64,000 nt of DNA from Maribacter vaceletii (GTDB lineage Bacteria; Bacteroidota; Bacteroidia; Flavobacteriales; Flavobacteriaceae): contig NZ_RBIQ01000007.1 in assembly GCF_003634105.1 (NCBI RefSeq), forward strand, positions 1,240,001 through 1,304,000, written 5' to 3'. Shown here piece by piece: positions 1 through 64,000 of this stretch (positions are counted from its first letter, which is position 1; the number at the start of each line of letters is the position of its first letter). The translations under genes and the position numbers were made by a program. The notes beneath the pieces were generated by a model, which worked only from the letters and a program-made list of their open reading frames with translations, had not been told where the DNA came from and searched no databases.

Positions 1-636
1 ATATATAGAAAAGCATTTTTACACCGGTCTGTAAATATAAAAGATGCAGATGGCATTCCTATGAATTATGAAAGACTAGAGTTTTTAGGAGACTCTATGC
101 TTGGAACTATTATTTCTATGTACTTATATAATGAAGTACCAGAAGGAGATGAGGGATACTTAACAAAAATGAGGTCTAAAATAGTAAGTAGGGAGCACCT
201 TAACGAATTAGGAAAAGATTTAGGATTAATAAATTTTGTTGAGAGTAGAATCCCTAAATCCCATTTTGGAGACAATATACACGGTAATGTTTTTGAAGCC
301 CTAGTAGGAGCCATTTATCTAGACCGCGGATATAAATACTGTGAAACTTTTATAACTAAAAAAGTTATAAACCCTTATGTAGATATAGAACAATTAGAAG
401 GAAAAGTAATAAGTTATAAAAGCCTTATAATTGAGTGGTGCCAAAAGCAAAAAAAGTCATTTAAGTATAATGTCTATGAGGATACGGGTAATGACGAATT
501 AAAACACTTTGCCGTAAAATTATCTATAGATAATACTATAGTCGCAAAAGCAAGAGCAACTTCTAAGAAAAAAGCCGAAGAAAGAGCATCAAAAAGGGCG
601 TATTTTGCACTCCAAAACAAAATGAGTCACTCTTAA
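1..636 (+). CDS. rnc: Ribonuclease III, 5' end cut by window edge
   Basis: This enzyme cleaves double-stranded RNA and matures rRNA in the cytoplasm. The reading frame is open from base 1, so the true start lies upstream; 211 residues are visible. The first visible residues (IYRKAFLHRS) followed by ERLEFLGDS are the RNase III signature with its metal-binding Glu and Asp. FEALVGAIYLDRG is the second acidic motif. A double-stranded-RNA-binding domain fills roughly the last 70 residues, ending in the KKKAEERASKRA helix. The ATG at 61 is internal to the signature region and is not the start. The gene is followed by an IPExxxVDY gene and pyk, an order common in Bacteroidetes, where fabF usually precedes rnc. 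The identification is firm. Confidence 0.96.
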   Translation: MYRKAFLHRSVNIKDADGIPMNYERLEFLGDSMLGTIISMYLYNEVPEGDEGYLTKMRSKIVSREHLNELGKDLGLINFVESRIPKSHFGDNIHGNVFEALVGAIYLDRGYKYCETFITKKVINPYVDIEQLEGKVISYKSLIIEWCQKQKKSFKYNVYEDTGNDELKHFAVKLSIDNTIVAKARATSKKKAEERASKRAYFALQNKMSHS

Positions 637-745
637 ATTATTTTTTTTACATACTACAACGATATAGTTTACAATTTCACAATTTTATTGTAATTTCTTA
701 ACTAGGCAGATTGCTAATTAATCCTATATTTGCTTTTTATGGCCT

Positions 746-1210
746 ATGGTTGCAGTACATAAAATTACGGAAGATTTTTATGAAGACAACTTCATACTAA
801 TTGCTTTGCATAGCAGTTTGCCAGACTATGCTCTAACATATGCTATAAATAGTTCTTTAAAAGCATCCTTTATAAGATCAAAAAAGGATTTAGATCTATC
901 TAATATTATTTCTTTTCCTTTTTTTGAGTGGGAAGATGAAATTAATGATAGATATTGGACTTTAATTACAAATTCTAGTAGAAATAAAGAGAATATAATT
1001 ACTGCAGATTTGTTTAAAGATGAGGTAACTTTTACAAGGCATTATTTAGTTCCTGAGCATAAGGAAATAGATTATTTTCTAAAAATAGAAGAGGAAGATG
1101 CATATATGGTAGAAGATCTTTTAAAAGCATTAACAACCATACCAAAAATAATTACAGCATATAAGATAGATGCTGAAAACTTAAAATCTAAGAACAACTT
1201 AATATTTTAA
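746..1210 (+). CDS. IPExxxVDY-family protein
   Basis: A 154-residue protein of a Bacteroidetes-specific family named for a motif here read as VPEHKEIDYFLKI (about residues 101-113). Its function is unknown. No signal peptide or membrane segment is visible, so it is probably cytoplasmic. It ends two bases before pyk begins, which suggests co-transcription and translational coupling with pyruvate kinase. An ATG at 739 lies in another frame and is not usable; 746 is the first in-frame ATG. The family assignment rests on the motif and on the rnc-X-pyk gene order. Confidence 0.85.
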   Translation: MVAVHKITEDFYEDNFILIALHSSLPDYALTYAINSSLKASFIRSKKDLDLSNIISFPFFEWEDEINDRYWTLITNSSRNKENIITADLFKDEVTFTRHYLVPEHKEIDYFLKIEEEDAYMVEDLLKALTTIPKIITAYKIDAENLKSKNNLIF

Positions 1211-1212
1211 CC

Positions 1213-2655
1213 ATGTCAAGACAAAAGAAAACAAAAATAGTAGCAACCTTAGGCCCAGCAACAAGCAAAAAGGAAGTCTTAAGAGACATGATTAATACAG
1301 GTGTAGATGTCTTTAGAATTAACTTTTCTCATGCCGATTATGAAGATGTTACAGAGCGTGTTAAAATGATTAGAGAACTAAATGATGAATTAGGTTCTAA
1401 CGTATCTATTTTAGGGGATTTACAAGGTCCTAAATTACGAGTAGGTGTAATGGCAGGAGAAGTTGTAGTTTCTCCAGGAGACGAAATTACATTTGTAACA
1501 GGAGAAGCATTTGAAGGTAACTCAGAGCGAGTTTATATGAACTACGCAAAATTTCCTGAAGATGTAAAAGCAGGAGAGCGTATTTTATTAGATGACGGAA
1601 AATTAATGTTCGAGGTAGTTTCTACTAATAAAAAAGATGAAGTAAAAGCTAAAGTAATACAAGGAGGTCCTTTAAAATCTAAAAAAGGAGTTAACTTACC
1701 TAATACAGATATTTCTTTACCAGCCTTAACAGAAAAAGATGTTAAAGATGCAATATTCGCTATTTCTCTAGAGGTAGATTGGATTGCACTTTCTTTTGTT
1801 CGTTTTAGTCAAGATTTAATAGATCTTCAAAATATAATAAAAGAACATTCAGAGCATAAAATTCCAATTATTGCTAAAATAGAAAAGCCAGAAGCGGTAG
1901 AAAATATTGATAAAATAGTTTCTTATTGTGATGGTTTAATGGTAGCTAGAGGAGATTTAGGAGTAGAGGTTCCAGCACATGAGGTTCCACTTATTCAAAA
2001 ACAATTAGTATTACGAGCTAAAAGAGCTAGAATACCAGTAATTATAGCTACCCAAATGATGGAAACTATGATTACAAGCCTTACACCAACAAGAGCAGAG
2101 GTTAATGATGTTGCAAACTCTGTGATGGATGGTGCAGATGCCGTTATGCTTTCTGGAGAAACTTCTGTAGGTAATTACCCAGTACAGGTAATAGATAAAA
2201 TGGCAAGTATTTTAGAAAGTGTAGAAGGGTCAGACCTTATTAAAGTACCACAAGAGCCGCCACATATTAAAACAAAAAGATACATTACAAAATCTGTTTG
2301 TTACCATGCATCTTTAATGGCAAATGAAATAAAAGCAAAAGCAATATCTACATTAACTAATAGTGGTTATACAGCTTTTCAAATATCAGCATGGAGACCA
2401 AGTGCTCATATTTTAGTATTTACATCAAACAAAAGAATACTAACCCAACTAAATTTACTTTGGGGAGTTAAAGCTTTTTACTACGATCGTTATGTTTCTA
2501 CAGATGAAACCATAGAAGATGTAAATAAAATTGCTTGTCAAAAAGGGTTTTTAGAAGAAGGCGATATGTTAATTAGCCTTGCTGCAATGCCTATAAAAGA
2601 TAAAGGAATGGTAAATACATTAAGAGTTACAGAAATAGATTCTTGTAATTTCTAA
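1213..2655 (+). CDS. pyk: Pyruvate kinase
   Basis: Converts phosphoenolpyruvate and ADP to pyruvate and ATP, the last step of glycolysis. The 480 residues match the usual length. The N-terminus KTKIVATLGPAT is the conserved first strand of the barrel. IIAKIEKPEAVEN (about residues 215-227) is the active-site signature containing the catalytic Lys and metal-binding Glu. ARGDLGVEVP and ATQMMETM follow in the expected order. The start is two bases after the stop of the IPExxxVDY gene. A strong hairpin terminator follows the stop. Nothing unusual is seen. Confidence 0.97.
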   Translation: MSRQKKTKIVATLGPATSKKEVLRDMINTGVDVFRINFSHADYEDVTERVKMIRELNDELGSNVSILGDLQGPKLRVGVMAGEVVVSPGDEITFVTGEAFEGNSERVYMNYAKFPEDVKAGERILLDDGKLMFEVVSTNKKDEVKAKVIQGGPLKSKKGVNLPNTDISLPALTEKDVKDAIFAISLEVDWIALSFVRFSQDLIDLQNIIKEHSEHKIPIIAKIEKPEAVENIDKIVSYCDGLMVARGDLGVEVPAHEVPLIQKQLVLRAKRARIPVIIATQMMETMITSLTPTRAEVNDVANSVMDGADAVMLSGETSVGNYPVQVIDKMASILESVEGSDLIKVPQEPPHIKTKRYITKSVCYHASLMANEIKAKAISTLTNSGYTAFQISAWRPSAHILVFTSNKRILTQLNLLWGVKAFYYDRYVSTDETIEDVNKIACQKGFLEEGDMLISLAAMPIKDKGMVNTLRVTEIDSCNF

Positions 2656-2674
2656 AAACAATAATTTATATTTT

Positions 2675-2711
2675 AAGCCCAAACATGAAAGTGTTTGGGC
2701 TTTTCTTTTTT
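2675..2711 (+). terminator. Rho-independent terminator after pyk
   Basis: An 11-bp perfect stem (AAGCCCAAACA / TGTTTGGGCTT) with a 6-base loop is followed by a T-rich tract. It lies 20 bases after the pyk stop and closes the rnc-pyk unit before the AraC gene. Confidence 0.9.
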
Positions 2712-2773
2712 ATTGAGACGAGTAAGTTTTTAACTTGTCTAAGGACTAAAATTTTATAAAAAAGAAAAAACCT

Positions 2774-3622
2774 ATGAAGTTTGAATTTTATGATCAAAAG
2801 TTAGGATCCATTTTTGGGTTAACAGATGATATTAAAAAAGACGCACAAAGATTTACAATAACTTCTGGGACAATTAATTTTTTATGGAATAGGAACGCAG
2901 AAGATTTAGAAATTTTAATTGATGGGCAAGCGCTAATCTTAAAACCTAACCAGCTAGCTACAACAACATATTTACAGCATATTTCTTATTCCATTACCAA
3001 ACTACCACTAACCTCTTTTTTATTTAATAGAGAATTTTATTGTATTTCTGACCATGACGAAGAAGTTTCTTGTAATGGTATTTTGTTTTTTGGAACACAA
3101 GATTTGCCAATAATAACAATCCCTATAGAGCAAGAGCGCAAATTTAACACCCTATATGAGATTTTTGAAGACGAGTTTGCTACTCCAGATAAAATTCAAG
3201 GAGACATGCTTCAAATGCTTTTAAAGAGATTAATTATTATTTCTACAAGGTTGGCTAAAGAACAACTTATTGTAAAAAAGTTAGATAATGATCAGATAGA
3301 CGTTATTCGTAAGTTTAATGTATTGGTAGACGCTCATTATAAAACTAAAAGAAAAGTTAGTGAATATGCAGAGCTACTTTTTAAAAGCCCTAAAACACTA
3401 TCTAATTTGTTTGCATTATATAATCAAAAATCACCACAGCAAATTATTTTGGAGCGTGTTGCTCTAGAGGCAAAACGTTTAATAAACTTCACAGACAAAC
3501 AAAATCAAGAAATAGCATATGAATTAGGGTTTAATGACCCTGCTCATTTTAGTAGCTTTTTTAAGAAAATGACCTCATTATCTCCTTCTAAATACCGAGA
3601 AACAAACGAAATTCTTCCATAA
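2774..3622 (+). CDS. AraC-family transcriptional regulator
   Basis: A 282-residue cytoplasmic DNA-binding regulator. The N-terminal part (about 1-120) looks like a beta-rich cupin-type sensing domain, with FNREFYCISDHDEEVSCNG near residues 79-97. The C-terminal ~90 residues form the double helix-turn-helix of AraC/XylS proteins: KVSEYAELLFKSPKTLSNLF is the first and NQEIAYELGFNDPAHFSSFF the second, followed by the family hallmark SPSKYRE. It stands alone after the pyk terminator and just upstream of a small-protein/AhpD/cupredoxin cassette on the same strand, which it probably activates. The Cys and His residues in the sensing domain could respond to redox state or metal; that is inference. 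Confidence 0.9.
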   Translation: MKFEFYDQKLGSIFGLTDDIKKDAQRFTITSGTINFLWNRNAEDLEILIDGQALILKPNQLATTTYLQHISYSITKLPLTSFLFNREFYCISDHDEEVSCNGILFFGTQDLPIITIPIEQERKFNTLYEIFEDEFATPDKIQGDMLQMLLKRLIIISTRLAKEQLIVKKLDNDQIDVIRKFNVLVDAHYKTKRKVSEYAELLFKSPKTLSNLFALYNQKSPQQIILERVALEAKRLINFTDKQNQEIAYELGFNDPAHFSSFFKKMTSLSPSKYRETNEILP

Positions 3623-3651
3623 AGGAAATTTATACAAGTAGTCGGGAAATA

Positions 3652-3688
3652 CGTAATAACAAAAAGGTTCTTTACTGTCGCATCTTTG
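3652..3688 (+). promoter_or_regulatory. Candidate activator-dependent promoter with CGTAATAAC site
   Basis: CGTAATAAC (3652-3660) lies 20 bases upstream of CATCTTTG (3681-3688), a near match to the Bacteroidetes -7 element TAnnTTTG. The place where a TTG -33 box would be expected holds this repeat instead. The layout fits a promoter that needs an activator such as the adjacent AraC protein. The same nine bases recur at 3892-3900. Confidence 0.4.
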
Positions 3689-3712
3689 TAGTGTAATTAA
3701 AAACAATACAAG

Positions 3713-3868
3713 ATGAAAAATATACATAAGTCACTTTTTAATCTCATTGAGATTTTTGGAAACACCAATAGAGCAGAGGCTAAGACTATTAATTTAGAAA
3801 GTCATTGTGAGCAAAAACACCATCATGATTTTTATTGTGATGCGGAGAAACCATTTATATCCCTATAA
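3713..3868 (+). CDS. Small His/Cys-rich protein, 51 residues, unknown
   Basis: An open frame of 51 codons from ATG 3713 to TAA 3866-3868, unrecognised. The N-terminal half is helical and amphipathic (HKSLFNLIEIFG). The C-terminal half holds a dense potential metal-ligand cluster, SHCEQKHHHDFYCD, with two Cys and four His. There is no signal peptide. The gene sits between the AraC regulator and an AhpD-like CxxC protein on the same strand, with a candidate promoter 25 bases upstream of its start. Metal or redox sensing or delivery is a guess from composition and neighbours. Its reality depends on conservation, which cannot be checked here. Confidence 0.5.
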   Translation: MKNIHKSLFNLIEIFGNTNRAEAKTINLESHCEQKHHHDFYCDAEKPFISL

Positions 3869-3891
3869 ACTAAATAGTAATACTAAATTTT

Positions 3892-3900
3892 CGTAATAAC
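3892..3900 (+). repeat. Second CGTAATAAC copy upstream of the AhpD-like gene
   Basis: An exact nine-base copy of the motif at 3652-3660. Both are followed by two purines and AA, giving CGTAATAACRRAA. It ends 19 bases before the ATG of the AhpD-like gene. It may be a second binding site for the AraC regulator, although no -7 box fits between it and the start codon. Confidence 0.4.
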
Positions 3901-3919
3901 GGAAGTAAAAAATAATAAT

Positions 3920-4468
3920 ATGAGCAATTTTAATGTACCAAAAAGAGAAGAAGTAAGTGTTGCTAATCAAGCAATTTTTGACAACCTAGAAAATGCAGTT
4001 GGTTTTGTGCCAAACCTTTATGCAACCTATGCATATTCAGAAAATGCTTTAGGAAACTATTTAGCATTATCTAATGCAAAAACATCTTTATCAGCTAAAG
4101 AGAAAGAAGTTGTGAATTTAGCTGTAAGTCAAGTAAACGCTTGTACATACTGTCTTTCTGCACATACAGCAATAGGAAAAATGAACGGATTTACGGATGC
4201 TCAAATCTTAGAATTAAGAGCTGGTAAAGCTTCTTTTGATACCAAATTAAATGCGTTGGCTGCTTTAGCAAAAAATATTACAGAAAACCGAGGAGCAACA
4301 AGTTCTGCAGTAGTTGAAAACTTTTTTAATGCAGGCTGGACAAAAGAAAACTTAATAGATACAATAGTTTTAGTAGGGGATAAAACAATATCTAACTACT
4401 TACATAAAACAACAGATGTGCCTGTAGATTTTCCAGTAGCGCAAGATTTAGAAACAATAGAAGCATAA
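3920..4468 (+). CDS. Carboxymuconolactone decarboxylase / AhpD-like protein
   Basis: A 182-residue all-helical cytoplasmic protein of the CMD/AhpD fold. The AhpD catalytic pattern is exact: Glu63, eleven residues, Cys75, two residues, Cys78, three residues, His82 (ACTYCLSAH). In AhpD this relay reduces peroxiredoxin or breaks down peroxides, so a thiol-peroxidase role is more likely than decarboxylation. It lies between the 51-residue His/Cys-rich gene and a secreted cupredoxin-like gene, all downstream of an AraC regulator, suggesting a stress-responsive unit. The substrate cannot be read from the sequence. Confidence 0.88.
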   Translation: MSNFNVPKREEVSVANQAIFDNLENAVGFVPNLYATYAYSENALGNYLALSNAKTSLSAKEKEVVNLAVSQVNACTYCLSAHTAIGKMNGFTDAQILELRAGKASFDTKLNALAALAKNITENRGATSSAVVENFFNAGWTKENLIDTIVLVGDKTISNYLHKTTDVPVDFPVAQDLETIEA

Positions 4469-4505
4469 TTAACATAAATAAGAATAAACTTTAAAAATTA
4501 AAATC

Positions 4506-4895
4506 ATGAAAAAATTAATTGTATTAGCAGTATTAGCATTAGGAGTAACATTTTCTTCAAATGCACAAGACAAAATGATGAAAAAGGCGCAAAAAACCAT
4601 TTCTTTAGAGCAAACAACTGGAGAATTTACACAAAAAGAAATTACAGTTTCTGAGGGAACGTATGTTTTTGAAATTGCAAATAATGCAGTGGGTCATGAT
4701 GTTGGTTTTGTTTTAGTACAAAAAGGAAAAGACATTACTAAACCAGAAAATCATATACAAACAGCTTATGTTACAGAGGTTGTAGCAACAGGTAAAACTC
4801 AAAAATCTAAACCTACAACTTTGGCAAAAGGAGAGTACGTTTATTTCTGTCCTATGAATCCAACTTCAACGGATAATATTTTAACAGTTAAGTAG
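4506..4895 (+). CDS. Secreted cupredoxin-like protein with incomplete copper site
   Basis: A 129-residue protein with a clear signal peptide (MKKLIVLAVLALGVTFSSNA, cleavage near 20), so it acts in the periplasm. The rest is a compact beta domain. His64 in VGHDVGF matches the first copper ligand of blue copper proteins, and Cys115 in YFCPMNPT matches the Cys ligand. The second His normally found 2-4 residues after that Cys is missing; Met117 is close by. It may therefore bind copper differently or not at all. It follows the AhpD-like gene by 37 bases and ends at a strong terminator, so it is probably the last gene of the AraC-linked unit. Confidence 0.75.
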   Translation: MKKLIVLAVLALGVTFSSNAQDKMMKKAQKTISLEQTTGEFTQKEITVSEGTYVFEIANNAVGHDVGFVLVQKGKDITKPENHIQTAYVTEVVATGKTQKSKPTTLAKGEYVYFCPMNPTSTDNILTVK

Positions 4896-4910
4896 TTAAG
4901 TGTTTTGTTA

Positions 4911-4948
4911 AAAAAGCCTTTATGTTATTTAACATAGAGGCTTTTTTT
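4911..4948 (+). terminator. Bidirectional terminator between cupredoxin-like gene and dinB
   Basis: A 17-bp stem with one G-T pair (AAAAAGCCTTTATGTTA with its complement) and a two-base loop. It has A-runs on the left and T-runs on the right, so it can end transcription from both sides. It separates the plus-strand cassette from the converging dinB gene. Confidence 0.9.
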
Positions 4949-4949
4949 A

Positions 4950-6047
4950 TTAAAAATCAAACCGTAGTTGAATATCTATGGTTTTCTTTTTTTCTTTTTG
5001 TTTATCCTCGGTATTTAAATTAGCTAAAGAAATACCTAAAAGGCGAACCGAATTTTCTAATTTTTCTTGAAATAGTAGCTCTTTAGCGGTTTCAAAAATT
5101 AAATCTTTTTTTGAAATAAAATAGGGAAGTGTTTTACTTCTGGTTTGTAAACTAAAGTCGCTATATTTTATTTTAAGAGTTATTGTCTTTCCGGCTATTT
5201 TGGCTCTATCTAATCGCTTTTCCAGTTCAGTTGCAATATTATCTAAGCGTTCTAACATAAAAATTTCACTACTTAGATTTTCACTAAACGTACGTTCTGC
5301 TCCTAAAGATTTAGGAATTCTATGGGCTTTAACTTCACTGGTGTGAATACCACGGACAACATTATAATAATACGCTCCGCTTTTCCCAAAATTAGTTTTT
5401 AAAAATTCTAGGGATTTAGTTTTTAAATCTTTCCCAGTAAAAATACCTAGCTTATACATTTTTTGGGTAGTTACTTTTCCAACCCCATAAAACTTTCGGA
5501 TCTCTAAATCTTCTAAAAACTGTATAACCTCTTCTGGGTTTACCGTTTTTTGACCATTGGGTTTATTAAAGTCACTTGCAACTTTGGCAATAAATTTATT
5601 AATAGAGATTCCAGCAGAGGCAGCCAAACCAAGCTCATTATAAATACGTTGTCTAATTTCTTTGGCAATTAAAGAGGCAGAAGGGTTTCCCTTTTTATTG
5701 GTAGTTACATCTAAATAAGCTTCATCTAATGAAAGTGGTTCTACCAAATCTGTGTAATCAAAAAAGATAGCTCTAATTTTTTGAGAAATTGCTTTATAAC
5801 GATCATATCTTGGCTTTACAAAGGTAAGATGTGGACAATTTTTCTTTGCCATAAATCCGCTCATAGCACTACGAACACCAAATTTGCGAGCTTCATAATT
5901 AGCAGCAGAAACCACTCCTCTTATTTCATTACCGCCAACAGCTAAGGGTTTTCCTTTTAAGCTAGGATTATCTAATTCCTCTACAGATGCATAAAAGGCA
6001 TCCATATCTACATGAATTATTTTTCGTAAAGGAAGTTTAGAGAGCAT
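4950..6047 (-). CDS. dinB: DNA polymerase IV
   Basis: A Y-family translesion polymerase that copies damaged DNA with low fidelity. The N-terminus carries IIHVDMDAFYASVEE, and SLDEAYLDVT follows near residue 102; together they provide the catalytic acidic residues. Helix-hairpin-helix and little-finger regions follow (KFYGVGKVTTQKMYKLGI, then ERTFSENL). I place the start at the ATG at 6047 (365 residues); an in-frame TTG at 6053 is less likely. No LexA-type box is evident. A TACATTTG element ends only three bases before the ATG, so the mRNA may have almost no leader. The last residues LRFDF resemble a beta-clamp binding tail. Confidence 0.95.
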   Translation of the reverse strand: MLSKLPLRKIIHVDMDAFYASVEELDNPSLKGKPLAVGGNEIRGVVSAANYEARKFGVRSAMSGFMAKKNCPHLTFVKPRYDRYKAISQKIRAIFFDYTDLVEPLSLDEAYLDVTTNKKGNPSASLIAKEIRQRIYNELGLAASAGISINKFIAKVASDFNKPNGQKTVNPEEVIQFLEDLEIRKFYGVGKVTTQKMYKLGIFTGKDLKTKSLEFLKTNFGKSGAYYYNVVRGIHTSEVKAHRIPKSLGAERTFSENLSSEIFMLERLDNIATELEKRLDRAKIAGKTITLKIKYSDFSLQTRSKTLPYFISKKDLIFETAKELLFQEKLENSVRLLGISLANLNTEDKQKEKKKTIDIQLRFDF

Positions 6048-6050
6048 AAA

Positions 6051-6058
6051 CAAATGTA
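6051..6058 (-). promoter_or_regulatory. -7 element of dinB
   Basis: TACATTTG on the minus strand is a full match to TAnnTTTG. A TTG occurs 17 bases upstream, slightly closer than the usual 19-20. Its closeness to the ATG at 6047 implies a leaderless or nearly leaderless transcript. Confidence 0.5.
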
Positions 6059-6098
6059 AACTTTATATATTTTTACAAAAAGTAAAACAAGGCTTTAA

Positions 6099-6575
6099 AT
6101 GATAGAAATAGAACGTAAATTTTTAGTTGTTTCGGAAGATTATAAAACAAATGCAAATACAAAAACGCGTATTGTTCAAGGTTTTTTAAATACGAACCCG
6201 GAACGTACAGTTCGTATTAGGATTAAAGGAGACAAAGGTTTTATTACTGTAAAAGGAAAAGGGAACAAAACAGGGGTTTCTAGGTTTGAATGGGAGAAGG
6301 AAATTGATTTAACTGAGGCAGAACAATTATTAAAAATAGCGGAACCTGGTAGTATAGATAAAATTAGATACGAAGTAAAAGTTGGTAATCATGTTTTTGA
6401 GGTGGATGAATTTTTTGGGGATAATAAAGGTTTGATAATAGCTGAGGTAGAGTTGTCTTCTGAAGATGAAATTTTTAAAAAACCAGAATGGCTAGGACAA
6501 GAAGTTTCTGGAATAACTAAATATTATAATTCGCAATTAAGTAAAGTGCCTTTTAAAAATTGGGTAGAGAAATAA
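6099..6575 (+). CDS. CYTH-domain protein (tripolyphosphatase-like)
   Basis: A 158-residue cytoplasmic protein. It opens with MIEIERKFLV, the ExExK signature (Glu3, Glu5, Lys7) of the CYTH superfamily, which hydrolyses triphosphates in a beta tunnel using divalent metal. Alternating Arg/Lys/Glu strands (RTVRIRIKGD, GFITVKGKG, RFEWEKEI, RYEVKVGNHVFEVDEF, GLIIAEVEL) continue the tunnel. Short bacterial members of this size are usually inorganic tripolyphosphatases or of unknown role; class IV adenylate cyclase activity is less likely. It is divergent from dinB with only 51 bases between the starts. Confidence 0.88.
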   Translation: MIEIERKFLVVSEDYKTNANTKTRIVQGFLNTNPERTVRIRIKGDKGFITVKGKGNKTGVSRFEWEKEIDLTEAEQLLKIAEPGSIDKIRYEVKVGNHVFEVDEFFGDNKGLIIAEVELSSEDEIFKKPEWLGQEVSGITKYYNSQLSKVPFKNWVEK

Positions 6576-6576
6576 G

Positions 6577-7050
6577 GTTCTCTTTAGCATATTTTTCTGT
6601 TGTAATACCTCTAATGTTGTTAATTATTAAATGTTCTAATAATACCATTATTTTGTGCTTCTAAGAGTAAATTATATACAGTTTTATTCACTGTTTTTTT
6701 CTAAATTTTGAAAATTCTCTATTAGCTTTAGGGTAATATTTTTGTAAGCCATATAAAAAAGAAGGACTAAAGGTTTTTAAATAATCTAACCCAACTCTAT
6801 AAATTCCTATTACAGCAAGAATTGGATTAGAATTTTCTTTTTCAATACATTTATTAATGTCAATTTCTATTTTTTCTAGAAGTAAAATAAGGCTCTCATT
6901 AACTATAGCTTCTTTACCAGAAAATTTTTTATATATAGTTTTTTTAGAGATTCCCATTTCGCGAGCAAGCTCATCTAAAGTAAATTTTTTACTTCCAAAT
7001 TTTGTAAATTTAGAAATTGCAAATTCTAAAAACTGACACTTATTTATCAT
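6577..7050 (-). pseudogene. TetR/AcrR-family regulator, C-terminus destroyed by frameshifts
   Basis: The intact part (7050 to 6688, 120 residues) has a normal TetR helix-turn-helix (LAREMGISKKTIYKKFSGKE, residues ~29-48). It stops at a TGA just after a run of seven T (6694-6700 on the plus strand), far short of the usual ~200 residues. Reading on in the next frame gives TVYNLLLEAQNNGIIR, and returning to the first frame gives LLEHLIINNIRGITTEKYAKEN; both look like the ligand-binding part of TetR proteins. At least two lesions are needed to explain this, and probably a small deletion. The gene lies 18 bases after the efflux outer-membrane gene, so it was probably the last gene and a local repressor of that operon. 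Confidence 0.7.
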
Positions 7051-7068
7051 GAATTTTATGATTAATAA

Positions 7069-8472
7069 TTAGTTCCAACCGCCACCTAAAGATCTATATA
7101 GTTCTACAGTTGCAGATAATTGCGAGAACCTATTATTTATTAAATTTAATTCTGCATTTAAAGAGTTTTCTCTTGCGGTTAAAAGGTCTAAATAGGTTAA
7201 GTAGCCACTATTTAAGAGTTCTTCAGAGTTTTTCTCAGCTCTTTTTAATGCTACAACTTGTTTGGTGACAAAAACTTCTTTTTCTGCCAAAAGATTGTAA
7301 TCATATAAAGCATCAGACACTTCTTTTCCAGCAGTTAAAAGCACTTTTTTAAAGTTTAATAAAGATTGTTCTTGTTGTGCTTGGGCTACTTCATAAGCAG
7401 TTCTTATTTTTCTACCATTAAATATAGGTTGTGTAAGTCCGCCAACTAAGTTTGCAAAAATTGAACTAGAATCTATCCAATTATCAAGCTCTAAGCTTTG
7501 CATGCCACCCTGTGCAGAAAGAGTAATAGAAGGGTAAAAATTACTTCTAGCAATATTTGTTAACTCAAAGCTATTTATTAAGTTATATTCTGCTTGTATT
7601 ATATCTGGTCTATTTCTTAATAATAGCGCAGGTATCCCAAGTTGCATTTCATTTGTTAATTTTTGGTCATCTAAAGATCCACGAGCATATGCTTGTGGTT
7701 GCTCACTTAGAAGAATACTCAAAGTATTCTCTGTCTGGTATAGTAAATTTTTAAGATCTAATAACTGACTTTGAGCACTGTATAACTGCGCTGCGGTTTG
7801 ATCTACACCAACCTGATTTTCTTGTCCTGCTTCTTTTAGAGCAGTAATAGTTTCTAAACTTTTAGAACGCGTTTCTATAGTTTCTTTAGTTACAGAAATT
7901 TGTTTATCTAAAGCTAATAATTGATAATAGGTAGTTGCTATTTGAGCTACTAAACTTGTTTTTACTGCTTTATGAGCAGCTAATGTTTGTAAGTAACTTG
8001 CATCACTAGCACGTTTTGTACTTCTTATTTTCCCCCATATATCTGCTTCCCAAGATAAAGTTCCAGACACTTCAAATTGATTGTATGGTTGTGTAAAAAG
8101 AGCACCAAACTGTCCGTTTTCACTATTTCTTGCTGTTCTTGTTGCAGAAGCAGCACCGTTTAAAGTTGGTAAATAACCAGCTTTTCCTTGTTTTACATAA
8201 GCTTGCGCTGCTGTAATATTTTGAACAGCAATACGAATATCTATGTTATTGTCTAACCCTTTTTGGATATAGGTTTTTAAATAGGAATCTGTAAATAGGT
8301 CTTTGTAAGATACTGATGCAAAAGATACACTGTCTTGTGACAGATTATCCGTTCTAAACAAATTTTCTGTTTCTACACTAGGCCTTTTGTATGTTTTTGC
8401 TGAAAAACAGGATTGTAGCAAAATTGAAAGTATGGCTACTAGTATAAGTTTATGTGATATTATTTTATTCAT
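7069..8472 (-). CDS. Outer-membrane efflux lipoprotein (TolC/OprM type)
   Basis: The exit channel of the tripartite RND pump. I start at the ATG at 8472 (467 residues), because the upstream in-frame codon at 8499 is TTG and would overlap the RND gene. This start gives a short lipoprotein signal peptide ending LLQSC, with Cys22 lipidated. Two repeated outer-membrane-efflux domains follow, rich in long helices, with the typical GYLPTLNGAAS and NFYPSITLSAQGG strand entries and LLRNRPDIIQAEYNL between them. It follows the pump gene directly and precedes the broken TetR gene. Confidence 0.95.
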   Translation of the reverse strand: MNKIISHKLILVAILSILLQSCFSAKTYKRPSVETENLFRTDNLSQDSVSFASVSYKDLFTDSYLKTYIQKGLDNNIDIRIAVQNITAAQAYVKQGKAGYLPTLNGAASATRTARNSENGQFGALFTQPYNQFEVSGTLSWEADIWGKIRSTKRASDASYLQTLAAHKAVKTSLVAQIATTYYQLLALDKQISVTKETIETRSKSLETITALKEAGQENQVGVDQTAAQLYSAQSQLLDLKNLLYQTENTLSILLSEQPQAYARGSLDDQKLTNEMQLGIPALLLRNRPDIIQAEYNLINSFELTNIARSNFYPSITLSAQGGMQSLELDNWIDSSSIFANLVGGLTQPIFNGRKIRTAYEVAQAQQEQSLLNFKKVLLTAGKEVSDALYDYNLLAEKEVFVTKQVVALKRAEKNSEELLNSGYLTYLDLLTARENSLNAELNLINNRFSQLSATVELYRSLGGGWN

Positions 8473-8479
8473 GATTTCT

Positions 8480-11400
8480 CTAATTCTTAGGTTCTTCAAT
8501 TATTTCATGCGGAGCACCAGTTATACGTTCCTGTAGTGTTTGAAATATGACATACAGAGCAGGTATTACAAATACACCGAATATAGTACCAATTAACATA
8601 CCTCCAACAGCACTCATACCAATAGATTGGTTACCAACAGCACCAATACCAGATGATAATGCCAATGGCATTAAACCAAGGATAAAAGCAAAAGAGGTCA
8701 TTAAAATTGGTCTAAGTCTAGCTTTGGCACCGTCTATAGCAGAATCTAGAATAGACATGCCATGCTTTCTACGTTGTAAAGCAAATTCTACAATAAGAAT
8801 AGCGTTTTTAGACAATAGACCAATAAGCATGATTAATGCAATTTGGAAATAGATGTTATTTTCTAATCCAGCAAAGCTTACAAAGCTAATAGCTCCTGCA
8901 ATACCAATTGGTAACGATAATAGTATTGATAATGGTAAAATATATGATTCGTACTGTGCACTTAACAAGAAATAAACGAATACCAAACTCAACATAAATA
9001 TGATGATGGTTTGGCTACCAGCACTATTTTCCTCTTTGGTAAGACCAGAATACTCATACGTGTAATTGTTAGGTAGCACTTCTGCAGTTACTTCTTCAAT
9101 AGCGGCAATAGCATCACCGGTAGAATACCCAGGGTTCATTGCACCGTTGACCTTCACAGAACTTAATAGGTTAAACCTACTAACCACCTCAGGACCATAT
9201 ATTTTTTTTAAGGATACAAATTGAGATACCGCAACTGACTCTCCATTGGCATTGGTCACAAAAATATGATTCAATGAATTTTCATCTGCTCTATCCTCAG
9301 GTTTGGCTTGAATCATTACGCGATACTGCTTACCAAATTTGTTAAAATCTGTAGTGTATAGTCCGCCATAATAACCTTGCATTGCACTAAAGACATCAGT
9401 CACGGCTAAGCCAGCCATTTTGGTTTTCTCAACATCTACTTGTAATTCATATTGTGGGAAATTAGCGTTGAAATTTGTTATGGCATATTGTACTTCTGGC
9501 CTTGCATTTAATGCAGCTAGGAATTCTCCAGTTACTTTATTTACTGTCTGCCAATCATCGGCACCTTTACTCTGTAGGTTCATTTCAAAACCGGTAGAGT
9601 TACCAAAACCTCTAACACTTGGCGGTGTAAAGAAGAATATTTTAGCATCTTTTAAACCTGCGGTTTTAGCGAAAAGACTACCTACAACTTCACTAACAGA
9701 TTCGCCTTCACCTTCTCTTTCTGCCCAGTTTTTAAGTCTAAGTACAGAGAAACCATAAGAACCACCGTTAACACTATTCAAAATACTAAAACCTGTAATG
9801 TTCATTCTAGCTTCTATAATATCCATAGATTGATAAATTGAATCTAGTTTTTTCACGGTCTTTTGCGTTTGTTCTAATGTTGTACCTGGCGGCATAGTAA
9901 CATCGGCAAAAATTAGACCTTGATCTTCATTAGGAATAAACCCTGTTGGGGTAGATCTAAATAACATCACTGCAATTGCAGCAAATAGGATAAGAGACAC
10001 CCATGTTAGCCATTTTCTTTTGGCTATGAATTTTACAGAACCAACATATTTATCTGTCATGGCATTAAAACCAGTATTAAAAGCAGAAAAGAAACGTTTT
10101 GTAATTCCTTTTTTATGTTCTTCGGATGGATTATGGGGTTTTAATAAAAGCGCTGCCAAAGCAGGACTTAACGTTAATGCATTCACTGCGGAAATTAGAA
10201 TCGCGATTGCTAATGTAATACCAAATTGTTGGTAAAATACTCCAGAGGAACCACTAATAAATGACACAGGAATAAATACAGCAGACATTACCAAGGTAAT
10301 TGAGATAATTGCTCCTGAAATTTCTGACATAGCAGATTTTGTTGCCTTTTTTGCATTAGTTGCGCCTTCTTCCATTTTGGCATGTACGGCTTCAACTACT
10401 ACAATAGCATCATCGACCACAATACCAATGGCTAAAATCATTGCAAATAATGTTAGCATGTTAATGGAGTACCCAAATAAGGATAAGAAAAAGAATGTAC
10501 CAACAATAGCCACAGGTACTGCAATAGCAGGAATCAATGTAGATCTAAAATCTTGTAAGAATATGAATACTACTAAGAAAACTAATAAAAAAGCTTCAAT
10601 TAAAGTCTGTACTACATGATCAATAGAAGCACTCAAGAAATCTTTAGTATTATAGGGAATTACATAATCTAATCCTTTTGGGAAATCGGTCTTACTATCT
10701 TCAAGTATCGTTTGTATTTCATCAATAATAGCATTTGCATTAGATCCAGAAGTTTGAAAGATCCCAACAGCAGTGCCTGGTTTACCCATACCTTCGTTCT
10801 TCGTACCATAATTAAAAGCACCTAATTCTATTTCGGCTACATCTTTAAGTCTTAAAAACTGTCCGTTTTCTTGCGCTCTAATGATAATGTCTTCATATTC
10901 TGCTTCTTCAGCAAGGCGACCTTTATACTTTAGTACATACTCATATACACCATCTGCATTTTCTCCAATTTTACCAGTTGCAGCTTCTAGGTTTTGTTCG
11001 TTTAATGCTGCTTGTATATCTGAAGGCATTAATTTGTAAGCAGCCATTTTTTCAGGGTTAAGCCATATACGCATAGAATAGTCTTTTGCGCCAAAAACAG
11101 TTACATTCCCCACGCCTTCAATACGTTGTAATTTTGGTACGATGTTAATTCTTGCATAGTTTTCTACAAACGTGGCATCGTATTCATCATTATCAGAGAA
11201 TAATGAGAAGAAAAGTAACGCACTAGTTTGTGATTTTTGTGTAATAACCCCTGTTTGTACAACCGTTTGTGGCAATACACTGTTTGCTCTTGCAACTCTA
11301 TTCTGTACGTTTACCGCAGCAATATCTGGATCTGTGCCTAATTTAAAAAATACATTTATAGTAGAAGCACCGTCGTTACTCGCGTTAGAGGTCATGTACA

Positions 11401-11626
11401 ACATGTTTTCTACACCATTAATCTGTTCCTCTAACGGAATAACAACACTATTTAATACAGTTTCTGCATTTGCACCAGTATATGTACTCGTAACCTGTAC
11501 TGTTGGAGGTGCTATTTCTGGATATTGTTCTACGGGTAAGGTGGTTAAACCTAATACACCTAGAATAACTATGATAATCGATATAACCGTAGATAATACG
11601 GGACGATCTATAAACCTTTGAAACAT
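8480..11626 (-). CDS. RND multidrug efflux permease (AcrB/MexB-like, HAE-1)
   Basis: An inner-membrane proton antiporter that pumps drugs, detergents or dyes from the periplasm. The 1048 residues match the family. It begins MFQRFIDRPVLSTVISI, the usual HAE-1 first helix. AIGIVVDDAIVVVEA carries the paired Asp of TM4 and IGLLSKNAILIVEFA carries the TM10 Lys of the proton relay. Two large periplasmic loops follow TM1 and TM7. It sits between the adaptor and outer-membrane genes, all on the minus strand with short gaps, forming one operon. The substrate range cannot be read from the sequence. Confidence 0.97.
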   Translation of the reverse strand: MFQRFIDRPVLSTVISIIIVILGVLGLTTLPVEQYPEIAPPTVQVTSTYTGANAETVLNSVVIPLEEQINGVENMLYMTSNASNDGASTINVFFKLGTDPDIAAVNVQNRVARANSVLPQTVVQTGVITQKSQTSALLFFSLFSDNDEYDATFVENYARINIVPKLQRIEGVGNVTVFGAKDYSMRIWLNPEKMAAYKLMPSDIQAALNEQNLEAATGKIGENADGVYEYVLKYKGRLAEEAEYEDIIIRAQENGQFLRLKDVAEIELGAFNYGTKNEGMGKPGTAVGIFQTSGSNANAIIDEIQTILEDSKTDFPKGLDYVIPYNTKDFLSASIDHVVQTLIEAFLLVFLVVFIFLQDFRSTLIPAIAVPVAIVGTFFFLSLFGYSINMLTLFAMILAIGIVVDDAIVVVEAVHAKMEEGATNAKKATKSAMSEISGAIISITLVMSAVFIPVSFISGSSGVFYQQFGITLAIAILISAVNALTLSPALAALLLKPHNPSEEHKKGITKRFFSAFNTGFNAMTDKYVGSVKFIAKRKWLTWVSLILFAAIAVMLFRSTPTGFIPNEDQGLIFADVTMPPGTTLEQTQKTVKKLDSIYQSMDIIEARMNITGFSILNSVNGGSYGFSVLRLKNWAEREGEGESVSEVVGSLFAKTAGLKDAKIFFFTPPSVRGFGNSTGFEMNLQSKGADDWQTVNKVTGEFLAALNARPEVQYAITNFNANFPQYELQVDVEKTKMAGLAVTDVFSAMQGYYGGLYTTDFNKFGKQYRVMIQAKPEDRADENSLNHIFVTNANGESVAVSQFVSLKKIYGPEVVSRFNLLSSVKVNGAMNPGYSTGDAIAAIEEVTAEVLPNNYTYEYSGLTKEENSAGSQTIIIFMLSLVFVYFLLSAQYESYILPLSILLSLPIGIAGAISFVSFAGLENNIYFQIALIMLIGLLSKNAILIVEFALQRRKHGMSILDSAIDGAKARLRPILMTSFAFILGLMPLALSSGIGAVGNQSIGMSAVGGMLIGTIFGVFVIPALYVIFQTLQERITGAPHEIIEEPKN

Positions 11627-11663
11627 TGTTCTTTATTTATGTATTATAAAATATTTGCGGTAA

Positions 11664-12752
11664 TTAGGGCTTGGTTGGATTAATAACCGTACCGTCTTTT
11701 AATTTGGAAACACCTTCCAGAACTATTGTAGTTCCTTCATTTATGCCCTTTTCTACTATATATCCTTTTTGAGTTGTAGTAATGATATTTAAAGGCAATG
11801 TTGTTACTGTGTTGTCTTCTTTTAGCACATATACCAACTTTTTACCCTGTAAGTCAATTGTAGCTACTTGCGGTATTTCATATGCATCTTTATATACAGT
11901 AGGTATTTTAATTTTTCCTGTACTACCACTACTTAGTAAGTTATTTTCATTATTAAAATCTGCTCTAGCAGTAACACTACCAGTAGTGCTATTAATAATA
12001 GTATTTATCATAGCAATTTTACCATATTCAGGATAATCTTTACCATTAACCATAACAAGAGTTACTTCTGGAGCTTTATTAACGTCCATAACATTGTTAT
12101 TGTTTTTAGGCATAGATTCTTTTAATTTCAATAGCTCTTTTTCGTTCATTGAAAAATAGGCACGTACTTGACTAATGTCTGATACCGTTGTTAATGGCTG
12201 TGTCATTGTAGAACTTACTAATGCTCCAATTTTAAATGGAATTTCGCCAATATAACCATCTACTGGGCTTGTAATTCTTGAATAATTAATAGTAGAAGCC
12301 ACACTTTCATAACTGGCTTTAGCTTGTTCTAAATTTGCTTTAGCTGTCTCTAATTGTACATCACTAATAATACCTTTTTCAACTAATGGTTTAAGTTTAT
12401 TAACTTCAACTTGTGCAACATTTACAGATGCTTTAGCAGCATTTGCATCTTGATTTAAAGTTTGAGTTTCTAATTTAAAAAGTAGCTGTCCTTTTTTAAT
12501 TTTTTGACCTTCTTCTACATAAACTTCTTGTACAAAGCCAGATACTTTTGGCCATATTTCTACATTTTGTTTACCTTCTAAAATTGTAGAAAACTCAGTA
12601 TACACTGTAATGTCTTCTTTATTTAATTTCGCCACACTTAAACTAGGTGCTGGCGGAGCTGTTGCAGTTGTATTTTGTGTTGGCGTTTTTGAAAAGCAAG
12701 AGCTTAATAATAAAGCGATGCTTAAAAGTCCTATAATTGATAACTTTTTCAT
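11664..12752 (-). CDS. RND efflux periplasmic adaptor lipoprotein
   Basis: The membrane-fusion subunit (AcrA/MexA type, 362 residues) linking pump and outer-membrane channel. The lipoprotein signal ends LLLSSCF with Cys19 lipidated. A split lipoyl domain (VSGFVQEVYVEEGQKIKKGQ and ITSPVDGYIGEIPFKIGA) flanks a helical hairpin of about residues 97-150. Beta-barrel and membrane-proximal domains follow. It is the first gene of the pump operon. An 18-bp inverted repeat upstream (12812-12829) is shared with the promoter of the GbsR/MarR regulator. Confidence 0.95.
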   Translation of the reverse strand: MKKLSIIGLLSIALLLSSCFSKTPTQNTTATAPPAPSLSVAKLNKEDITVYTEFSTILEGKQNVEIWPKVSGFVQEVYVEEGQKIKKGQLLFKLETQTLNQDANAAKASVNVAQVEVNKLKPLVEKGIISDVQLETAKANLEQAKASYESVASTINYSRITSPVDGYIGEIPFKIGALVSSTMTQPLTTVSDISQVRAYFSMNEKELLKLKESMPKNNNNVMDVNKAPEVTLVMVNGKDYPEYGKIAMINTIINSTTGSVTARADFNNENNLLSSGSTGKIKIPTVYKDAYEIPQVATIDLQGKKLVYVLKEDNTVTTLPLNIITTTQKGYIVEKGINEGTTIVLEGVSKLKDGTVINPTKP

Positions 12753-12811
12753 TTTGAATGGATGTTTTGATTTAATGTTTTCCTTTTGTTAAAGCATTGT
12801 TAATTCGTAAT

Positions 12812-12829
12812 GTTCGGTAAAAAACGAAC
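12812..12829 (-). promoter_or_regulatory. Candidate efflux operator, copy 1
   Basis: On the plus strand this is GTTCGGTAAAAAACGAAC, a GTTCG-N8-CGAAC inverted repeat about 68 bases upstream of the adaptor start. A TTTG that could serve as the -33 element on the minus strand directly abuts it (12830-12833). It aligns without gaps to the sequence at 13366-13383, so it is probably the binding site of the neighbouring GbsR/MarR protein. Confidence 0.6.
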
Positions 12830-12854
12830 CAAATTATTAAAAAAATAGTAATAA

Positions 12855-13331
12855 CTATATCTTCTTTAATTTATTAATTGAATCTTTAAAAACTTCTTTA
12901 TTATTTTTTAAGCATGTTAAATAAATATTTTTCATTTCTTCATCTTCATTATACCTTTCTGGGTTATGTTTTTTAAAATAGTCTTGTACTTTATTAACTA
13001 TAAAAGTTTCTTTCTCTAATTTATTTAATTCTTTATTTAATTTTTTAATAAAAAAGGAGCCTTTTACAGCAATTTTAAAATACCTTTTTCGGTCACCAGA
13101 TTTGGTAAAATAATTAATAAAACCTATTTGTAATAATAAATTTAATGCTGTTGAAATAGAACTTTTACTTGCACCTCTTTTTACCTTACAATCATCAAAT
13201 GTTAAGCCTGTTTCCTCAGTTATTACCAAGTTTGCAAAAATCCTTGCTGCTAAGGGGGGTAAAGAATATTCAGACTCAAAATGGATACCCATTTCTTCAA
13301 TTAAAGCTCTTTTTTCTTCTTCTTTATCCAT
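12855..13331 (-). CDS. GbsR/MarR-family transcriptional regulator
   Basis: A 158-residue winged-helix regulator. SLPPLAARIFANLVITEETG matches the start of GbsR-type MarR proteins. CKVKRGASKSSISTALNLLL (about 48-67) is the recognition helix region, followed by a wing (YFTKSGDRKRYFKI). The C-terminal half is a helical dimerisation arm. It lies directly upstream of the RND operon on the same strand, and both its own promoter and that of the adaptor gene carry the same 18-bp inverted repeat. It is therefore probably the pump's autoregulated repressor. The ligand is unknown. Confidence 0.88.
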   Translation of the reverse strand: MDKEEEKRALIEEMGIHFESEYSLPPLAARIFANLVITEETGLTFDDCKVKRGASKSSISTALNLLLQIGFINYFTKSGDRKRYFKIAVKGSFFIKKLNKELNKLEKETFIVNKVQDYFKKHNPERYNEDEEMKNIYLTCLKNNKEVFKDSINKLKKI

Positions 13332-13351
13332 AATTCTAAATAATTATAGTA

Positions 13352-13383
13352 CAAATATATGATTGGTTCTGTATAAAACAAAC
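13352..13383 (-). promoter_or_regulatory. Regulator promoter with overlapping operator, copy 2
   Basis: On the minus strand TTG (13379-13381), 19 bases, then TATATTTG (13352-13359): a textbook Bacteroidetes promoter with a 20-base leader to the GbsR/MarR ATG. The inverted repeat GTTCTGTATAAAACAAAC (plus strand, 13366-13383) covers the -33 box and most of the spacer, so binding there would block RNA polymerase. Confidence 0.7.
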
Positions 13384-13424
13384 TAAAAGAACTTAAGTTT
13401 TTGTTAAAAAATAAAATTTTAGAT

Positions 13425-13820
13425 TTATTTACCTAATATACCTTGCTTGTTAATTGTAGGAATAGTTGTTAAACTAGTATTATTTATAGTATTTTTTTTG
13501 AACAAGAATTTTTTCTCGAATAAAACTCCGTCTAAATAGAAAGTAACAAAGAATTCATTATTAAGTTTTAAAACCTCGTCCTGAACAAATTCTAGTTTAG
13601 CAAAAGATTTAGGTTCTAAGCCAGCCATACTATGACGTAACGGAGCGGTTTTTATATCGCCATCATATCCTTTAGAAACCACAAAAACAAGCTCAATAGG
13701 AGTGTCTTTATTATTTAGAATATAGGCATTCCATTCTTTTGCTTTAAAATCATTATTATACTCGTAGATTAAAGCAACATGAACATCTTTTACTTCTGGA
13801 ATTTGAATATCTTTTTTCAA
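13425..13820 (-). CDS. Conserved-looking hypothetical protein downstream of pheS
   Basis: A 131-residue soluble protein that I do not recognise. It has no signal peptide or membrane segment and reads as a beta-rich single domain (VHVALIYEYN, IELVFVVSKG, FVTFYLDGVLFEKKFLFKK). The start appears to be TTG at 13820: no ATG occurs before residue ~65, and an in-frame TAA that ends pheS lies four codons upstream. The 12-base gap suggests co-translation with pheS. A function in the synthetase itself is not supported by any motif. Confidence 0.7.
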   Translation of the reverse strand: MKKDIQIPEVKDVHVALIYEYNNDFKAKEWNAYILNNKDTPIELVFVVSKGYDGDIKTAPLRHSMAGLEPKSFAKLEFVQDEVLKLNNEFFVTFYLDGVLFEKKFLFKKNTINNTSLTTIPTINKQGILGK

Positions 13821-13832
13821 ATGGTAAACGTA

Positions 13833-14852
13833 TTAAAGGGCACTTTTAAATTGTTCTAAGAAACGAACATCATTCTCACTCAATAATCTTATATCTGTAA
13901 TTTGATATAATAACATTGCAATACGGTCTATACCCACACCAAAAGCAAATCCAGAATATTCCTCCGCATCTATACCACAATTTTTTAATACGTTAGGGTC
14001 TACCATACCACAACCACCAATTTCTAACCAACCAGTTCCTTTGGTTATTCTATAATCCGCTTCAGTTTCTAACCCCCAATACACATCTACTTCGGCGCTT
14101 GGCTCTGTAAAAGGGAAATAAGATGGGCGTAACCGTATTTTAGATTTCCCAAAAAGTTCTGTTGTAAAGAACTGTAACGTTTGTTTTAAGTCTGCAAAGG
14201 AAACATTCTTATCTATATACAGACCTTCTATTTGGTGAAAAAAACAGTGTGAACGTGCAGAAATTGCTTCATTCCTATATACTCTACCAGGGGATATAGT
14301 ACGAATTGGAGGTTTATTATTTTCCATATAACGTACTTGTACCGATGAGGTATGCGTTCGTAATAAAATATCAGGATTTGTTTGTACAAAAAATGTATCC
14401 TGCATATCTCTTGCAGGGTGATATTCTGGAAGGTTTAATGCTGTAAAGTTATGCCAATCATCTTCAATTTCTGGTCCTTCAGAAACATTGAACCCAATTC
14501 TAGAAAAGATATCTATAATTTGATTCTTTACAATAGAAATAGGATGGCGAGCCCCTATATTTGTTGCTTCACCTGGGCGAGTTAAATCGCCATATATTCC
14601 AGTTTCTGCTGTAGTATTGTCTAAAGCACTTTTCAATGTGTTAACTTTTTCTTCTGCAGTTTTTTTAAGTTTATTTATAGTTTGCCCAAATTCTTTTTTT
14701 TGTTCATTTGGAACATTTTTAAACTCTGCAAAAAAGTCGTTTAACAACCCTTTTTTACCTAAATATTTTATACGAAAACTCTCTACAGCTTCTTTAGATT
14801 CTGTTGTAAATTTTTCTACTTCGGCAATGTGCTCTTTAATTTTATCAATCAT
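13833..14852 (-). CDS. pheS: Phenylalanine-tRNA ligase alpha subunit
   Basis: The catalytic subunit of the (alpha-beta)2 enzyme that charges tRNA-Phe. Its 339 residues are the standard length. It has the N-terminal coiled-coil tRNA arm (residues 1-85) and then the class II synthetase core: motif 1 near GARHPISIVKNQIIDIF, motif 2 GRVYRNEAISARSHCFFHQ, and motif 3 GFAFGVGIDRIAMLLY. The partner pheT is not in this window, as is common in Bacteroidetes, where the two are unlinked. It is separated from the upstream SulP gene by a long hairpin. Confidence 0.97.
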   Translation of the reverse strand: MIDKIKEHIAEVEKFTTESKEAVESFRIKYLGKKGLLNDFFAEFKNVPNEQKKEFGQTINKLKKTAEEKVNTLKSALDNTTAETGIYGDLTRPGEATNIGARHPISIVKNQIIDIFSRIGFNVSEGPEIEDDWHNFTALNLPEYHPARDMQDTFFVQTNPDILLRTHTSSVQVRYMENNKPPIRTISPGRVYRNEAISARSHCFFHQIEGLYIDKNVSFADLKQTLQFFTTELFGKSKIRLRPSYFPFTEPSAEVDVYWGLETEADYRITKGTGWLEIGGCGMVDPNVLKNCGIDAEEYSGFAFGVGIDRIAMLLYQITDIRLLSENDVRFLEQFKSAL

Positions 14853-14885
14853 GACTCTTTCTAAACCAGCAAATTTAAAACATTT

Positions 14886-14928
14886 AGAGCAGTAGCAATA
14901 GGTTTTTAACCAAATATGCTACTGCTCT
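14886..14928 (-). terminator. Perfect 12-bp hairpin between SulP and pheS
   Basis: AGAGCAGTAGCA and its exact complement enclose 19 bases that themselves hold a small GGTT/AACC stem. It lies after the SulP stop and before the pheS start on the minus strand. The following sequence is AT-rich rather than a clean T-run, so it may be a weak terminator or a leader structure for pheS. Confidence 0.5.
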
Positions 14929-14949
14929 ACTATAAAATTAATCAAATAT

Positions 14950-16809
14950 TTACCCTTTTACATTCTCTTTAACCCAAGCTAAACATTCATCAAACGTGGT
15001 AAAAATATGTTCTTTAGGTATTAGGTCAGGAATAATATCTATACGCTCCATCATGTATTTAGGTTGTTTTAAAACATCAATCAATAAAACGGTTATATTA
15101 GAATTTTCTAAGTCTATTAATACGTCTTCCATGGCATACAAACCAGACTGATCCATGTATGGCATTTTACCCATTCTTATAATTACCGCTTCTGCAGTAT
15201 TAGGAATTTGAGAAGCCATTTGTTGAAACTCACTTGTAGAACCAAAGAATAGGGGTCCTTTAAGATGCTTAATAAAAACTTCTTCTTTTAGTTCTTGAGG
15301 GAAATTTTTCTCATCTGCCCATGCTTTTTCTTCAGAAAGAGTTTTTACATCAGAACGTTCTGCAGTAAGATCTCCAATTTTTTTCATGAACATTAGAGAT
15401 GCAATTACTAAACCAACGCCTACTGCATATACTAAATTCCATACCGAAGAAAGCACTAATACTACAAGCATAATTAAAACTTCTGAACTTAATTTTAAAG
15501 GTCCAAGTTTAATATCTCTAGGTAAACTTGGAATAGCCTTTAATCCTTTATAATCCATTACTCCAATACCTACGGTAACTAATATTCCTGCAAGTACTGC
15601 TGCTGGTATTTGTGATGCTACAGGCGCTAGAGCAAGCATTACAACTAGTAGCATAATACTAGCTACCATACCTGATAGTTTTGTTTTACCCCCCGCTTTA
15701 ATATTTACCACAGTACGTATAGTTGCACCCGCACCAGGGATTCCTCCAAAAATGGCTGCAATACTGTTGCCAATACCTTGACCAATTAATTCTTTATTTG
15801 GTTTATGTTTTGTTTTGGTCATATTATCTGCAACTACCGATGTTAATAAGGAGTCAATTGAGCCTAATAAAGCTAAAGTAAGAGCAGTAAAGATATAGGG
15901 AGAAATAGAACCGATTTCAAAATTGGTAAATATGCCTAGATTAGGCATTGGAAATCCAGACGGAATTTCATCTATGGACCTATATTCTAATTTGAAACCA
16001 TAGGCAATACCAGAGACAATTAATAAAGCAACAAGTGTACTAGGAATAACTGTTGTTATGCGTTTAAACCCGTATATAATAAGTATGGTTGCTAGTGCTA
16101 AACCTAGCTCTAACCAATTTATATTTTGTAATGCCCGGCCAATAACTTTTAGTGTTCCTAAAACACCAGAAGCTTCTTTTTTAGCCAAGGTCTGTGACTC
16201 TTTTAGAATATCATCTTTGGTTATTTTTTCAGCTCTTTTAATAGTTTCTTTAAAATCTTCTAATACCAATATATTTTCGGCAGCTTCTTCTTTTAGAATA
16301 TTTTCTAAAATAACTTCCTCTGCCTGTGCTTTAAAACCATTTACATAGTCGGTATCCTCTTTAGGATAATAGCCTACAGCTGGGAGTATTTGGGTAACTA
16401 ATATAATTACGCCAATAGCTGTCATAAAGCCAGATACAACAGGATAAGGAATGTATCTAATATATTTTCCGATACCCAATAAACCTAGTCCAACTTGCAT
16501 TAATCCGGCTAAGAAAAATATAATTAGAATGGCAGGTAATGCTTTTTCTATAACACCATCGTTCATAGCAATTATACCTGCAATAACAACCATACTAACT
16601 GCAGTCATAGGGGCAGTTGGCCCAGATATTTGTGTGCTTGTACCTCCAAATAAAGCAGCAAAAAAGCTTATAAAAATAGCACCGTATAAACCAGCACTTG
16701 GTCCTAGACCAGAAGAAACACCAAATGCTAAGGCTAGTGGTAATGCTACAATACCGGCAGTTATACCACCAAAAAGGTCTCCTTTTATGTTAGAGAATAA
16801 ATTTTTCAT
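14950..16809 (-). CDS. SulP-family anion transporter with STAS domain
   Basis: An inner-membrane anion transporter of 619 residues. It starts with the SulP N-terminus (DLFGGITAGIVALPLALAFG) and has the conserved GGIPGAGATIRTVVNIKAGG repeat region and a cytoplasmic STAS domain at about 505-619 (PYMDQSGLYAMEDVL). A charged, predicted helical insert of ~85 residues (about 150-237) lies between membrane segments and is unusual for the family. The upstream carbonic anhydrase suggests bicarbonate as substrate, as for BicA-type SulPs, though sulfate is possible. A terminator separates it from the carbonic anhydrase gene, so it may have its own promoter. Confidence 0.93.
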   Translation of the reverse strand: MKNLFSNIKGDLFGGITAGIVALPLALAFGVSSGLGPSAGLYGAIFISFFAALFGGTSTQISGPTAPMTAVSMVVIAGIIAMNDGVIEKALPAILIIFFLAGLMQVGLGLLGIGKYIRYIPYPVVSGFMTAIGVIILVTQILPAVGYYPKEDTDYVNGFKAQAEEVILENILKEEAAENILVLEDFKETIKRAEKITKDDILKESQTLAKKEASGVLGTLKVIGRALQNINWLELGLALATILIIYGFKRITTVIPSTLVALLIVSGIAYGFKLEYRSIDEIPSGFPMPNLGIFTNFEIGSISPYIFTALTLALLGSIDSLLTSVVADNMTKTKHKPNKELIGQGIGNSIAAIFGGIPGAGATIRTVVNIKAGGKTKLSGMVASIMLLVVMLALAPVASQIPAAVLAGILVTVGIGVMDYKGLKAIPSLPRDIKLGPLKLSSEVLIMLVVLVLSSVWNLVYAVGVGLVIASLMFMKKIGDLTAERSDVKTLSEEKAWADEKNFPQELKEEVFIKHLKGPLFFGSTSEFQQMASQIPNTAEAVIIRMGKMPYMDQSGLYAMEDVLIDLENSNITVLLIDVLKQPKYMMERIDIIPDLIPKEHIFTTFDECLAWVKENVKG

Positions 16810-16921
16810 GTAAAGGTTAAATTTATATGTAATTATAGATTCTAAAAATTTAGTTAAGGAGAGTTTTCTTTATAAAAAATAAAGTTATTTATTTTTTGTG
16901 TATAAAACTTCATGTAATAGA

Positions 16922-16956
16922 CAAAAAAAGAGTCTTGATTTTATACCAAGACTCTT
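16922..16956 (-). terminator. Terminator after carbonic anhydrase
   Basis: A 10-bp perfect stem (AAGAGTCTTG with its complement, 9-base loop), followed on the minus strand by six or seven T. It ends the carbonic anhydrase transcript 28 bases after its stop. Confidence 0.88.
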
Positions 16957-16983
16957 ACTATATACTATTTGTAGTATTAATGA

Positions 16984-17610
16984 TTAATAAAAATCTACAC
17001 TACCCGTAGAAACATTGTACATAGCTCCTACAATTTTTATTTCACCCTGTTCTTCCATTTCGGCTAAAATTTTACTTCTTTCTCTAATGTTCTCAATTGT
17101 TATATGAACATTTTTTTCAGAAACGGCATTTACAAATTCTAAATTTTTAGAATTTCTTATGCTTTCATCTTTTGGTTCTTGAACGGCAGCAACAGCTGGC
17201 TCAATCTTGTTTATTAACGCTGTAAGATTTCCCATTCTTGCATGGTCACAAGCACCTTTTATAGCACCACAACTTGTATGGCCTAAAACAACAATTAGTT
17301 TTGTTCCTGCAAGTTTACTTGCGAACTCCATACTTCCTAAAATATCTTCGTTAACAAAGTTTCCTGCAATTCTAATACTAAAAATATCACCAAGACCTTG
17401 ATCAAAAACTAGCTCGGCAGACACTCGTGAATCTATACAACTTAAAATAGTAGCAAATGGAAATTGTCCTTCACTAGTATCATTCACTTGTTCTAGTAAA
17501 TTTCTGTTTGCTTTTAAATTATTTACAAACCTTTTATTTCCCTCTTTTAAAAAATCAAGAGCTTTTATAGGGTTCATGGTTGCTTGTGTTTCTTTTGTAT
17601 GTGCTTTCAT
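16984..17610 (-). CDS. Beta-class carbonic anhydrase
   Basis: Interconverts CO2 and bicarbonate. The 208-residue protein has the beta-class zinc site: Cys58 in LSCIDSR with the Asp60-Arg62 dyad, then His111 and Cys114 in GHTSCGA. GNFVNEDILGSMEFA lies between them as usual. There is no signal peptide, so it is cytoplasmic. It lies 29 bases after one SulP transporter gene and upstream of another on the same strand, an arrangement that points to bicarbonate uptake or CO2 retention. Activity type (type I-like site) is inferred from the motifs. Confidence 0.95.
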   Translation of the reverse strand: MKAHTKETQATMNPIKALDFLKEGNKRFVNNLKANRNLLEQVNDTSEGQFPFATILSCIDSRVSAELVFDQGLGDIFSIRIAGNFVNEDILGSMEFASKLAGTKLIVVLGHTSCGAIKGACDHARMGNLTALINKIEPAVAAVQEPKDESIRNSKNLEFVNAVSEKNVHITIENIRERSKILAEMEEQGEIKIVGAMYNVSTGSVDFY

Positions 17611-17639
17611 ATGTTATTTACTTTTCTATTAAAAATGGT

Positions 17640-19238
17640 TTAGCTTAAGCTAGTATTTGATTTTGGTCTTAGTTTAAAAAACTCAATAAAGCTATCTGGG
17701 TTTTCAACAGTGCCTCGTTTTGAAATTAACTTAATATCAATATTTCTTTCTTTAGCTTTAAATGCAAAATCTTCTAAGATTTCTATAATATCGTTATCTA
17801 AATATCTAGTTTGCCTTACATCTAATTCTAAATAGGTATTTTCTGGCAAACTATCTAGCTCTTTTAAGATAGCTCCTTTGTTAAAAAAAGTAACTTCTTC
17901 TGCAAGGGTCATTTTAATTTTACCATCATCAAGATTTTCACCTTCTTTATGTAAGAAGTGTGAGTTTTGAAAGTTTTTAAGTAGAATAATAAAAATACCT
18001 ACTGCTAAACCTAAGCCAATACCCAATAATAAATCTCCAGTAATAACCATTGGTAATACCGTTGCCATAAATGGTACAAACTGCTTCCAACCTAACTTGT
18101 ACATATTTACAAAAGTAGATGGCTTTGCTAATTTAAATCCAACTATAAATAATACTGCTGCAAGTACAGCTAAAGGTATTTGATTAAGTAATGTAGGAAT
18201 TAAAAGAACAGATACTATTAATAATAATCCGTGAATAATTGCAGATAATTTAGTTCTTCCTCCAGATTGTATATTTGCAGAACTTCTTACAATTACCTGA
18301 GTTATTGGTAAACCTCCTATTAAACCAGAAACGATGTTTCCTGTTCCTTGAGCAAATAATTCTCTGTTAGTTGGGGTTACATTTTTATGCGGGTCTAACT
18401 TATCTGTAGCTTCTACACATAGTAAAGTTTCTAATGAAGCAACTAAAGCTATAGTAAATGCAGTAATCCAAACTTCCGTATTTGCTATGGCTGCAAAATT
18501 TGGAAAAGTTATTTGCTCTTTAATGGCATCTATGCTTCCTGGTACTTTTACAAGTTGATCTATGGCTAATTCTAATGAACCTCCTTGCGTTACTACATAA
18601 AATATAATACCAAAAACAACTGCTACTAATGGCCCTTGTACTAATTGAAATATTTTTCCTTTTTTAGAAAGTACATTAGACCATAAAAGCAATATTCCTA
18701 ATGCAATTATACCAACTACGGTTGCACCAATACTTATGTTGCCGCTTATTAGGGCATTAATAGCTTTTAAAAGTCCAGATATTAAATTATCCCATTCTAC
18801 TTGTAGAAGATCAAAGTTACCTTTGGGATTTTTACCCATTCCAAAAAAATAGGGAATTTGTTTTAGAATAATAATTATTCCAATACCTGTAAGCATTCCT
18901 TTAATTACAGAGGAAGGAAAGAAATACCCAATAATACCTAATCGTAATACACCAAATAGAATTTGAATAGCTCCACCAAGTACTACAGCTACTAAGAAGT
19001 TTTCATAGCCTAAGGAGGTAATTGCCACTAATACAATTGCGGCTAAACCTGCAGCAGGACCACTTACTCCAATTTTAGACCCACTTATTGCACCAACAAC
19101 AATACCACCAATAATACCAGCAATTAATCCTGAAAAAAGTGGTGCTCCACTGGCTAAGGCAATACCTAAACATAAAGGTAGTGCAACAAAAAATACGACA
19201 ATACTAGCTGGTAAGTCTTTTTTTAAATGTTTAAACAT
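17640..19238 (-). CDS. SulP-family transporter linked to carbonic anhydrase
   Basis: A 532-residue inner-membrane transporter. The N-terminus (DLPASIVVFFVALPLCLGIALASGAP) and GLIGGLPITQVIVRSSANIQ are SulP hallmarks. A C-terminal STAS-like domain covers about 430-525 (LELDVRQTRYLDNDIIEIL). The carbonic anhydrase gene follows after 29 bases, so the pair is probably one transcript handling bicarbonate. This family is often annotated as a sulfate permease, but the context favours bicarbonate. A 15-bp palindrome lies just upstream of the start. Confidence 0.93.
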   Translation of the reverse strand: MFKHLKKDLPASIVVFFVALPLCLGIALASGAPLFSGLIAGIIGGIVVGAISGSKIGVSGPAAGLAAIVLVAITSLGYENFLVAVVLGGAIQILFGVLRLGIIGYFFPSSVIKGMLTGIGIIIILKQIPYFFGMGKNPKGNFDLLQVEWDNLISGLLKAINALISGNISIGATVVGIIALGILLLWSNVLSKKGKIFQLVQGPLVAVVFGIIFYVVTQGGSLELAIDQLVKVPGSIDAIKEQITFPNFAAIANTEVWITAFTIALVASLETLLCVEATDKLDPHKNVTPTNRELFAQGTGNIVSGLIGGLPITQVIVRSSANIQSGGRTKLSAIIHGLLLIVSVLLIPTLLNQIPLAVLAAVLFIVGFKLAKPSTFVNMYKLGWKQFVPFMATVLPMVITGDLLLGIGLGLAVGIFIILLKNFQNSHFLHKEGENLDDGKIKMTLAEEVTFFNKGAILKELDSLPENTYLELDVRQTRYLDNDIIEILEDFAFKAKERNIDIKLISKRGTVENPDSFIEFFKLRPKSNTSLS

Positions 19239-19257
19239 GTAAATAAATTATTTGAGC

Positions 19258-19272
19258 CCTAAATAATTTAGG
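19258..19272. repeat. 15-bp palindrome upstream of SulP
   Basis: CCTAAATAATTTAGG, with 7-bp perfect arms around one base, lies 20 bases before the SulP start and after the small PPPD-protein gene. It could be an operator; it lacks a T-run and is short for a terminator. Confidence 0.35.
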
Positions 19273-19305
19273 ACAAGATTAGTTAAATAGAAAAAACGAG
19301 AATAA

Positions 19306-19599
19306 CTAACTTACCAGGTCAGGCGGAGGGGATAATACTTCTAAGGATAAATCTTGATATCCTTTTCTATTATAATTGCTAATTATTGAACTTACAAAAA
19401 TAGCAACCATTGAAAAGTCTAAGGAATTTTCATTAACGAATTTTTCTTCTCCCAATGATTTTTTACCAGACTCTTGCTCTTCTTCATTAAGATTGGTAAT
19501 TACAATTGGGTTTTCAACATCGCATAAGGTTATTATGCTTGGTGCAGTAACTGCAAAAAGCCATAATATAAGTAAAGTAATGCGTGCAAAAATTTTCAT
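19306..19599 (-). CDS. Small exported or membrane-anchored protein ending PPPDLVS
   Basis: A 97-residue protein, unrecognised by name. It has an N-terminal hydrophobic segment (residues 5-25, ITLLILWLFAVTAPSII), an acidic linker (NEEEQESGKKSLGEEK), a second mildly hydrophobic stretch (SMVAIFVSSIISNY) and a Pro-rich tail, SPPPDLVS. I have an impression of similar small proteins with PPP tails near flavobacterial ion transporters, but this is memory, not a search. It is the first gene of the SulP/carbonic anhydrase run on the minus strand, so a role in sensing or assembly for that transporter is plausible but unproven. Confidence 0.65.
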   Translation of the reverse strand: MKIFARITLLILWLFAVTAPSIITLCDVENPIVITNLNEEEQESGKKSLGEEKFVNENSLDFSMVAIFVSSIISNYNRKGYQDLSLEVLSPPPDLVS

Positions 19600-19607
19600 A
19601 TACTAAA

Positions 19608-19637
19608 ATTCGATGGTAAATATAATGCGCATTCGAT
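19608..19637 (-). promoter_or_regulatory. Direct repeats flanking a -7 element of the SulP/carbonic anhydrase unit
   Basis: ATTCGAT occurs at 19608-19614 and again at 19631-19637 (23 bases start to start, about two helical turns). Between them the minus strand reads TATATTTA, close to TAnnTTTG. No TTG lies at the right distance upstream. Together this suggests a regulated promoter for the unit starting at 19599. Confidence 0.4.
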
Positions 19638-19657
19638 TAAAAACTGTTAACAAACTT

Positions 19658-20419
19658 TTAAAAATCTTTAAGTAACTTAATATCTTCAGCTAATAACCAG
19701 CCAGTTTGCCCATCTATTAACCCTATTTTTCTCCAATTTTTAAGTTCTTCTAGAACATTTACTTTGGTTCCAGAGTGTAATCTAAATAGTTCTTGACCAC
19801 TTTTATTTGGGTCCGATTTAATTACAACTTCTTCTGTAAAAATTATAGCGGGTTGTTTAGCATTAAACTCCTTGTACTGTGCATAGGCAAATACTAGACT
19901 AGTTATAACCATAAACAACGATATAATACTTCCTATAAAAGCAGCACGTTTTTTTGTGGAAAACCTGAAATGTTTAAAAGCAATATATAATAAAACAAAT
20001 AAAAAGATAAATAAAATTGCAATATAACTCCACTGATCAAAGGAAAAAGTTCCTATTATAGATTTGTAAATTTTAGAAAATTGTGTCTCAGGAAGTGTTT
20101 CAAAAGCATCTAAAGTCATGTTTTGAGCATAACTTAGGTTATTTTTAATTTCACTGTCATTAGGTTTTAAAAGTAACGCTTTTTCAAAATAATAAATACT
20201 TGGAGCTATTTGGTTTAATTTATAATAGGCATTACCAAGATTATAATATACTTCAGCAGAATGCTCCCCATTTTCCACTATTTTTAAATAATTCTCTATA
20301 GCCTTGTTATAATTACCATTATTATATGCCGTTGTAGCATCATTAAATAGAGTAGTATTTTGAGCGTTTCCTAAAGTACTTAAACAAAGAACAAATAGGA
20401 ATATTAATTTTTTTAGCAT
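19658..20419 (-). CDS. batE: BatE-like TPR and SH3-domain protein
   Basis: The last gene of the Bat operon; 253 residues. A signal peptide (to about residue 19) is followed by TPR repeats at 24-100 (AEVYYNLGNAYYKLNQIAPS), two membrane segments near 128-148 and 163-183, and a C-terminal bacterial SH3 domain (GTKVNVLEELKNWRKIGL). The TPR and SH3 parts probably act as protein-binding modules of a Bat membrane complex. The operon was first tied to aerotolerance in Bacteroides; its exact job is not settled. The gene is two bases from batD. Confidence 0.85.
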   Translation of the reverse strand: MLKKLIFLFVLCLSTLGNAQNTTLFNDATTAYNNGNYNKAIENYLKIVENGEHSAEVYYNLGNAYYKLNQIAPSIYYFEKALLLKPNDSEIKNNLSYAQNMTLDAFETLPETQFSKIYKSIIGTFSFDQWSYIAILFIFLFVLLYIAFKHFRFSTKKRAAFIGSIISLFMVITSLVFAYAQYKEFNAKQPAIIFTEEVVIKSDPNKSGQELFRLHSGTKVNVLEELKNWRKIGLIDGQTGWLLAEDIKLLKDF

Positions 20420-20421
20420 AC

Positions 20422-22203
20422 CTATAATTGTTTATCCATTAATGAAATTACCTCACTAGCTTTGTCATAATCTTGTTGCATTTGCACATTTGAGAATGGA
20501 CTATAACGTGCTGCTTCACAATTCTTAAGAAGAGAAATAAATTCATCTATAGTAGCTGTATCTACCTTCTTTTCTGACAGTAAAACTTGAATTTTATCTT
20601 TACTAAATTCGGATGTTTCTATCTTTAATTTTGCTTTTAAATAATTATGTAAAGCTTTTTCTAATGCAACATAAAATGCATCTTTGGTTCCTAATGTTGC
20701 TTTTGCTTTAGATAAATATTTTTTAGCTAATTTATTTGCCTTTCTAACTTTATTACCAACCACATCATTAGTAATAGCCTCTCTTTTTTTACGTAGTAAA
20801 ATATACATAGGAATTAACAAAAGAGGAAGTAGTAACCATAAGTAAAAAGGAGTAGAGCCAAAAAAGTAATTAGACTTTATAGCTTGTAAACTTGTTTTAG
20901 TTTTAATAAAATGAAATGCATTATTACTAGAAGATACTACCTGTTTGTTATTTGAATTAGTTTGATTTGTAGCGGAAGAACTTGAAGGACCTTTTATTAC
21001 ATTTATTAAAATTTCCTCAGAATTTTCTGTAATGTACTTTTTAGTTTTTGGATTAAAGTAACTAAAAGAAATAGACGGTATTGGGTATTTGCCTTTATAA
21101 GCTGGTACAATAGTATAACTATCACTAACCTTCCCTTGCATACCAGCTAAATTTGTTCTTATCCCTTCTTTAAATTCTGGCTCATATACTTCTAATGAAC
21201 TTGGTAAATTAGGTTTTGGAAGTTGAAAAAGTTTTAAATTTCCTTTACCACTAACCTCTACTTTAGCTTGTAAAGATTCTGATGCATTTAATTGTGTTTT
21301 ACTAGTGGTAACTTTAAAATCGAAGTCGCCAACAGCGCCACTAAAATCTGCAGGCTTTCCTTTTTCTGGAAGCGCTTTTACATTTATTGTGCGTTTACCG
21401 GCAGAAACAGTTTTATTAGTTTGGGAGTATACTCGACCACCAAAAAAATCTCTCTTGTTTGTAGGAACATCTACAGTTACCTCAAGCGATAAAGGTTCTA
21501 TTTCTAATTTTCCTGATTTTTGAGGGTATAGTACCACACGTTTTAATACTACGTAGCGATATGCTTTTCCTTTATAGGTTCCATTTTGTGCATTGAGTCT
21601 AGAAACTTGAATATCTTGACTCCAAAAATTATTGTACTTAGGATTGTCTAATGGTCGGTAATTAGAAACACTTATTTGTGGGCTTACATATAATTTATAA
21701 ACTACACTTACTGTTTCATTTAAATAAGGATTAGTCTTTGAAACTTCTGCAACTAAATGTAAATTGTCATCTGCGATAGCATCTGCAGATTTTTCTCCAT
21801 TTGGTTTATCTACAGCAGCAGTTACTTCTACCGTTTTAGCTAAAGACTTATATATTTTACCTCCTATAACAATAGAGGCCTGTTTTATAGAAAATTTACC
21901 TCTTGCCGTTGGTGCTAAAGTATAAGAATAGGTTTTGGAATAACTACGAACGCCATTTATCCAGGAAGAGCTAATAGATTGGGAAGGGCCCATTAGAACT
22001 CTAAAGCCACTAAAGTCTGGAGGCGTAAAGTTGTCTCCATCTTTATTCATAGCAAAATCTACCCGCAAACGTTCATTAATACCTAGCTTATTTTTACTAA
22101 GTTTCATTTCAAAAGTAACGGCACCCTTATCTTGAGCCTGTGTAAATAGGCAAAAGAAAACTAAAAATAGCAGGGGAATGTTTATTTTAAATAGTTTTGG
22201 CAT
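20422..22203 (-). CDS. batD: BatD-family membrane protein
   Basis: A 593-residue protein with a signal peptide (cleavage after FTQA, near 23). Long beta-rich periplasmic repeats of the BatD/oxygen-tolerance family run to about residue 430 (KLSKNKLGINERLRVDFAMN at the start, KTNPYLNETVSVVYKLYVSP mid-way). One membrane helix (about 453-470) and a cytoplasmic helical tail follow. The start ATG overlaps the batC stop by one base (TAATG), indicating translational coupling. It is part of the eight-gene Bat run. Confidence 0.92.
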   Translation of the reverse strand: MPKLFKINIPLLFLVFFCLFTQAQDKGAVTFEMKLSKNKLGINERLRVDFAMNKDGDNFTPPDFSGFRVLMGPSQSISSSWINGVRSYSKTYSYTLAPTARGKFSIKQASIVIGGKIYKSLAKTVEVTAAVDKPNGEKSADAIADDNLHLVAEVSKTNPYLNETVSVVYKLYVSPQISVSNYRPLDNPKYNNFWSQDIQVSRLNAQNGTYKGKAYRYVVLKRVVLYPQKSGKLEIEPLSLEVTVDVPTNKRDFFGGRVYSQTNKTVSAGKRTINVKALPEKGKPADFSGAVGDFDFKVTTSKTQLNASESLQAKVEVSGKGNLKLFQLPKPNLPSSLEVYEPEFKEGIRTNLAGMQGKVSDSYTIVPAYKGKYPIPSISFSYFNPKTKKYITENSEEILINVIKGPSSSSATNQTNSNNKQVVSSSNNAFHFIKTKTSLQAIKSNYFFGSTPFYLWLLLPLLLIPMYILLRKKREAITNDVVGNKVRKANKLAKKYLSKAKATLGTKDAFYVALEKALHNYLKAKLKIETSEFSKDKIQVLLSEKKVDTATIDEFISLLKNCEAARYSPFSNVQMQQDYDKASEVISLMDKQL

Positions 22204-23084
22204 TACCAGTCTTTTTCGTTTTTAACTTTAGCTCCTTTTACTTTTTTAGCGTCTATTTTATCTTTTACTTTTTTCTCTTCATTCTGCATAGCTTCTAGCA
22301 AATTTTGGACCTGTTGTTTAGATAATTGATTAGGTCTAGGCTGTGCTTTTTCTTGTTGTTGCTCTCCTTGATTAGGTTGTTTTTTATCCTCTTTTTTCTC
22401 ATCACCTTCTCCTTCTTTGTTATCTTCTTTTTCCTCTTCCCCTTGATCGCCTTTATCTCCTTCGTCTCCGTCTTTTTTCTCCTCCTCTTTGTCCTTATCT
22501 CCTTTATCTCCCTCGTCCCCGTCTTTCTTGTCTTTATTTTTGTCTTCTTTATCCTTCTTGTCTTGTTCTTTTTTATTTTGATCCTTATCCTGATCTTTAT
22601 TTTGGTCGTTCTTTTGCTCGTCTTGTTGTTTTTTTAGCATTTCTTTTGCAAGAGCTAAATTATAACGTGTTTCCTCATCTTTAGGATTATTTCTTAAAGC
22701 TTCTTTATAGGCTTCAACAGCTTTCTCATATTCTTTACGTTTCATAAATACATTACCCATATTATGGTATGCCTTATGTTTATCGGCTTTGCTAGTAGCT
22801 ACTTCTCCTGCTTGTTTAAAACGCCCAAAAGCTTCACTATAGGTTTCTTTTTTATAGTAAGCGTTTCCTAAATTATAAGGAGCAGCAGCATTTTCAGAGC
22901 TTTTAGAAATTGCTTTTCTGTATTCTACCTCTGCATCTACAAATTTATCTTCGGATAAATTTTTATTTGCATTCCATGTATAATTTTTTGAAGCCTCTAA
23001 AGCCTTGGCTTTTTCTTTTTCCTCTTCTTGAGAAATACCAAAATAACCAAATAGAAAAACAATAAGTAAAATATATTTTTTCAT
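22203..23084 (-). CDS. batC: BatC-like TPR protein with highly charged tail
   Basis: A 293-residue exported or membrane-attached protein: signal peptide (1-18), then three TPR units (about 35-150, for example AAAPYNLGNAYYKKETYSEA), then ~100 residues of almost only Lys, Asp, Glu, Gln and Gly (about 155-265). Within that tail KKDGDEGDKGD is repeated. The end is helical and basic. The TPRs fit a scaffold role among the Bat VWA proteins. The opposite-strand open frame over this tail is a by-product of the biased composition. Confidence 0.88.
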   Translation of the reverse strand: MKKYILLIVFLFGYFGISQEEEKEKAKALEASKNYTWNANKNLSEDKFVDAEVEYRKAISKSSENAAAPYNLGNAYYKKETYSEAFGRFKQAGEVATSKADKHKAYHNMGNVFMKRKEYEKAVEAYKEALRNNPKDEETRYNLALAKEMLKKQQDEQKNDQNKDQDKDQNKKEQDKKDKEDKNKDKKDGDEGDKGDKDKEEEKKDGDEGDKGDQGEEEKEDNKEGEGDEKKEDKKQPNQGEQQQEKAQPRPNQLSKQQVQNLLEAMQNEEKKVKDKIDAKKVKGAKVKNEKDW

Positions 23085-23085
23085 T

Positions 23086-24132
23086 TTATTCTTCTTCTTT
23101 TTCGTTAAACAGGTTAAGTTTCTTTAACCACTTAGTTTTTTTATCTAACACAAAAATATCTAAAAAGAGAAATAAAAGAGCCGCTCCTAAAAACCATTGA
23201 AATTGGTCTTTGTATTCTGCAAATTGTTTTGCTTCAAACTCAGTTTTATCCATTTTTATTAGTTGCTCCTTTATAAAATCAACCGCTTGTTCTGTATTGG
23301 TTCCATCAATATACTCTCCATTTCCATCATCAGCAATATCTACCAAAACTTTTTCATTAAGTTTTGTAATAACAACCTCTCCTTGAGAGTCTTTCTTTAA
23401 AGTTTCTACAATACCATTTCTTTTTATTGGTATTGGGGCTCCTTTTTCTTTACCTACACCAATTGTAAATATTTGTATACCTTCTTCGGTAGCTTCTTCT
23501 ACAGCATCAGATGTTAATCCTTCGGAGTGGTCTTCTCCGTCAGAAATAATAAATAATACTCGATTGGTTTGCTCTTCATCATCGTAATAGGTTGTTGCAA
23601 GTTCTATAGCTTCATTTATTGCCGTACCTTGAGAGGTTAGCATATCTGTGTTCATACTTTGTAAGAACATTTTTGCAGCACCATAATCTGTTGTTATTGG
23701 TAATTGTGGATAGGCTTGCCCTGCATATGCAATTATACCAATACGATCACTTCCTAATTGGTTTATAATTTCGGATACTAATCTTTTTGCTTTTTCTAAT
23801 CTGTTAGGAGCTATATCTTCTGCTAGCATACTTTTAGAAACGTCTACCGCAAAAACAATATCTACCCCTTCTCTTTTTACAGTTTCTAGTTTGGTTCCTA
23901 TTTTGGGGTTTACCAAACCAATAACTAATAAGGCAATGCCTAAAAGCAAAAGAATTAGTTTTAGGGTAGATTTAAAATGCGATTTATTAGGCGTTAATTT
24001 TTTAAGCAATATAGGGTTGCCAAATTTTTTCTGTGCTTTTTTCTTCCAGATTAATGCCAATATAAATAAGACAATTATCACTGGAATGATAAATAACAGA
24101 TAGAAATATATTTTTTCGTCGAACTGAATCAT
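23086..24132 (-). CDS. batB: BatB, VWA-domain membrane protein
   Basis: A 348-residue inner-membrane protein. Two N-terminal helices (about 9-29 and 57-74) precede a von Willebrand A domain whose MIDAS motif is intact: Asp97-Val-Ser99-Lys-Ser101 (FAVDVSKSM), with later Thr and Asp ligands (SDGEDHSEG). A C-terminal helix lies near 315-332. VWA domains bind protein partners through a metal. It is one base group from BatA and BatC, all in one operon. Confidence 0.93.
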   Translation of the reverse strand: MIQFDEKIYFYLLFIIPVIIVLFILALIWKKKAQKKFGNPILLKKLTPNKSHFKSTLKLILLLLGIALLVIGLVNPKIGTKLETVKREGVDIVFAVDVSKSMLAEDIAPNRLEKAKRLVSEIINQLGSDRIGIIAYAGQAYPQLPITTDYGAAKMFLQSMNTDMLTSQGTAINEAIELATTYYDDEEQTNRVLFIISDGEDHSEGLTSDAVEEATEEGIQIFTIGVGKEKGAPIPIKRNGIVETLKKDSQGEVVITKLNEKVLVDIADDGNGEYIDGTNTEQAVDFIKEQLIKMDKTEFEAKQFAEYKDQFQWFLGAALLFLFLDIFVLDKKTKWLKKLNLFNEKEEE

Positions 24133-24135
24133 AGT

Positions 24136-25134
24136 TTATACAAAACTTCTAAATATAGTATTTCTTAATAACCACTCAAGTAAAAGAAGTATTCCGGCCA
24201 AATAAATCCATGGTCTAAATTTTTCTTCGTACTTATAGTATTTAAATTCTTCTATTTCCGTTTTTTCAAGCTTATTTATTTCGTCATAAATAGCTTCTAA
24301 TTTTTTATTGTTAGTAGCTCTAAAGTATTTGCCACCAGTAACTTTGGCAATATCTTTTAGGAGAGCTTCATCTATTTCTACTTGTCGCATTCCGTACCTA
24401 AAAGAACCATCAGGATTATAGGCAATTGGAGAGGGTGCATTACCGTTTGTTCCTAAACCTATTGTATATGTTTTTATACCAAATTCTATAGCTAAATCTG
24501 CAGCAGTTTGGGGTTCTATAAATCCAGAGTTATTTACCCCATCGGTTAATAGAATAATTATTTTACTAACTGCTTTGCTCTCTTTTAATCTGTTTACAGA
24601 GGTTGCAAGTCCCATACCAATTGCAGTACCATCATTTAATTGGCCGTATGTAATTCCTTTTAAGGAACTTAGTACAATAGATTTGTCACTAGTTATAGGT
24701 GTTTTAGTAAAGGCTTCACCTGCGTACTCTACTATACCAATACGGTCACTAGGGCGTTTTTTAATAAAATCTGCAGCAACTTCTTTTAAAGCAGTTAATC
24801 TGTTAGGTTTTAAATCGCGAGCAAGCATACTAGAAGAAACATCTATTGCCATTACAATATCAATCCCTTTTGTAGTTTTTGTTCTTGTAGAAATATCTTC
24901 TGTTTGCGGTCTTGCCATTGCAACAATTATTGCTGCAAGAGCTAGCAGTCTAAATAAGAATAAAATAGGTTTTAGTTTTGGTAGAATGCTAGAGGTATTA
25001 AAACCTTGTATACTAGATATTTTTAAAGTAGCTGTTTGCTCTTTACGTTTAAAAAAATACCATAGCAAAGCAATTGGAAGTAGTAAAAACAACCAAAAGA
25101 ACTCAGGATTTGCAAAAGATATATTTTCTAACAT
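24136..25134 (-). CDS. batA: BatA, VWA-domain membrane protein
   Basis: A 332-residue paralogue of BatB with the same plan: helices at about 10-28 and 55-74, a VWA domain with MIDAS Asp98-Val-Ser100-Ser-Ser102 (MAIDVSSSM), TDGVNNSG as a later ligand loop, and a C-terminal helix near 310-326. It begins immediately after the stop of the upstream membrane gene. Together with BatB and the MoxR ATPase upstream it matches the MoxR-VWA pairing seen in complex-maturation systems. Confidence 0.93.
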   Translation of the reverse strand: MLENISFANPEFFWLFLLLPIALLWYFFKRKEQTATLKISSIQGFNTSSILPKLKPILFLFRLLALAAIIVAMARPQTEDISTRTKTTKGIDIVMAIDVSSSMLARDLKPNRLTALKEVAADFIKKRPSDRIGIVEYAGEAFTKTPITSDKSIVLSSLKGITYGQLNDGTAIGMGLATSVNRLKESKAVSKIIILLTDGVNNSGFIEPQTAADLAIEFGIKTYTIGLGTNGNAPSPIAYNPDGSFRYGMRQVEIDEALLKDIAKVTGGKYFRATNNKKLEAIYDEINKLEKTEIEEFKYYKYEEKFRPWIYLAGILLLLEWLLRNTIFRSFV

Positions 25135-26793
25135 TTATGCTTCTGTTTTAACTTCTACAGTGGTTAGTATACGATCTATAATTTCTTGAGCATACGTATC
25201 ATTAGCTAACCATGTTAACAATACTTGTTGCTGAAAACCTTTACCACCAAAACTTAATATTATATAGTTGCCTTTTACAAGCTCTTTAGATTCTAGAATT
25301 TTAAATTTAGCATTACCGTAAGTTTTTAGACCTTTAACACCAGAAATTGTGGTAAATTCTTCGCTTTTAGTAATAATATTTTTTGCTCCTTTTTTCTCAA
25401 AGTTTTTAATTAAATGTTCTACCGATTTTTGAAAATCAGGTTCTTCTTCTGAAGTAAAAGTGGTAGAGGTGGTTGCAATAGTAAATAAAGCAGCTTTGTT
25501 TGTGTATGCAAAAGTTTGTAACTCTTTTATTTTTTCTTTCGCCTCTGCAGGTATTTTTGTTTTTTGACGAATAAGAACTTCTGGAGTTTCTAAACTAATT
25601 GGAGGGTAGCCATAAGAACTAGAAACCCATTCCTTATTGTCTAACATTTTTTTAGATGGATTTCCTGTAATGGTGTCCCACGTATTAGCTGGCCCATAAT
25701 ATGCTGTTATGCCTGCAATACCAATTATAACAGCTCCTAATGCAGCACTTATTGCAACTATTGTCTTTTTTCTTTGTTTTTTACGAGCTAATTCTTCTTG
25801 GTATTCTGCTTGCTCTAAAAGTTCTTCTTCGGAAGGTTCCGGAATAGCTTCATGTGTTTTAACCACAATTTGTTCTACAGCTTTACGGTCATTTTCTGCA
25901 GTAGAAATTGGAGGTTTAGATTTGGCAAATTTTACCAAATCTGCTGTTTGTAGTATTTTTTTAAATTGAGATATGGTTTCATGGTCCAAATCTAACTCCC
26001 CGGCATCTTTACGTAATTCTAATTTAGAAATAAGCTCATCTGTGGTACTTTCTAGAGCAGATACGTTAGCATCTTCCTCTAAATAAGAACGTACAATATC
26101 TGTAAGTTCAGAGTAATATTGTTTGTATTCGTCTTGTATTAAATATCTAGAGTTCTCTAGTTTTTTAAGTTCTAATAGTGCTCTATCGTAAGGAGGTAGT
26201 AGTGCTACTTTTTCTTCTTCTGTTAAAGGTTTTTTTCTATATAAAAACCAGTATACAAGGCCTGCAATTAGTAAAACAAATAGTATTGCAAGTACTATTT
26301 TCCATAATTTAGTATTGCTTTTATCTACACTAAGTAATGGTTTAATATCAAACATTTTTTGCGCAATAGTATCTACTTTTACTGTAGAAACTTCAATACG
26401 CAAAGAGTCTGTAAAAAAACCTTTTCCGTTAATTTCTATACGCTGTTGTGGTAGTTTATAAGAACCAGAATCAAATTGCGTTAAAGCATATGTTTTTTGT
26501 AGCGTAACACGGTCTTTTTTTCTTGTAGTATCTGTTTTAAAGGCTTCAACCGTTTCTAGAGGAGAAAAGGTTTGTCCTTCAGGAAATATTACTTGTGCAG
26601 TAGAGTCTACCTCTACAGATACTTTAAAATGTAGTTGCTCTCCTATTTTTAATGTAGTAACATCTACTTCAGAAGTTACTTTTGGTGTTGTTTGGGAATA
26701 ACTAGAATAGGTTCCTATAAAAAATAAACACAGTACTACTTTATGCAAAAAGCATAAAATAAAATCTTTATTAAATAATTTGTTATAACTCAT
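25135..26793 (-). CDS. BatD-like membrane protein of the Bat operon
   Basis: A 552-residue protein whose name I cannot fix. Residues 1-34 form a signal peptide (SYSQ cut). The next ~110 residues read like a short BatD-type beta domain (EVDVTTLKIGEQLHFKVSVE). A membrane helix lies at 163-185, a cytoplasmic helical region follows (190-340), then a second helix near 345-370 and a C-terminal alpha/beta part. The position between DUF58 and BatA with zero to six base gaps makes it a structural member of the Bat unit. Confidence 0.8.
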   Translation of the reverse strand: MSYNKLFNKDFILCFLHKVVLCLFFIGTYSSYSQTTPKVTSEVDVTTLKIGEQLHFKVSVEVDSTAQVIFPEGQTFSPLETVEAFKTDTTRKKDRVTLQKTYALTQFDSGSYKLPQQRIEINGKGFFTDSLRIEVSTVKVDTIAQKMFDIKPLLSVDKSNTKLWKIVLAILFVLLIAGLVYWFLYRKKPLTEEEKVALLPPYDRALLELKKLENSRYLIQDEYKQYYSELTDIVRSYLEEDANVSALESTTDELISKLELRKDAGELDLDHETISQFKKILQTADLVKFAKSKPPISTAENDRKAVEQIVVKTHEAIPEPSEEELLEQAEYQEELARKKQRKKTIVAISAALGAVIIGIAGITAYYGPANTWDTITGNPSKKMLDNKEWVSSSYGYPPISLETPEVLIRQKTKIPAEAKEKIKELQTFAYTNKAALFTIATTSTTFTSEEEPDFQKSVEHLIKNFEKKGAKNIITKSEEFTTISGVKGLKTYGNAKFKILESKELVKGNYIILSFGGKGFQQQVLLTWLANDTYAQEIIDRILTTVEVKTEA

Positions 26794-26799
26794 TTGTAG

Positions 26800-27666
26800 T
26801 TATGCTCTTCTTTTAAAATAACCTAATAATTTTTTTACATAACTTTCATCAACCCTACTACTTAGAACACCGCAGCCAGATTTTGTAAAGGTGTTTGTAA
26901 AATAGTTTACTTGTTCTTTGTAAAAGTTACTATACGCTGTACGGACTTTTTTAGATTGGGTGTTTACCAATTTAATTGTACCTGTTTCTGCGTCTTGCAT
27001 TTGAACCATACCTAAATTTGGTATTGTTTCTTCCCTTTCATCATAGATTCTTATACCAGTAACATCATGTTTATTACCTATTATTTTCAAGGTTTTTTCA
27101 TAATCATCTGCTATAAAATCTGAAAGCACAAAAATTATTGCTTTCTTTTTCATAACATTAGAAACATATTTTAATGCTTCTGCAATATTGGTTTTAGTAC
27201 TTTTTGGTTGAAATTCTAGTAGTTCTCTAATAATACGTAAAACGTGTGTTTTTCCTTTTTTTGGAGGAATAAAAAGTTCTACTTCATCGGTAAATAAAAC
27301 TACGCCTACTTTATCGTTATTTTGCAATGCAGAAAAAGCAAGTGTTGCAGATATTTCAGTAATTACCTCTTTCTTAAATTGTTGGTTAGAGCCAAAATGT
27401 TCAGAACCACTAACATCTACCATAAGCATCATGGTAAGTTCGCGTTCTTCTTCAAAAACTTTTACAAAAGGTTCGTTATATCTTGCAGTTACATTCCAGT
27501 CTATACTACGTACATCATCTCCAAATTGGTATTGGCGTACCTCACTAAATGTCATACCACGACCTTTAAAGGTAGAGTGGTATTCTCCTCCAAAAATATT
27601 ATCAGAAAGACGTCTAGTCTTTATTTCTATTTTACGAACTTTTTTTAGTAACTCTTTAGTATCCAT
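26800..27666 (-). CDS. DUF58-domain protein of the Bat operon
   Basis: A 288-residue soluble protein. The stretch YQFGDDVRSIDWNVTARYN, then PFVKVFEEERELTMMLMVDVSGS, is diagnostic of DUF58 proteins, which carry a VWA-like fold; DVSGS is the metal-site remnant. It always pairs with MoxR ATPases in this setting, probably as the ATPase's adaptor or substrate. It is 98 bases downstream of moxR and six bases from the following gene. Confidence 0.93.
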   Translation of the reverse strand: MDTKELLKKVRKIEIKTRRLSDNIFGGEYHSTFKGRGMTFSEVRQYQFGDDVRSIDWNVTARYNEPFVKVFEEERELTMMLMVDVSGSEHFGSNQQFKKEVITEISATLAFSALQNNDKVGVVLFTDEVELFIPPKKGKTHVLRIIRELLEFQPKSTKTNIAEALKYVSNVMKKKAIIFVLSDFIADDYEKTLKIIGNKHDVTGIRIYDEREETIPNLGMVQMQDAETGTIKLVNTQSKKVRTAYSNFYKEQVNYFTNTFTKSGCGVLSSRVDESYVKKLLGYFKRRA

Positions 27667-27685
27667 ACATTCGCCGTTGGCTCAT

Positions 27686-27709
27686 TTAGTACAAAGTAGT
27701 TAGTACAAA
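27686..27709. repeat. 10-bp direct repeat between moxR and the DUF58 gene
   Basis: TTAGTACAAA occurs twice (27686-27695 and 27700-27709), 14 bases apart start to start, in the longest gap inside the Bat operon. Its meaning is unknown. Confidence 0.3.
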
Positions 27710-27764
27710 ATATTAAGAAAATTTAGTTCTCTATACGTTGCACTTAATACTGGCACGCTAGTGC

Positions 27765-28766
27765 CTAAGGTACTTCAACCTCATTAATAATTTTATTAAT
27801 TATTTCTTCCGAAGTAATGTTTTCTGCTTCCGCTTCATAGGTAATTCCTATACGGTGTCTTAATACATCATGTACAACAGCCCTTACATCTTCTGGTATT
27901 ACATACCCTCTTCTTTTAATAAAGGCATAACATTTAGAAGCAACTCCAAGGTTAATACTACCCCTAGGAGATGCACCAAAATTAATAAGTGGCTTAAGAC
28001 TCTCTAGGTTATATTTTTCTGGATAACGAGTAGCAAAAATAATATCTAGGATATATTTTTCTATTTTCTCATCCATATAAACTTCTCTAACTGCTTTTTG
28101 GGCACTTAAAATTTGGTTTACACTTACAACAGGTTTCACTTCTTCGTATTTTCCCAATAAATTTTGGCGCATTACCATTTGCTCCTCATTCATTTTAGGA
28201 TAATCAATAACTGTTTTTAGCATAAAACGGTCTACTTGTGCTTCTGGTAAAGGATAGGTTCCTTCTTGTTCTACTGGGTTTTGCGTTGCCATTACTAAAA
28301 AAGGCTTGTCTAATACAAAAGTTTGATCACCAATAGTAACCTGCTTTTCTTGCATGGCCTCTAATAGTGCCGATTGTACTTTTGCAGGAGCACGGTTAAT
28401 CTCATCTGCTAGCACAAAGTTTGCAAAAATTGGACCCTTCTTAATAGAAAAGTCATTTAACTTCATGTTATAAATCATAGTACCAACCACATCGGCAGGT
28501 AATAAATCTGGTGTAAATTGTATTCTACTAAAACTTCCTTTAACCGCTTTAGATAACGTATTAATAGCAAGTGTTTTTGCTAATCCAGGAACACCTTCTA
28601 ATAAAATATGCCCTTGCCCTAAAAGACCAATTAACAATCTTTCTATCATATGTTTTTGGCCCACAATTACCTTATTCATTTCTGTAATAAGAAGATCAAT
28701 AAAAGCGCTTTCTTGGGCAATTTTCTCGTTCACTGCGCTAATGTCTACCGTGGTATTTTCTTCCAT
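27765..28766 (-). CDS. MoxR-family AAA+ ATPase
   Basis: A 333-residue cytoplasmic AAA+ ATPase and first gene of the Bat operon. Walker A is GVPGLAKT (58-65), Walker B is FVLADEINRAP (about 116-126), with sensor-1 MATQNPVEQEGTYPLPEAQ and FGASPRGS as the sensor-2 region. MoxR ATPases act as chaperones that insert cofactors or assemble complexes with VWA partners, here BatA, BatB and DUF58. A good promoter lies upstream. Confidence 0.95.
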   Translation of the reverse strand: MEENTTVDISAVNEKIAQESAFIDLLITEMNKVIVGQKHMIERLLIGLLGQGHILLEGVPGLAKTLAINTLSKAVKGSFSRIQFTPDLLPADVVGTMIYNMKLNDFSIKKGPIFANFVLADEINRAPAKVQSALLEAMQEKQVTIGDQTFVLDKPFLVMATQNPVEQEGTYPLPEAQVDRFMLKTVIDYPKMNEEQMVMRQNLLGKYEEVKPVVSVNQILSAQKAVREVYMDEKIEKYILDIIFATRYPEKYNLESLKPLINFGASPRGSINLGVASKCYAFIKRRGYVIPEDVRAVVHDVLRHRIGITYEAEAENITSEEIINKIINEVEVP

Positions 28767-28823
28767 ATAATTATATATATTTTTGGTATTTTTTTATTTT
28801 GTTTTTAACAGAAGTGCAAATTG

Positions 28824-28853
28824 AAAATTTATTCACTCTTTAGCTGTTAACAA
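28824..28853 (-). promoter_or_regulatory. Bat operon promoter
   Basis: On the minus strand TTG (28851-28853), exactly 19 bases, then TAAATTTT (28824-28831), one base off TAnnTTTG. The leader to the moxR ATG at 28766 is about 55 bases. Confidence 0.55.
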
Positions 28854-29013
28854 TTGGTTAAAAAATGAGGTAAACCTCTATTTTTATGAAGTTTTTAAGT
28901 CATTTCTTTTTATTTTCACTCCATAACTTGGTATAACGGGTATTTTTAAAGATTCGTTAATTTTTTGGAGTATCCTAAATTTCACATTTTATTGCCTAAA
29001 TATAACCTTAAAA

Positions 29014-29769
29014 ATGGATAAAACAGCTTTAATTACAGGAGCAACTAGCGGAATTGGTAAAGCAACAGCTTTTCTTTTTGCAGAACATGGTATAAACATA
29101 ATTATTTGTGGGCGAAGAAAAGAAAGGTTAAAAGAAATACAAAAAGCTTTAAATGAAAAAGTTAAGGTACATATTCTTTCTTTTGATATAAGAGATAAGC
29201 ACGCTGTACACAATGCAATAAACACTTTGCCCGAAGATTTTTCTAAGATTGATATTTTAATAAATAATGCAGGAAATGCACATGGATTAGATTCTGTTGA
29301 ACAAGGAAATATTGAAGATTGGGATGCAATGTTAGATATTAATGTAAAAGGACTACTTTATATATCTAAAGCAATTATTCCAAAAATGATAGCTAACAAA
29401 AGCGGGCATATTATTAATATTGGTTCTACCGCTGGTAAAGAGGTGTACCCAAATGGTAATGTGTATTGTGCAAGTAAACATGCTGTTGATGCTTTGAACC
29501 AAGGTATGCGAATAGACCTTAATAAATATGGAATAAAAGTAGGAGCTATAAACCCAGGACTTGTAGAAACCGAGTTTAGTGAGGTTCGTTTTAAAGGCGA
29601 TAAAGAAAAAGCAAATACGGTGTATAAAGGATTTACACCCTTAAAACCAGAAGATATTGCAGATATTATTCATTTTGCAGTTACGCGTCCTTACCATGTT
29701 AATATTGCAGATTTAGTAGTTATGCCAACAGCACAAGCTAGTAGTACAATAGTGAATAAGGAGTTATGA
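29014..29769 (+). CDS. Short-chain dehydrogenase/reductase
   Basis: A 251-residue NAD(P)-dependent oxidoreductase with the classical SDR fold. GATSGIG (9-15) is the dinucleotide-binding loop, NNAGNAH the structural motif, and the Ser/Tyr/Lys catalytic set is in NIGSTAGKEV and YCASK. CGRRKER after strand 2 suggests NADP(H). It resembles the YdfG group, which reduces 3-hydroxy acids or serine-type substrates, but the substrate cannot be fixed. The stop overlaps the next gene (ATGA), so the two are translationally coupled. Confidence 0.93.
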   Translation: MDKTALITGATSGIGKATAFLFAEHGINIIICGRRKERLKEIQKALNEKVKVHILSFDIRDKHAVHNAINTLPEDFSKIDILINNAGNAHGLDSVEQGNIEDWDAMLDINVKGLLYISKAIIPKMIANKSGHIINIGSTAGKEVYPNGNVYCASKHAVDALNQGMRIDLNKYGIKVGAINPGLVETEFSEVRFKGDKEKANTVYKGFTPLKPEDIADIIHFAVTRPYHVNIADLVVMPTAQASSTIVNKEL

Positions 29770-30905
29770 TTAATAAAAGGCTATTAGTAAAAAATCTTCT
29801 TGCTCATAATGATGAGAATAGTTTTTATGATAAAAAACGCTTTATAAACATTGGAGAAAAAGAAGGGAAAGGCAAGTTTTTAAAACACGTGTGTGCCTTA
29901 GCTAATAGTAATCCTAAGAATAATTCTTTTATAGTAATTGGAGTAGAAGATGAGGATAATAAAATTGTAGGAGTAGATTTTTTTGATGATAGCAAGATTC
30001 AAAACTTAGTAAATGCTTATCTAGATAACCCGCCACTAATAGCTTATGAAAACATTCCTTTTCCCCATTTACCGGAAGGTAAAGTAGTGGGTTTAGTAAC
30101 CGTATCTTCTAACGGAAAAGTATGTTCTCTTCGAAAAAATATTTGGAAATATTATGGAGGTTCTGTTTTTTTTAGAGAAGGCAGTATAAGCTTGCCAAAG
30201 GCCTATGATATAGAACTAATAGATAATAATTCGGAAACTGTTGCAACAATAGAAAAACATGCCAAAAACAATATAGAGCTAACTTTAGATGGGGTTATAG
30301 ATTTTATAAATAATAGGCATAAAGATTTAGAAAGTAACTATAAAGTTTTTAAAGAACAGTTTGTAGTTTGTTGGGCTGGTAATATTAAAAAAGTAAAAGA
30401 AGAAACCTACTTTTCTAGGGTAGATATAGAGCTTATAAACGAGCAAGTAAAGTTATTTTATTCCACCTTAGATGAGGTAACAATTACCTATACCAATGAC
30501 TCTTTTACTACTACAGAATATGTGCAATTAGGTTTAGGAAATAAAGTAAAATATTATCCTTTAGAAGAGGTTACCATTACTTTTAATGACAATGGAAAGT
30601 ATGCCATAAAAAGTACATTAATATTTAATCCGCCACAGTATAATAAAGAAGATTTGCATCATATTTATAATACGAACAATACGCTACTTTCGAAAATAAA
30701 AAAAGGAATTGGTTTAAAAGGATCCGAATTAGAAGATTTAAAACAATTGCCTGCTACTTTTTTAATATGTTATTTAAATAATTTTGAAGAGGCAAAAGAG
30801 AAGATGGACAAAGCAAGACCGCTACTTAAAAAAATGGATAGAAAAATTTATAATGACCTTAAAGCTTCATTACGAATTTTACGTAAGGTGCAGTATAATA
30901 ATTAA
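29766..30905 (+). CDS. AlbA/Schlafen-type putative DNA- or ATP-binding protein
   Basis: A 379-residue cytoplasmic protein. The N-terminal ~130 residues match the AlbA_2 (Schlafen-like) pattern: FLKHVCALANS then NNSFIVIGVEDEDNKIVGVD, and GGSVFFREGS at the end of the domain. Such proteins are often annotated as ATP-binding or transcriptional regulators. The rest is unfamiliar, with a beta-rich middle and a helical end. No helix-turn-helix is visible. Its four-base overlap with the SDR gene suggests linked expression, but the functional connection is unclear. Confidence 0.75.
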   Translation: MINKRLLVKNLLAHNDENSFYDKKRFINIGEKEGKGKFLKHVCALANSNPKNNSFIVIGVEDEDNKIVGVDFFDDSKIQNLVNAYLDNPPLIAYENIPFPHLPEGKVVGLVTVSSNGKVCSLRKNIWKYYGGSVFFREGSISLPKAYDIELIDNNSETVATIEKHAKNNIELTLDGVIDFINNRHKDLESNYKVFKEQFVVCWAGNIKKVKEETYFSRVDIELINEQVKLFYSTLDEVTITYTNDSFTTTEYVQLGLGNKVKYYPLEEVTITFNDNGKYAIKSTLIFNPPQYNKEDLHHIYNTNNTLLSKIKKGIGLKGSELEDLKQLPATFLICYLNNFEEAKEKMDKARPLLKKMDRKIYNDLKASLRILRKVQYNN

Positions 30906-31849
30906 GAATTAAAAACAGCATTATGGTTTGGTAAAGAAGAAATTGCCCCATAACCAGTAGTGCTATAAGCTCCCGCTTTATTAGCTTTTTTTACCATTTC
31001 GGTTAATAAACTAAAATCTTCCATAATAGTAGAAGTAGAGTTTAAAGAAGCTATTTGGTATAGTAAACAACCAATAAAAGCATCGCCGGCACCAGTAGTA
31101 TCTACGGTATTAACCTCTATAGTTGGTATAGTTTGTTGTTTTTTCTTAGTACTGAGTAATGTTCCTTTTTTGCCTAACGTTATAACAATAACCTCGGCAC
31201 CAATTTCATGTAATACACAAGAGCAATCTATTGGGTTGGTTTCTCCAGAAAGTAATTGCGCTTCTTCTAAACTAAACTTACATAAATGCGACTTTTGAAT
31301 AAAAGGCAGGCATTTTTTTATGAAAACATCCGTTTGGTTATTCCATAAATCACTTCTAAAATTTGGGTCAAAACTTCTAAACGTATTTTGCGTAAGCGCA
31401 TCAAAAAAGTAACGGTTATAAGCATCTTCTAATTTACCCCCTAACAAGGCAGTTGCAGCACCAAAATGAACTATGTTATTATTAAATTCTTTTTTAATAC
31501 AAGAATCATACTTCAATTTTTCATCAGCTCCTCTGCTAAAAACAAAATCACGCTCTCCTTTTTCATCTAAAGAAACAAAAGCAAGCGTTGTAAAAGCATC
31601 ACTCCTTTGCGCTAGAGTTACATCTACATTATTGTCTTTAAGCACTTCTAATAAATAACTTCCAAAAGAATCCTTACCAACGCTACCAATAAACTTACTT
31701 AAGCCTCCAAGTTTACTGATAGCACAGGCCACATTTGCAGGAGCTCCACCAGGGTTTCTAGAAAAATCTTTTGCCTTCCCCAAATTGTTTTTTTCAGTTT
31801 TAGCAATAAAATCAATCAATAATTCTCCAATACAGAATACTCTTTTCAT
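30902..31849 (-). CDS. PfkB-family sugar kinase (fructokinase-like)
   Basis: A 315-residue ribokinase-fold kinase. The N-terminus FCIGELLIDFI, the GGAPANVACAISKLGG signature (about 33-48) and DTTGAGDAFIGCLL (near 250, with the catalytic Asp) are all present. This combination fits fructokinases that phosphorylate fructose with ATP. It converges with the AlbA-type gene with a four-base overlap of their 3' ends. No transporter or sucrose enzyme is adjacent, so the physiological sugar is uncertain. Confidence 0.9.
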   Translation of the reverse strand: MKRVFCIGELLIDFIAKTEKNNLGKAKDFSRNPGGAPANVACAISKLGGLSKFIGSVGKDSFGSYLLEVLKDNNVDVTLAQRSDAFTTLAFVSLDEKGERDFVFSRGADEKLKYDSCIKKEFNNNIVHFGAATALLGGKLEDAYNRYFFDALTQNTFRSFDPNFRSDLWNNQTDVFIKKCLPFIQKSHLCKFSLEEAQLLSGETNPIDCSCVLHEIGAEVIVITLGKKGTLLSTKKKQQTIPTIEVNTVDTTGAGDAFIGCLLYQIASLNSTSTIMEDFSLLTEMVKKANKAGAYSTTGYGAISSLPNHNAVFNS

Positions 31850-32010
31850 TTTATCCTTTTTCAGATAACGCTAAAGTAGTTATAAAAATATATCTGTTCC
31901 TTTATAAATATTTAGGGTGTTATAATTTTCGTTTGTAATGCTTAGGTTAAAAAAAGTTTTTTAAATGTTTAAAATAGGATATTCCTGATCATAATTACGA
32001 TTTTTGTACC

Positions 32011-32736
32011 ATGAGAACATTAGTAATAGGAGACATACATTCTGGATTAAAGGCACTGCAACAAGTTTTAGAAAAAGCAGAAGTAACTCCAGAAGACACC
32101 TTAATTTTTTTAGGAGATTATGTAGATGGCTGGAGTGAAGCTGTAGAAACAGTAGAATTTTTACTAGAATTAAAGAAAACACATACCTGTATTTATTTAA
32201 GAGGCAACCATGATGAGTTATGTTTAGATTGGTTAGTAAAAGAAGAACATAATCCTGTGTGGCTGCAACATGGAGGAACAGCAACTTCTAACTCTTATGC
32301 TACAGTTTCTGAAGAAACTAAAAACAGGCATATTGCCTTTTATGAGGAATTAAAAAACTATTATTTAGATAAAGAAAATAGACTTTTTCTTCATGCAGGA
32401 TTCACAAACTTAAAAGGTATTGAACATGAGTATTTTACAAAAACCTTTTATTGGGATCGTACATTATGGGAATTAGCAGTTTCTTTAAATCCTGATTTAC
32501 AAAAAGAAGATGCAAATTATCCAGCACGATTAAAAAATTACAAAGAAATATATATTGGGCATACGCCTGTGACAAGAATGGGAAAAACTACACCCCAGAA
32601 TTTTGCAAATGTTTGGAATATAGATACCGGAGCAGCCTTTAAGGGACCGCTTACTATTTTTGATATAAAAAGTAAGAAAATATGGCAAAGTGATCCTGTT
32701 TACACTTTTTATCCTTCAGAAAAGGGAAGAAATTAA
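32011..32736 (+). CDS. PPP-type metallophosphoesterase
   Basis: A 241-residue cytoplasmic phosphatase. All metal-binding blocks of the PPP family are in order: GDIHSG (7-12), GDYVDGW (about 36-42), RGNHDE (about 67-72), HAGF and GHTP. Bacterial members act as serine/threonine phosphatases or cleave diadenosine tetraphosphate; which applies here cannot be read. The gene stands alone between the divergent sugar kinase and the desaturase gene. Confidence 0.92.
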   Translation: MRTLVIGDIHSGLKALQQVLEKAEVTPEDTLIFLGDYVDGWSEAVETVEFLLELKKTHTCIYLRGNHDELCLDWLVKEEHNPVWLQHGGTATSNSYATVSEETKNRHIAFYEELKNYYLDKENRLFLHAGFTNLKGIEHEYFTKTFYWDRTLWELAVSLNPDLQKEDANYPARLKNYKEIYIGHTPVTRMGKTTPQNFANVWNIDTGAAFKGPLTIFDIKSKKIWQSDPVYTFYPSEKGRN

Positions 32737-32800
32737 AAATAGATGTAGTTTTAGAGGTAAAAACACTATATTATTAACGAACTTTGCAAAAAAATAATTT

Positions 32801-33796
32801 ATGTCTGAAAAAAATATAAGGTTAGAAGTTATGCAGGCTATAGAGCATAAAGTAGAGGGCTTTATAGATTCTTTTCTTATTCCTATTGAAGAGATTTGGC
32901 AACCTACAGATTTTTTACCAGATTCACAGAGCGATAATTTTTTAGAATCCGTAAAGCAATTGCGTGAAGAGTCTAAAGAATTAGGATATGATTTTTGGGT
33001 TACTATGGTAGCCGATACTATTACAGAAGAAGCATTGCCAACATACGAGTCTTGGTTAATGGACGTAGAAGGGGTAAACCAACATGACGGTAAAGCAAAT
33101 GGATGGTCTAAATGGGTACGTGCATGGACAGGAGAAGAAAATAGACATGGAGATGTACTAAACAAATATTTATATTTATCTGGAAGAGTAAATATGCGCG
33201 AAGTAGAAATTACAACGCAACATTTACTTTCTGATGGTTTTGATATTGGAACAGATAGAGACCCTTATAAGAACTTTGTATATACTTCTTTTCAGGAATT
33301 AGCAACAAATATATCGCACAAACGTGTGGGACAAATGGCTAAGAAAAAAGGGAATGCACTTTTAGGTAAAATGTGTACTATTATTGCTGGTGATGAAATG
33401 AGACACCATTTAGCATATAGAGAATTTGTAAAAACTATTTTATCTGAAGACCCTTCTGGAATGATGATAGCTTTTGCAGATATGATGAAACAAAAGATTG
33501 TTATGCCAGCACATTTTCTTAGAGAATCTGGTGGAAGCATAGGGACAGCTTTTGAAAATTTCTCTAACTGTGCGCAAAGATTAGGAGTTTATACAGCACA
33601 TGATTATATAGAAATATTAAAGAAACTTAATAGCTATTGGGAAATAGACGCTGTAAGGTCTTTAAATGATGAAGCTCAAAAAGCAAGAGATTATTTAATG
33701 AAATTACCAGCACGTTTATTACGTATTTCTGAACGTATGAAATTCCCTGAAGATCAGTATAATTTTAAGTGGGTAGAAGCCAACGGTAGATTATAA
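32801..33796 (+). CDS. Acyl-ACP desaturase
   Basis: A soluble di-iron enzyme of 331 residues that puts a double bond into acyl-ACP chains. Both iron-binding helices are visible: EENRHG (112-117) and DEMRHH (near 198-203). WSKWVRAWTGEENRHGD and GRVNMREVE are typical of the plant-type stearoyl-ACP desaturase family. It would supply unsaturated fatty acids for membrane fluidity in the cold. Ferredoxin is the expected electron donor but is not encoded nearby. A strong terminator follows. Confidence 0.95.
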   Translation: MSEKNIRLEVMQAIEHKVEGFIDSFLIPIEEIWQPTDFLPDSQSDNFLESVKQLREESKELGYDFWVTMVADTITEEALPTYESWLMDVEGVNQHDGKANGWSKWVRAWTGEENRHGDVLNKYLYLSGRVNMREVEITTQHLLSDGFDIGTDRDPYKNFVYTSFQELATNISHKRVGQMAKKKGNALLGKMCTIIAGDEMRHHLAYREFVKTILSEDPSGMMIAFADMMKQKIVMPAHFLRESGGSIGTAFENFSNCAQRLGVYTAHDYIEILKKLNSYWEIDAVRSLNDEAQKARDYLMKLPARLLRISERMKFPEDQYNFKWVEANGRL

Positions 33797-33814
33797 GAAA
33801 CTTTAAAGAGTATA

Positions 33815-33850
33815 AAAAAGCCCAATCAATAATTATTGATTGGGCTTTTT
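33815..33850. terminator. Bidirectional terminator after the desaturase gene
   Basis: A near-perfect 36-base palindrome (AAAAAGCCCAATCAATAA and its complement) with A-run and T-run ends. It lies between the desaturase and the converging HhH-protein gene. Confidence 0.92.
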
Positions 33851-33868
33851 GTTGTTGGTTATTTAATA

Positions 33869-34471
33869 TTATAATTTTCCGTGATCATGTTCATCTTGCC
33901 ACTTAGAAAGTTCTTTCCATTTTCCTTCATAAGCCATTTTTGCTTGCATTGGCCATGAAGCTGGATCATGAATTTTATAACGGTCACCACCTCCGTCAAG
34001 TACTTTTTGACATTCAGCTACAGTAGATTCAGAAAGGGCTTTCCATGTTTTAATACCTGCGTCTATAAACATTCCAGATATTTTTGGTCCAATACCTTCT
34101 ACAACTTTTAAATCGTCTTCTTTAATCTTCTTTCCAAATGCAGCTTTTGCGGCATCAGAATCAAAAGGAATAGATGCAATTGCAGCGCCGGCAGCAAAAG
34201 AAGAAACTGTTGAAGCAGCAGGAGAAGCAGCTTTAGCAGATAATTTAACAGTACAAGCATCTAAATCAGTTTGTAATGAAGAGCGTTTACTAATACAAGC
34301 ATCTAAATCTGCTTGTAGTTTTGCATTTTTATTTTCTAATAATTTTAAATCGGCACTATTATCTATGGTAGTTGTTTTACCTTTTCCAATTAGGTAGCCT
34401 AAGTAAGCACATATTGCTCCTACTAATAAAGGAATTAACCAGCACCAAATGTTCATATTTGCAAAATCCAT
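33869..34471 (-). CDS. Membrane-tethered coiled-coil protein with HhH (H3TH-like) domain
   Basis: A 200-residue protein: one membrane helix (about 8-28, IWCWLIPLLVGAICAYLGYL), a coiled coil with an internal duplication (LQADLDACISKRS then LQTDLDACTVKLS), an Ala/Ser linker, and a C-terminal helix-hairpin-helix domain (DLKVVEGIGPKISGMFIDAG, about 121-140) followed by DPASWPMQAKMAYEGKW. The domain resembles the H3TH class often labelled as flap-endonuclease-like; no nuclease residues are evident. It is 28 bases downstream of a double-OmpA gene, so a cell-envelope role, perhaps linking membrane and nucleoid, is possible. Confidence 0.8.
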   Translation of the reverse strand: MDFANMNIWCWLIPLLVGAICAYLGYLIGKGKTTTIDNSADLKLLENKNAKLQADLDACISKRSSLQTDLDACTVKLSAKAASPAASTVSSFAAGAAIASIPFDSDAAKAAFGKKIKEDDLKVVEGIGPKISGMFIDAGIKTWKALSESTVAECQKVLDGGGDRYKIHDPASWPMQAKMAYEGKWKELSKWQDEHDHGKL

Positions 34472-34499
34472 ATTTTATAATTTTTTTATTGTTTGTTAT

Positions 34500-35405
34500 T
34501 TAGTTTAATGTAATTACGGTTCTTCTGTTTTCTGCTCTACCTTCTTCGGTAGCATTGGTTGCAACAGGACTATCTGGCCCTTTAGAAGAGGTGTTTATTT
34601 TATCTCCAGAAATGCCATTTCTTATAAGGTATGCTTTACCAAAGTCTGCACGTTCTTGTCCTAGACCTATATTGGTATTACGGTTACCAGTATTGTCTGT
34701 ATGGCCAACAATAGTAGCAGTAGCACCAGCTACTTTATCTAAATATCTAGAAATATCTGCTATTTTTTGTCTTTGCTCTGCATTAAGGTTAATAGAGGCT
34801 TGTGCGGTATTAAAATGAAGCACTAATGGATTTGCTTTAATTTTTTCATAAAGTGCTTTTAATTCATCGTCTGTGTTTTCAGATTTAGAATCTAAACCAT
34901 AAGCAACAGGACCTAAATAAACATTGTCTTTATCTACCATCTCATCCTTTAAACTACCAAATGTGTTAATTTGGGTAGAAGAAATGCCATTGGTAACTAA
35001 ATGATTTTTTACTGCATTAGCTCTTGCCAACCCTAAATTAGGAAATGCAGAATCGTTTGTTTCATCACTTTTGTAATATCCAGTAATGTTTATAACCTTA
35101 GATGCATTCCCTTCTAAAAAAGATTTTAGACTGGCAATACCAGTTTCTACTTTTGTAGATAAAGGCATAAGAATCTCTGATCCAGACGCATTAAAGTTAT
35201 AATTATCATTCTCATTAAACGCATAATCGCCATCACTAAACGCAAAGGGGTAAGATGTTGCGGTTGGTTCTGCAGGAACTATGGCTTGTTTGGCGGGTTC
35301 CTCTTTTACAGCGGCACCACATTCACTGCAGCACGTAATGTAAAAATAAATACCTGCCAGGATGGTAATTATAATCCCCAGCAGATTCGTAGTTGTTTTT
35401 GTCAT
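34500..35405 (-). CDS. OmpA-family protein with two tandem OmpA-like domains
   Basis: A 301-residue envelope protein. An N-terminal membrane helix (about 8-25) is followed by CCSECG, then two OmpA-like peptidoglycan-binding domains. The first (about 75-165) has NITGYYKSDETND and LGLARANAVKNHLV. The second (about 190-300) has IVGHTDNTGNRNTN, LGQERADFGKAYLI and AENRRTVI, the better match. The first is degenerate (no clear TD..G loop). It is followed by the HhH-domain gene. It probably anchors a complex to peptidoglycan. Confidence 0.88.
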   Translation of the reverse strand: MTKTTTNLLGIIITILAGIYFYITCCSECGAAVKEEPAKQAIVPAEPTATSYPFAFSDGDYAFNENDNYNFNASGSEILMPLSTKVETGIASLKSFLEGNASKVINITGYYKSDETNDSAFPNLGLARANAVKNHLVTNGISSTQINTFGSLKDEMVDKDNVYLGPVAYGLDSKSENTDDELKALYEKIKANPLVLHFNTAQASINLNAEQRQKIADISRYLDKVAGATATIVGHTDNTGNRNTNIGLGQERADFGKAYLIRNGISGDKINTSSKGPDSPVATNATEEGRAENRRTVITLN

Positions 35406-35564
35406 TGTTAATAATCATTTAGTGTTTAGTCTACAATGTATTAAAAAAATCTTAAAAAAATCTTACGAATAGCTAAAAATCAAGGTAGTAACATTTAATT
35501 TCCGGTTAGAGAACATTAAATAAACATACAACTAATACTATTTTATATTTTTTTAATGACAAAT

Positions 35565-35602
35565 AAAAAGCTCTATTACATAGAATAGTAATAGAGCTTT
35601 TT
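35565..35602 (-). terminator. Terminator after the ALDH7-type gene
   Basis: A 15-bp perfect stem (AAAAAGCTCTATTAC with its complement, 8-base loop) ending in a T-run on both strands. It lies 20 bases after the aldehyde dehydrogenase stop. Confidence 0.9.
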
Positions 35603-35622
35603 GTTAAAGAATTATGTTTTGT

Positions 35623-37173
35623 TTATAAATCGAACTTTATACCTTGTGCTAAAGGTAGCTCTGTAGTATAATTAATAGTATTGGTTTGGCGTCTCATGTA
35701 AACTTTCCAAGCATCAGAACCACTTTCTCTACCGCCTCCAGTTTCTTTTTCACCACCAAATGCGCCTCCAATTTCTGCACCAGAAGTACCTATATTAACG
35801 TTAGCAATACCACAATCTGACCCTTGTACAGATAAGAAAGCTTCTGCTTCACGTAAATTATTAGTCATTATAGCAGAACTTAATCCCTGTGCTACTTCAT
35901 TTTGTATAGCAATAGCATTATGTACGTCTCCTGAGTACTTTAATAAGTACAGTACAGGAGCAAAAGTTTCATGTTGTACAATTTTGTAATGTGGCTTAGC
36001 TTCTGCAATTGCTGGTTTTACATAACAACCAGATTCATAGCCTTCTCCAGAAAGCACACCACCTTCTACTATAATGTTACCACCTTCTGCAACAACTTGT
36101 TCTAATGCATTTTCATACATTTTAACAGCATCTTTATCTATTACTGGCCCAACGTGGTTAGTTTCATCTAATGGGTTTCCAATTTTTAATTGCCCATAAG
36201 CTTTTATAATGGCATCTTTAACGGTGTCATATACGCTTTCATGAATGATTAATCTACGAGTAGAAGTACAACGTTGTCCTGCAGTTCCTACAGCGCCAAA
36301 AACAGCTCCGATTACGGTCATTTTTATATCCGCATCTGGAGTTACAATAATAGCATTATTACCACCTAACTCTAATAAAGACTTTCCTAAACGAGCTGCT
36401 ACTTCTTGAGCAACAATTTTACCCATTCTGGTAGAACCCGTAGCAGAAATTAAAGGAACGCGAGTATCCTTAGTTAGCATTTCTCCTACTTTATAATCCC
36501 CATTTATTAAATTAGATATTCCTTCTGGCAATCCGTTTTCTTTAAAAACTTCGGCAGCAATATTTTGGCATGCTATACCACATATTGGAGCTTTTTCAGA
36601 AGGTTTCCAAACACAAACATCTCCGCAAATCCATGCAAGTGCGGTGTTCCATGCCCAAACAGCTACTGGAAAATTAAAAGCAGAAATAATACCAACAACT
36701 CCAAGCGGATGGTATTGTTCATACATTCTGTGTCCTGGGCGCTCAGAATGCATAGTTAAACCATGTAATTGGCGAGATAAGCCAACTGCAAAATCACAAA
36801 TGTCTATCATTTCTTGAACCTCACCTAAACCTTCTTGGTAGCTTTTTCCCATTTCATAGGAAACAAGTTTACCTAAAGCTTCTTTTTTTTCTCTTAACTT
36901 TTCTCCAAATTGGCGAACAACTTCTCCTCTAAGTGGAGCAGGTTTTGTTTTCCATTCTTTAAATGCAACTGTAGCAGTTTGCATCATTTTATCATAGTCT
37001 TCTTTGGTAGTTGCCTTTACTTTACCAATTAGTTTACCATCAACAGGAGAGTAAGATTCAATAATTTCTCCATTAGAAAAGTTCTTAGAACCAGTAGATG
37101 TTCCTTCATTAATTTCAGTAACACCTAATTGTTTAAGTGCTTCTTGTATTCCGAATGTTGCTATTTTTGACAT
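35623..37173 (-). CDS. ALDH7-type aldehyde dehydrogenase
   Basis: A 516-residue NAD-dependent aldehyde dehydrogenase of the antiquitin type. The catalytic Cys is in GTAGQRCTSTRR (near 300) and the general-base Glu in LELGGNN. The tail GAFGGEKETGGGRESG, then DAWKVYMRRQTNTINY, is typical of ALDH7, which oxidises alpha-aminoadipate semialdehyde in lysine (pipecolate) degradation. The neighbouring dioxygenase belongs to tryptophan breakdown, so an alternative semialdehyde cannot be excluded, but that pathway normally uses another ALDH family. Confidence 0.9.
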   Translation of the reverse strand: MSKIATFGIQEALKQLGVTEINEGTSTGSKNFSNGEIIESYSPVDGKLIGKVKATTKEDYDKMMQTATVAFKEWKTKPAPLRGEVVRQFGEKLREKKEALGKLVSYEMGKSYQEGLGEVQEMIDICDFAVGLSRQLHGLTMHSERPGHRMYEQYHPLGVVGIISAFNFPVAVWAWNTALAWICGDVCVWKPSEKAPICGIACQNIAAEVFKENGLPEGISNLINGDYKVGEMLTKDTRVPLISATGSTRMGKIVAQEVAARLGKSLLELGGNNAIIVTPDADIKMTVIGAVFGAVGTAGQRCTSTRRLIIHESVYDTVKDAIIKAYGQLKIGNPLDETNHVGPVIDKDAVKMYENALEQVVAEGGNIIVEGGVLSGEGYESGCYVKPAIAEAKPHYKIVQHETFAPVLYLLKYSGDVHNAIAIQNEVAQGLSSAIMTNNLREAEAFLSVQGSDCGIANVNIGTSGAEIGGAFGGEKETGGGRESGSDAWKVYMRRQTNTINYTTELPLAQGIKFDL

Positions 37174-37256
37174 TTTATAACTTTTTGAATACTATTTGTT
37201 AAATTTTTAGCAAATTTACAAATAAAACTGGTTAATCCTAACAGTTATTTTTTTAG

Positions 37257-37628
37257 TTATAAAAACCGTTTTACTACTAGTAAAAGTATTGCGACAATTG
37301 CGGGTAGTGCTTGTATGTAGAATATTTTTTTGCTTACGGATATTGCGCCATAAATACCAGCAATTGCAACACAACTTAAAAAGAAAATTGCAATATTAGT
37401 GGACCATTCTATATTAGATATAAAGAATGTCCATATAAGTCCAGAAGCTAGGAAACCATTGTAGAGGCCTTGGTTTGCCGCCATAGATTTTGTGGGTTCA
37501 AATAAATCTGATGGAAAATTTCTGAATACTTTCTTTCCTTTAGTTGTCCAAGCAAACATTTCTAACCAAAGAAAGTAAAAATGTAAAAAGGCAATTATCC
37601 CTATTAAAATTTTAGCAACTACTTCCAT
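37257..37628 (-). CDS. DUF1304-type small membrane protein
   Basis: A 123-residue protein with four hydrophobic helices (about 5-22, 50-70, 75-95, 101-119). The sequence FHFYFLWLEMFAW and NQGLYNGFLASGL match the DUF1304 family, whose function is unknown. The ATG starts immediately after the stop of the dioxygenase gene, so the two are co-translated. Confidence 0.85.
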   Translation of the reverse strand: MEVVAKILIGIIAFLHFYFLWLEMFAWTTKGKKVFRNFPSDLFEPTKSMAANQGLYNGFLASGLIWTFFISNIEWSTNIAIFFLSCVAIAGIYGAISVSKKIFYIQALPAIVAILLLVVKRFL

Positions 37629-38168
37629 TTAATTTTCTTTAGTAAATCTTTCATCCACGGGCATTTTTGTTCCACAATTATCACAGGTAAGTAACTCTGG
37701 AGAACCATAAAAGTGTTTAAAATGTTTTAGAAAATCTTTTTCAATATTATGTAACTTAAAATAGGTTTCATATAATTTATGATTACAATTATCGCAAAAC
37801 CATAATAAGCCATCTTCGGCTTCTAAGTCAACTCTTTTACGTTCAATAACTAACCCTATAGAGTTTTCATGGCGTACTGGAGAATGTGGTACTTTAGCTG
37901 GGTGTAAATACATATCTCCTGGGCCAAGCTTCATGGTTTTCTTTTCACCATCTTCTTGTATATGTACTTCTATATTCCCTTCTAATTGATAAAATAATTC
38001 TTCGGTTTCATTGTAGTGGTAATCCTTTCTTGCGTTTGGTCCAGCAACAATCATTACAATATAATCTCCTGCATCTTTATATAGGTTTTTGTTTCCAACA
38101 GGCGGTTTTAATAACTCTCTGTTTTCAGAGATCCATGTAGTAAGATTAAAAGGAGCTTGTATAGGCAT
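37629..38168 (-). CDS. 3-hydroxyanthranilate 3,4-dioxygenase
   Basis: Opens the ring of 3-hydroxyanthranilate in the kynurenine route of tryptophan breakdown (leading to quinolinate/NAD or full degradation). The 179-residue cupin has iron ligands in DYHYNETEELFYQLEG (His and Glu) and HPAKVPHSP (second His). The C-terminal CDNCNH and CDNCGTKMP carry the CxxC pairs of the bacterial enzyme's rubredoxin-like metal site. It is followed directly by DUF1304 and, after 83 bases, by the aldehyde dehydrogenase. The other kynurenine genes are not in the window. Confidence 0.95.
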   Translation of the reverse strand: MPIQAPFNLTTWISENRELLKPPVGNKNLYKDAGDYIVMIVAGPNARKDYHYNETEELFYQLEGNIEVHIQEDGEKKTMKLGPGDMYLHPAKVPHSPVRHENSIGLVIERKRVDLEAEDGLLWFCDNCNHKLYETYFKLHNIEKDFLKHFKHFYGSPELLTCDNCGTKMPVDERFTKEN

Positions 38169-38192
38169 TTTGTATTTTTTAAATATTAGAGA

Positions 38193-38221
38193 TAAAAAAA
38201 CACCAGCAATATGCTGATGTT
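38193..38221 (-). terminator. Terminator after the CAP gene
   Basis: A 10-bp stem with one mismatch (AACATCAGCA / TGCTGGTGTT on the minus strand), followed by seven T. It lies after the CAP-lipoprotein stop and before the dioxygenase gene. Confidence 0.75.
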
Positions 38222-38256
38222 ATAAAATTAATAAAACAAAATGTCTTTACTGTCTT

Positions 38257-38733
38257 TTATCTAAAGAAGAGTTGTGTATAAAACAAATTGTTATTTATGT
38301 CTTTTTTTACACTCACTGCTGTATGTGTAAATTCTCCTTCCATAGTTTTTTTATGACTAGAACTACCAAGCCAGCCTTTAAAGGCTTCATTAGCAGTTTT
38401 GTAATCTTTTGCTACATTTTCGGCCACGTATTCTACTTCTAATTCTGTAGATATAGCGGTAGCTCTAGAACTAAAATTGTCATGACTTATGTTTCCTTTA
38501 GAAATCATATAATCATTATGTTTATTTGCCTGTTCATGAGCAACAGTACTATAAGTTAATATTGTTTTCCCCTGATCTGACCTATATTCATTTACAATAG
38601 AAAGTAATTGTGATTCTATTTCTTCTACGTTCTTAGCTTCTATAAAGTTTGTATCCTCAGTGGTTTCTTTTGTGCAAGAGAAAGCCACAAATACAAATAA
38701 AACTAAGAATGCTTTTTGCATACTCATTTTCAT
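38257..38733 (-). CDS. CAP-domain (SCP/PR-1-like) lipoprotein
   Basis: A 158-residue secreted protein. The signal peptide ends FVAFSC, with Cys20 lipidated. The CAP core follows: LLSIVNEYRSDQGKTILTYS, EQANKHNDYM, YVAENVAKDY and the tail NLFYTQLFFR. His and Glu residues of the typical cavity (HNDYM, AENVA) are present. Bacterial CAP proteins are of largely unknown function, sometimes tied to wall or lipid binding. The gene is monocistronic. Confidence 0.9.
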   Translation of the reverse strand: MKMSMQKAFLVLFVFVAFSCTKETTEDTNFIEAKNVEEIESQLLSIVNEYRSDQGKTILTYSTVAHEQANKHNDYMISKGNISHDNFSSRATAISTELEVEYVAENVAKDYKTANEAFKGWLGSSSHKKTMEGEFTHTAVSVKKDINNNLFYTQLFFR

Positions 38734-39034
38734 ATAATGTTCTATTTGTAAGTAGGTTGTTCTCTAACAGAAGTAGGTACTATTATTAAGAAAGGGGATT
38801 TCTTAAGTTCTATGTTAATAAGGGGAAACTATTAACGATTGTAATATTAAAGAATTATTGTATTGGTTCTATTAAAATTTACATTTTTTCGATGAAATAC
38901 TTCTTTTTAGATAAAGTGTATAATTTTTCGGACAATAAAAACGTTTCACCATTTGTAAGTTTTCTTTGTTTTTCAATGAAAACAGGGATGTTATGTGTTA
39001 AAAACTCCGTTACTTTTACATAAAATATAATTTC
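38734..39034. other. 301-base intergenic region before the macroglobulin gene
   Basis: Divergent promoter region between the CAP lipoprotein (minus) and the macroglobulin (plus). I see TTG with ATGTTATG 19 bases on and TACTTTTA near 39011, neither a convincing -7 box, and no stable hairpin. A 43-codon open frame (38892-39023) has no ribosome site and looks like chance. Confidence 0.5.
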
Positions 39035-42000
39035 ATGAATAGTAAGTCTATTTTTTATCTTTTTTTCTTTCTAATTATTTTAATAAGCTGTAATTCTAAG
39101 CAAAAAAATACATCGGATACATTTAATGATTTAAGTAAGTATCAAGATTACATTTCGGAAGTAAGTCATGGAATAATTTCAGTAAAATCAGATGTTAGAG
39201 TCGTATTTAATACCCCTATAGAAGGTTGGGAAAATGGGTTAGAGTTAGATAAAAGTTTATTTAAAGTTTCTCCTAAAACGGCAGGTAAAGTAATTGCTTT
39301 AGATAATAGGACAATTGCTTTTGTTCCAGAGAAAGCATTTAAACAGGATACAGATTATGCTTTTACACTAGACATAGAAACTATTTTACCAGACCTACCT
39401 AAAGAATTAAGAGAAATGTCTTTTGGAGTAAAAACATTAAAACAGCAGTTTAATATTTATACAAATGCAATACAATCTTACTCTAAAAACTACCAGTATA
39501 TAAACGGGCAATTACGAAGTTCTGATGTACTTACTTTAGAAAATGCTAAAAACTTAGTACGTATTACACATAAAGGAAAAAAAATAACCCCAAAGTTTGA
39601 TGGTGGCTTAAAAGAAGGAACTCAGTTTTCTTTTACAATAGATAGCATTCAGCGTTTTAAAGAAGACAGTGAACTTTTAGTTACATGGTCTGGAAAAGAA
39701 TTAGATATAGAAAGTGAAGGTGAAAATAAAATTTCTATTGCTGGAAAAAATAATTTTACTATTCTAGATGTTACTTTAGATACTTCTGAGAATCAAATTA
39801 TCATATTAAATTTCTCGGATCCAATTAAAAAAAGTCAAAACTTTAAAGGTTTAGTCGTTTTAGAAGGCGATGATAAACCAAAATATTCTGTAGACGGGAA
39901 CATATTAAAAGTATACCCATCTAAAGAAATGAACGGAACGGCCCAATTAGAGGTTTTTGATGGTATTGAAAGTACAGATGGCTATAAACTAAAATCTAAA
40001 TATAAAGAACGTGTGGCTTTTGAAGAGATAAAACCACAAGTTAGATTGCTTTCAAACGGTACTATTTTACCTTCATCTAATAATCTTAAGATTAATTTTG
40101 AAGCTGTAAATTTAAAAGCAGTAGATGTTACGGTTCTTAAAATTTATGAAAATAACATACTACAATTTTTACAAAATAATAACATAAACGGACAAGGTAA
40201 TTTAAGAAGTGTAGCAAGACCAATTATTACTAAAAAAATTGATTTAGTAAGTAAATTATCTAATAATATTGGAAAGTGGAAAGCACATGCGTTAGATTTA
40301 AAGTCTATTATTACTCCAGAAGTAGGTGCAATTTATAGAGTAGAATTTACATATAAAGGAACCTATAGTTTGTATACCTGTAGTTCTACAAATTTTGAGG
40401 CAGAAGACCCAACAGATAGTTTTGATGAAGAGCAAGAGGATAGCTCTTGGGATGGAGTAGAAAATTATTATAACGACTATTACTACAATTATAATTGGTC
40501 CGAGAGAGAAAACCCTTGTAACACATCCTATTATTATAATAAAAAAATTGGTATAAATGTTTTGGCTACAGATATAGGGGTTACTGTGAAAAAAGGCCTT
40601 AATAAAAGTTATTTTATTGCTGTAAATGATATTGTGAGTACAAAGCCAATTGCAGGCGCAAAAGTTACTTTTTATAATTACCAACAACAAGAAGTAGGAA
40701 AAGTTACTACAGATGAAAAAGGAATCTCATTTTTTGATTCAGATAAACTAGCCTTTTTTGCAATTGTAGAAAGTAATGGTCAAAAAAATTATATAAAACT
40801 TAATGACGGTAATGCACTTTCTGTAAGTAAGTTTAATGTTTCTGGTGTGCAATTACAAAAGGGAATTAAAGGTTTTATTTTTGCAGAAAGAGGCGTATGG
40901 CGCCCTGGAGATAAAATTTATCTTTCTTTTATGTTGAATGATAATGCGAATAAACTTCCTGAAAATCATCCGGTTAAATTAGAACTTTTAGATCCATATA
41001 ATAGTGTTGTTCATAGGGAAGTAAAAACAAATGGCACACAAAATTTTTACCATTTTAATTTAAAGACAGACGAGAACGCAGTAACAGGAAATTGGTTAGC
41101 AAAGGTTTCTGTTGGTGGTACATCTTTTACGAAAACTCTTAAGATAGAAACTATAAAGCCAAACCGCTTAAAAATAAAAACAGCGTTTGATAAAGAGGTA
41201 TTATCTAGTAAATCTCCAATAGATGGTGAGATTGAAGTAAAGTGGTTACACGGAGCAATTGCCAAAAATTTAAAAGCAGATATTACAGGAAAATTTAATT
41301 CTAAAGCCACAACTTTCAAGACTTTTCCTGGATATGTTTTTGATGACCCTTCACGTAATTTTTCTAGTGAAGAACAAGTAGTGTTTAATGGGAAGATTAA
41401 TGGAGAAGGAAAAGCAAAATTTAATGTAAATCCACAGTTAACAGCAAAGGCGCCAGGTATGCTAAATGCAGCATTCATAACAAAGGTGTATGAAAATGGC
41501 GGCGATTTTAGTACCGATGTTTTTACAAAAGAATATTCGCCATATGCTACGTACATTGGTTTAAATGCCCCAAAAGGAGATAAAAGAAGAGGTATGCTTT
41601 TAACAGATGTTAAGCATAAATTTGAAGTGGTTTCTGTAGATGAAAATGGTAAACCAAAAGCAACTAAAAACCTTAAAGTAACAATCCATAAAGTAAACTG
41701 GAGATGGTGGTGGGATACTTCTGCAGATAATTTATCGTCCTATAGTAGTAGTCAATATAGAGATGAGATTTTTTCAAAAACAATTAGTACAGGTTCTAAC
41801 GGGAAAGGAAGTTTTGAGTTTGAACTTAAATACCCAGACTGGGGGCGTTATTTAGTACGTGTAGAAGACACCAAAGGTGGTCATGCAACTGGTAAAGCAG
41901 TATATGTAGATTGGCCAGGTTGGGCAGGAAAATCTAAAAAAAATGACCCTTCTGCAGCAACAATGTTATCTTTCTCTACAGATAAAGAAAACTATAAAGT

Positions 42001-44551
42001 TGGTGAAAATGCAACAGTATCATTCCCAAGTTCGGAAGGTGGGAGAGCTTTAGTTACTATAGAAAACGGAAGTGAGGTTTTAGAATCTCTTTGGGTAGAA
42101 GCTACCAAAGGAGAAACTAAATTTACATTGCCAATAACCCAATTATATACACCAAATGTTTTTATTCATATTACCTTATTACAGCCGCATGCAAGTACTT
42201 TAAATGATAGTCCTATTCGTTTGTATGGTTTAGTGCCAATAGCAGTAGAAAATCCGGAAACTAAATTGCAACCTGTTGTAAAAATGCCAGATGTTCTAAG
42301 ACCAGAAGAAGAAATAAAACTTACGGTAAAGGAAAACAAAGGAAAAGCAATGTCGTATAGCATTGCTATTGTAGATGAAGGTTTATTAGATTTAACCCGA
42401 TTTAAAACTCCAAACCCATGGAATACCTTTTATGCTAAAGAAGCATTGGGAGTAAAAACTTGGGATGTTTATGATGATGTTATTGGGGCTTTTAGAGGTA
42501 AAATAAATCAGGTATTTGCCATTGGTGGAGATGATGAATTAGCAGGGGCTAAAAATAAAAAAGCAAATAGATTTGCCCCTATGGTGGTGCATTTAGGACC
42601 GTTTGAGTTAAAAGAAGGAAAATCTAAAACCCATAAAATAAAGATTCCAAAATATGTTGGTTCTGTTCGTACTATGGTTGTTGCTGGTGATGTTAGTAAG
42701 GAAGCATATGGTATTTTAGAAAAAACTACTCCTGTACGTAAGCCATTAATGATTTTGGCTTCTTTACCAAGGAAAATTACACCAGGTGAAAAAGTAACAC
42801 TTCCTGTTACTGTATTTGCCATGGAAAAGAAAATTAAGAATGTTACTTTAAAAATAAAACAAGACAAAGCTTTTACGGTAGAAGGAGGAGCATCACAATC
42901 GTTGAGTTTCTCAGAACCCGATGAAAAGATGGCATATTTTACGCTAAATGTTTCGGATTTTAAAGGAATAGGAAAGGTAGTGGTTGAAGCATCTGGTAAT
43001 GGCGAAAAAGCATCTTTTGAAATTCCTATAGATGTAGTTAATCCTAACCCTATGACCTCTAAAACAGAACAAATTGTTTTAGATGCTAATGCAGAACAAA
43101 CAATTTCTTTAGAGTCTTTTGGAATTAACGAAAGCAACTCTGTAGATGTTGAGTTTTCTACCTTACCAGCAATGAATTTTAATGGGCGCATGCAACAACT
43201 TATTCGTTATCCGCATGGCTGTGTAGAACAAACAACATCGGGAGCTTTTCCACAGTTGTTTTTAACTTCCATTTTTGATGTTACTTCTAACAAGAAAAAA
43301 CGAATTCAGCAAAATATAGAAAGTGCTATTAAAAGACTAGGAGGTTTTCAATTAGCTAACGGAGGCTTAGGCTATTGGCCAGGACAAAAACAAGCTAATG
43401 ATTGGGGAACAACCTATGCAGGGCACTTTTTACTAGAAGCAGAAAAAAGGGGTTATGTATTGCCAATAGGGTTTAAATCTAGTTGGGTAAATTATCAAAA
43501 ACAAATAGCAAAGCAGTGGCGTTCAGGAAACTCAAGTTCTTCCTTAGCGCAAGCGTATCGTTTATATACCTTGGCTCTTTCTGGAAATGCAGATGTAGCT
43601 TCTATGAACAGATTAAGAGAAACTAAAGAATTGTCTAATGATGCCTATTTTAAATTAGCAGCAGCCTATGCACAAATAGGACAAGTAAAAGTAGCAAAAG
43701 ATTTATTGTTAAAAGCAAAATGGGAGTTTGTTAAGAAAAAGAACTCGTATTATACCTATGGCTCTTCTTTACGAAATAAGGCAATGGCATTAGAAACAGT
43801 TGTATTAGTAGAGGATAAAATGAAAGCGCAACAATTAGCAAAAGAAATTGCAATGGTGTTATCTGAAAAAAGATGGTTAAGCACTCAAGAAACTGCTTAT
43901 AGCTTATTAAGTATGGCAAAGTTTGCCGATATGGTTGGTGGTAAAGGTATTAGTACAAGTATCTCTGTAAATGGAAAATCAGATAAAATAAGTACTTCTA
44001 AAACACTAGTAAATAGGAATTTTGAAATTAAAAAAGGGACTAATACAGTTACCATTAAAAATAAAGAAGGGAATACTGTTTATGTGAGTATAGTTACCAA
44101 TGGTATTTTACCTGTAGGAGAAGAAAAAATAATTACACAAAACCTTACAGCAAATGTGGTATATAAAAATAGAAATGGCTCTACATTAGAGATAGCTGAA
44201 ATACAGCAGGGAACAGATTTTGTTGCTGAGGTTACCATTACCAATACATCTAGTTCTAAATTAAAAGACATGGCAATGTCTCAGATATTTCCAAGTGGGT
44301 GGGAAATTGTAAATACCAGATTTACAGACTTTGGAAGTTTTGCGGAGAATAATGTAACCCATACAGATATAAGAGATGATAGAGCTAATTTTTATTTTGA
44401 TATGAAACCTAAAGAAAGCAAAACCTTTAGAGTATTACTTAATGCTTCTTATTTAGGAACGTACTATTTACCAGGAGTACAAGCAGAAGCCATGTATAAT
44501 AATGATTATATGGTACGTACTAAAGGGCAATGGGTAAAGGTGGTGCAGTAA
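39035..44551 (+). CDS. Alpha-2-macroglobulin family lipoprotein
   Basis: A giant periplasmic protease trap of 1838 residues. The lipoprotein signal ends LIILISC (Cys19), so it is membrane-anchored. Tandem macroglobulin beta domains fill the first ~1200 residues, including a VWPGD-like entry (GVWRPGDKIYLSF). The thioester motif is intact: Cys1396-Val-Glu-Gln1399 in YPHGCVEQTTSG, followed by the alpha-helical thioester domain (GGLGYWPGQ). Bacterial members bind attacking proteases covalently and pair with penicillin-binding protein 1C for wall repair; here pbpC lies 1.6 kb downstream. Confidence 0.96.
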   Translation: MNSKSIFYLFFFLIILISCNSKQKNTSDTFNDLSKYQDYISEVSHGIISVKSDVRVVFNTPIEGWENGLELDKSLFKVSPKTAGKVIALDNRTIAFVPEKAFKQDTDYAFTLDIETILPDLPKELREMSFGVKTLKQQFNIYTNAIQSYSKNYQYINGQLRSSDVLTLENAKNLVRITHKGKKITPKFDGGLKEGTQFSFTIDSIQRFKEDSELLVTWSGKELDIESEGENKISIAGKNNFTILDVTLDTSENQIIILNFSDPIKKSQNFKGLVVLEGDDKPKYSVDGNILKVYPSKEMNGTAQLEVFDGIESTDGYKLKSKYKERVAFEEIKPQVRLLSNGTILPSSNNLKINFEAVNLKAVDVTVLKIYENNILQFLQNNNINGQGNLRSVARPIITKKIDLVSKLSNNIGKWKAHALDLKSIITPEVGAIYRVEFTYKGTYSLYTCSSTNFEAEDPTDSFDEEQEDSSWDGVENYYNDYYYNYNWSERENPCNTSYYYNKKIGINVLATDIGVTVKKGLNKSYFIAVNDIVSTKPIAGAKVTFYNYQQQEVGKVTTDEKGISFFDSDKLAFFAIVESNGQKNYIKLNDGNALSVSKFNVSGVQLQKGIKGFIFAERGVWRPGDKIYLSFMLNDNANKLPENHPVKLELLDPYNSVVHREVKTNGTQNFYHFNLKTDENAVTGNWLAKVSVGGTSFTKTLKIETIKPNRLKIKTAFDKEVLSSKSPIDGEIEVKWLHGAIAKNLKADITGKFNSKATTFKTFPGYVFDDPSRNFSSEEQVVFNGKINGEGKAKFNVNPQLTAKAPGMLNAAFITKVYENGGDFSTDVFTKEYSPYATYIGLNAPKGDKRRGMLLTDVKHKFEVVSVDENGKPKATKNLKVTIHKVNWRWWWDTSADNLSSYSSSQYRDEIFSKTISTGSNGKGSFEFELKYPDWGRYLVRVEDTKGGHATGKAVYVDWPGWAGKSKKNDPSAATMLSFSTDKENYKVGENATVSFPSSEGGRALVTIENGSEVLESLWVEATKGETKFTLPITQLYTPNVFIHITLLQPHASTLNDSPIRLYGLVPIAVENPETKLQPVVKMPDVLRPEEEIKLTVKENKGKAMSYSIAIVDEGLLDLTRFKTPNPWNTFYAKEALGVKTWDVYDDVIGAFRGKINQVFAIGGDDELAGAKNKKANRFAPMVVHLGPFELKEGKSKTHKIKIPKYVGSVRTMVVAGDVSKEAYGILEKTTPVRKPLMILASLPRKITPGEKVTLPVTVFAMEKKIKNVTLKIKQDKAFTVEGGASQSLSFSEPDEKMAYFTLNVSDFKGIGKVVVEASGNGEKASFEIPIDVVNPNPMTSKTEQIVLDANAEQTISLESFGINESNSVDVEFSTLPAMNFNGRMQQLIRYPHGCVEQTTSGAFPQLFLTSIFDVTSNKKKRIQQNIESAIKRLGGFQLANGGLGYWPGQKQANDWGTTYAGHFLLEAEKRGYVLPIGFKSSWVNYQKQIAKQWRSGNSSSSLAQAYRLYTLALSGNADVASMNRLRETKELSNDAYFKLAAAYAQIGQVKVAKDLLLKAKWEFVKKKNSYYTYGSSLRNKAMALETVVLVEDKMKAQQLAKEIAMVLSEKRWLSTQETAYSLLSMAKFADMVGGKGISTSISVNGKSDKISTSKTLVNRNFEIKKGTNTVTIKNKEGNTVYVSIVTNGILPVGEEKIITQNLTANVVYKNRNGSTLEIAEIQQGTDFVAEVTITNTSSSKLKDMAMSQIFPSGWEIVNTRFTDFGSFAENNVTHTDIRDDRANFYFDMKPKESKTFRVLLNASYLGTYYLPGVQAEAMYNNDYMVRTKGQWVKVVQ

Positions 44552-44573
44552 TTTTATGAAAATAAATAGGTAT

Positions 44574-45014
44574 TTACAGCATATAAAAAGAACTGTCTAC
44601 TAAAACAGATTCGGAGGTTTTAGCCCATACTAAAGCCTCTTTTAGAGAAGTAAAAGTTTGTAGTTTAGGCATAAAAACTTTCTCTAACATACCATTAAAA
44701 AAACCTCTTTTGGTATAACTAACTATACCGTATCCCCTGAATTTAACATCATGGTTTTTAAACTTTAACCAATCAGACGGAACCACGGAATAGTCATTAA
44801 TACGATGACTTATGTAAATTAAATCTTGAGATTTATCTTGATAAATACTTAGAAATTCATCTACTAAAAATTTTCCTTGTGCTTCCCAAGAAATAACAAC
44901 ATCCTCTTTTACTTCGCCAACAATAAAATTATCGTACAAGTAAAAATCCCCAAAATCATAACTTAAAATATGAAGGGGTTTTTTGTAAAAAAAATACTCT
45001 TTTATTCTTTTCAA
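44574..45014 (-). CDS. Hypothetical protein, possible STAS/SEC14-like fold
   Basis: A 146-residue soluble protein I cannot name. It has an alternating alpha/beta pattern (VVISWEAQGKFLVDEFLSIY, DLIYISHRINDYSVVPSDWL), which recalls small STAS/SEC14-like proteins of flavobacteria. The only possible start near the N-terminus is TTG at 45014, since an in-frame stop lies seven codons upstream and the first internal Met is far downstream. It converges on the macroglobulin gene. An inverted repeat lies 44 bases upstream of its start. Confidence 0.7.
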   Translation of the reverse strand: MKRIKEYFFYKKPLHILSYDFGDFYLYDNFIVGEVKEDVVISWEAQGKFLVDEFLSIYQDKSQDLIYISHRINDYSVVPSDWLKFKNHDVKFRGYGIVSYTKRGFFNGMLEKVFMPKLQTFTSLKEALVWAKTSESVLVDSSFYML

Positions 45015-45057
45015 AGTATAGTGTACTGCTGTTCTAAAAGCAAAAGAAAAGAATGTT

Positions 45058-45074
45058 AATGTATTTATTACATT
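45058..45074. repeat. AATGTA-N5-TACATT inverted repeat
   Basis: A 6-bp perfect inverted repeat around five bases, 44 bases upstream of the TTG-started gene at 45014. A further AATGTA half-site occurs about 35 bases on. It looks like a regulator site, not a terminator (no T-run). Confidence 0.35.
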
Positions 45075-45168
45075 TAATCGGTTAAAAACGAAAAAAGTCT
45101 GCCTAATGTAATATTAAGATAAAAAGATTTAGAAATAACAAAATTTGTAGGACAAAACGTTTTTTAAT

Positions 45169-45669
45169 TTATAGTTTTTCATCTGCTTTTTCAGGTAAAA
45201 CAGTATCAAAAACAAAAGCACCAATTTCTTTTATTGGCTCATAGAGTATAGATTCTTTTTTAGCATCATCACTAATAAAATTTAGTGTATTATTCATACG
45301 GTCAAAGAATACCAATAAAGCCCCAACAATTACAGCAACTTTTAAAGCTCCAAATAAAGCTCCAGCCACTTTGTTTAAAAAACCTAACATAGCAAAATCT
45401 GCTACTTTAGTTAGTAATTTCCCAGCAACATGGACCAATATAACTATAGCAACAAAAGTAATTATAAAGGAGGCAACATTCATGTAGTGAGCATTCCATT
45501 GCATATGTTCTGCTAAATAATCGCCAGTTATGTATGAAAAATGTATAGCACCATAAATTCCTGCAATAAGAGCAATTATAGAAGCAATTTCAACAAAAAG
45601 GCCATTTTTAAGACCTTTATAAAGACCCCAAATAAGTAATATTCCTAAAACAATATCTAATATAGCCAT
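45169..45669 (-). CDS. CvpA-family membrane protein
   Basis: A 166-residue inner-membrane protein with four hydrophobic segments (about 2-20, 25-45, 62-84, 100-120). The start ILDIVLGILLIWGLYKGLKNG and the AGALFGALKV motif are typical of CvpA, first tied to colicin V secretion but now linked to envelope stability. It is divergent from the gene at 45756, with good -7 boxes for both. Confidence 0.9.
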   Translation of the reverse strand: MAILDIVLGILLIWGLYKGLKNGLFVEIASIIALIAGIYGAIHFSYITGDYLAEHMQWNAHYMNVASFIITFVAIVILVHVAGKLLTKVADFAMLGFLNKVAGALFGALKVAVIVGALLVFFDRMNNTLNFISDDAKKESILYEPIKEIGAFVFDTVLPEKADEKL

Positions 45670-45685
45670 GCCTGTTTAATTTAGA

Positions 45686-45714
45686 CAAATATAAAACTTT
45701 GATTTGTACCTTTG
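45686..45714. promoter_or_regulatory. Divergent -7 elements of cvpA and the 45756 gene
   Basis: TATATTTG on the minus strand (45686-45693) and TACCTTTG on the plus strand (45707-45714) both match TAnnTTTG. No TTG stands at the ideal distance for either, so strengths are uncertain. Confidence 0.45.
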
Positions 45715-45755
45715 ATTTTTTAAAAATAAAAGACTACAGGTTAAAAAAATAAATA

Positions 45756-46112
45756 ATGTCTAGAGATATAGAGTTAAAAGAGCGCTGGAAAGATTTAGTA
45801 GAAAAACTTTCTAAACAATTTGCAGATGGGGATACCTTAGATTTAGATGCCATTATTTATTTAGTTGGTATACAAGAATTAGGACAATATGATAAGAAGT
45901 ATAAGAAAGACGAAAAATTGAATTTAATGCACATTGCTATCTGCAGGTTATTAGAGCCTTATGGATATTATAAATTTGATTTTTTTGATGAAGAAGGTTG
46001 GCCTCATTATATTGTTGTAGAAGAATTACCTGCTTTAAAAGCAGGAGAACAATCCGTATTAATGAAAGAAGCAATTGTGGGTTATTTTCTTGAGAAAGAA
46101 TATATAGTATAA
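45756..46112 (+). CDS. Conserved-looking hypothetical protein before pbpC
   Basis: A 118-residue soluble, acidic protein, unrecognised. It is largely helical (ELKERWKDLVEKLSKQFADG) with LDAIIYLVGIQELG and FDEEGWPHYIVVEELPAL in the middle. It has no cysteine-rich or catalytic motif. It precedes pbpC by 27 bases on the same strand and is probably co-transcribed with it. Confidence 0.75.
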   Translation: MSRDIELKERWKDLVEKLSKQFADGDTLDLDAIIYLVGIQELGQYDKKYKKDEKLNLMHIAICRLLEPYGYYKFDFFDEEGWPHYIVVEELPALKAGEQSVLMKEAIVGYFLEKEYIV

Positions 46113-46139
46113 ATAATGAGTTGGATGCGTTCCTAGATT

Positions 46140-48488
46140 ATGAAAAAAAGAATAGCACAGTTTCTAAAAAGACATCCAAAGAAACTTTTTGTTTTTAGTG
46201 TGTTATGCATTCTTTATTATTTTTGTCTTCCTAATGTTTTATTTAATAGCCCAACAGCAACCGTAGTAGAGAGTAGTGATAATACTTTAATAGGAGCTAC
46301 TATTGCAGCAGATGGGCAATGGCGATTTCCAAAAGTGGATAGTGTACCTTATAAATTTAAAACGTGTATTATTCAGTTTGAAGATGCACATTTTTATAAG
46401 CATCCTGGATTTAATCCAGTTTCTATGGCTAAGGCTATTAAAACCAATTTGTATGCGGGTAAAACACTTCGTGGAGGTAGTACTATTACCCAACAGGTTA
46501 TTCGCTTGGCAAGAGAAAATAAGAAACGGTCTTACCTAGAAAAAGTAATAGAGTTAGTTTGGGCAACAAGGTTAGAGTTAAGACATTCTAAAAAGGAAAT
46601 TTTAGAATTGTATACTAGTAATGCCCCTTTTGGAGGCAATGTAGTAGGTTTAGAAGTAGCGTCTTGGCGGTACTATGGCTTACAAGCTTACCAACTATCA
46701 TGGGCACAATCTGCTACTTTAGCAGTTTTACCAAATGTTCCAAGTTTAATTTATCCTGGAAAAAACCAAGAGCTATTATTAAAAAAAAGAAATCGACTTT
46801 TAAAAAAGCTATTAGAAATAGGTGTTTTTGATAAAACAACATACGAGTTAGCTTTACTAGAAGAGTTGCCACAAAAACCGTATGCTTTACCAAAAATAGC
46901 ACCACATTTAGTGCAAGAAATTGCAAAAAAATATAAAGGGGAAAGAATAACAACATCTATAGATAGGGGGTTACAAAAAAATGCAAATAGAATAGTAGAA
47001 AAACATTACCAAAGATTAAAACAAAATTTAGTGCATAATGCAGGAGTTTTAGTTTTAGATGTAAAAACTAGAAAAGTCTTAGCCTATGTTGGAAATACAC
47101 CAACAACTAAGGAGTTTCAAAAAGATGTTAATCTAATAAACGCTAATAGAAGTACGGGAAGTGTAATAAAACCATTGCTTTATACTGCTATGCTAGATGC
47201 TGGTGAATTGTTGCCAGAAATGTTGGTGCCAGATGTACCCACCCAAATTGCAGGATATACGCCAGAGAATTTTAATGAAGATTATAGTGGCGCTGTAACA
47301 GCCAAGAAGGCATTGGCGAGGTCTTTAAATATTCCTGCAGTACGTTTATTACAATCGTATGGTTTAGAAAAATTTCGTGATCAGCTTAATTATTTTAATC
47401 TAGAAGGAATTAATAAATCTGCAGACCATTATGGTTTAACCTTAATTTTAGGAGGGGCAGAAAGCAATCTTTGGGATTTATGTAAAAGCTATGCAAATTT
47501 AGCTTCTACTGTAAATCATTTTAATGATACCTCTAGCGAGTACTATAAAAACGAATTTGTAGCCCCAATTTTAGAAAAGAAAGAGAACGTAAATTTTGGA
47601 GAATTAAGTAGAGAAAAGAACACTTTCGATGCGGGGAGTATTTACTTGACATTTGAAGCTATGAAAGAAGTGAATAGACCAGAAGGGAGCGAATCTTGGG
47701 AATTTTATGACAGCAGTAAAGAAATAGCTTGGAAAACAGGTACTAGTTATGGTAATAAAGACGCTTGGGCTATTGGGGTAACAAAAGATTATGTGGTTGG
47801 TGTTTGGGCTGGTAATGCAGATGGAGAAGGAAGACCAAACCATACTGGAGTAAGTAGTGCTGCCCCTATTTTATTTGATGTTTTTGATGTGTTACCAAAA
47901 TTGGACTGGTTTGCAAAACCTTTAGATGAATTTATCGATACTAGAGTTTGTGCTAAAAGCGGGTATTTAGCAACTCCTATTTGCCCATCCATGACCATTT
48001 CTATTCCAAATAAAGAAAATAAGATTAAGGAATGCTCTTATCATAAAAACATACAATTAGATGCAAAGAAACAATTTAGGGTAAATTCTTCCTGCGCAGA
48101 TTTATCCAATACAATAACAGAATCTTGGTTTGTACTACCACCTTTAATGGAGTTTTATTATAAAAAAACGCATCTTGATTATAGAATACTCCCAAGCTTT
48201 AAAAGGGCGTGCAAGCCAACAAATGTTTCTCCTATGCAATTTATTTACCCAAAGGATGGAAACAGAATTACGCTTACTAAAGGATTTAATGGAGAAAAGG
48301 GAGAACTTATTTTAAAACTAGCGCACTCAAAACAAGAAACGCCAGTGTATTGGTATGTAGATGAAGAGTTCATAAAAGAAACAACTAATTTTCATGAAAT
48401 TGGAATTATTCCTTCAGAAGGAAAACACAAAATTACAGTTATAGATGCTTTGGGTAATGAAGCTGTTATAAGGGTTATAATAGAGTAA
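46140..48488 (+). CDS. pbpC: Penicillin-binding protein 1C
   Basis: A bifunctional peptidoglycan synthase of 782 residues. A cytoplasmic basic tip and one membrane helix (about 17-34) precede a glycosyltransferase-51 domain (FEDAHFYKHPGF and RGGSTITQQVIRL). The transpeptidase domain has SVIK (near 340, catalytic Ser), SLN (ARSLNIP) and KTGTS (near 530). The last ~90 residues form the beta-rich PBP1C tail domain (PKDGNRITLTKGF). PBP1C is the usual partner of the macroglobulin protease trap encoded upstream. Confidence 0.96.
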   Translation: MKKRIAQFLKRHPKKLFVFSVLCILYYFCLPNVLFNSPTATVVESSDNTLIGATIAADGQWRFPKVDSVPYKFKTCIIQFEDAHFYKHPGFNPVSMAKAIKTNLYAGKTLRGGSTITQQVIRLARENKKRSYLEKVIELVWATRLELRHSKKEILELYTSNAPFGGNVVGLEVASWRYYGLQAYQLSWAQSATLAVLPNVPSLIYPGKNQELLLKKRNRLLKKLLEIGVFDKTTYELALLEELPQKPYALPKIAPHLVQEIAKKYKGERITTSIDRGLQKNANRIVEKHYQRLKQNLVHNAGVLVLDVKTRKVLAYVGNTPTTKEFQKDVNLINANRSTGSVIKPLLYTAMLDAGELLPEMLVPDVPTQIAGYTPENFNEDYSGAVTAKKALARSLNIPAVRLLQSYGLEKFRDQLNYFNLEGINKSADHYGLTLILGGAESNLWDLCKSYANLASTVNHFNDTSSEYYKNEFVAPILEKKENVNFGELSREKNTFDAGSIYLTFEAMKEVNRPEGSESWEFYDSSKEIAWKTGTSYGNKDAWAIGVTKDYVVGVWAGNADGEGRPNHTGVSSAAPILFDVFDVLPKLDWFAKPLDEFIDTRVCAKSGYLATPICPSMTISIPNKENKIKECSYHKNIQLDAKKQFRVNSSCADLSNTITESWFVLPPLMEFYYKKTHLDYRILPSFKRACKPTNVSPMQFIYPKDGNRITLTKGFNGEKGELILKLAHSKQETPVYWYVDEEFIKETTNFHEIGIIPSEGKHKITVIDALGNEAVIRVIIE

Positions 48489-48559
48489 GTAGTTTATAAT
48501 TATAGTAATATATCTAAGAATAGATTAAGGGTTTTTATAGAATGTATTGTTGTATACCG

Positions 48560-49072
48560 TTATTTTTGGAGTTCATTTTTATCTATCAACTTCAATTCTT
48601 TATGATAGGATACAATTCTGGAATGTGCAGTTCCATCAACTAATAAGATAATTATTAACATCGCAATAGTTGTAATACTAATTGCTCTCCAAGTTGGCGA
48701 ATTAATAAAGAGAATAAGAAGTGCCGCTATAATAATTAGAATAGGAATAACCTTGAATACAACTGCATATTCTTTTAAAGTACTTTCGGAACGTTCAATT
48801 TCAGATTGATAAAAAGACGGTGCATCGGCATTAAATGCTTTTTTAAATTGAGTAATTCTTGATTTATTTGTGAAAAACAAACCAACTCCTATGGTCATAA
48901 GTAATAAACCAGCCACTAATGTTGGAATAATGTATGCCTTTGCCAAATCAGTTTTTCCCAATTGCAAAAATCCAACACTTGCTAATAAAAATAAAAATCC
49001 AAAAAGAATAAAAAAACGTGTTGAGAAAACCTCGGCTTTTGCCCACTCAGTGGCTATTTTCAATATTTCCAT
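48560..49072 (-). CDS. Hypothetical four-helix membrane protein
   Basis: A 170-residue inner-membrane protein of unknown function. Helices are visible at about 16-35, 44-68, 106-125 and 130-148, with a charged loop between the second and third (FTNKSRITQFKKAFNADAP). No motif is recognised. It stands alone, 73 bases downstream of gpsA on the same strand, and converges with pbpC. Confidence 0.7.
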   Translation of the reverse strand: MEILKIATEWAKAEVFSTRFFILFGFLFLLASVGFLQLGKTDLAKAYIIPTLVAGLLLMTIGVGLFFTNKSRITQFKKAFNADAPSFYQSEIERSESTLKEYAVVFKVIPILIIIAALLILFINSPTWRAISITTIAMLIIILLVDGTAHSRIVSYHKELKLIDKNELQK

Positions 49073-49145
49073 AAAGTTTGTTTATAATTATACATAACAC
49101 TTATTTATAATATTAAGCATAATTATTAATTAGTTTATTCTCTAT

Positions 49146-50147
49146 TTAATCTAACTTATCTGTAAGGGCAGTAAATATTTTTTTTGGGTTTCTTCCTTTA
49201 TATAATACTTCATAAACAGCATCTATAATTGGTGTTCCCGACTCTTTGTTAATTTTTTGCATTAGTAAATGTGCACTTTTGGTAGCATAATACCCTTCGG
49301 CAACCATACTCATTTCCATCATAGCACTTTTTACAGTATATCCTTTACCAATCATATTGCCAAACATACGGTTACGACTAAAAGTAGAATAACCAGTCAC
49401 TAATAAATCACCTAAATAAGCTGAATTGTTAATGTTTCTTTTCATTTTATGCACACGTTTAATAAAACGTTTCATTTCACGAATAGAATTGCTCATAAGA
49501 ACACTTTGGAAATTATCACCGTAACCAAGTCCATGAGAAATTCCAGCAGCAATTGCATAAATATTTTTTAGCATAGCAGCATATTCTGTTCCTATAATAT
49601 CGTCCGATATTTTAGTTTTTATGTAATGGCTTTTTAAGTTTTCTGCTACAATTGTTGCCTTTTCTTGGTCTGCACAAGCAATGGTTAAATAGGATAATCT
49701 TTCTAAGGCAACTTCCTCTGCATGGCAGGGACCAGTAATAACACCAATGTTTTCAAAAGGGATAGCGTACTTTTCATGAAAGTGTTCCCCAACAATTAGT
49801 CCAGTTTCAGGTACAATTCCTTTTATAGCAGAGAATACAATTTTGTTCTCTAAAGAAACTGTAAGTTTTTGTAATTCAATATCTAAAAAAGCAGAGGGTA
49901 TGGCAAATATTAATAAATCGGCATTAGAAACAGCTTCGTTAATATCTGAAGTTAAATGTAATTGTTCCAGATGAAATTCTACAGAGCTTAAATAATTTGG
50001 GTTGTGTTTTTCGGTTTTAATATGGGTAATAGCATCTTCATTACGCATATACCAAATAACTTGGTCTTGGTTTTCGGTTAGCATCTTAACAATAGCTGTA
50101 GCCCAACTTCCTCCTCCTAAAACTGCAAATTTCATCCGTTTATACAT
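49146..50147 (-). CDS. gpsA: Glycerol-3-phosphate dehydrogenase [NAD(P)+]
   Basis: Reduces dihydroxyacetone phosphate to sn-glycerol-3-phosphate for phospholipid synthesis. The 333 residues match the family. VLGGGSWATAIVKML is the dinucleotide-binding loop; VITGPCHAEEVALERLSYL and the catalytic Lys in YAAMLKNIYAIAAG follow. The GGAGG twelve bases before the ATG at 50147 supports this start over an internal Met four codons later. Nothing unusual is seen. Confidence 0.95.
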   Translation of the reverse strand: MYKRMKFAVLGGGSWATAIVKMLTENQDQVIWYMRNEDAITHIKTEKHNPNYLSSVEFHLEQLHLTSDINEAVSNADLLIFAIPSAFLDIELQKLTVSLENKIVFSAIKGIVPETGLIVGEHFHEKYAIPFENIGVITGPCHAEEVALERLSYLTIACADQEKATIVAENLKSHYIKTKISDDIIGTEYAAMLKNIYAIAAGISHGLGYGDNFQSVLMSNSIREMKRFIKRVHKMKRNINNSAYLGDLLVTGYSTFSRNRMFGNMIGKGYTVKSAMMEMSMVAEGYYATKSAHLLMQKINKESGTPIIDAVYEVLYKGRNPKKIFTALTDKLD

Positions 50148-50209
50148 TATAGTATTAATCCTCCAAAATTACCAAAATTTAAGGAGCTTTCTTTAGTACA
50201 ATATAAGCA

Positions 50210-50240
50210 TTGTAAATTTTTTGGCACAAGGTTTGTTTTG
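50210..50240 (+). promoter_or_regulatory. Candidate promoter of the 50269 lipoprotein gene
   Basis: TTG (50210-50212), 20 bases, then TTGTTTTG (50233-50240), one base off TAnnTTTG. The leader to the ATG at 50269 would be about 25 bases. Confidence 0.4.
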
Positions 50241-50268
50241 TATTAAGGGAATTTAAAATATTTAAAAG

Positions 50269-51186
50269 ATGAAAGCAGTAAAATTACTTATAGGATTTAT
50301 ATTAGTAGGAACCTTACTTTCTTCTTGTTATGCAGATGTAATAATAGAAGACGAATATATAGAGGAACCAATTTATACTACCAATCAGGTTTTACAATCG
50401 TATGACTTATGGTATATAGATATTAACGCGACCAAGGGTAATGGCGAAGTTCCTTTTTTACAGCGAGCATTTACCGTTTCATTTAAAAACGGGAAAATGT
50501 ATGCTAATAATAATATTGTAGGTATTGGTAACACCGGAAATGGCTTTGGAATCCCTGTAGGATATTATGATGGCTATAGTGGTGCGGTAGATATAGATCA
50601 TGATGTAGATGGTTCTTGGATATTAGAAGTGCTTACGGTTAATAATAATACAATAGAATTGTATGATGCTGGATCTAGAACATCTTACTTTTTAAAAGGA
50701 TATTATACAGATACGTTTGATTATGATTACGTGTTTTATGATAACATAAACTACTTTTTGCAAGAGTATGATGCTTGGGAAAAAAGTTATACTAGTGAAG
50801 AAGGAGCAATAAATGATTTTGATGAAGAGAATTATTTACAATTTTTACCAGATTACTTTAGGTCATCTATAGATAAAAATGGCACCTCTATTTCTAGATT
50901 ACAGTGGGATTTTGAAGGAGAATATCAGGTGTATGACATAGAAAACGATGAAACGCTTAAAACTTTAACACTTGCATATGATTTCATGGGCAATGATTAC
51001 TTTGAACTATACGTTATTAATGATAGTACTATAGAGCTATATCACCCAGATAGTAAAACGGTTTATGAGTTTACAGGAAAAGGGTATCAGCAGTACTTAA
51101 AATCGGGAAAAAGCTCGGTAAGTAAAAAGAGAAAAAAGACTTCGAATCCTACAATGAATGTAAAACGAAGTAGAAAAATAAAGTAA
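50269..51186 (+). CDS. Lipoprotein with two tandem similar domains
   Basis: A 305-residue lipoprotein; the signal ends TLLSSC (Cys20). The body contains two similar halves: NNNTIELYDAGSRTSYFLKG in the first and NDSTIELYHPDSKTVYEFTG in the second, each preceded by a YDxW segment (YDLWYIDI, YDAWEKSY). This reads as a duplicated lipocalin-like beta domain. The tail is strongly basic (KSSVSKKRKKTSN). Function is unknown. It is monocistronic with a terminator downstream. Confidence 0.8.
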   Translation: MKAVKLLIGFILVGTLLSSCYADVIIEDEYIEEPIYTTNQVLQSYDLWYIDINATKGNGEVPFLQRAFTVSFKNGKMYANNNIVGIGNTGNGFGIPVGYYDGYSGAVDIDHDVDGSWILEVLTVNNNTIELYDAGSRTSYFLKGYYTDTFDYDYVFYDNINYFLQEYDAWEKSYTSEEGAINDFDEENYLQFLPDYFRSSIDKNGTSISRLQWDFEGEYQVYDIENDETLKTLTLAYDFMGNDYFELYVINDSTIELYHPDSKTVYEFTGKGYQQYLKSGKSSVSKKRKKTSNPTMNVKRSRKIK

Positions 51187-51244
51187 CAAGAAAGTCTTAT
51201 TAAAACTTTCTTAGAAGAATTTTTTGGTTGGTTATTTAGTTAAG

Positions 51245-51279
51245 AACCGCTTTAAGCAATATGTTTAAAGCGGTTTTTT
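51245..51279 (+). terminator. Terminator after the tandem-domain lipoprotein gene
   Basis: An 11-bp perfect stem (AACCGCTTTAA with its complement, 9-base loop) followed by a T-run. A shorter hairpin (AAGAAAGT/ACTTTCTT) precedes it. Confidence 0.88.
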
Positions 51280-51397
51280 ATTTTGGTTATTCTGTAACGG
51301 TTTGTTATTAAGGACACTAAGAAGTTTAAATTTTTAATAAAAATTAGCTATATCCTTAATTATTAAACACTTTGAGGTGTTCCAAAAGAAATTGTTC

Positions 51398-51405
51398 TAT
51401 TTTTG
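51398..51405 (+). promoter_or_regulatory. -7 element of the third SulP gene
   Basis: TATTTTTG is a full match to TAnnTTTG, 18 bases before the GTG start. The nearest TTG is 23 bases upstream, farther than usual. Confidence 0.4.
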
Positions 51406-51423
51406 CGCCCTTAAATTAGTGAT

Positions 51424-52995
51424 GTGAAAAAGTATCTAAATCTTTTCGATTTTAAACAAAAAGTAAATTATAAAACAGAAATACTATCTGGATTAACGGT
51501 AGCCCTAGCATTAGTGCCAGAAGCAATAGCTTTTGCGTTAATTCCAGGATTTTCTCCTTTAACAGGCCTTTATGCTGCTTTTGTATTGGCATTAATTACT
51601 TCTATTTTTGGTGGTAGACCAGGAATGATTTCTGGTGCAACAGGTGCTGTTGCCGTTGTCTTTATAGGTCTTATTTTAGAATTAAAAAGAAACTTTCCAG
51701 GAATTGAGCCAGAGACAATTCTTAATTATGTCTTTGCCACTGTTATTATAGCAGGGGTTTTACAAATATTAGCCGGAGTTTTACGTCTAGGTAAATTTAT
51801 ACGTTTAGTACCGCATCCTGTAATGTTCGGGTTTGTAAACGGTTTAGCCATTATTATTTTTATGGCACAGTTTCCTAATTTTTATCAAAAAGGAACAGAA
51901 AATCTTTTAGAAGGGAGTGCTATGTATGTAATGCTTGGTTTAACTCTCTTAACTATGTTAATAATTTGGGGATTACCAAAGTTAACAAAAGCAATACCTT
52001 CTTCATTAGTTGCTATTATAGTAGTTTCTGCAATTGTTATTGGTTTTGGTGTAGATACCCTTACAGTAGCAGACACCATGAAAGAAGGAGAGTCTATAAA
52101 AGGTGGTTTTCCTCCCCTCTCTATTCCTAATATTCCATTAACATTAGAAACTTTTAAAATTATTTTTCCGTATGCTGCAATTGTAGCTGGTGTAGGTTTA
52201 ATAGAAAGTTTACTTACCCTAAATATTATTGATGAGATTACAGATACTAGAGGTAGTGGCAATAAAGAGTGTGTAGCACAGGGAACAGCAAACATACTTT
52301 CTGGGTTTTTATCAGGAATGGGTGGTTGTGCAATGATTGGGCAAAGTTTAATTAACACCTCTTCAGGAGCTAGAGCTCGTTTATCTGGAATAACAGCAGC
52401 AGTAATGCTTTTGGTATTTATAATGTTTGGGTCTAATCTAATAGAGCAGTTACCAATGGCTGCTTTGGTAGGATTAATGTTTATGGTAGCTATAGGTACG
52501 TTTGAGTGGGCAAGTTTTAAAACTTTTAGAAAAATGCCAAATTCTGATGTTATAGTAATGGTACTAGTAACTTTAATTACAGCTATAACTCATAATCTTG
52601 CTGTAGCTGTATTATTAGGAGTAATAATTTCTGCACTTGCATATTCTTGGGAAAATGCAAAACGTATTAGAGCAAGAAAACATGTTGACGAGGATGGAAT
52701 TAAGCATTATGAAATTTTTGGCCCTTTGTTTTTTGGTTCTACAACACTTTTTAATGAGAAGTTTGATGTTCAAGGAGACCCAGAAGAGATAATTATAGAC
52801 TTTAAAGAAAGTAGAGTAGCAGATATGTCTGGTATAGAAGCCTTAAATAAACTTACAGAACGTTACCAAAAAGTGGGTAAAAAAGTACATTTAAGGCATT
52901 TAAGTAAAGATTGTATACGCTTACTTAAAGATGCTGATGATATTATAGATGTAAATGTTTTAGAGGATCCTACTTATAAAGTAGTTGCTAAATAA
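51424..52995 (+). CDS. SulP-family anion transporter, GTG start
   Basis: A third SulP transporter, 523 residues, starting at GTG 51424. The N-terminus TEILSGLTVALALVPEAIAFAL is the canonical SulP signature, GGCAMIGQSLINTSSGAR the conserved repeat, and a C-terminal STAS domain covers about 430-520 (KESRVADMSGIEALNKL). Unlike the two near carbonic anhydrase, its sequence is of the common sulfate-permease type; the substrate is still unknown. It is monocistronic and converges with the sulfatase cluster. Confidence 0.93.
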   Translation: MKKYLNLFDFKQKVNYKTEILSGLTVALALVPEAIAFALIPGFSPLTGLYAAFVLALITSIFGGRPGMISGATGAVAVVFIGLILELKRNFPGIEPETILNYVFATVIIAGVLQILAGVLRLGKFIRLVPHPVMFGFVNGLAIIIFMAQFPNFYQKGTENLLEGSAMYVMLGLTLLTMLIIWGLPKLTKAIPSSLVAIIVVSAIVIGFGVDTLTVADTMKEGESIKGGFPPLSIPNIPLTLETFKIIFPYAAIVAGVGLIESLLTLNIIDEITDTRGSGNKECVAQGTANILSGFLSGMGGCAMIGQSLINTSSGARARLSGITAAVMLLVFIMFGSNLIEQLPMAALVGLMFMVAIGTFEWASFKTFRKMPNSDVIVMVLVTLITAITHNLAVAVLLGVIISALAYSWENAKRIRARKHVDEDGIKHYEIFGPLFFGSTTLFNEKFDVQGDPEEIIIDFKESRVADMSGIEALNKLTERYQKVGKKVHLRHLSKDCIRLLKDADDIIDVNVLEDPTYKVVAK

Positions 52996-53040
52996 TTTAA
53001 ATGATCGCTTAGGAATAACTCCTAAGCAATCATTTAAATT
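52995..53040. terminator. Hairpin between SulP and sulfatase genes
   Basis: A 17-bp imperfect stem (TAAATGAT-GCTTAGGA with its complement, one mismatch, 5-base loop) between converging genes. It lacks a T-run, so termination strength is uncertain. Confidence 0.6.
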
Positions 53041-53046
53041 AGTGTT

Positions 53047-54582
53047 TTAACGTATACCAGTAATAATTTTACTATCTCTTGTTGTGTTATACTTTTTAAA
53101 AAGAAGATTTACTGTTTTTTTATAGTTAGGGTTGTTTATTAAATTATTTTTTTCCTTTTCAGTAGGGTCTTTCTTTAAATTAAATAAAGCATAAGGTTTT
53201 CTGGTAGTATAGGTTTTATCCTTTTTATCAATAGTAATTATAAGTTTAAAATCTCCATCAATAATAATTCCTTCTTGAGCTGTACCACTTTGTAACATTA
53301 GAAAAGGGTGAGGTCTTAAGTTAGATTCTCCTAAGAATATGGGTAATAAAGAAGAAGAATCTAAGGCGTTTTCAGAATCTAATTCTTGATTTGTTATTTC
53401 TGCTAAGGTTGCCATAACATCTAAACCAATAATAGGAACATCGGATTTAGAGTTTGGTTTTATCTTATTTGGCCATGAAGCAATAAAAGGAACACGATGG
53501 CCACCTTCATAGCAAAGATTTTTATGCCCACGGTAAATACTGCTAGAATTATGATTAGCCTTTAGCGTATTAGGAGTATGTAAACCACCATTGTCTGATG
53601 TTATAATTATTAAAGTATTATCGTACAGTTTCTTTTTCTTTAAAGATTGTACAAGCATTTCTATTTGTATATCTAGTTCTTTAACTAGGTCTAAATGATT
53701 AGATGGAGTTGTACCTGCTACTTTTTTACCATTTAATTCTTTAGATGGGGTATGTGGTAAATGTACCGCTTGAGTAGAGTAATACATAAAGAAAGGCTTT
53801 TTTTCTTCTCTTTTTTCAATATAAGAGATAGCCTTATTAGCTAAAACACCACCAATTAAATGAGGATCCCAATTACTATCGCCTAACCCTTCTAACTTAT
53901 CCAGTTTAACTCCTATTTTGTCCATGTCTTTTTGCGATATGTAGTCAATACGAGAATCATTCTGTAACGGCATCATATTTCCATTTTCATAGACAGCATA
54001 AGGAGAGGCTTGTATTCCTGCAGCAAGTGTTACACTATAATCAAAACCGTTAGATTGTGGGCCACCAGAAACAATTTTTCGAATATCTACTTCTGTTTCT
54101 GGCTTATTTCTTAACCCTCTATATATTTGGGTGGTATCCCCTTTTCTGAAATAATTTCCTCCTAAATGCCATTTTCCAAAAAATGCAGTTTGGTAACCTG
54201 CGTTTTTCATAAGTTTCCCTAGAGTAAGTTGGTTGGGTTTAATAGGAGATTCTTGGTAAGCACCCCAAACTCCCCAAGGAAAATCACTACGGTAGCAATG
54301 ATTACCAGTCATAATTGCATAACGGGAAGGAGCGCAAAGAGCAGCTGGTGAATGGGCATTGGTAAATATCATTCCGGATTCAGATAATTTATCAATCGTT
54401 GGAGTTTCAACAATAATTTTATCCGAATTAATTTTTCTATAGTGAGATATATCTCCAACACCTATGTCGTCTGCAAGAATTACCACCACATTTGGTTGTT
54501 CTTGGGCGTTAGCTAAAGAAAAAATTAGGGATATATTCAGAAAAAAGAATTGGAACAACTGTTTTTTGAAAGTATAAATCAT
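53047..54582 (-). CDS. Secreted sulfatase (S1 family)
   Basis: A 511-residue type I sulfatase that removes sulfate esters, probably from an algal polysaccharide. The signal peptide ends LANAQ (about 27). Calcium ligands are in ILADDIGVGD, and the formylglycine motif is Cys83-Ala-Pro-Ser-Arg in ALCAPSRYAIMTG. HLPHTPSKEL and ITSDNGG complete the site. The Cys must be oxidised by a maturase, which is not encoded here. It is the last gene of the GH16-sulfatase-sulfatase unit, five bases after the previous gene. Confidence 0.95.
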   Translation of the reverse strand: MIYTFKKQLFQFFFLNISLIFSLANAQEQPNVVVILADDIGVGDISHYRKINSDKIIVETPTIDKLSESGMIFTNAHSPAALCAPSRYAIMTGNHCYRSDFPWGVWGAYQESPIKPNQLTLGKLMKNAGYQTAFFGKWHLGGNYFRKGDTTQIYRGLRNKPETEVDIRKIVSGGPQSNGFDYSVTLAAGIQASPYAVYENGNMMPLQNDSRIDYISQKDMDKIGVKLDKLEGLGDSNWDPHLIGGVLANKAISYIEKREEKKPFFMYYSTQAVHLPHTPSKELNGKKVAGTTPSNHLDLVKELDIQIEMLVQSLKKKKLYDNTLIIITSDNGGLHTPNTLKANHNSSSIYRGHKNLCYEGGHRVPFIASWPNKIKPNSKSDVPIIGLDVMATLAEITNQELDSENALDSSSLLPIFLGESNLRPHPFLMLQSGTAQEGIIIDGDFKLIITIDKKDKTYTTRKPYALFNLKKDPTEKEKNNLINNPNYKKTVNLLFKKYNTTRDSKIITGIR

Positions 54583-54587
54583 ATTTT

Positions 54588-55898
54588 TTATTTAAAGTAA
54601 TTTGGATAAATGTATTTTAAATTTAAAGTGTCTCCTGTGTTTTTTTGCCATTGTAGCATAGCAGCCCCCATTTTTTTTAAAGTTGGTGTTTTCGTTTTAT
54701 CTGTAATTATATTTTTAGTTTCCCAAGGATCTAGTTTTAAATTATACAATTCTGCAGCTTTAGCTTGGGGATATAAGATAAGTTTATAATTATCCTTGAC
54801 AATAGCTCTTTGGTCATTAAACATAGCTAGGTATATAGATGAATAAGGGCTTACTATAGTATTATCCTCTATCTGTGGGACTAAGGAATTAAATTCAATA
54901 TATTCAGGAATGTCTATTCCTACTAACTCTAATATAGTTGGGTATATATCTTGTAGATATATACGTTCTTTTTTCTTTTTATTTTGTGGCATTCCAGGGC
55001 CCATTATTATTAAGGGTGCTTTTGCACTTATATCATATAAACATACTTTACCTGCAACCCCATTTTCTCCAAAACTTATACCATGATCGGACATAAATAC
55101 TATTATAGAATTTTCATATAATCCATTGTTTTTTAAAGCAGAGATAATGTCTCCGATACGATCGTCCATATGGGTTACCATTGCATTATTTTGTTGGTAA
55201 CGATTTTTCATAGTTTTAGGGTTTAAAGGCGCAGAGGTGTAATTATATTTTATATTTGGATGTAAAGGGCCAGCTTTTACGCTAGGGGGTAATATAACCT
55301 CTTTTGGAGGATACATATCATAATATTTTTGTTCTGTTTGCCTGGGAACATGCGGAGCATTAAATGCGGTGTATAAAAAGAAAGGTTTTTTCCTTTTAGC
55401 AGCCATTTTAATAAACGCTACAGACTCTTTTCCTACTATATCAGTATAATGGCCATCTTTACTATTATAAGTCTTTAATTGCCCTGGTAATATGGTGCCA
55501 TAATTATCAAAGGTTGCTTTTGGAGATTTACCAAGTGCATGCCATTTTCCAGTTACGTAGGTTTCGTAACCAGCAGTTTTTAAGCGTTCTGTAAGCGATG
55601 GGCCTGGAACATTTTTTTTAGTAATTTTAGATGCATTCCATAAAAAAGTTCCATTAAACAGCATAGTTCTACTAGGAATACATACAGCAGGAGACCAGCA
55701 CCCCATATTATAGGCATTGGTAAAATAGACACCAGATTCTGCTATTTTATCTATGTTAGGTGTTTTAATATTTCCAAATCTGTAGGCGCCTACGGCAACA
55801 TTACTTTGGTCATCAGATTCTATTAAAATAATATTAGGCTGGGCTACTCCAAAAAAATGTACTAAAAATATAGCTATACTAAAAAGTAATTTTTGCAT
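54588..55898 (-). CDS. Secreted sulfatase (S1 family), second
   Basis: A 436-residue type I sulfatase with a signal peptide (cleavage near 19). Calcium ligands are in LIESDDQS, and the formylglycine motif is Cys73-Ile-Pro-Ser-Arg in AVCIPSRTM. HVPRQTEQ and FMSDHGISFGENG follow. It differs enough from its neighbour to have another target position on the sugar chain. It lies four bases after the GH16 gene, so the three form one operon. Confidence 0.95.
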   Translation of the reverse strand: MQKLLFSIAIFLVHFFGVAQPNIILIESDDQSNVAVGAYRFGNIKTPNIDKIAESGVYFTNAYNMGCWSPAVCIPSRTMLFNGTFLWNASKITKKNVPGPSLTERLKTAGYETYVTGKWHALGKSPKATFDNYGTILPGQLKTYNSKDGHYTDIVGKESVAFIKMAAKRKKPFFLYTAFNAPHVPRQTEQKYYDMYPPKEVILPPSVKAGPLHPNIKYNYTSAPLNPKTMKNRYQQNNAMVTHMDDRIGDIISALKNNGLYENSIIVFMSDHGISFGENGVAGKVCLYDISAKAPLIIMGPGMPQNKKKKERIYLQDIYPTILELVGIDIPEYIEFNSLVPQIEDNTIVSPYSSIYLAMFNDQRAIVKDNYKLILYPQAKAAELYNLKLDPWETKNIITDKTKTPTLKKMGAAMLQWQKNTGDTLNLKYIYPNYFK

Positions 55899-55902
55899 TT
55901 TC

Positions 55903-56742
55903 TTATTTTTTGATTGGTTCTAGAGTATATGCTCTTACCCAATCATAATACGTTGTGTTTTTAGTGTCATTGGCTAATTCTTCTGGAGTTGGTGGAGTTT
56001 CCCAATTATAGGTTTCTGTAACCATATGCATGTACATAGGCTTGTTAAATGGAGTTTTGTTATAATATGTACTAGGGTTCATTGTAAATTGATATACACC
56101 ATCTAAATATATTTTAATAGTAGTAGCGTCTACCCACCAACATCCATAAACATGATAAGCTTCATTTGCAGGGGGATTTATTTTAGCAGTCCCTCCTTGC
56201 GATTTTGTAGATTTTTCGCCATTACAATCGGTATTAAAAATGTGGGTGTTAGAGTGGAGTTTAGTTCTAAAATCTAGTTTTCTTTTTTGTTGCCCAACAA
56301 CTTCAACTATATCTAATTCATGTTGTTCTCTTGGGCAATCTTTAGGGTTTGGTTTATTTTTCATCCAGAAGGTAGAAGACATACTAATGCTAGATGCTTT
56401 CATTTTGGCTTCATAATAACCGTAAAATCCATCTTTAGCAACAGATGCTACTGCACCTCCTTTAATAGTATATTTTTTGTCTCCCTTTAAAACAGAATTT
56501 TTTATTTGTAAGTTACCGTCTTTCACAGATACTTGGGAAGCTCTAAAAGTAGCTGGAGGCCTTCCATTTACCCAGTAAGGGGATCTATCATACCATTTAT
56601 CAGCATTTAATTTTGTGCCATTAAATTCATCTGTAAACTTTTCATTTTTTACCCATTTGTAACCTTCAGGTGCATTAGGAGTTTGTGCTGTTAATTGAAA
56701 CGTAATTATAAATAAAATTAAATATGCAATTTTCTTTTTCAT
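55903..56742 (-). CDS. Glycoside hydrolase family 16 (agarase/porphyranase-like)
   Basis: A 279-residue secreted beta-glucanase-fold enzyme; the signal peptide ends LTAQ (20). The catalytic motif is Glu142-Leu-Asp144-Ile-Val-Glu147 in HELDIVE, with Glu142 as nucleophile and Glu147 as acid/base. DEFNGTKLNADKWYDRSP and GRPPATFRASQVSVKDGNL resemble marine galactanase members (agarase, porphyranase, carrageenase groups). With two sulfatases downstream, a sulfated galactan is the likely substrate. No SusC/SusD pair is in the window. Confidence 0.9.
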   Translation of the reverse strand: MKKKIAYLILFIITFQLTAQTPNAPEGYKWVKNEKFTDEFNGTKLNADKWYDRSPYWVNGRPPATFRASQVSVKDGNLQIKNSVLKGDKKYTIKGGAVASVAKDGFYGYYEAKMKASSISMSSTFWMKNKPNPKDCPREQHELDIVEVVGQQKRKLDFRTKLHSNTHIFNTDCNGEKSTKSQGGTAKINPPANEAYHVYGCWWVDATTIKIYLDGVYQFTMNPSTYYNKTPFNKPMYMHMVTETYNWETPPTPEELANDTKNTTYYDWVRAYTLEPIKK

Positions 56743-56762
56743 AATGATTAGATGTGATCATT
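56743..56762. promoter_or_regulatory. Inverted repeat at the GH16 operon start
   Basis: AATGAT, 8 bases, ATCATT lies immediately upstream of the GH16 ATG. As DNA it may be an operator; as RNA it could fold over the ribosome site. No matching regulator is encoded nearby. Confidence 0.3.
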
Positions 56763-56840
56763 TTAATCGTTGTGTAAAGCTATGCATATTGTCTTCTAAA
56801 TACTGCTACATATGGTCTATAAAATAACACTGTTGTTTAC

Positions 56841-56868
56841 AAAAAAAAAGCCACCTAAGTAGGTGGCT
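56841..56868 (-). terminator. Terminator after the cytochrome c gene
   Basis: An 8-bp GC-rich stem (AGCCACCT with its complement, 4-base loop) followed on the minus strand by eight or nine T. It separates the cytochrome gene from the GH16 operon. Confidence 0.92.
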
Positions 56869-56895
56869 CTTGTATATTATAGTTTTTTAAAAGTC

Positions 56896-57375
56896 TTATA
56901 AAGTTCTAAGATACTCTAAAATTGACCTTGCATCTCCTTCACTAAGGTTTTGGTTTATCATAATTGCATTGTTATATTCTTTTAATAAAGCCTGTGCAAT
57001 AGGGTCTTCTTTTATCATCTTATCTGGGTTTAAAATCATATTCATTACCCACTCTGGGCTTCTACGATCTAATACACCTTTTAAAGCAGGTCCAATCATA
57101 CGTTTGTCTACCATATGGCAAGCTGTACAAACTGTTCTAAATTTTTCTTCACCTGCAGTAGCCATATCTGTATTAATATCAGCATCAAGTGTTATAGCAG
57201 TAATTGGCCCTACTCCTTTATTACTTAAATCTACTGGTACTTCTTGAGTCTCTGTTGTAGTTTTTGCTTCTGTTTTGGTTCTGTTCATTTCAAAACCAGG
57301 TTTTTTTTCTTCTTTTTTCTCTCCGCAGCTTACGATTAAAGCTCCTAATGCTAAAATGCTGAATATTTTTTTCAT
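56896..57375 (-). CDS. Mono-haem cytochrome c lipoprotein
   Basis: A 159-residue envelope protein; the lipoprotein signal ends ALIVSC (Cys17). A Thr/Glu-rich linker leads to one class I cytochrome c domain with the haem site Cys83-Thr-Ala-Cys86-His87. IGPALKGVLDRR is the usual next segment, and a Met in the C-terminal part (MNMILNPDKM) is the likely sixth ligand. It probably shuttles electrons to an oxidase. It has its own terminator. Confidence 0.93.
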   Translation of the reverse strand: MKKIFSILALGALIVSCGEKKEEKKPGFEMNRTKTEAKTTTETQEVPVDLSNKGVGPITAITLDADINTDMATAGEEKFRTVCTACHMVDKRMIGPALKGVLDRRSPEWVMNMILNPDKMIKEDPIAQALLKEYNNAIMINQNLSEGDARSILEYLRTL

Positions 57376-57417
57376 TGTTTTGTTTGATTTTGCGCCTAAG
57401 ATAATAAATAGAAAAAA

Positions 57418-58383
57418 TTAATACACTTCATTAAAGAAATTTAACCCTCTTTTTTCGCTATAAGTAATGTTTTCTTTGCCAAAAAAACCAACATGGCCAC
57501 CAAAATTAGGAATTTCAAAATATAAAGAGAGGCTATTTTTTGCCTCTAAATATGGATAACAATCGACTCCTAAAAAAGAATCATTTTTAGCATTTATTAA
57601 TAAAGTTGGAATTTTAATATTGGGTAAAAACTGAAGAGAACTACAATTTTTATAGTAATCTAAGGCGTTTTTAAATCCATGTGCTTTGCTTGTATAGGTA
57701 TCATCAAAATCTTTTAAAGTCTTTATGTTTTGTATTTCTTTTGTTGAAATTAAATCTGGAAAAATTTCTAGTTTTTCAACTAATTTTTCTTTTAGGTGCT
57801 TTTTAAAACGTTTAGCGTATAAAATGTTATTTGTTTTTAAAAACTGTTCTTGAGAGTTTTTTAGATTACATGGAACAGATATTGCCACGGCAGATTTAAT
57901 TTGTGAAGGAACTTTTGTAGGCCGTTCCCCTAAATATTTTAAAACTAAATTTCCTCCTAAGCTAAACCCTTTTAAGTAAAGCTCATCATAATTTTTATTT
58001 TCTAGAATATGGCTAATTACAGCGTTTAAATCTTCAGTAGCACCAGAGTGGTAAGAACGGAATAAAGTGTTGGTTTCGCCACTGCAGCCTCGTAAATTAA
58101 TAGAGCAGCAATCATAATTAGATAAATTAAATAGTTTTGCACTTCCTAATACATAAGCTCTTTGCGCGTTGCCTTCTAACCCATGAACTATAATAGCAAC
58201 TTTGTTTGTTTGGCTTTTAGAATAGCTCCAATCTAAATCTAAAAAGTCTCCGTCTGTTAAAACTATTCTTTCTCTTTGTTGTTTTACTCCAGAAACTTTT
58301 CTAAATAAACCTGAGTAAATAGTAGAAAAATGACCATTTTTAAACAGTAATGGAGGGTGGTATAAAGAAGGGATAATTGGCAT
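57418..58383 (-). CDS. YheT-type alpha/beta hydrolase
   Basis: A 321-residue cytoplasmic hydrolase. HGLEGNAQRAYVLG (68-81) is the oxyanion region, GFSLGG (139-144) the nucleophile elbow with Ser141, and GGHVGFFGKE near the end holds the His. The family is called YheT/EMB8 after its relatives; substrates are probably short esters or lipids. It starts in a TAATG overlap with the preceding ACT gene, so the two are translationally coupled. Confidence 0.93.
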   Translation of the reverse strand: MPIIPSLYHPPLLFKNGHFSTIYSGLFRKVSGVKQQRERIVLTDGDFLDLDWSYSKSQTNKVAIIVHGLEGNAQRAYVLGSAKLFNLSNYDCCSINLRGCSGETNTLFRSYHSGATEDLNAVISHILENKNYDELYLKGFSLGGNLVLKYLGERPTKVPSQIKSAVAISVPCNLKNSQEQFLKTNNILYAKRFKKHLKEKLVEKLEIFPDLISTKEIQNIKTLKDFDDTYTSKAHGFKNALDYYKNCSSLQFLPNIKIPTLLINAKNDSFLGVDCYPYLEAKNSLSLYFEIPNFGGHVGFFGKENITYSEKRGLNFFNEVY

Positions 58384-58787
58384 TAGTTAGAATAATTCTT
58401 AGATAATTCTGATAAAACGGTAATTGCTTTTTTTGCATCTTTTTTATCTATAAAAATATGATCGTGATAATAGCCTGCAATTACATTACAACTAATATTG
58501 TGTTTTGCTAATTCTGAAGAAAATAATGCAGTTAAACCTACAGCATCTAAAGAAGAGTGTATCATTAGAGTAATCCATGCAGCAACATATTTATAGGTAA
58601 GACCTAAAGAGTCTGCTTTTTGTTGTTCCATAACAATTGTAGTACCTTCTTGTTCTTTAAACTCGCAAATAGTATCTTTTCTATCTATTAGATTTATATT
58701 TTTAACGGTTGTAAAAACATAACTTCCTTTATTTAATTTAGGAGTCATTCCTTCTATTAACTTACTCAAATCTAATTCTCCAGACAT
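58383..58787 (-). CDS. ACT-domain protein (COG3602-like)
   Basis: A 134-residue soluble protein with two tandem ACT-like folds. [20 protein letters not shown] starts the first, and [20 protein letters not shown] is the classic ACT helix of the second. ACT domains usually bind amino acids. It sits between the nitronate monooxygenase and YheT genes with one-base gaps, so the three are one operon; a link between them is not obvious. Confidence 0.88.
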
Positions 58788-58788
58788 A

Positions 58789-59763
58789 TTATTTAGGATA
58801 TATTTCTAGATATTTTGTTTGTTCTTCAATGGCAAATTGAAATTCAGATTTTAGATTAGTGACCAACTGGGATACAGAAGTGGTATTCTCTATAGTAGCT
58901 ACTCCTTGCCCAGCAGACCAGATAGTTTTCCATGCTTTAGCCTCGGTATCCATTTCTTTTCCAAAATCTATTTTTGTATCTTTTTTTAAATCTTCTTCTG
59001 TAATACCAGCAGCTTGTAAACTTGCTCCCAAAAAATTGGCATGTACTCCAGAGATAGATGCCGTATAAACAACATCACTGGCTCCAGCCTCAATAATCAT
59101 TTTTCTATATTCTTCTGTAGCTTTACTTTCATTCGTATTAATAAAACGAGTACCCATGTATGCCAAATCTGCTCCCATTTGTAATGCAGAAGCAATATCT
59201 CTACCAGTACTTATACAACCAGAGAGTAGAATAGTTTTGTCAAAAAACTGTTTTATTTCAGAGACTAAAGTCATAGGATTTATAGTGCCTCCATGTCCGC
59301 CAGCCCCTGCCGCAACTAAAATTAAACCATCTACACCGGCACCAGCCGCTTTTTTTGCATGACGTTTTTTAATCACATCATGAAAAACTAGTCCACCATA
59401 GCTATGAATAGCGTCTACTACTTGAGATACTGCACCTAAAGAAGTAATTACTAACGGCACTTTGTATTTAATACATAGTTTTATATCTTCTTGTAACCTT
59501 GGGTTAGTTGGGTGCACAATAAGGTTAACACCAAATGGAGCTGCTTTTTTGCCAGTTTCTTTTTCAAAAGCACTTAAAGCAGTTTGTATTTCTATAAGCC
59601 ATTCTTCAAACCCTTCACTGGTACGTTGGTTAAGAGCAGGAAAGGTGCCTACAATACCATTTTTGCAACATTCAATAACTAATTGCGGTCCAGAAATTAA
59701 AAACATTGGGGCAGCAACGGCAGGTAAAGAGAGCTCTTTTATAAAAGATGGTTTTGTAATCAT
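58789..59763 (-). CDS. Nitronate monooxygenase (2-nitropropane dioxygenase type)
   Basis: A 324-residue FMN enzyme of the NMO/2-NPD family. The N-terminus [20 protein letters not shown] is the first barrel strand, and GAGGHGG with [15 protein letters not shown] forms the FMN phosphate site. It oxidises toxic nitronates such as propionate-3-nitronate, though related proteins have other targets. It is the first gene of a three-gene run (with the ACT and YheT genes) on the minus strand. Confidence 0.9.
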
Positions 59764-59883
59764 AGATGTTTGCTTTAGAGTTAACTATTAAAATTAAGAA
59801 TATTTTTTTCTTAAAATGTTCCTTGTTCTTCAAAACTATACTATTTTTATGAAGTATTATGCATGCATAACAAAAAAATAACT

Positions 59884-60360
59884 ATGTATTTAAAAGATTT
59901 TGAAATTCGATGGAGTGATGTAGACGCTAATAGACATTTAGCAAACTCTGCATATTTAAATTTTATGAGCCATACTAGAATGGCTTTTTTAATGGAATTA
60001 GGCTTTACACATAAAACTATGGAAGAAGAGGGGATTGGTCCAGTAGTTTTTTATGAACATATGTATTATTTTAAAGAAGCTTTTCCTGGTAAACCCGTAA
60101 AAGTATCTATGGAAGTTGTTGGTATGAGTGAAGATGGTAAATTTTTTGAATTTCACCATAATTTCTACGATTACAAAGGAAGAAACTTTGCACATTGTGA
60201 AATGATGGGTGCTTGGGTAAATTTAAAAACTAGAGCATTAACAGGTCTTAATCAAAGTTTTTTAAATGCATTCTCTAAAGTAGAGAAACCTAAAGGATTT
60301 AGAGTGCTAACAAAAGAAAATACTAGGAAATTTGCAAGAGTTCCTAAGGATTTGGAATAG
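59884..60360 (+). CDS. Hotdog-fold acyl-CoA thioesterase
   Basis: A ~158-residue cytoplasmic thioesterase. RWSDVDANRHLANSAYLNF is the 4HBT signature with its catalytic Asp. It probably hydrolyses acyl-CoA or acyl-ACP. I prefer the ATG at 59884; an in-frame ATG at 59863 would add seven residues (MHNKKIT) and cannot be excluded. Its 3' end overlaps the converging EamA gene by 17 bases. Confidence 0.9.
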   Translation: MYLKDFEIRWSDVDANRHLANSAYLNFMSHTRMAFLMELGFTHKTMEEEGIGPVVFYEHMYYFKEAFPGKPVKVSMEVVGMSEDGKFFEFHHNFYDYKGRNFAHCEMMGAWVNLKTRALTGLNQSFLNAFSKVEKPKGFRVLTKENTRKFARVPKDLE

Positions 60361-61237
60361 GTTTTTTACTTACTAGATACACCCCAAGCATTATAAGTAA
60401 TGTAGCAACTATTTTTAGTGTATCTATATGGTCTTTGCCAGCTAAAACTGCAAAAAGAATGCCTATTATTGGTTGTAAGTAAACAAAAGAACTAACGGTA
60501 GATGCTTTTAATTTGGTTAATGCAAATATGTTAAAGAGGTATGTTAAGAAAGTGGTACAAACAATCACAAAAACAACTCCACCTACGGCACTTTTGGGCA
60601 TTGTAGCCCATTTAACTTCTAAAAATTCTGGTACTGTAATAGGGCTACAAAGAATAGTGCCTATAAGAAATAGCCATTTCATTAAAGTAAATGGATGGTA
60701 TTTATTAAGAAGTTTTTTAACTAAAATAAGATAAATGCCGTAGCTAACAGCATTTACAATAAAAAGTAAATTTCCTAGTGGAATATTAGGAGCATCTTGC
60801 CTTATTTCTGCTCCAAAAAGTATCAATGTTACAGCACCTATAAAGCCTAAAGTTATACCTATTCCTTTTTGCAAAGTAATTTTTTCTTTTATCAAAAGTG
60901 CAGATAAACTAACAACTAAAATAGGGCTAACCGTAATTAAAACAGAACTGTTTATTGGCGTAGATAAAGCTAAACCTTTAAAAAAAGAAAGCATATTAAT
61001 TCCCATTCCCGTTATTGCACAAATAAGAACTCTTCCCCAATCTTTTTTTTCTATAATTTCTTTTGGCACAAAAAAAGAAACAGCCCAAAATAATAAAGTG
61101 GCACCTACTAAACGTAACATAATAAAACCAAAAGGTTTAACATAAGTAGGCATAACCCCCTTAGCAATAGTGTGGTTAATACCATAAATTGTAGTTGCAC
61201 CTATTGCTGCAAGGATAGCAAGTGTTCTAGTATTCAA
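60344..61237 (-). CDS. EamA/DMT-family transporter, TTG start
   Basis: A 297-residue inner-membrane protein with ten predicted helices in two EamA repeats (ILAAIGATTIYGINHTIAKG starts the first, NLLFIVNAVSYGIYLILVK the second). These exporters handle metabolites or amino acids; the substrate is unknown. The start is TTG at 61237, overlapping the TGA stop of the ArsC-like gene (TTGA); starting later would delete the first helix. This overlap indicates translational coupling. Confidence 0.88.
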   Translation of the reverse strand: MNTRTLAILAAIGATTIYGINHTIAKGVMPTYVKPFGFIMLRLVGATLLFWAVSFFVPKEIIEKKDWGRVLICAITGMGINMLSFFKGLALSTPINSSVLITVSPILVVSLSALLIKEKITLQKGIGITLGFIGAVTLILFGAEIRQDAPNIPLGNLLFIVNAVSYGIYLILVKKLLNKYHPFTLMKWLFLIGTILCSPITVPEFLEVKWATMPKSAVGGVVFVIVCTTFLTYLFNIFALTKLKASTVSSFVYLQPIIGILFAVLAGKDHIDTLKIVATLLIMLGVYLVSKKPIPNP

Positions 61238-61587
61238 GAATGTATATTTAGTTTTGCATCTGCAACCGTTTTTTTACTGTTTCCAATAAAAATTTGGTTG
61301 CCATTAATTAATACAGGCCTCTTTAAAAAAGTATAATGTTCTAGAATAAGATTTTTATAATCGCTCTCGGATAATGATTTTTCTTTTAAGTTCCTTTCTT
61401 TATATAATCTAGCTCTTTTACTAAATAAAGCTTCGTAAGAGCCTGCTAACTCTTGCATTTTTAATAACTGTTCTGGAGTAATTGCACTAGCCTTAATATC
61501 CTGCATTTCAAAGTTATCTAGAGGTTGTAATTCTTTAATAATTCTTTTACAGGTATCGCAAGTGGTTAAGTAATATATTTTTTTCAT
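61234..61587 (-). CDS. ArsC/Spx-family thioredoxin-fold protein
   Basis: A 117-residue cytoplasmic protein with a thioredoxin-like fold. YLTTCDTCKRI carries Cys10-Asp-Thr-Cys13, the CxxC of the ArsC/YffB/Spx group. KRPVLINGNQIFIGNS near the end is the usual cis-Pro region. With CxxC it may be an arsenate reductase or a redox regulator. No arsenic resistance genes are nearby, so the role is unclear; the coupled EamA exporter could be a partner. Confidence 0.9.
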   Translation of the reverse strand: MKKIYYLTTCDTCKRIIKELQPLDNFEMQDIKASAITPEQLLKMQELAGSYEALFSKRARLYKERNLKEKSLSESDYKNLILEHYTFLKRPVLINGNQIFIGNSKKTVADAKLNIHS

Positions 61588-61690
61588 TTTTTTACTTCAA
61601 AGTTTACTAAGCAAAGAAACCTAATTAAAGCCTAATTTTCTATTTTTGGAATAATAAATTATAAGGCCTTTAATTTAAATTAAAAATCAC

Positions 61691-62149
61691 GTGGAAAACC
61701 TTTTTGACATTATACTTAAAAACAGAACAATATTATCTAGAGTATTAGAAAGTACCCCTAAAGAAAAATTAGTTAAAATACCTGCAGGGTTTAATAATAA
61801 CATTTGGTGGAATATTGCTCATGTTGTTGTTACACAACAACTATTAGTATATAAAATGAGTAATTTGCCTATGAAAGTAGATACTTCTTTTGTTGCTAAA
61901 TTTAAAAAAGGAACTACACCTGATGGTACGGTAACAGATGCGGAAATAGAAACAATAAAGAGTTTTTTATTGCCAACTGTTACATGGTTAAAAGAGGATT
62001 ACAAAAAAGGTTTGTTTAAAGAGTTCAATGAGTACACAACATCTGCTAACGTAACTTTACGTAATGTAAAGGATGCTATTGCCTTTAATGTTTTTCATGA
62101 AGGTTTGCATTTAGGTGCAATTATAGCATTGAAGAAAGCACTTATTTAA
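61691..62149 (+). CDS. DinB-superfamily (damage-inducible) metal-binding protein, GTG start
   Basis: A 152-residue four-helix-bundle protein, starting at GTG 61691. The three His typical of the DinB/YfiT metal site are visible: NIWWNIAHVVVTQQLL (His44), and HEGLHLGAI near the end (two His). Members may be thiol-dependent transferases. It is unrelated to DNA polymerase IV despite the name. It overlaps the converging lipoprotein gene by eight bases. Confidence 0.85.
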   Translation: MENLFDIILKNRTILSRVLESTPKEKLVKIPAGFNNNIWWNIAHVVVTQQLLVYKMSNLPMKVDTSFVAKFKKGTTPDGTVTDAEIETIKSFLLPTVTWLKEDYKKGLFKEFNEYTTSANVTLRNVKDAIAFNVFHEGLHLGAIIALKKALI

Positions 62150-62882
62150 CCTTAACGGCTAAGTATTTTTTAACTTCTGAATAAGGAATTGTTACCTCTA
62201 TAGGTCCCTCTGCAAAAGAAGATACTTCATATTGGTTATAAAGTAATTGTATGCCATTTGGGGTAAAACCAATATTTTCGGGTAAATAGAAAGCATCTTC
62301 CTCGAACATAAAACCAGTATAATTTATAGGTTGGTCTTGGGGTATGTTTTCTTGAATCCTAAATTTAATTTCAGCAAATTTTTCAAAATTAAATTTGGTA
62401 TTAAAAAGTTCCCAATTTTCTATTTCAGCACCATTTTTTTTACTAAAATTTAAATATTTTTTTGCAGAATAGCCATGTGCCCCACCAGTAAAAATGTAAG
62501 AGTCTAAAGCTATAGTTAAAATATCTTTATTTTCATATAATACCTCTCCATTAATAACAGCTTCCCACTTTGTAGATTCTTCAGGAAATTTATCTTTTAA
62601 TTTATTATAACCTTCATTAAAAGATACAATTGCAGTTTTTATAGAAGTAACATTAGTTGCTTCATCAAAATTTAAAAGGATAATAATTTCTTCTTGTAAA
62701 GCAGTATTTATGTTTTTAGAAATAGTAGTTTTTTCTAATGCTTTTGGAATATCAATAGTCACTGCAGGACAATTTTTACAAGTTTTATCTTCAATCAATA
62801 AAGTTTCAAAAGTTAGTAGTGTTTCATTTTTACAGCTAATAGAAACAAGTAATAAAAGAAGTAGTATATAAATATATTTCAT
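62142..62882 (-). CDS. DUF3298/DUF4163-type lipoprotein
   Basis: A 246-residue lipoprotein. I start at ATG 62882, which gives a compact lipoprotein signal ending LLVSISC (Cys17); the longer frame from GTG 62909 is less likely. The body reads like the RsiV/DUF3298 domain (TFTGGAHGYSAKKYLNFSKK, then EDAFYLPENIGFTPNGIQLLYNQYEVSSFAEG), a fold found in anti-sigma and lysozyme-binding proteins. The role is unknown. It is divergent from the following gene. Confidence 0.85.
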   Translation of the reverse strand: MKYIYILLLLLLVSISCKNETLLTFETLLIEDKTCKNCPAVTIDIPKALEKTTISKNINTALQEEIIILLNFDEATNVTSIKTAIVSFNEGYNKLKDKFPEESTKWEAVINGEVLYENKDILTIALDSYIFTGGAHGYSAKKYLNFSKKNGAEIENWELFNTKFNFEKFAEIKFRIQENIPQDQPINYTGFMFEEDAFYLPENIGFTPNGIQLLYNQYEVSSFAEGPIEVTIPYSEVKKYLAVKVK

Positions 62883-62930
62883 AGAAAGAGATAATAATTT
62901 TAATGCCACAAAAATACGGTTTCGTTATAA

Positions 62931-62942
62931 TCTCCAAGGAGA
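62931..62942. repeat. Short palindrome in the lipoprotein/metB divergent region
   Basis: TCTCCAAGGAGA is a perfect palindrome with 5-bp arms around AA in the 99-base divergent region. Too short in loop for an RNA hairpin; it could be a regulator site. Confidence 0.25.
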
Positions 62943-62981
62943 ATACTGTAAATTTAAAATAGTATTAACTAATTCTTTTTT

Positions 62982-64000
62982 ATGACTAATAAATCTTTAA
63001 AATTTAATAGTAAAACGATACATGGTGGGCAAGAGCTAGAAAAAGCATATGGGGCGGTTATGCCTCCAATTTATCAAACATCAACTTTTGCTCAAGAAAG
63101 TCCAGGGGAGCATAAGGGTTATGCGTATGCTAGGAGCGCAAATCCAACAAGAACAGCTTTAGAAAAGGCAATGGCGAGTATTGAAAATGGTAATTATGGG
63201 TTGGCTTTTGGTAGTGGTCTTGCGGCTATAGATGCTATAATAAAATTACTTAGCCCAGGGGATGAGGTTATATCTAATAATGATTTGTATGGTGGTAGTT
63301 ATAGATTATTTAAACAAGTTTTTGAAAAATACGGAATAGTGTTTCGTTTTATAGACATGCATAATGCCGTTTCTATAGAACCTTATATTACTAATAAAAC
63401 AAAACTCATTTGGTTAGAGACTCCCACAAACCCTATGCTTAACATAATAGATATTAAGGCTATTACAAAAATAGCAGAAAACCATGAGGTTTTAGTAGCG
63501 GTTGATAATACGTTTGCATCTCCATATTTACAAAGACCTTTAGATTTAGGAGCAGATATAGTTATGCATTCTGCTACTAAATATTTAGGAGGACATAGTG
63601 ATACTGTTTTAGGTGGTATCATTGTTAGAGATAAAGCATTAGCAGATAAGCTCTATTTTATACAGAATGCAAGTGGAGCTATATGTGGCCCTATGGATAG
63701 TTTTTTAGTACTTCGTGGAATTAAAACATTACACGTAAGAATGCAACGTCATTGCGAAAATGGAAGAACAATTGCAGAATTTCTTAATCATCATTCTAAA
63801 GTAGAAAAAGTGTTTTGGCCAGGTTTTACTAATCATCCTAACCATGAAATTGCAAAAAGTCAAATGAAAGATTTTGGAGCAATGTTATCTTTTCTCCCAA
63901 AAGGTGCAGATTATAAAAAAGCTATTGCAATTATAAAAAAACTCTCTCTTTTTATGCTAGCAGAATCTCTTGGTGGTGTAGAGAGTTTAGTTGGGCACCC
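62982..64000 (+). CDS. Cystathionine gamma-synthase/lyase-type PLP enzyme, 3' end cut
   Basis: The gene begins at ATG 62982 and is open to the window edge (339 residues visible of about 380-390). It belongs to the Cys/Met-metabolism PLP family: YAYARSANPTRTALEKAMA, AFGSGLAAIDAI, ETPTNPML and VDNTFASPYLQRPL precede the PLP lysine in MHSATKYLGGHSD. AESLGGVESLVGHP is the start of the C-terminal domain. These enzymes make or cleave cystathionine; whether synthase or lyase cannot be decided from this part. Confidence 0.93.
   Translation, partial: MTNKSLKFNSKTIHGGQELEKAYGAVMPPIYQTSTFAQESPGEHKGYAYARSANPTRTALEKAMASIENGNYGLAFGSGLAAIDAIIKLLSPGDEVISNNDLYGGSYRLFKQVFEKYGIVFRFIDMHNAVSIEPYITNKTKLIWLETPTNPMLNIIDIKAITKIAENHEVLVAVDNTFASPYLQRPLDLGADIVMHSATKYLGGHSDTVLGGIIVRDKALADKLYFIQNASGAICGPMDSFLVLRGIKTLHVRMQRHCENGRTIAEFLNHHSKVEKVFWPGFTNHPNHEIAKSQMKDFGAMLSFLPKGADYKKAIAIIKKLSLFMLAESLGGVESLVGH

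Follow-up and report, generated by a model that had tools for sequence, protein, structure and literature searches.

A predicted GbsR-type autorepressor of an RND efflux operon in Maribacter vaceletii, with probable operators at its own promoter and in the pump leader

Introduction

In Maribacter vaceletii, a gene for a GbsR/MarR-type regulator precedes the genes of an RND efflux pump, and two similar 18-bp sites occur in this locus, one upstream of the regulator gene and one between it and the pump genes. This arrangement raises the question of whether both sites are operators of the adjacent regulator and how they could act on the pump genes. MexR (mexAB-oprM) and EmrR/MprA (emrRAB) are local MarR-type autorepressors of multidrug pumps, and EmrR, like the regulator considered here, is encoded by the first gene of its operon. 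In contrast to our regulator, MexR and EmrR/MprA belong to another MarR subfamily and have another operator; the present locus also differs from theirs in the second operator predicted between the regulator and pump genes. We analyzed the locus in the window (the whole stretch of 64,000 nucleotides) and compared it with homologous loci of Flavobacteriaceae.

Results

Gene content of the locus

The minus strand of the window carries the whole series of regulator, adaptor, permease and outer membrane factor genes, with a gap of 102 bp between the regulator and the adaptor:

12855..13331, minus strand: GbsR/MarR-type regulator of 158 aa, presumed autorepressor
11664..12752, minus strand: RND periplasmic adaptor (TIGR01730, RND_mfp)
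8480..11626, minus strand: RND permease (TIGR00915, HAE1/AcrB type)
7069..8499, minus strand: outer membrane factor (TIGR01845, NodT type)

A TetR-type gene of 120 aa stands at the operon end (6576-7050, minus strand, with the TetR-like remnant at 6688-7050); it is truncated, has its continuation broken by frame changes and stops, and looks like a decaying remnant. Elsewhere in the window (14950-19238), a beta carbonic anhydrase gene located between two SulP-type transporters forms an apparent bicarbonate-uptake cluster.

Two candidate operators in the window

The two sites were found where the sequence-only reading had placed them, as GTTCGGTAAAAAACGAAC (12812-12829) and GTTCTGTATAAAACAAAC (13366-13383), and are identical in 14 of 18 positions. 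On the strand of the regulator gene they read as follows:

13366..13383, minus strand: op1 (operator 1), GTTTGTTTTATACAGAAC, covering the -33/spacer region in the promoter of the regulator
12812..12829, minus strand: op2 (operator 2), GTTCGTTTTTTACCGAAC, between the regulator stop codon and the adaptor start codon

Their earlier description as inverted repeats holds in part, as 6/9 and 5/9 pairs are symmetric and neither site is a full palindrome. Using the consensus derived from the two sites, a scan of the 3.89-Mb genome returned these two sites only at zero mismatches, and the single one-mismatch match sits within a gene. No further targets of the regulon were found elsewhere in the genome, the inspected next-best sites all being located inside coding sequences. 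Dinucleotide-preserving shuffles of the two spacers gave a best ungapped 18-mer match of at least 14/18 in 132 of 200 trials, and therefore the 14/18 match, taken from the window alone, is not beyond chance; an alternative pairing within the real spacers reaches 15/18.

Conservation of the operator among regulator homologues

Of 397 sampled Flavobacteriaceae genomes, 141 contain homologues of the regulator. From this family, 92 homologous regulator genes and their upstream DNA were extracted. A search of the 150 bp upstream of each gene for GTTCG-N8-CGAAC gave an exact best match in 62 of the 92 loci. The other loci comprise 19 with one mismatch, 9 with two and 2 with three, whereas shuffles of the same 92 upstream sequences are expected to give 0 exact, 0.2 one-mismatch, 2.1 two-mismatch and 17.7 three-mismatch sites. 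The op1 position and register are kept in the 90 homologues with at most two mismatches. An alignment of 78 sites from outside the clade of the window yields a logo comprising TTTAACAAAA, TTTA and TTAGTTCGGT-N4-ACCGAACTAA-N3-TAnnTTTG, in which the half-sites carry 1.2-2 bits compared with 0.1-0.5 bits in most flanks and the TAnnTTTG -7 box stands at a fixed offset from the operator. The consensus proposed from the two window sites is thus recovered as a degenerate form of the family operator TTAGTTCGGT-N4-ACCGAACTAA, which has a nearly invariant GTTC-N10-GAAC core. The window op1 is among the weaker sites of the set, having two mismatches and neither half-site intact beyond GAAC. Both sites in the window are very probably docking sites of the regulator, given that the same mirror-image site precedes almost all of the 92 related regulator genes.

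The ASKS[ST]xS recognition-helix region is near-invariant among the homologues, as expected for a near-invariant operator. In a search for covariation between operator and recognition helix, both sides varied too little for comparison, and the symmetric GTTCAG..CTGAAC sites of L026 and L029 have no obvious partner change in the recognition helix. The site is also retained next to adaptors in another family of the same order, and more distant members of the phylum have GTTC-N10-GAAC at the promoters of homologues for which no adaptor was found.

Linkage of the operator to the regulator gene

The regulator adjoins an RND adaptor gene, located just downstream, in 85 of the 92 loci, and most of the remaining seven homologues keep a recognizable operator at their own promoter, the operators of L038 and L098 being degenerate. 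Among 29 adaptor paralogues of the genus without the regulator, no site within one mismatch was detected in 1 kb upstream. By these comparisons the operator follows the regulator gene and not the pump. The pump-less regulator paralogues L091, L098 and L100 possess a second operator between the regulator and the next gene, which in L091 and L100 encodes a META-domain lipoprotein. In L038 and L086 no pump follows the homologue; the next gene has a mechanosensitive-channel (MscS) domain, which was checked in L038.

Assignment of the regulator to the GbsR-type MarR proteins

The AlphaFold model of the regulator (pLDDT 89) matches Mj223 (PDB 1ku9) over its full length, with Z 13.5 over 151 residues and a Foldseek E of 3.8e-8. 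At 20% identity, Mj223 is the best full-length structural match, tied with 5jbr and 4nb5, and a profile comparison also links the two proteins (E 6.2e-9 over 149 residues). The model has a winged helix and a C-terminal helical region as in Mj223. The NCBIfam CudC model matches all 51 relatives (best 5.5e-11), the window protein scoring 26.6 bits, which is far below the equivalog cut-off of 218. Pfam MarR_2 matches 33 of the 51 aligned relatives; the window regulator alone gave no Pfam family match. Assignment of the regulator to the GbsR-type MarR proteins is supported by its predicted fold. An aromatic cage for choline or glycine betaine as inducer belongs to the osmoprotectant branch of this subfamily.

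Unlike the window regulator, Mj223 is archaeal; it is the template for modelling GbsR-type proteins (PMC6207618). Mj223-fold models, such as that of our regulator, also describe GbsR, OpcR and OpuAR of Bacillus, which are repressors of transport or solute genes (PMC7396694, PMC6207618). GbsR of B. subtilis is a roadblock at gbsAB, downstream of the start site, and OpcR overlaps the -35 (PMC7396694). The operators of these Bacillus proteins are AT-rich, that of GbsR at gbsAB having a 4-bp spacer, in contrast to GTTCG-N8-CGAAC here, and their targets are compatible-solute genes instead of RND pumps. The GbsR-type proteins CioR and CydE of cytochrome bd operons resemble the case predicted here in that the regulator gene is inside the operon it represses, CioR being a repressor of its own operon (PMC11837568); their target is an oxidase and not a pump.

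The regulator promoter and op1

The promoter TTTG-N19-TATATTTG, which had been proposed over op1, is indeed present on the minus strand (13382-13352), and its -7 box conforms to TAnnTTTG, which mapping in Flavobacterium psychrophilum identified as the sigma-A -7 consensus (PMC9723704). The elements of this region are:

13352..13359, minus strand: -7 promoter box TATATTTG of the regulator gene
13379..13382, minus strand: -33-like TTTG within the left op1 half-site, where GTTCG has become GTTTG in the clade of the window
13399..13408, minus strand: conserved upstream element TTTAACAAAA, 16-24 bp before op1

In all 12 loci of the window's clade, position 4 of op1 is T and not C, giving GTTT, and in most of them, including the window, this change yields TTTG 19 bp before the -7 box. 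Across the family, position 4 of the left half-site deviates in 14 of 90 sites, compared with 1 of 90 for the mirror position on the right; this imbalance is consistent with a promoter element on the left side. TTTG-N19-TAnnTTTG occurs 61 times in the genome versus 48 times in a reversed control; since this excess is only slight, the case for GTTTG as a functional -33 box is weak.

The upstream element TTTAACAAAA, followed by TTTA, is mostly 69-88% conserved per position in the 78 more distant homologues. It was considered as a general promoter element and rejected, its genome count of 15 versus 8 in the control being an excess of only about twofold; a site for a second factor and an upstream promoter element are both possibilities.

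The second operator before the pump genes

An exact GTTCG-N8-CGAAC, located 15-25 bp past the regulator stop codon, constitutes op2 in 12 of 12 loci, which are the window and its 11 nearest relatives. These 12 loci form one clade (support 95/90), and op2 is absent from the other adaptor-linked loci of the 92-homologue set. The distance between op1 and op2 is constant (548-554 bp); it was set aside as evidence for looping, given that gene length fixes most of it. Downstream of op2 the leader contains a further conserved segment:

12787..12806, minus strand: conserved leader segment GAATTAACAATGCTTTAACA after op2, with clade consensus GAATTAACAAAACCTTAACA

The 20 bases of GAATTAACAAAACCTTAACA are nearly unchanged in most of the 11 relatives (L010-L018, L039 and L040) and less so in the window.

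Alternative explanations for the two sites

According to the sequence-only reading, op2 abuts a -33-like TTTG of the adaptor gene, so that the repressor would occlude two separate promoters, one of them belonging to the adaptor. Such an adaptor promoter could account for the long regulator-adaptor spacer (72-105 bp in all 12 op2 loci), and in L091, L098 and L100 a -7-like box does lie between the second operator and the next gene. The TTTG does exist just before op2 in the window, but it is not conserved in the other loci, and TAnnTTTG is missing at the right distance in 12 of 12 clade loci; with one exception, the -7 position after op2 is occupied by a conserved AATTAACA, and the adaptor promoter is therefore unsupported. 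Thus, op2 probably does not provide a separate adaptor promoter with its -33 region, and we consider the two-promoter version unlikely. As no TAnnTTTG follows op2, we infer that a roadblock or a looping operator is likelier than a second promoter. An RNA element in the pump leader, either a hairpin or an attenuator, would be another way to explain op2, for GUUCG/CGAAC can make a 5-bp stem and a 46-nt piece folds at z -1.7. However, the full spacer folds no better than its shuffles (z -0.34), there is no Rfam match, and op2 is the same in sequence as the operator of the regulator promoter, a site located upstream of the predicted transcript; this explanation is very improbable.

It is even harder to credit the sites to another regulator, whether an unlinked factor or the TetR-like gene at the operon end. 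TetR proteins also use palindromic operators of about this length and the remnant is nearby, but it is disrupted as described above, and across 92 loci, pump-less ones included, the site accompanies the GbsR-type gene, and it is absent at the adaptor paralogues. Chance likeness in AT-rich spacers, for which the shuffles speak with their success in two thirds of trials, has next to no probability left: each of the 11 nearest relatives, at 58-67% protein identity, conserves both sites in the corresponding positions, and by this comparison the chance explanation is already refuted.

Discussion

Proposed regulation of the efflux operon

The reading that we prefer, and hold to be highly probable as a whole, is that the predicted autorepressor occludes its own promoter at op1 and also binds the pump leader at op2. 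It is based on the conservation of the sites, their promoter register, their linkage to the regulator gene and the predicted fold; binding, repression, the roadblock and the ligand are the conjectural steps. The regulator would repress its own operon, consisting of the regulator, adaptor, permease and outer membrane factor genes. A regulator dimer is expected to bind the 18-bp operator, which across the family takes the form TTAGTTCGGT-N4-ACCGAACTAA. Since op1 overlaps the -33/spacer region, the bound regulator would block RNA polymerase. In the clade of the window, drift of the left half-site to GTTTG may have weakened that half-site while providing the TTTG for an improved -33 box, and op2, whose half-sites are intact, lies between the regulator and pump genes. 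Most likely, op2 would act on transcripts begun at the regulator promoter, serving as a roadblock like that of B. subtilis GbsR at gbsAB or as a looping partner. A ligand, probably a substrate of the pump, would release the regulator.

An autoregulated repressor with operators before itself and the pump, as had been suggested from the window, is strongly supported by the phylogenetic footprinting and the GbsR/MarR fold predicted for the regulator. That suggestion is right in its core, though the evidence first given could not carry it. Adjacency of regulator and pump (85 of 92 loci) and a palindromic operator over the regulator promoter are both found here, as in the MexR/EmrR-like arrangement, and the system belongs to an established type, that of local MarR-type repressors of RND pumps. 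The operator code appears to be undescribed, and no GbsR-type regulator linked to efflux in flavobacteria was found in the open-access literature.

Extension to other Bacteroidota

According to a 2018 survey of GbsR-type proteins, those of Bacteroidetes have no consistent gene neighbourhood (PMC6207618), in contrast to our set, where 85 of 92 homologues stand before an RND adaptor with one defined operator; on this account, both the function and the binding site become predictable for a large group of uncharacterized regulators. With about even chances of being correct, a broader proposal is that the GbsR-type regulators of Bacteroidota share one operator code (TTAGTTCGGT-N4-ACCGAACTAA in Flavobacteriaceae and the GTTC-N10-GAAC core deeper), used in Flavobacteriaceae mostly for RND pumps, and that one clade uses both promoter occlusion and a roadblock inside the operon, having given up half of its promoter operator in favour of an improved -33 box and acquired a second operator before the pump genes. 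This two-operator clade offers a natural comparison of promoter occlusion and roadblock by the same protein.

Distribution of the locus within the genus

Seven other genomes sampled from the genus lack the regulator (G001-G007, the window genome being G000), and the nearest adaptor in them is only 45% identical; for these reasons the pump locus looks either acquired or widely lost.
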